Below are positions 1 to 9,117 of a stretch of 9,117 nt of DNA, one piece after another. The position numbers and the translations under genes were made by a program. Every line of letters starts with the position of its first letter. The stretch's first letter is position 1. The notes under the pieces were generated by a model. That model was not told the origin of the DNA. It did no database searches and saw nothing but the letters and a program-made list of their open reading frames with translations. This stretch comes from Chitinophagales bacterium (GTDB lineage Bacteria; Bacteroidota; Bacteroidia; Chitinophagales; UBA2359), in the NCBI GenBank assembly GCA_020629335.1, contig JAHDDN010000205.1, positions 1 to 9,117 of the forward strand, written 5' to 3'.

Positions 1-2
1 CG

Positions 3-488
3 TGGCGTTGGTCAATCGAAGGATTAAAAACCGCCGACTATCAAAGCTATAAAGACAGGAACGCAGCAGCAGCTAAAAGAGAGGAGGAGGAGTTGCAAAG
101 CGAAATCTCACAAGCTTTAGAAAAAGCCCAGCTATACGCCCAAATAAAGCCTAAAGCAGCACCCGAAATAAACACGCTCAACAAATTAGATAAAAGGCTT
201 ATAACATGTCCAAAGCCTAGCTTTATAGTATATAAACAGGACACAGACACAAGCCAACAGACAAAACAGACTATTCGACGGGCTAAGTATTCCAAGCAAG
301 CGCCACCGTTGCGAATAGTCCCAAAGCGCCCTAATTTGGGGGCGCTGGATAGTCGCAGCTCCTCCAGCAGATCAGTAACAGCTCCAGCGGCTCCTCCTCC
401 AGTGCTGCGCCATCACATCAAAAATCTAAGATATGCTAAAAATCAGAGTGCAAGCCACGACAGAGGCCGAAGCCAAAGCAGTTATTAA
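3..488 (+). CDS. C-terminal part of an unrecognised plasmid protein (5' end outside window)
   Basis: The reading frame is open from the first complete codon at position 3, with no stop until 486-488, so this is the 3' end of a longer gene. An internal TTG at 93 is not a convincing start, because the frame upstream reads like real protein (WRWSIEGLKTADYQSYKDRN). About 161 residues are visible: a charged, Ala/Glu-rich helical stretch that may form a coiled coil, then a Lys-rich part, then a low-complexity Ser/Pro/Ala tail. That tail is written by two copies of the GCAGC/GGCTCCTCC motif in different codon phases, giving SSSS and APPP. A plasmid mobilisation or replication protein often ends in such a tail, but no catalytic motif is visible, so no function is assigned. 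The stop lies inside the next gene, which starts 56 bp upstream of it. Confidence 0.7.
   Translation, partial: WRWSIEGLKTADYQSYKDRNAAAAKREEEELQSEISQALEKAQLYAQIKPKAAPEINTLNKLDKRLITCPKPSFIVYKQDTDTSQQTKQTIRRAKYSKQAPPLRIVPKRPNLGALDSRSSSSRSVTAPAAPPPVLRHHIKNLRYAKNQSASHDRGRSQSSY
355..401 (+). repeat. Cluster of GCAGC/GGCTCCTCC motif copies inside a gene
   Basis: Two copies of the dispersed motif lie close together: GCAGCTCCTCCA at 355-366 and CAGCTCCAGCGGCTCCTCCT from 379, continuing to CCA at 401. They fall in different codon phases of the same gene, producing Ser runs and then Ala/Pro runs. This suggests that the DNA string, rather than the peptide, is the repeated unit. Confidence 0.7.
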
Positions 489-618
489 GCAACGAAAAGC
501 GGTCTTTCCAGACTTAAATTTTACTTATCCAAAAGAAGGGAACAACCCAAAATACAAAGGCCGTCAAAGCTTTTTTAGTCACGGCTCGAAATATGAAAAG
601 AGCGACACAGGCGACTAG
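433..618 (+). CDS. Small hypothetical protein, 61 residues, overlapping the upstream gene
   Basis: ATG at 433 opens a 61-residue frame in a different phase from the upstream gene, overlapping its last 56 bp. Translation is probably coupled to the upstream gene, since no ribosome-binding site is visible. The N-terminus (MLKIRVQATTEAEAKAVIKQ) has the alternating hydrophobic pattern of a beta strand followed by an Ala/Glu/Lys-rich helix. The C-terminus is polar (FTYPKEGNNPKYKGRQSFF). This beta-alpha layout is common in very small phage and plasmid proteins, but I do not recognise the family. The amphipathic pattern makes a real gene more likely than a chance frame. No strong terminator follows directly. 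Confidence 0.5.
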   Translation: MLKIRVQATTEAEAKAVIKQRKAVFPDLNFTYPKEGNNPKYKGRQSFFSHGSKYEKSDTGD

Positions 619-658
619 GCAACAGCAACTCCAGCAGGGGCAAAAGTTACGGACACAT

Positions 659-667
659 AAAGACCAG
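659..667 (+). repeat. AAAGACCAG element, copy 1, downstream of a stop codon
   Basis: The 9-mer AAAGACCAG lies 41 bp after the stop of the 61-residue gene. A CGGACAC string sits just before it at 650-656. The same 9-mer follows the recombinase gene (3717-3725, again with CGGACAC upstream) and the 6056-6580 gene (6662-6670). Its function is unknown. Confidence 0.5.
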
Positions 668-690
668 GCGTTTTAGTGTTGGCCATTCGT

Positions 691-704
691 AGAGATCAGC
701 AACG
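691..704 (+). repeat. 14-bp direct repeat, left copy (possible attachment or target site)
   Basis: AGAGATCAGCAACG occurs here and again, identically, at 2392-2405. The two copies bracket the AT-rich minus-strand block that holds the XRE regulator, the membrane protein and the 99-residue gene. The left copy runs straight into a host-type motif (CAGCAACGGCTCCTCCA, 697-713), so it looks like resident sequence. The string TCGTAGAGATCAGCA here also occurs inverted at 2378-2392. Confidence 0.55.
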
Positions 705-777
705 GCTCCTCCAGAATAGCCCCATTTTACGTTTTATTTTTTTAGATACTTTAAAATTACTTTTTCCGTACGGTGAT

Positions 778-825
778 TAACTCTTTTAACTTTCTTCACC
801 AGTTGAGTTACAACAGTTTTTTTTT
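778..825 (+). terminator. Weak terminator-like hairpin
   Basis: TAACTC (778-783) plus AACT (788-791) can pair with AGTT (801-804) plus GAGTTA (805-810). The result is an A/T-rich stem with a 4-nt bulge, followed six bases later by nine T at 817-825. It could end the + strand transcript of the genes before 618. The gap before the T run and the weak stem make this uncertain. Little else is visible between 620 and 845 apart from a direct repeat, the AAAGACCAG element and two copies of the dispersed motif. Confidence 0.25.
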
Positions 826-844
826 ACTATGATAGTATATTGTT

Positions 845-883
845 AAAAAAAAGCCGCCCTTTTTTTTGGATAAGGGCGGCTTT
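845..883 (-). terminator. Strong intrinsic terminator of the minus-strand XRE operon
   Basis: AAAGCCGCCCTT (850-861) pairs perfectly with AAGGGCGGCTTT (872-883) across a 10-nt loop. Read on the minus strand, the GC-rich stem is followed by a run of eight T (the A run at 845-852). It lies about 40 bp beyond the stop of the XRE gene. On the + strand only TTT follows, so termination there would be weak. Confidence 0.85.
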
Positions 884-925
884 ATAAGTTTGGGAACGAA
901 ACACTGAATAAAATAAATAACCTTC

Positions 926-1252
926 TTAAGTAGATTCTACAGGTGTTGAAATATTGAATGCTTTCTTAAAGTTCTCTATAGATTTTGCTAACTCCAATTG
1001 ACTATCCTCTTGGTCAAAATCTACATTATCTAAGTCGCTTTCTCCGTAAGAGACTAATAGTAGAATAGATACGGGAATCATTAGTACTTTCGCTATCTTC
1101 TCTACTTGTTCAATACGAGGGGTTTTAACCCCCTTTTCAATACCTGATATATAAGACTTTGACAAGCCTGTCTTATCTGCCAACTCTTGTTGAGTTAAAT
1201 ATTTAGAGGTTCTTAAACTCTTAATATAGATTCCAATTCGATGAGTTTTCAT
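926..1252 (-). CDS. XRE-family helix-turn-helix transcriptional regulator
   Basis: This encodes a 108-residue DNA-binding protein of the Cro/CI (XRE) type. Residues 6-60 form the five-helix HTH domain. LTQQELADKTGLSKSYISGIEKG (residues 19-41) carries the classical turn, with the recognition helix at about SKSYISGIEKG, and TPRIEQVEKIAKVLMIP is the usual helix 4-5 region. The tail is acidic and then amphipathic, perhaps for dimerisation. I chose ATG 1252 over the in-frame GTG at 1315, because MKTHRIGIYIK is the normal N-terminus for the fold. It is the last gene of a minus-strand group and its start lies inside the preceding gene (32-bp overlap). Likely targets are its own operon, for example the inverted repeats at 1574-1624. 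It resembles small prophage or toxin-antitoxin repressors. A controller-protein role for the restriction operon is possible but unsupported, as it lies about 3 kb from that operon. Confidence 0.9.
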   Translation of the reverse strand: MKTHRIGIYIKSLRTSKYLTQQELADKTGLSKSYISGIEKGVKTPRIEQVEKIAKVLMIPVSILLLVSYGESDLDNVDFDQEDSQLELAKSIENFKKAFNISTPVEST

Positions 1253-1589
1253 AATCACTCTTTTGGTTATTAAAAATATACTTTGAGGTGGCGAATTTAT
1301 TAAAAAACAAATCACTTATAAAAAGTAATAGGCATTGATATACCCATATTATCAATATTGAAAATTGGAAGATCAATTCCTTAATAAAAGCTAACATTGT
1401 AGTATCAGTAGCTTTTTTTAAAACTAAAATTAAAGCATTAATAGCCTCATATAAATCCCTGTTGTGTTTTAGCGAATCAAAGCTGAATCGCAAGAAAATT
1501 ACTTTAGTCATGATTAAAAAGTTTAAAATATTGAAAAATAAAATCGCATATGTGGCATTGGTTGTTGTGTAAAGTAAGATGTCACCCAT
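1221..1589 (-). CDS. Small two-helix membrane protein, unknown function
   Basis: A 122-residue protein with two hydrophobic segments: about residues 12-33 (NATYAILFFNILNFLIMTKV, continuing IFL) and 72-96 (IFQFSILIIWVYQCLLLFIS). A charged region lies between them (RFSFDSLKHNRDLYEA) and a polar tail follows. It is probably an inner-membrane protein. ATG 1589 lies inside one arm of a 13-bp inverted repeat. A second ATG at 1511 would remove the first membrane helix and is less likely. The 3' end overlaps the XRE gene, which suggests coupled translation. Small two-span proteins beside an XRE regulator occur in toxin, immunity and phage-exclusion cassettes, but no family is recognised. Composition is strongly AT-rich, like the rest of this block and unlike the resident genes. 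Confidence 0.6.
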   Translation of the reverse strand: MGDILLYTTTNATYAILFFNILNFLIMTKVIFLRFSFDSLKHNRDLYEAINALILVLKKATDTTMLAFIKELIFQFSILIIWVYQCLLLFISDLFFNKFATSKYIFNNQKSDYENSSNWNLY

Positions 1590-1624
1590 TTCTATATGTT
1601 ACCTATGAATAGGTGACATCTTAC
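1574..1624. promoter_or_regulatory. Nested inverted repeats over the start of the membrane-protein gene
   Basis: GTAAGATGTCACC (1574-1586) is the exact reverse complement of GGTGACATCTTAC (1612-1624). Inside the 25-bp spacer and right arm lies a second palindrome, GTTACCTATGAATAGGTGAC (1598-1617), with arms matching at 7 of 8 positions. The GGTGAC/GTTACC half-site therefore occurs three times within 45 bp. The arm at 1574-1586 contains the first codons of the 122-residue gene. Either an operator for the operon's own XRE protein or an mRNA hairpin that hides the start codon would fit. No T run follows on either strand, so it is unlikely to be a terminator. Confidence 0.6.
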
Positions 1625-1643
1625 AAATGTTACACATTAATGA

Positions 1644-1943
1644 TTATCCTATAAAATCCCAAGCAGCTCTTATAGCTAATCCTCCAAGTGCTTTCTCTGC
1701 AATTTTACATGCAAGAGATTTTTCTCTTTTTGTTGGAGTTGGAGATTTGTCTTTTTCAATAAACTGAATCAGACGTAATGTATCACTCATAAGTGCAAGT
1801 AGCTTATTTTGATTCTCGCTACAAGGATTGTTTTTTTCATTTTCCTTTTCATACATTTCCGCAAAGCGATTTAAAAGGTTGATCGCTTTTGTTGAACGTT
1901 CTACTGGATTATCATTTTCTTTATATATTAACTCATTTGCCAT
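1644..1943 (-). CDS. Hypothetical 99-residue helical protein
   Basis: The predicted protein is mostly helical and soluble: a charged N-terminal half (ERSTKAINLLNRFAEMYEKENEK), a leucine-rich helix (KLLALMSDTLRLIQFIEKD), a basic linker (SPTPTKREKS) and a short amphipathic C-terminal helix (IAEKALGGLAIRAAWDFIG). No enzymatic motif or known family is recognised. ATG 1943 has no Shine-Dalgarno sequence but an A-rich leader, as expected in Bacteroidota. It is the first gene of the minus-strand group that continues, after 54 bp containing inverted repeats, with the two-span membrane protein and the XRE regulator. It could be an antitoxin, immunity or accessory component of that cassette; this is inference from position only. 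Confidence 0.55.
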   Translation of the reverse strand: MANELIYKENDNPVERSTKAINLLNRFAEMYEKENEKNNPCSENQNKLLALMSDTLRLIQFIEKDKSPTPTKREKSLACKIAEKALGGLAIRAAWDFIG

Positions 1944-2103
1944 TTTTACTGATTTTTAAATTAGTTTTCCTACAGGAATTAAAATACGCAGGCATTAATT
2001 GAAAATTAGCTAAGGCGGCATCAATTTAAGTGCTAATGTAATTGCTCTCAAAAAGGTTGTTCTATGTTTCATAATTAGGTGTTTATGTATTTAAAATAAC
2101 AGT

Positions 2104-2179
2104 GTTCACTCACAGCAAACAATACTGTATACTACATTATACAATTACAACAGAATAAAAGTTCACTCACAGCAAACAA
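2104..2179. repeat. Pair of 19-bp direct repeats
   Basis: GTTCACTCACAGCAAACAA occurs at 2104-2122 and identically at 2161-2179, with a start-to-start distance of 57 bp. The AT-rich spacer contains GTATAC and TTATAC strings. The pair lies about 160-235 bp upstream of the first gene of the minus-strand block. Possible roles are regulator binding sites, a short iteron pair or the scar of a duplication. Nothing recognisable as a gene lies between 1944 and 2524. Confidence 0.6.
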
Positions 2180-2226
2180 AAAAAAGCCTGTACCACTGAA
2201 CTCGTTTCACATTAGCTTATAGGTTG

Positions 2227-2256
2227 AATGCCTCCATCAATAAGGGGGGCATTTTT
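2227..2256 (+). terminator. Intrinsic terminator with no obvious upstream gene
   Basis: AATGCCTCC (2227-2235) pairs with GGGGGCATT (2245-2253) with one U-G wobble, over a 9-nt loop, followed by a T run (2252-2256). It acts on the + strand, yet all annotated genes between 926 and 1943 run the other way. It may end a small or antisense RNA, shield the recombinase promoter from read-through, or be a relic. Confidence 0.6.
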
Positions 2257-2377
2257 GACTCTCGAAATTAGAAATATAAACAGTTCATTATCAATAATAT
2301 TATTGCACCTTTTTTGATAGGGCATATAACAATTACTTTGAAGCCTCACTTTTTGTGGCACAGGCAATTTTGCCCAA

Positions 2378-2402
2378 TGCTGATCTCTACGAGAGATCAG
2401 CA
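2378..2402. repeat. Perfect palindrome with 11-bp arms and 3-bp centre
   Basis: TGCTGATCTCT (2378-2388) and AGAGATCAGCA (2392-2402) are exact reverse complements around ACG. The site lies about 120 bp upstream of the tyrosine recombinase start. A half of it recurs at 687-704 on the far side of the XRE block, in both direct (AGAGATCAGCAACG) and inverted (TCGTAGAGATCAGCA) register. The structure would suit a recombinase core site or a dimeric repressor operator. Confidence 0.55.
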
Positions 2403-2405
2403 ACG
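2392..2405 (+). repeat. 14-bp direct repeat, right copy (possible attachment or target site)
   Basis: Identical to 691-704 (AGAGATCAGCAACG). It forms the right half of the palindrome at 2378-2402 and lies between the AT-rich XRE block and the recombinase gene. Confidence 0.55.
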
Positions 2406-2425
2406 CCTCTAAACATTCCCTATCA

Positions 2426-2457
2426 TTTGTCTTTGTCTTTCAATTGTCGTACATTCG
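2426..2457 (+). promoter_or_regulatory. Candidate Bacteroidota-type promoter of the recombinase gene
   Basis: TTTG at 2426-2429 is followed, after 20 bases, by TACATTCG at 2450-2457. That matches the -7 consensus TAnnTTTG at all but one fixed position. Transcription would start near 2463, which places the dif-like palindrome (2474-2497) inside a leader of about 60 nt before ATG 2525. Confidence 0.4.
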
Positions 2458-2473
2458 TCATACAGTTAATAAT

Positions 2474-2497
2474 GTCCTATAACTGTTATTATAGGAC
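2474..2497. other. dif-like recombination site
   Basis: GTCCTATAA (2474-2482) and TTATAGGAC (2489-2497) are perfect inverted 9-bp arms around a 6-bp centre CTGTTA. The layout ..TATAA-N6-TTAT.. is that of XerC/XerD sites such as dif, and of plasmid multimer-resolution cores. It lies 27 bp upstream of a tyrosine recombinase gene, so either that enzyme or host XerCD could act on it. An operator for the same gene is the alternative reading. Confidence 0.55.
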
Positions 2498-2524
2498 GCT
2501 AAAAATAAGGCAAATCAAAAACCA

Positions 2525-3664
2525 ATGAAAGTAGTTAAAACCACCACCACCGCCCAAATTCAAAAAGCGCAGCAGCTCCTCCTCCAAGGGGACAAACTCG
2601 AAGCGGCGCACCTTGACCAAAACAGCAAAGTAAACTATCTATCTGATATTAAAGTTTTCAATCAATATTGTGAGGACTACGCACTCCAAGCACTACCAGC
2701 ATCGACCGCAACAATAAAGGCATACATAGCGCACCGAAAAAATAACGGCATCAAATACAGTACAATAAAACGCAATGTATTAGGTATTAGAAAGTGGCAC
2801 CTCCTCAAAGGAGAAGCGGACCCAATTACTGAGAAAATCAAAAACACGCTTAAAGGACTCCGTAAGACTTTACGCAGTGACTCGAATAATAAGCAGCTAA
2901 CAGCCGCCCAAAAGCGTCAAGCCTTAAAACAGATCACTAACAAGAAAGCCGCCGCTTTGAGTTTTCAGAAATTGGAGGAGGCATTGCAAGCAGTTGACGA
3001 AATAAGCGAAAAGCAACCGATTAAGTGCATAAGAGATAAGGCAATACTTAGCCTTTTGTTTTGGGGAGCTTTCAGGCGGTCCGAACTGGCAAGCCTCCAA
3101 GTTTTAGACGTAGCTCGAATCTTTGATAATAGCGGCGTACATTCTCATTATACTATCACTTTAAGAGACGCTAAAAACTTAGAAGATGATAACGACACCA
3201 AAGTGATTCCTTATCAATCTAATGTGGCTATTTGCCCAGCCCGAAAATTAAAGCAGTGGCTCGACCTTAGCGGCTACGGTACTATATTAGCTAACTATGA
3301 AGCGGCGCAGGAACTACTAGAAGAAGCAAAGACAACAGAGGCTAAAAAAGCAGCGCAGCAGCTCCTAAACATGGCAGAACTAAACGACACCTTTTTATTT
3401 CCATCTATGCGAAAAGGTGACAAGCTCCAAGAAGGCAAACCCATCACAGGAAAGACAGTTGATAGACTTGTAAAAAAGTACGCTGGCGCAGGTTTTAGCG
3501 GACATAGCGGACGAGTAGGATTTATTACAGAATCAAAAAGGCAAGGGCTAACAGATAGCCAAATTATGAACCAAAGTTTGCACAAAGTCGCTCGTTCTGT
3601 ACGTCGTTATGATGAATCTAAAAACGATATCAAGCAGAACGCCGCCGCTTTACTTAATGCTTAA
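2525..3664 (+). CDS. Tyrosine recombinase / integrase
   Basis: A 379-residue site-specific recombinase that cuts and rejoins DNA through a phosphotyrosine. Residues about 28-125 form the helical core-binding domain; residues about 145-379 form the catalytic domain. The active-site set is visible: Arg184 (GAFRRSELASL), Lys217 (LRDAKN), His327-x-x-Arg330 (SGHSGRVGF), His353 (LHKVARSV) and Tyr362 (RRYDE), with the normal 9-residue step from His353 to Tyr362. An unusual Ala/Glu/Leu helical insert (about residues 257-286) separates Lys217 from the HxxR box and contains two similar AAQxLL units. The start ATG 2525 has no Shine-Dalgarno sequence. A dif-like palindrome sits in the leader and a strong terminator follows at 3727. 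Plasmid multimer resolution or mobile-element integration are both possible. The single EcoRV-type site of the window (GATATC, 3626-3631) lies near the catalytic Tyr codon. Confidence 0.93.
   Translation: MKVVKTTTTAQIQKAQQLLLQGDKLEAAHLDQNSKVNYLSDIKVFNQYCEDYALQALPASTATIKAYIAHRKNNGIKYSTIKRNVLGIRKWHLLKGEADPITEKIKNTLKGLRKTLRSDSNNKQLTAAQKRQALKQITNKKAAALSFQKLEEALQAVDEISEKQPIKCIRDKAILSLLFWGAFRRSELASLQVLDVARIFDNSGVHSHYTITLRDAKNLEDDNDTKVIPYQSNVAICPARKLKQWLDLSGYGTILANYEAAQELLEEAKTTEAKKAAQQLLNMAELNDTFLFPSMRKGDKLQEGKPITGKTVDRLVKKYAGAGFSGHSGRVGFITESKRQGLTDSQIMNQSLHKVARSVRRYDESKNDIKQNAAALLNA
2567..2586 (+). repeat. 20-bp motif copy inside the recombinase gene
   Basis: GCGCAGCAGCTCCTCCTCCA is identical over all 20 bases to 8077-8096, which lies between genes. 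Here it encodes AQQLLLQ. A shortened copy (GCGCAGCAGCTCCT) recurs in the same gene at 3353-3366. Confidence 0.8.
3626..3631. other. GATATC site
   Basis: This is the only GATATC found by eye in the window. If the neighbouring operon has EcoRV specificity, the site would be cut unless methylated, so the methyltransferase must be active for this replicon to survive. Confidence 0.6.
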
Positions 3665-3716
3665 ATGATTGTTGAATATATACAGCGTGAAGATTTGCGG
3701 ACACTTTACGCCTCAG

Positions 3717-3725
3717 AAAGACCAG
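3717..3725 (+). repeat. AAAGACCAG element, copy 2, downstream of the recombinase
   Basis: AAAGACCAG lies 53 bp after the recombinase stop, preceded by CGGACAC (3698-3704) and directly followed by the terminator. It matches the element after the 61-residue gene (659-667) and after the 6056-6580 gene (6662-6670). Confidence 0.5.
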
Positions 3726-3726
3726 A

Positions 3727-3776
3727 CGCAGCACCTCCTCCATAATCGGAGTAAGTGCTGCGCCTTTTATTTTTCT
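3727..3776 (+). terminator. Intrinsic terminator of the recombinase gene
   Basis: CGCAGCAC (3727-3734) pairs with GTGCTGCG (3755-3762); inside it CTCC (3738-3741) pairs with GGAG (3748-3751). A T-rich tract TTTTATTTTT follows. The left arm, CGCAGCACCTCCTCCA, is itself a copy of the dispersed motif. Confidence 0.8.
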
Positions 3777-3929
3777 TCATCAGAGGATTTATTTTGCTTC
3801 CCTTCAGAAACTCGCAAGTGTTTTTTTATACGCCAAAATTGGAATAATGATTGCAAAACAAGCCCTTAAATATTGTCTATATATTGCGAACCAGTGCAGC
3901 CGCTTCCCCTCTTTTAATTCGCTAAAGAA

Positions 3930-4019
3930 AGGTTTTTATATTTTATTAAACCTAAACCGTAAACAAATTAATAAGAGTTGATTTTTAAGGTCAGCCCATC
4001 AAAGTAGGGCTTAAAAATC
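3930..4019. other. Gene-free stretch with two A/T-rich hairpins
   Basis: The interval 3777-4089 holds no convincing gene. It has AGGTTT/AAACCT (about 3930-3953) and a longer hairpin, GATTTTTAA (3980-3988) with TTAAAAATC (4011-4019) plus inner GCCC/GGGC. The second lies about 70 bp past the methyltransferase stop and may form the 3' end of the minus-strand restriction operon. It has no separate T run, so termination is uncertain. A degenerate motif copy GCAGCCGCTTCCCC is at 3896-3909. Confidence 0.35.
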
Positions 4020-4089
4020 CAAATACGTTTTTTTGCCGATAAAGAGAAATATACCGTTTAGTTAACCTTATTGCTAAATGCTGCTCTTG

Positions 4090-5043
4090 TTAAAATTTAA
4101 GCTCAAGTTGCTTAGGTGTTTTTTGCTTTTTGTTAGTCGTAGTTAATTGTGATTCTCCTTTTAAAATTCTCTGATTCATTTCATTATTAGATAGGCTTTC
4201 ATTTAAGGAAACATTTGAAAGAAGCGCCTCATAGACGGCATTTCTGTTTGATTCTTTCCCGCCCACATGATAAAAATGTTCTTTTGTGGTAACAAAACAA
4301 TCTTTCCATATACTGAAAATATAATCATTTGTTCTATATTTATTGCTCAACCAAGTAGATTGTATAAAAGTAGCACCTGATTTAATTAAACCGTCCTTAA
4401 GTAACATTTCTTCTTCTTCTGACCATGAATCAAAATAATCTACGTGTCGCCCAATATATGGTGGATCAGAATAAACCAAATCTGTTGGTCTTATTTCAGT
4501 AAGTGTATTTGAAAAATCTTGATTTTTGAAAGTAAAATTGCCGTTATCAATTATTTGACTAACATTTTCAACTTGGTTCGTAATTTTAGTAACCAGAGCT
4601 TTAGCAAAACGATTAGGTTTCTTACAAAATGGAACGTTAAATCCTCCTTTTTTATTAAATCGCATCATACCATTAAAGCAGGCTCGACTCAAAAAAAGAA
4701 AGTCCAGAGGGTTCCCCTCATTGTTAAACCTATTTCTTAATTCATAGTAATGTTGTCCGTCAGAATCAAGAAGTTTTTGGCCTTCTTTAATTAGATGGTC
4801 TTTTACTAATGCACTTGTTATTTTTTTTCTTTTTAAAGATTCGTAAAAATTTATAATGTGTGGATTGCTGTCACACATAAGGGACTCCTTAGCCTTAATG
4901 TTAAACCCAACGACTCCAGTCCCCATAAATGGTTCCACCCATCGTTCAAAATCAATATCTTTGACATTTAACGAAATCCAGCTAACAAGCTTGGTCTTAA
5001 TTCCTTGAGATTTAATTGGGGGTACTTGTGTTTTGTTTGTCAT
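4090..5043 (-). CDS. EcoRV-type adenine-N6 DNA methyltransferase (D12 class)
   Basis: This 317-residue enzyme would transfer a methyl group from S-adenosylmethionine to adenine within GATATC, protecting DNA from the companion endonuclease. It is a D12 (Dam-like, alpha-class) protein. Motif I is EPFMGTG (37-43), which binds the cofactor; motif IV is DPPY (193-196), the catalytic loop. The runs VPPIKSQGIKTKLV (7-20), RFNKKGGFNVPFCKKPNRF (128-146), PYIGRHVDYF and KEHFYHVG agree closely with M.EcoRV as I remember it. Length is close to that protein, with a Lys/Gln-rich tail. The start codon overlaps the endonuclease stop (ATGA, 5040-5043), so translation is probably coupled. The gene is AT-rich and free of the local GCAGC..CTCCTCC motif, which suggests acquisition. 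Target specificity is inferred, not shown. Confidence 0.93.
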   Translation of the reverse strand: MTNKTQVPPIKSQGIKTKLVSWISLNVKDIDFERWVEPFMGTGVVGFNIKAKESLMCDSNPHIINFYESLKRKKITSALVKDHLIKEGQKLLDSDGQHYYELRNRFNNEGNPLDFLFLSRACFNGMMRFNKKGGFNVPFCKKPNRFAKALVTKITNQVENVSQIIDNGNFTFKNQDFSNTLTEIRPTDLVYSDPPYIGRHVDYFDSWSEEEEMLLKDGLIKSGATFIQSTWLSNKYRTNDYIFSIWKDCFVTTKEHFYHVGGKESNRNAVYEALLSNVSLNESLSNNEMNQRILKGESQLTTTNKKQKTPKQLELKF

Positions 5044-5882
5044 AATTCTTCATCTTTAAAAGGCAGTTCTTGAATTTCTTTTTTATTCCTATCTAAGGCA
5101 TCTCGACCTTTTTCCTTATATTCTAAATAACTTTTTAAATTAGTATAAGGTCGTGAAATGCCTATTTCTTTTGACATTTTATTATCTATAAAGTGCATCC
5201 AGTAATCGTCAAAAACCTCTTCTCCAAGTTTTGAAAATATGCCTTTTCCTTCTATCAATTCTGCAATATTTCTTGAAGATCCTATATTTCGAGTATTCCC
5301 ACTTCCTTTACTTGCTGATGCTATTTTATACTTAGGTTGTACAAAGAATTGGAAATCTTTAATGACTGATTTTATTTTGCCTAAATCTTTAAGTTCAAAA
5401 ACATCTTTTTCATTTGGTTTGTCATCTGTATGAGAATAAAGGACACCAAATACAATGTGAGCTGAATACTCTGAATATGGATAGCTAATACTTGGCGTAT
5501 CATCTCTTTTTTGAAAATATCCTTGGTATGTCCCCAAAGTCATTCCTTTGATTCTTGTGTTAGATTGCTTAATAGAACTCTTAATGTCAACCGCAAATTT
5601 TTTATTTGTTTCATTGCATATAAAAGTTAGATCGGGATAAAAGTTTTGTTTTTCTTGATTTTCTAAGGATAAGTTATTCTCTTTTGCAAATTTTTCAAAT
5701 GCTGGAATTAATAAAATTTCAATTACCTTAGAGACAACCTTAGTATCTACGGAAATAGTGTAGATTCTACTATATATATCAATAAATCCCTTAACTATCC
5801 AGTCGCCATCATTTGACGCTATGATTTTATTGTAGCCTTGTGCCTCATTTCTAAGCGCTTTTTCAAATTCATCTTTATTCAT
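5040..5882 (-). CDS. EcoRV-like type II restriction endonuclease
   Basis: A 280-residue homologue of R.EcoRV (about 245 residues), which cuts GATATC to blunt ends with Mg2+. The PD-(D/E)xK active site is present: Asp84 in FYPDLTF, Asp99 and Lys101 in FAVDIKSS, and Glu55 (KVIEILLIP) at the position of EcoRV Glu45. The DNA-recognition loops are also conserved: KQN (78-80) matches the Q-loop before PD, and GSGNTRNIGS (193-202) matches the R-loop GSGNTTNIGS. VEGKGIF of EcoRV appears as IEGKGIF (210-216). DNA-contact residues are retained, so GATATC specificity is likely. The protein is longer than EcoRV mainly through a longer N-terminus and an extra charged C-terminus. It comes first in the operon, overlapping the methyltransferase by 4 bp. 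No controller gene lies next to it. Confidence 0.92.
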   Translation of the reverse strand: MNKDEFEKALRNEAQGYNKIIASNDGDWIVKGFIDIYSRIYTISVDTKVVSKVIEILLIPAFEKFAKENNLSLENQEKQNFYPDLTFICNETNKKFAVDIKSSIKQSNTRIKGMTLGTYQGYFQKRDDTPSISYPYSEYSAHIVFGVLYSHTDDKPNEKDVFELKDLGKIKSVIKDFQFFVQPKYKIASASKGSGNTRNIGSSRNIAELIEGKGIFSKLGEEVFDDYWMHFIDNKMSKEIGISRPYTNLKSYLEYKEKGRDALDRNKKEIQELPFKDEEL

Positions 5883-5948
5883 AATCTAAAGGTAATATTT
5901 TGAGTTTACTTACTTGGCTATTTATAAAAGCTTGGAAAATAACCTAAC

Positions 5949-6004
5949 AAAAAAAGCGCAGTTTGAGAGAAATTGAAACTATCAATTAATCGGAATCACT
6001 GCGC
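5949..6004 (-). terminator. Terminator-like hairpin upstream of the restriction operon
   Basis: GCGCAGT (5956-5962) pairs with ACTGCGC (5998-6004), and an inner stem AATTGA/TCAATT (5971-5976 / 5982-5987) closes a 5-nt loop. On the minus strand seven T (A run 5949-5955) follow. It would stop minus-strand transcripts entering the endonuclease gene from outside, leaving the operon promoter within about 65 bp. No upstream minus-strand gene is visible to feed it. Confidence 0.55.
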
Positions 6005-6055
6005 CCTGTTATGATTTTCCCATCATTACGGCACTAAGATACGAAATTAAAAGAA

Positions 6056-6580
6056 ATGGAATTTGACACTTTTACGGCTTGGATAGTGGCCCGAAATCGG
6101 AACTATCAAAATTCTACTATTGCAGTGTGGAAGCATAGGCGGTTTATACCTGACAAGCCAAAGCAGCAACGGCTCCTCCTCAATGGCCATGCCTTGAAAA
6201 AATCGTATAAGCTGCTAAGACTGCGCTATCTTAGATTATGCGGCCTAATGTACCCACGTTACACACTAACAGATCACAAGCGCAAACATTCAACAATGAC
6301 AGTGCAGCAATGGCTCCTCCTCACAGATCAGATAAGGGACGTCTTAGCACTATTAGCAGACTTTGCGAATAGACCCGAACCTAAGCGGCTACTTAGGGTA
6401 ATTAATGACAATCGAATTAAAGCTTTTGTATTATTCCCATATAGTAAGGTAGTAATTGAGAAGCTCCAGCGCAACCCAAAAGCGGACGTTTCAATTTATC
6501 ACTTATGCCTAATGCGGTCTAACTGCTTAGAAGCGATTAAGAGAACCCAGCCGCTAATAAAAACGCTCGTTCGTATCTAA
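6056..6580 (+). CDS. Hypothetical basic protein, 174 residues
   Basis: The protein is rich in Arg, Lys and Leu and lacks membrane helices or a signal peptide, so it is probably cytoplasmic, perhaps nucleic-acid binding. Two passages carry the same residue pattern, KQQRLLLNG (about 36-44) and VQQWLLLTD, each written by a copy of the dispersed DNA motif (6163-6182 and 6304-6323). The middle (KKSYKLLRLRYLRLCGLMY) is strongly basic and aliphatic. No known family is recognised; a small replication or regulatory protein of the replicon is one possibility. ATG 6056 follows an A-rich leader (TTAAAAGAA). The gene runs opposite to the restriction operon and ends in a strong terminator at 6623. Its motif content matches the resident genes of the window. 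Confidence 0.7.
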   Translation: MEFDTFTAWIVARNRNYQNSTIAVWKHRRFIPDKPKQQRLLLNGHALKKSYKLLRLRYLRLCGLMYPRYTLTDHKRKHSTMTVQQWLLLTDQIRDVLALLADFANRPEPKRLLRVINDNRIKAFVLFPYSKVVIEKLQRNPKADVSIYHLCLMRSNCLEAIKRTQPLIKTLVRI

Positions 6581-6622
6581 ATTTTTAGGTTTTAGGTAGG
6601 TTCGTAATTTTCCATTAATTGC

Positions 6623-6658
6623 AAGGTGTGGACGTGTATTTGTCCACACCTTTTTTTT
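6623..6658 (+). terminator. Strong intrinsic terminator of the 6056-6580 gene
   Basis: AAGGTGTGGAC (6623-6633) pairs perfectly with GTCCACACCTT (6642-6652) over an 8-nt loop, followed by a continuous T run to 6658. It begins 43 bp past the stop. Confidence 0.9.
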
Positions 6659-6661
6659 ATA

Positions 6662-6670
6662 AAAGACCAG
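6662..6670 (+). repeat. AAAGACCAG element, copy 3
   Basis: AAAGACCAG lies 82 bp past the stop of the 174-residue gene, directly after its terminator. The first two copies follow the 61-residue gene and the recombinase gene on the same strand. Here it lies beyond the predicted RNA end, which argues against a purely mRNA-level role. Confidence 0.45.
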
Positions 6671-6697
6671 GAACATTTGAGGCGCTGGAAGCCCCGT

Positions 6698-6732
6698 AAA
6701 CATTGACTTTGTTTAGTCGTGAATGTTTTTTT
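6698..6732 (+). terminator. Second terminator-like hairpin
   Basis: AAACATT plus GAC (6698-6707) pairs with GTC plus AATGTTT (6716-6728), leaving a 3-nt bulge (GTG), and a T run follows to 6732. It would back up the stronger terminator at 6623. The stem is A/T-rich, so efficiency is uncertain. Confidence 0.4.
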
Positions 6733-6846
6733 ATGAAAAAAAAAGGAATAAATTGTGTGGAATTTATGGTGTAAATGACTCTTAATAGTAGACGCCTATT
6801 TAGTAGAAACGAAAAATTAAGTTTTTATAGGCTTAATAATAGGTTT

Positions 6847-6883
6847 AGCCCTTGCCTTTTTCATTTTTAGGCAGGGGCTTTTT
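6847..6883 (+). terminator. Intrinsic terminator facing the partition operon
   Basis: AGCCCTTGCCT (6847-6857) pairs with AGGCAGGGGCT (6869-6879) with one U-G wobble, followed by TTTT. It stops + strand transcripts before they run against the minus-strand partition genes. The 6733-6846 stretch has no convincing gene, only a weak stem (GCCTAT 6794-6799 with ATAGGC 6827-6832). Confidence 0.75.
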
Positions 6884-6890
6884 ATATATC

Positions 6891-6910
6891 AGTATAAACG
6901 AGTTTATATT
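6891..6910. promoter_or_regulatory. Inverted GTTTATA repeat downstream of the partition genes (possible centromere site)
   Basis: AGTATAAAC (6891-6899) and GTTTATATT (6902-6910) form an inverted pair matching at 8 of 9 positions. The half-site GTTTATAC/T is the same one found upstream of parA at 7867-7953. Copies on both sides of the operon suit binding of the RHH partner as part of a parS-like centromere. Confidence 0.5.
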
Positions 6911-6919
6911 GATGTAAAG

Positions 6920-7243
6920 TTATTTAGTTTTATACTTGTGCTTTTTTTCGTACTTCGTAAGATATTCGTTTAATGCGTTTTCAATGAAAAGGTTTTGTAA
7001 GTTGTGCTTATCATCATCATTAAATTGGGCGTGTTGTACTGCCTTTTTTAAACGGCTTTTAGTTGTCGGATTCATCTTTATTAAATGACTTTTCCAATCT
7101 TTAGGTATTCGCTTTGTTGGGCCTGTCTTTTTAGAAACTGCTTTTTTAGCGTCATTCGCTTTCATTTGTTTAAACTCGCTCATAGGGTTAGTTCTGTTAT
7201 TTAAGTTGTTTTTAACTGCGCTTTTTTTCTTATCATCGCTCAT
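6920..7243 (-). CDS. Ribbon-helix-helix centromere-binding partner of ParA
   Basis: A 107-residue, very basic protein. The first 50 residues are Lys/Asn-rich and look flexible. Residues about 51-99 fit a ribbon-helix-helix domain: a short strand (SHLIKMN), helix A (PTTKSRLKKAVQHAQ) and helix B (KHNLQNLFIENALNEYLTKYEK). This is the build of ParG- and omega-type proteins, which bind centromere repeats as dimers, repress their own operon, and use the flexible N-terminus to stimulate ParA ATPase. The gene lies 11 bp downstream of parA on the same strand, the usual order in type Ib partition operons. No conserved sequence beyond the fold is recognised, so the call rests on fold pattern plus context. 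The likely targets are the GTTTATA repeats on either side. Confidence 0.75.
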   Translation of the reverse strand: MSDDKKKSAVKNNLNNRTNPMSEFKQMKANDAKKAVSKKTGPTKRIPKDWKSHLIKMNPTTKSRLKKAVQHAQFNDDDKHNLQNLFIENALNEYLTKYEKKHKYKTK

Positions 7244-7254
7244 AATATTCTGAT

Positions 7255-7854
7255 TTAGATTAATTCAGCTAACACGCTTTTTGTTAGCTCGTTTATTTCC
7301 TCAATAGCTCGACGGTTCCCAGCATCAAAAATGCTTTTGCCGTATTCGATGGATTCACTATATACAACTCTATTGTATATTATACCGTTTAATACCGATA
7401 TATTTTGAGTCTTTAATAAATCAATTGTTCTATGTAGGACATTGGAACGAGACGCCATATTTAGCACCGCTACGGCCTTTGTGTTAGTGTTGGCTGTTAT
7501 ATACTCATTTGTATTAATTAAGCTTATAGCGTCCATAATGGAGGGCTTACAGGGCATTAATACTAAATTAGAGGCTTTCAGTAGTGGCAGCGTGCGCTCC
7601 GTAGCTTGTGGCGCTAAGTCTGCTATTATAATCTTATGATCCAGCTTTGCCAAGTCGGACGGCTCCAGCACCTCCAGCAGTGGAAGCTCCAACGCTGGAA
7701 ATACATTTGCAATATTAGTTAATGACTTTTGTGTGTCAGCATCTACAATGCCAACCTTATGCCCCGTTTTTGCTAATGACTTAGCTAAGTGTATTGTTAA
7801 TGTAGTCTTTCCAGTACCTCCCTTATTGGTGAAAATCGAAACGAGTGCAGGCAT
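7255..7854 (-). CDS. parA: ParA-type partition ATPase (short, type Ib)
   Basis: A 199-residue P-loop ATPase of the ParA/MinD group that moves plasmid copies apart by forming ATP-bound dimers on the nucleoid. The deviant Walker A box is KGGTGKTT (11-18), with the signature Lys11 and catalytic Lys16. The A' box is DADTQKS (38-44) and Walker B is IIIADLAP (75-82, Asp79). About 200 residues without an N-terminal helix-turn-helix is typical of type Ib proteins such as ParF, which leave repression to the small partner. ATG 7854 follows an A-rich leader. A TATATTTG -7 box (7875-7882) and GTTTATA-type repeats lie directly upstream. The RHH partner follows after 11 bp. The stretch 7661-7680 carries the dispersed motif on the opposite (+) strand. 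Confidence 0.93.
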   Translation of the reverse strand: MPALVSIFTNKGGTGKTTLTIHLAKSLAKTGHKVGIVDADTQKSLTNIANVFPALELPLLEVLEPSDLAKLDHKIIIADLAPQATERTLPLLKASNLVLMPCKPSIMDAISLINTNEYITANTNTKAVAVLNMASRSNVLHRTIDLLKTQNISVLNGIIYNRVVYSESIEYGKSIFDAGNRRAIEEINELTKSVLAELI

Positions 7855-7866
7855 AGTTTAAGTTTT

Positions 7867-7953
7867 GGTTTATACAAATATACACCTTTTTATACTAATT
7901 GTTATCGGTATATTGTGTATATACTTGTTTAGTTTGTTTATACTAATATAAAC
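7867..7953. promoter_or_regulatory. Repeat array upstream of parA: operator and probable centromere
   Basis: Four related A/T-rich sites lie within 87 bp: GGTTTATACAAATATACACC (7867-7886, arms 7 of 8), TTTTTATACTAATTG (from 7887), GTATATTGTGTATATAC (7908-7924, 6-bp arms) and GTTTATACTAATATAAAC (7936-7953, perfect 7-bp arms). The first covers the parA -7 box and the last lies between the -33 and -7 boxes of a divergent promoter. One bound RHH protein could therefore control both directions. Confidence 0.65.
7875..7882 (-). promoter_or_regulatory. -7 box of the parA promoter
   Basis: On the minus strand these bases read TATATTTG, an exact match to the Bacteroidota -7 consensus TAnnTTTG. A start near 7868 would give a leader of only about 14 nt. 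No clear -33 TTTG is found at the expected distance, so activity may depend on the -7 box alone. Confidence 0.55.
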
Positions 7954-7964
7954 AACTATATTTG
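7933..7964 (+). promoter_or_regulatory. Divergent + strand promoter of the structured RNA
   Basis: TTTG (7933-7936), a 20-bp spacer and TATATTTG (7957-7964) match both Bacteroidota promoter boxes exactly. The spacer holds the perfect palindrome GTTTATACTAATATAAAC, so the partition RHH protein could repress it. Transcription would begin at about 7967-7971, at the first bases of the 14-bp stem described next. Confidence 0.65.
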
Positions 7965-7965
7965 C

Positions 7966-8061
7966 ACTGCTTACACTTCGATATACATACGATATTAAAA
8001 AGGCAAGCCCCTAATTTTACAATGAAGTGTAAGCAGTTTCATAAGTGATTTAGGGGCTTTT
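7966..8061 (+). ncRNA. Putative structured RNA with two interleaved stems (pseudoknot)
   Basis: Stem 1: ACTGCTTACACTTC (7966-7979) is the exact reverse complement of GAAGTGTAAGCAGT (8024-8037). Stem 2: AAGCCCCTAA (8005-8014) is the exact reverse complement of TTAGGGGCTT (8050-8059). The order is 1-left, 2-left, 1-right, 2-right, so both can form together only as a pseudoknot; otherwise they are alternative folds. Stem 2 ends in CTTTT and then a U-rich stretch, so it could also act as a terminator. The RNA would start right at stem 1, behind a good promoter. No open frame of note lies within it. Possible roles are a riboregulator of the downstream membrane-protein genes, an antisense or copy-number RNA, or an RNA antitoxin; none is established. 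Confidence 0.55.
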
Positions 8062-8076
8062 GCTGTTTTGTAAGAG

Positions 8077-8096
8077 GCGCAGCAGCTCCTCCTCCA
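8077..8096 (+). repeat. 20-bp motif copy between genes
   Basis: GCGCAGCAGCTCCTCCTCCA is identical to 2567-2586 in the recombinase gene. Here it is non-coding, just after the structured RNA, which supports a DNA-level or mutational origin for the motif. Confidence 0.8.
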
Positions 8097-8103
8097 GTAT
8101 CAA

Positions 8104-8147
8104 ATAAAAAAAGGTGCAAGTATCACACGCTAATGTCAACTTACACC
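8104..8147 (-). terminator. Minus-strand terminator-like hairpin
   Basis: GGTGCAAGT (8113-8121) pairs with ACTTACACC (8139-8147) except for one position. On the minus strand a run of seven T (A run from 8106) follows. It would end leftward transcripts from the 8150-8350 region before they reach the structured RNA and parA. No minus-strand gene is visible there. Confidence 0.45.
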
Positions 8148-8148
8148 C

Positions 8149-8166
8149 TAATCAAAAAACCGTATT
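8149..8166 (+). repeat. 18-bp direct repeat, copy 1
   Basis: TAATCAAAAAACCGTATT differs at one base from 8333-8350. It runs into a small palindrome, CGTATT-A-AATACG (8161-8173). Confidence 0.55.
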
Positions 8167-8218
8167 AAATACGATTCCATGACAAAGATAAGCTTTTCTA
8201 TTAGAGCGCCATAGTTGC

Positions 8219-8325
8219 GCCCCTACCCTATGCAAAAAAAAAGGAGGCCCGAAGGTGCCACCACTAGCAAACACACGCATAAAAGCCTAAAAAACTACCT
8301 ACACGCTATAAAATAGGGTAGGGGC
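8219..8325. repeat. Long-range perfect inverted repeat, 13-bp arms
   Basis: GCCCCTACCCTAT (8219-8231) is the exact reverse complement of ATAGGGTAGGGGC (8313-8325), enclosing 81 bp. The arms share GCCCCTA and TAGGGGC with stem 2 of the RNA at 7966-8061. The right arm ends 26 bp before ATG 8352, so a stem in the mRNA leader could influence translation of the membrane-protein genes. Confidence 0.65.
8234..8262 (-). terminator. Minus-strand terminator-like hairpin inside the long inverted repeat
   Basis: GGAGGC (8243-8248) pairs with GCCACC (8257-8262) apart from one A-A mismatch, over an 8-nt loop. On the minus strand nine T follow (A run 8234-8242). Together with the hairpin at 8104-8147 it would block leftward transcription twice, or end a short leftward RNA starting near 8350. 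Confidence 0.4.
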
Positions 8326-8332
8326 TTATTAT

Positions 8333-8350
8333 TAATCAAAAAACTGTATT
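8333..8350 (+). repeat. 18-bp direct repeat, copy 2, at the start of the membrane-protein gene
   Basis: TAATCAAAAAACTGTATT matches 8149-8166 at 17 of 18 bases and ends one base before ATG 8352. The two copies frame the hairpin-rich segment. Confidence 0.55.
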
Positions 8351-8351
8351 T

Positions 8352-8672
8352 ATGTATTTCAAAAAAAAGACAGCCGCCGAACAAGCAGCGGCCACCGAAA
8401 AAATAAACGGCCCCATTTATATAGCAGATCCTCCAGCGCACAAGCTGCGAAATCATTATTTACTACGCCACCCAGCCACCGCAATAGTTGGCGCTATTGG
8501 CTTTGTTCTCCTCCTCCTTATGTTGGCAAGTATTCCAGCCGACACCGCCCGAAGTGTCGAAAAAAAGCCCGTCATCAAATTTGAAAATATCAATTTCTAT
8601 TCCTGCGATGATGAAAGCGAACCGATTAGCTTAAACCATTTGTTCACCTCCTCAAATTCTAATCATGCCTAA
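8352..8672 (+). CDS. Small single-span membrane protein, 106 residues
   Basis: A basic N-terminus (MYFKKK) leads into an Ala-rich helix and a polar stretch. One strong membrane helix follows at about residues 42-61 (ATAIVGAIGFVLLLLMLASI), preceded by LRNHYLLRH. The positive charges before the helix suggest the N-terminus stays in the cytoplasm, with the acidic C-terminal 45 residues outside the inner membrane. There is no signal-peptide cleavage motif and no recognised family. ATG 8352 has no Shine-Dalgarno sequence and sits just behind an 18-bp direct repeat and a long inverted repeat. The last 8 bp overlap the next gene (ATGCCTAA), which suggests coupled translation and joint function. Plasmid transfer, surface exclusion or toxin-like roles are all possible for such a pair. 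Confidence 0.65.
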   Translation: MYFKKKTAAEQAAATEKINGPIYIADPPAHKLRNHYLLRHPATAIVGAIGFVLLLLMLASIPADTARSVEKKPVIKFENINFYSCDDESEPISLNHLFTSSNSNHA

Positions 8673-9018
8673 GAGAACAACAACCAGCAGACGCCGAACC
8701 AGTACCACCAAAGCGCCCAGCAAACAAGCAACTTACTTTGAGAAAGCACTAGCTTATTTGATAGTTAGTATAGTTGTGTACGGCTGTTTTATTTACGACC
8801 CGACCGCCGACCCATTAGACGGGCAAAGCTACGGGCAACGGCTAAGATCAGAGCGACACGCCCACGAAAAAAACTATGACATATACGATTATCGACGGAC
8901 GCCCGAAGTGCAAGCATACAACCGAAACCGAACAACAGGAATGCCCAGCTATTACAATCCCGAAACGGGCGCTATCACTTCTTACGATGATTACCACCGT
9001 AACCACTACGGCGGCTAA
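8665..9018 (+). CDS. Small single-span membrane protein, Tyr-rich C-terminus, 117 residues
   Basis: The N-terminus is Thr/Arg/Ser/Lys-rich and basic (residues 1-20). A single membrane helix follows at about residues 27-44 (KALAYLIVSIVVYGCFIY). The long polar tail has many Tyr, Arg and Asp residues (YDIYDYRRTPEVQAYNRNR, then YYNPETGAITSYDDY). By the positive-inside rule the basic head is cytoplasmic and the tail lies beyond the inner membrane. No domain is recognised. It overlaps the preceding membrane-protein gene by 8 bp and is followed by a strong terminator, so the two form a short operon. The similar architecture of the two products suggests a membrane complex. Confidence 0.65.
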   Translation: MPKRTTTSRRRTSTTKAPSKQATYFEKALAYLIVSIVVYGCFIYDPTADPLDGQSYGQRLRSERHAHEKNYDIYDYRRTPEVQAYNRNRTTGMPSYYNPETGAITSYDDYHRNHYGG

Positions 9019-9037
9019 TACTATTTAGGAGAATTTA

Positions 9038-9076
9038 GCAGCAGCCGCTCCTCCCCAATTGGAGCGGCTGCATTTT
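9038..9076 (+). terminator. Strong intrinsic terminator of the membrane-protein operon
   Basis: GCAGCCGCTCC (9041-9051) pairs perfectly with GGAGCGGCTGC (9061-9071) over a 9-nt loop, followed by ATTTT. As with the recombinase terminator, the left arm (GCAGCAGCCGCTCCTCCCCA, 9038-9057) is a copy of the dispersed motif. Confidence 0.85.
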
Positions 9077-9117
9077 CGATTAATCAATTATCATTATCAA
9101 ATATGAATACATCATAC

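Follow-up and report, generated by a model that had tools for sequence, protein, structure and literature searches.

The window, i.e., the whole stretch of DNA analysed here, comprises an entire contig of 9117 nt, which is judged to be incomplete, as its first ORF lacks a start and what is probably its last gene starts only 15 nt from the contig end. Domain matches identify a helix-turn-helix protein (926-1255), a tyrosine recombinase (2525-3664), and an EcoRV-like restriction-modification pair (4090-5882). In the latter, an EcoRV-family restriction enzyme (Pfam E value 9e-96) is situated alongside a D12-class adenine methyltransferase, and relatives occur in 12 plasmid records, each with less than 60% identity. 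A 174-aa orphan ORF retrieved only itself when searched, and its structure prediction (pLDDT 35.5) yielded no usable fold. The minus strand carries parA (7255-7854), after which the ORF list gives a gene for a small protein (6920-7243); a -7 box at 7882-7875 places the predicted start of parA at around 7870, the best -33 box having three mismatches. Divergent from parA follow a predicted structured RNA of around 100 nt on the plus strand (RNA1, 7969-8070), a predicted RNA on the minus strand (RNA2, 8104-8178), a candidate leader peptide ORF (8179-8214), a further hairpin (hairpin 2, 8219-8325), and two conserved genes for small proteins with a hydrophobic segment. The first of these (8352-8672) encodes 106 aa with one such segment, recognized by sequence reading, and the second is located at 8665. 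Neither the 8352 product nor its relative described below has a Pfam match above the cut-off. Concerning the composition of the window, GCTCCTCC occurs in eight copies on the plus strand (e.g., at 390, 705, 6172, and 6313) and in none on the minus strand (shuffle mean 0.04, largest count 1 in 200 shuffles); the copies are found in coding and non-coding DNA, often inside GCAGCAGCTCCTCCTCC-like stretches. Of 29 intervals of 600 nt, 23 show a negative GC skew, regardless of gene strand.

A profile of the 8665 protein recovered a single relative among genome contigs, JAHDBX010000219.1 (4054 nt, hereafter L001), which is the only relative compared as DNA. It is labelled as part of a gammaproteobacterial MAG, and may possibly have been mis-binned. 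Both contigs share the order recombinase end, small protein, parA, RNA1, RNA2, leader ORF, hairpin 2, and two small proteins. L001 has two additional ORFs, one of 94 codons that follows the recombinase and one of 81 codons between RNA1 and RNA2, and the window contains the restriction-modification pair and the 174-codon ORF in addition. Identity between the encoded proteins amounts to 43% for ParA, 44% over 63 residues for the small protein after parA, 45% over 87 residues for the 8352 product, and 63% for the 8665 product. A second conserved non-coding block (6820-6865 in the window, 565-611 in L001) includes a terminator-like stretch and is situated past the 3' end of the small gene that follows parA. 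Two further relatives are known as proteins, P0032 (on a contig of 9066 nt) and P0002 (986 nt). Searches for additional relatives of the locus were negative: blastn of 7850-8340 against plasmids and phages and tblastn of the 8665 protein against the same sets found no match, tblastn of ParA against plasmids returned 664 records, none with an identity of at least 60%, and L001:1800-1950 (plasmids, E up to 10) matched 23 records with short matches only, E values ranging from 1 to 5 among the matches listed. Scans of viral contigs gave no relative, the 6, 8, and 1 inspected loci showing no other arms around the match, and a pattern search in 100 genomes of the phylum assigned to the genome of L001 matched only that genome.

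The most conspicuous feature of the intergenic region is a set of four perfectly complementary, interleaved arms, 7966-7979 with 8024-8037 (14 bp) and 8005-8014 with 8050-8059 (10 bp), exactly as given in a preliminary description of the locus. When the whole window was shuffled 300 times with dinucleotides preserved, perfect inverted repeats of at least 12 and at least 9 bp that interleave within 120 nt never occurred (0/300); two interleaved repeats of at least 9 bp each were present in 6 shuffles, and any repeat of at least 14 bp within 120 nt in 4.

The arms are preceded by an exact Bacteroidota-type promoter motif, TTTG-N20-TATATTTG (7933-7964, plus strand), as likewise claimed before. 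It is the sole exact match on either strand of the window, and 74 of 300 shuffles also contain at least one, such that the motif alone is not beyond chance. Its value rests on conservation, since L001 possesses CTTG-N20-TACCTTTG with one mismatch at the same place (1795-1826). According to PMC9723704, the flavobacterial -7 box occupies positions -12 to -5, which would place the transcription starts at around G7969 in the window and A1831 in L001. The similarity detected by blastn begins at 7969 (1832 in L001), i.e., at the predicted start in the window. Exact plus-strand copies of TAnnTTTG are found once in the window between 7800 and 9117 and once in L001 between 1600 and 3300, and both belong to the RNA1 promoter. 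Allowing one mismatch adds one match in each contig, at 8012 (within RNA1) and at L001 2271, where the -33 boxes match poorly, with 2 and 4 mismatches, respectively. Promoter-like sites of the E. coli type are more numerous and occur even on the plus strand in RNA1 (e.g., window 7995-8023, L001 1833-1861); little weight is given to them, as the host is presumed, from the promoter motifs only, to belong to the Bacteroidota. An RNA1 acting as antisense to parA mRNA was considered and rejected, because the two would not overlap if parA starts at around 7870 (1633 in L001), as the -7 boxes suggest.

With a start at G7969, the pairs of 7966-7968 would lie upstream of the RNA, and stem 1 is therefore 12 rather than 14 bp long in the predicted transcript: its left arm (7969-7980) forms the 5' end and pairs with 8023-8034 through 11 Watson-Crick pairs and one G-U pair. 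Stem 2 joins 8005-8013 to 8051-8059, position 8014 being paired in the window only. Outward, an imperfect extension (7998-8004 on the left side) consists of a two-base bulge, GGC/GCU, and an A-tract/U-tract pairing, and the right arm runs into a U-rich tail (8058-8069). Stem 2 with this tail has the appearance of a long-looped intrinsic terminator; a terminator scan restricted to loops of up to 8 nt does not cover such a hairpin. The earlier proposal that transcription begins at the first stem base and ends near 8061 thus retains its promoter, whereas the start shifts to around G7969 and the U-rich tail makes a 3' end at around 8068-8070 more likely.

Judged from complementarity, the 5' end of RNA1 can pair into the loop of stem 2, the right arm of stem 1 being situated within that loop. 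In complementarity and loop lengths, the layout is that of an H-type pseudoknot with stems of 12 and 9 bp and loops of 24/9/16 and 27/9/14 nt. Under nested folding, the extended stem 2 reaches a mean pair probability of around 0.87 and stem 1 one near 0; a transcript ending short of the right arm of stem 2 folds into stem 1, which as a duplex amounts to around -17 kcal/mol. On the basis of these nested folds and the duplex energy, the coexistence of both stems in a pseudoknot appears plausible. Folding z scores for RNA1 are -2.7 on the plus and -2.8 on the minus strand of the window, such that the plus strand is not favoured, and -4.3 on the plus strand of L001. A conserved peptide at 8022-8048 inside RNA1 was rejected, as the frame ends differently in L001.

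RNA1 represents the strongest similarity between the two contigs outside genes (blastn 81%, 83/103 columns, with L001 1832-1932). Identical columns are concentrated in the arms, with 11/12 in the left and 12/12 in the right arm of stem 1 and 9/9 in either arm of stem 2 (41 of 42 bases together); the counts are 21/27 in loop 1, 2/9 in loop 2, 11/16 in loop 3, and 9/11 in the tail. With gaps counted as differences, 53 of 54 paired columns are identical versus 31 of 51 others (Fisher p 7.5e-7). None of the 27 pairs is non-standard in either contig; 26 are invariant, and one varies between G-U and A-U. The pairs 7966-7968/8035-8037 and 8014/8050 of the window are not kept in L001. In the 12- and 9-bp cores, no arm has changed without compensation in this one relative, and no compensatory change is found either, as the stems are almost invariant: between the two sequences compared, no pair has changed on both sides. 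Both minimum free energy folds contain an inner helix that joins loops 2 and 3, and this helix could be read as one compensatory change; as this requires an alignment shift by two columns, it was not counted. The sequence conservation thus supports the arms as a unit, without covariation. Among the Rfam 15 matches listed for the window and for L001, none reaches the curated gathering score, in line with the earlier remark that no described RNA is known to match this layout; the nearest match at RNA1 is SSRC41 (25.2 of 60 bits). A literature search with a limited set of terms found no description of this RNA.

Concerning the promoter spacer, the GTTTATA palindrome that was said to be common to it and the partition sites is indeed part of a cluster: five of the eight occurrences of the half-site on both strands lie within 6890-7960 at the partition operon, and two palindromes (6893-6908 and, in the spacer, 7936-7953) flank the parA operon. 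Control of RNA1 by a partition protein, as suggested earlier, is accordingly plausible in the window as far as the motifs indicate. In L001, a different heptamer, ATTAATA, is found upstream of parA (1634-1830 holds 5 of its 9 copies) and is absent from the promoter spacer, such that the link is not conserved in that form. Nor could a DNA-binding fold of the small protein after parA be confirmed; a ribbon-helix-helix assignment is not claimed, the predicted structure being too poor (pLDDT 57.7).

RNA1 is accompanied by three elements that were absent from the preliminary description, i.e., RNA2, the leader ORF, and hairpin 2. RNA2 is predicted to run from 8178 to 8104 on the minus strand and comprises a 5' hairpin and a terminator hairpin (8147-8139/8121-8113) with a U run at 8112-8106. 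Its candidate promoter, TATG-N19-TATCTTTG (8183-8213, minus strand), corresponds to a box at 2296-2289 in L001 that keeps TATATTTG and whose best -33 box has two mismatches; from the boxes TATCTTTG and TATATTTG, the predicted starts are 8178 and 2284, respectively. The sequence between box and terminator has diverged; both contigs possess the 5' hairpin and the terminator hairpin, with seven U after the latter. Folding is strand-specific, with energies of -23.9 (window) and -25.9 kcal/mol (L001) versus -10.2 and -14.3 kcal/mol on the opposite strand, and z scores of -5.1 and -4.6. The nearest Rfam match at RNA2 of L001 is BTnc201 of Bacteroides (26.6 of 105 bits). In both contigs, the predicted RNA2 start is located 1 nt before the ATG of the leader ORF on the other strand, and the predicted RNA2 covers the stretch just upstream of this ATG.

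The leader ORF itself comprises 11-12 codons on the plus strand, encoding MTKISFSIRAP before the stop in the window (8179-8214) and MTNIQHLSIRGP in L001 (2285-2323). It ends in RAP-stop and RGP-stop, respectively, R[AG]P-stop being found once in the six frames of each contig; a shared Ser is encoded by TCT in one contig and by AGC in the other. Hairpin 2 (arms 8219-8231 and 8313-8325, 13 bp) begins 4 nt past the leader stop and ends 26 nt (32 nt in L001) before the next start codon, and its loop keeps TGCCACCA. Both the leader ORF and hairpin 2 are kept in L001, again on the same strand. The motif TGCCACCA is found once in the window, in hairpin 2, and nine times on the plus strand of L001 (none on the minus strand), eight copies lying near the contig end (3915-4039) and another at 2365. 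The window also contains two copies of the 18-nt repeat TAATCAAAAAACYGTATT, one at 8149-8166 ahead of the leader ORF and one at 8333-8350 ahead of gene 8352, with different distances to the ATG. The idea that stem 2 and hairpin 2 are linked by design was rejected, as equally many 8-mers are shared in 96 of 1000 shuffles.

Judged from this layout, all parts are most simply accommodated by a transcript of the plus strand that has RNA1 at its head and is partly terminated at stem 2. RNA1 would then be an attenuator, the pseudoknot-forming 5' leader of an operon read from the plus strand of a small, plasmid-like, probably Bacteroidota element, an interpretation to which we assign a probability of about 0.4; the arrangement would probably represent an RNA-controlled operon head of an uncatalogued kind. 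Transcription would start at G7969, and the 5' end would pair with 8023-8034 once that stretch emerges, whereupon stem 2 with its A-tract/U-tract extension would close around stem 1 as an intrinsic terminator. Some polymerases would stop at around 8069 and release a compact RNA of around 100 nt, whereas the remaining ones would pass through the leader ORF and hairpin 2 into 8352, 8665, and probably the next gene. RNA2, encoded on the opposite strand immediately ahead of the leader ATG, would block leader translation by antisense pairing. Such an antisense role of RNA2 requires a plus transcript across 8104-8178, a further point for the attenuator reading. This attenuator reading is favoured by the location of RNA1 at the same place in L001, by paired columns that are kept better than the remaining ones and better than ParA (43%), by the lack of any other exact plus-strand TAnnTTTG box in the regions searched, and by the conservation of leader ORF and hairpin 2 on the same strand. 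It is weakened by the comparison of two sequences only, without covariation, by folding scores that do not distinguish the plus strand of RNA1, and by nested folds that favour stem 2 and leave stem 1 with a probability close to nil. The E. coli-type sites inside RNA1, the 81-codon ORF of L001 between RNA1 and RNA2, the imperfect -33 boxes of RNA2, the gammaproteobacterial label of L001, and the sharing of 8-mers at chance level likewise weaken it. If an attenuator is indeed present, a single short locus would bring together a terminator with a pseudoknot, an antisense RNA, and possibly an arrest peptide of the Pro-stop type, and would offer a compact test case for RNA control on mobile elements of Bacteroidota.

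A further weakness of the attenuator reading is that stem 2 looks like a complete terminator and RNA1 may simply end there. The likeliest alternative is a stand-alone, stable small RNA that has its 5' end tied into the terminator loop and acts in trans or binds a protein. Such an RNA would have its own promoter, the terminator-like stem 2 with U-rich tail, and a 5' end paired from the first base; the stems and much of loop 1 (21/27 columns) are strongly conserved, and regulatory small RNAs encoded by Bacteroides mobile elements (RteR of CTnDOT) provide a precedent. Pairing between RNA1 and RNA2 could be modelled, the model carrying no chance control. As this explanation leaves the conserved leader ORF, RNA2, and hairpin 2 before genes that have no exact TAnnTTTG unaccounted for, we consider it rather unlikely.

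RNA1, RNA2, and hairpin 2 might instead form the origin of a plasmid without Rep, in which one of the RNAs would prime or regulate replication; ColE1 and those parABS mycobacteriophages that lack repA would be the models. No Rep domain (Pfam or PHROGs) was found among the window and L001 proteins compared, in sets of 10, 10, and 7 that partly overlap and exclude very short ORFs, and the prominence of RNA1 as the strongest similarity outside genes would suit an origin, as would the predominantly negative GC skew, which might be expected for one-way replication. The non-coding RNA predicted here is divergent from parA, as is that of the phages Alma and LadyBird (PMC7157519). However, the contig is probably incomplete, so that a Rep gene could be missing, and orphan ORFs are present; the predicted RNA1 (7969-8070) and RNA2 (8178-8104) do not overlap, unlike ColE1 RNA I/II; the Alma region contains no perfect repeat above 7 bp; DnaA-box-like sites show no excess (9 versus a shuffle mean of 11.7); and the skew is not negative in 6 of the 29 intervals, five of which do not adjoin the candidate origin. 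An origin of this kind is thus considered unlikely. More doubtful still is the extended proposal that the two RNAs together with the leader peptide and hairpin 2 make up the core for replication and maintenance in a Rep-less plasmid family of Bacteroidota, in which the pseudoknot RNA and a convergent antisense RNA would set the copy number next to the partition genes. If replication were indeed their role, they would constitute an RNA-based replicon in Bacteroidota, of which we know no example.

That the stem sequences are invariant rather than covarying, that a tyrosine recombinase and parA are present on the same element, and that partition-like heptamers reach into the promoter would also fit a DNA-level element (origin, recombination or partition site), the arms being protein-binding inverted repeats and any RNA incidental. 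We regard this as improbable, as the predicted transcription start is where the similarity sets in, the element lies in the direction of the conserved promoter, and the single variable pair (G-U/A-U) pairs only in the plus-strand RNA. Least probable of all is an ordinary intrinsic terminator with a second complementarity arisen by chance, since, despite the resemblance of stem 2 to another GCCC/GGGGC terminator-like stretch at around 6845-6885 (left part conserved in L001), the 12 bp of stem 1 are fully paired in both contigs, the arms are kept though loop 2 has changed (2/9), and no shuffle reproduced the arrangement (0/300).

Among known systems, ColE1 RNA I is antisense to the 5' part of the primer RNA II, whereas the predicted RNA1 and RNA2 are without overlap. 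In CopA/CopT-tap-repA of IncFII plasmids, a two-hairpin antisense RNA of around 75-90 nt is directed against the leader of a gene controlled by a leader peptide; the locus described here resembles it, by description, in the combination of a two-hairpin antisense RNA with a leader-peptide gene, but has no Rep downstream by Pfam, and we know of no IncFII counterpart of RNA1. RteR, a small RNA of CTnDOT in Bacteroides, is similar, again by description, as a small RNA encoded by a Bacteroidota mobile element.

The hok gene, for its part, is not known to include a 5' pseudoknot RNA. The hok/mok/sok system (PMC4147584), whose antisense RNA overlies a leader ORF ahead of the gene for a small toxin, is comparable in the antisense RNA, predicted here, at the start region of the leader ORF, the small protein gene downstream, and the setting of plasmid maintenance, whereas here the downstream protein has 106 aa, more genes follow it, and it is not known to kill.

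Stalling at Pro-stop is known from TnaC. RAPP and RGPP are arrest motifs (PMC12992588 and PMC9426467), and the present leader ORF resembles their leaders as an upstream ORF with a C-terminal R-A-P or R-G-P before other genes; the second proline is replaced here by the stop codon, such that a C-terminal RAPP or RGPP is not found in this ORF (RAP-stop or RGP-stop), and the peptide has only 11-12 residues.

The RNA origins of the parABS mycobacteriophages Alma, LadyBird, and RedRock share with the present locus, as predicted here, a non-coding RNA directed away from parA, its position adjoining the partition genes, and the lack of an identified Rep. In the one phage compared, of five named in PMC7157519, the Alma region differs from RNA1 in being 497 nt long and G+C-rich; one pair of 7-mers interleaves in it, which is taken as chance. 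According to PMC7157519, the non-coding RNA region divergent from parA is required for stable lysogeny of Alma and LadyBird, and a role in replication was shown there, whereas such a role is only conjecture here; the promoter positions found in the window fit a non-coding RNA that is likewise divergent from and adjoining parA.
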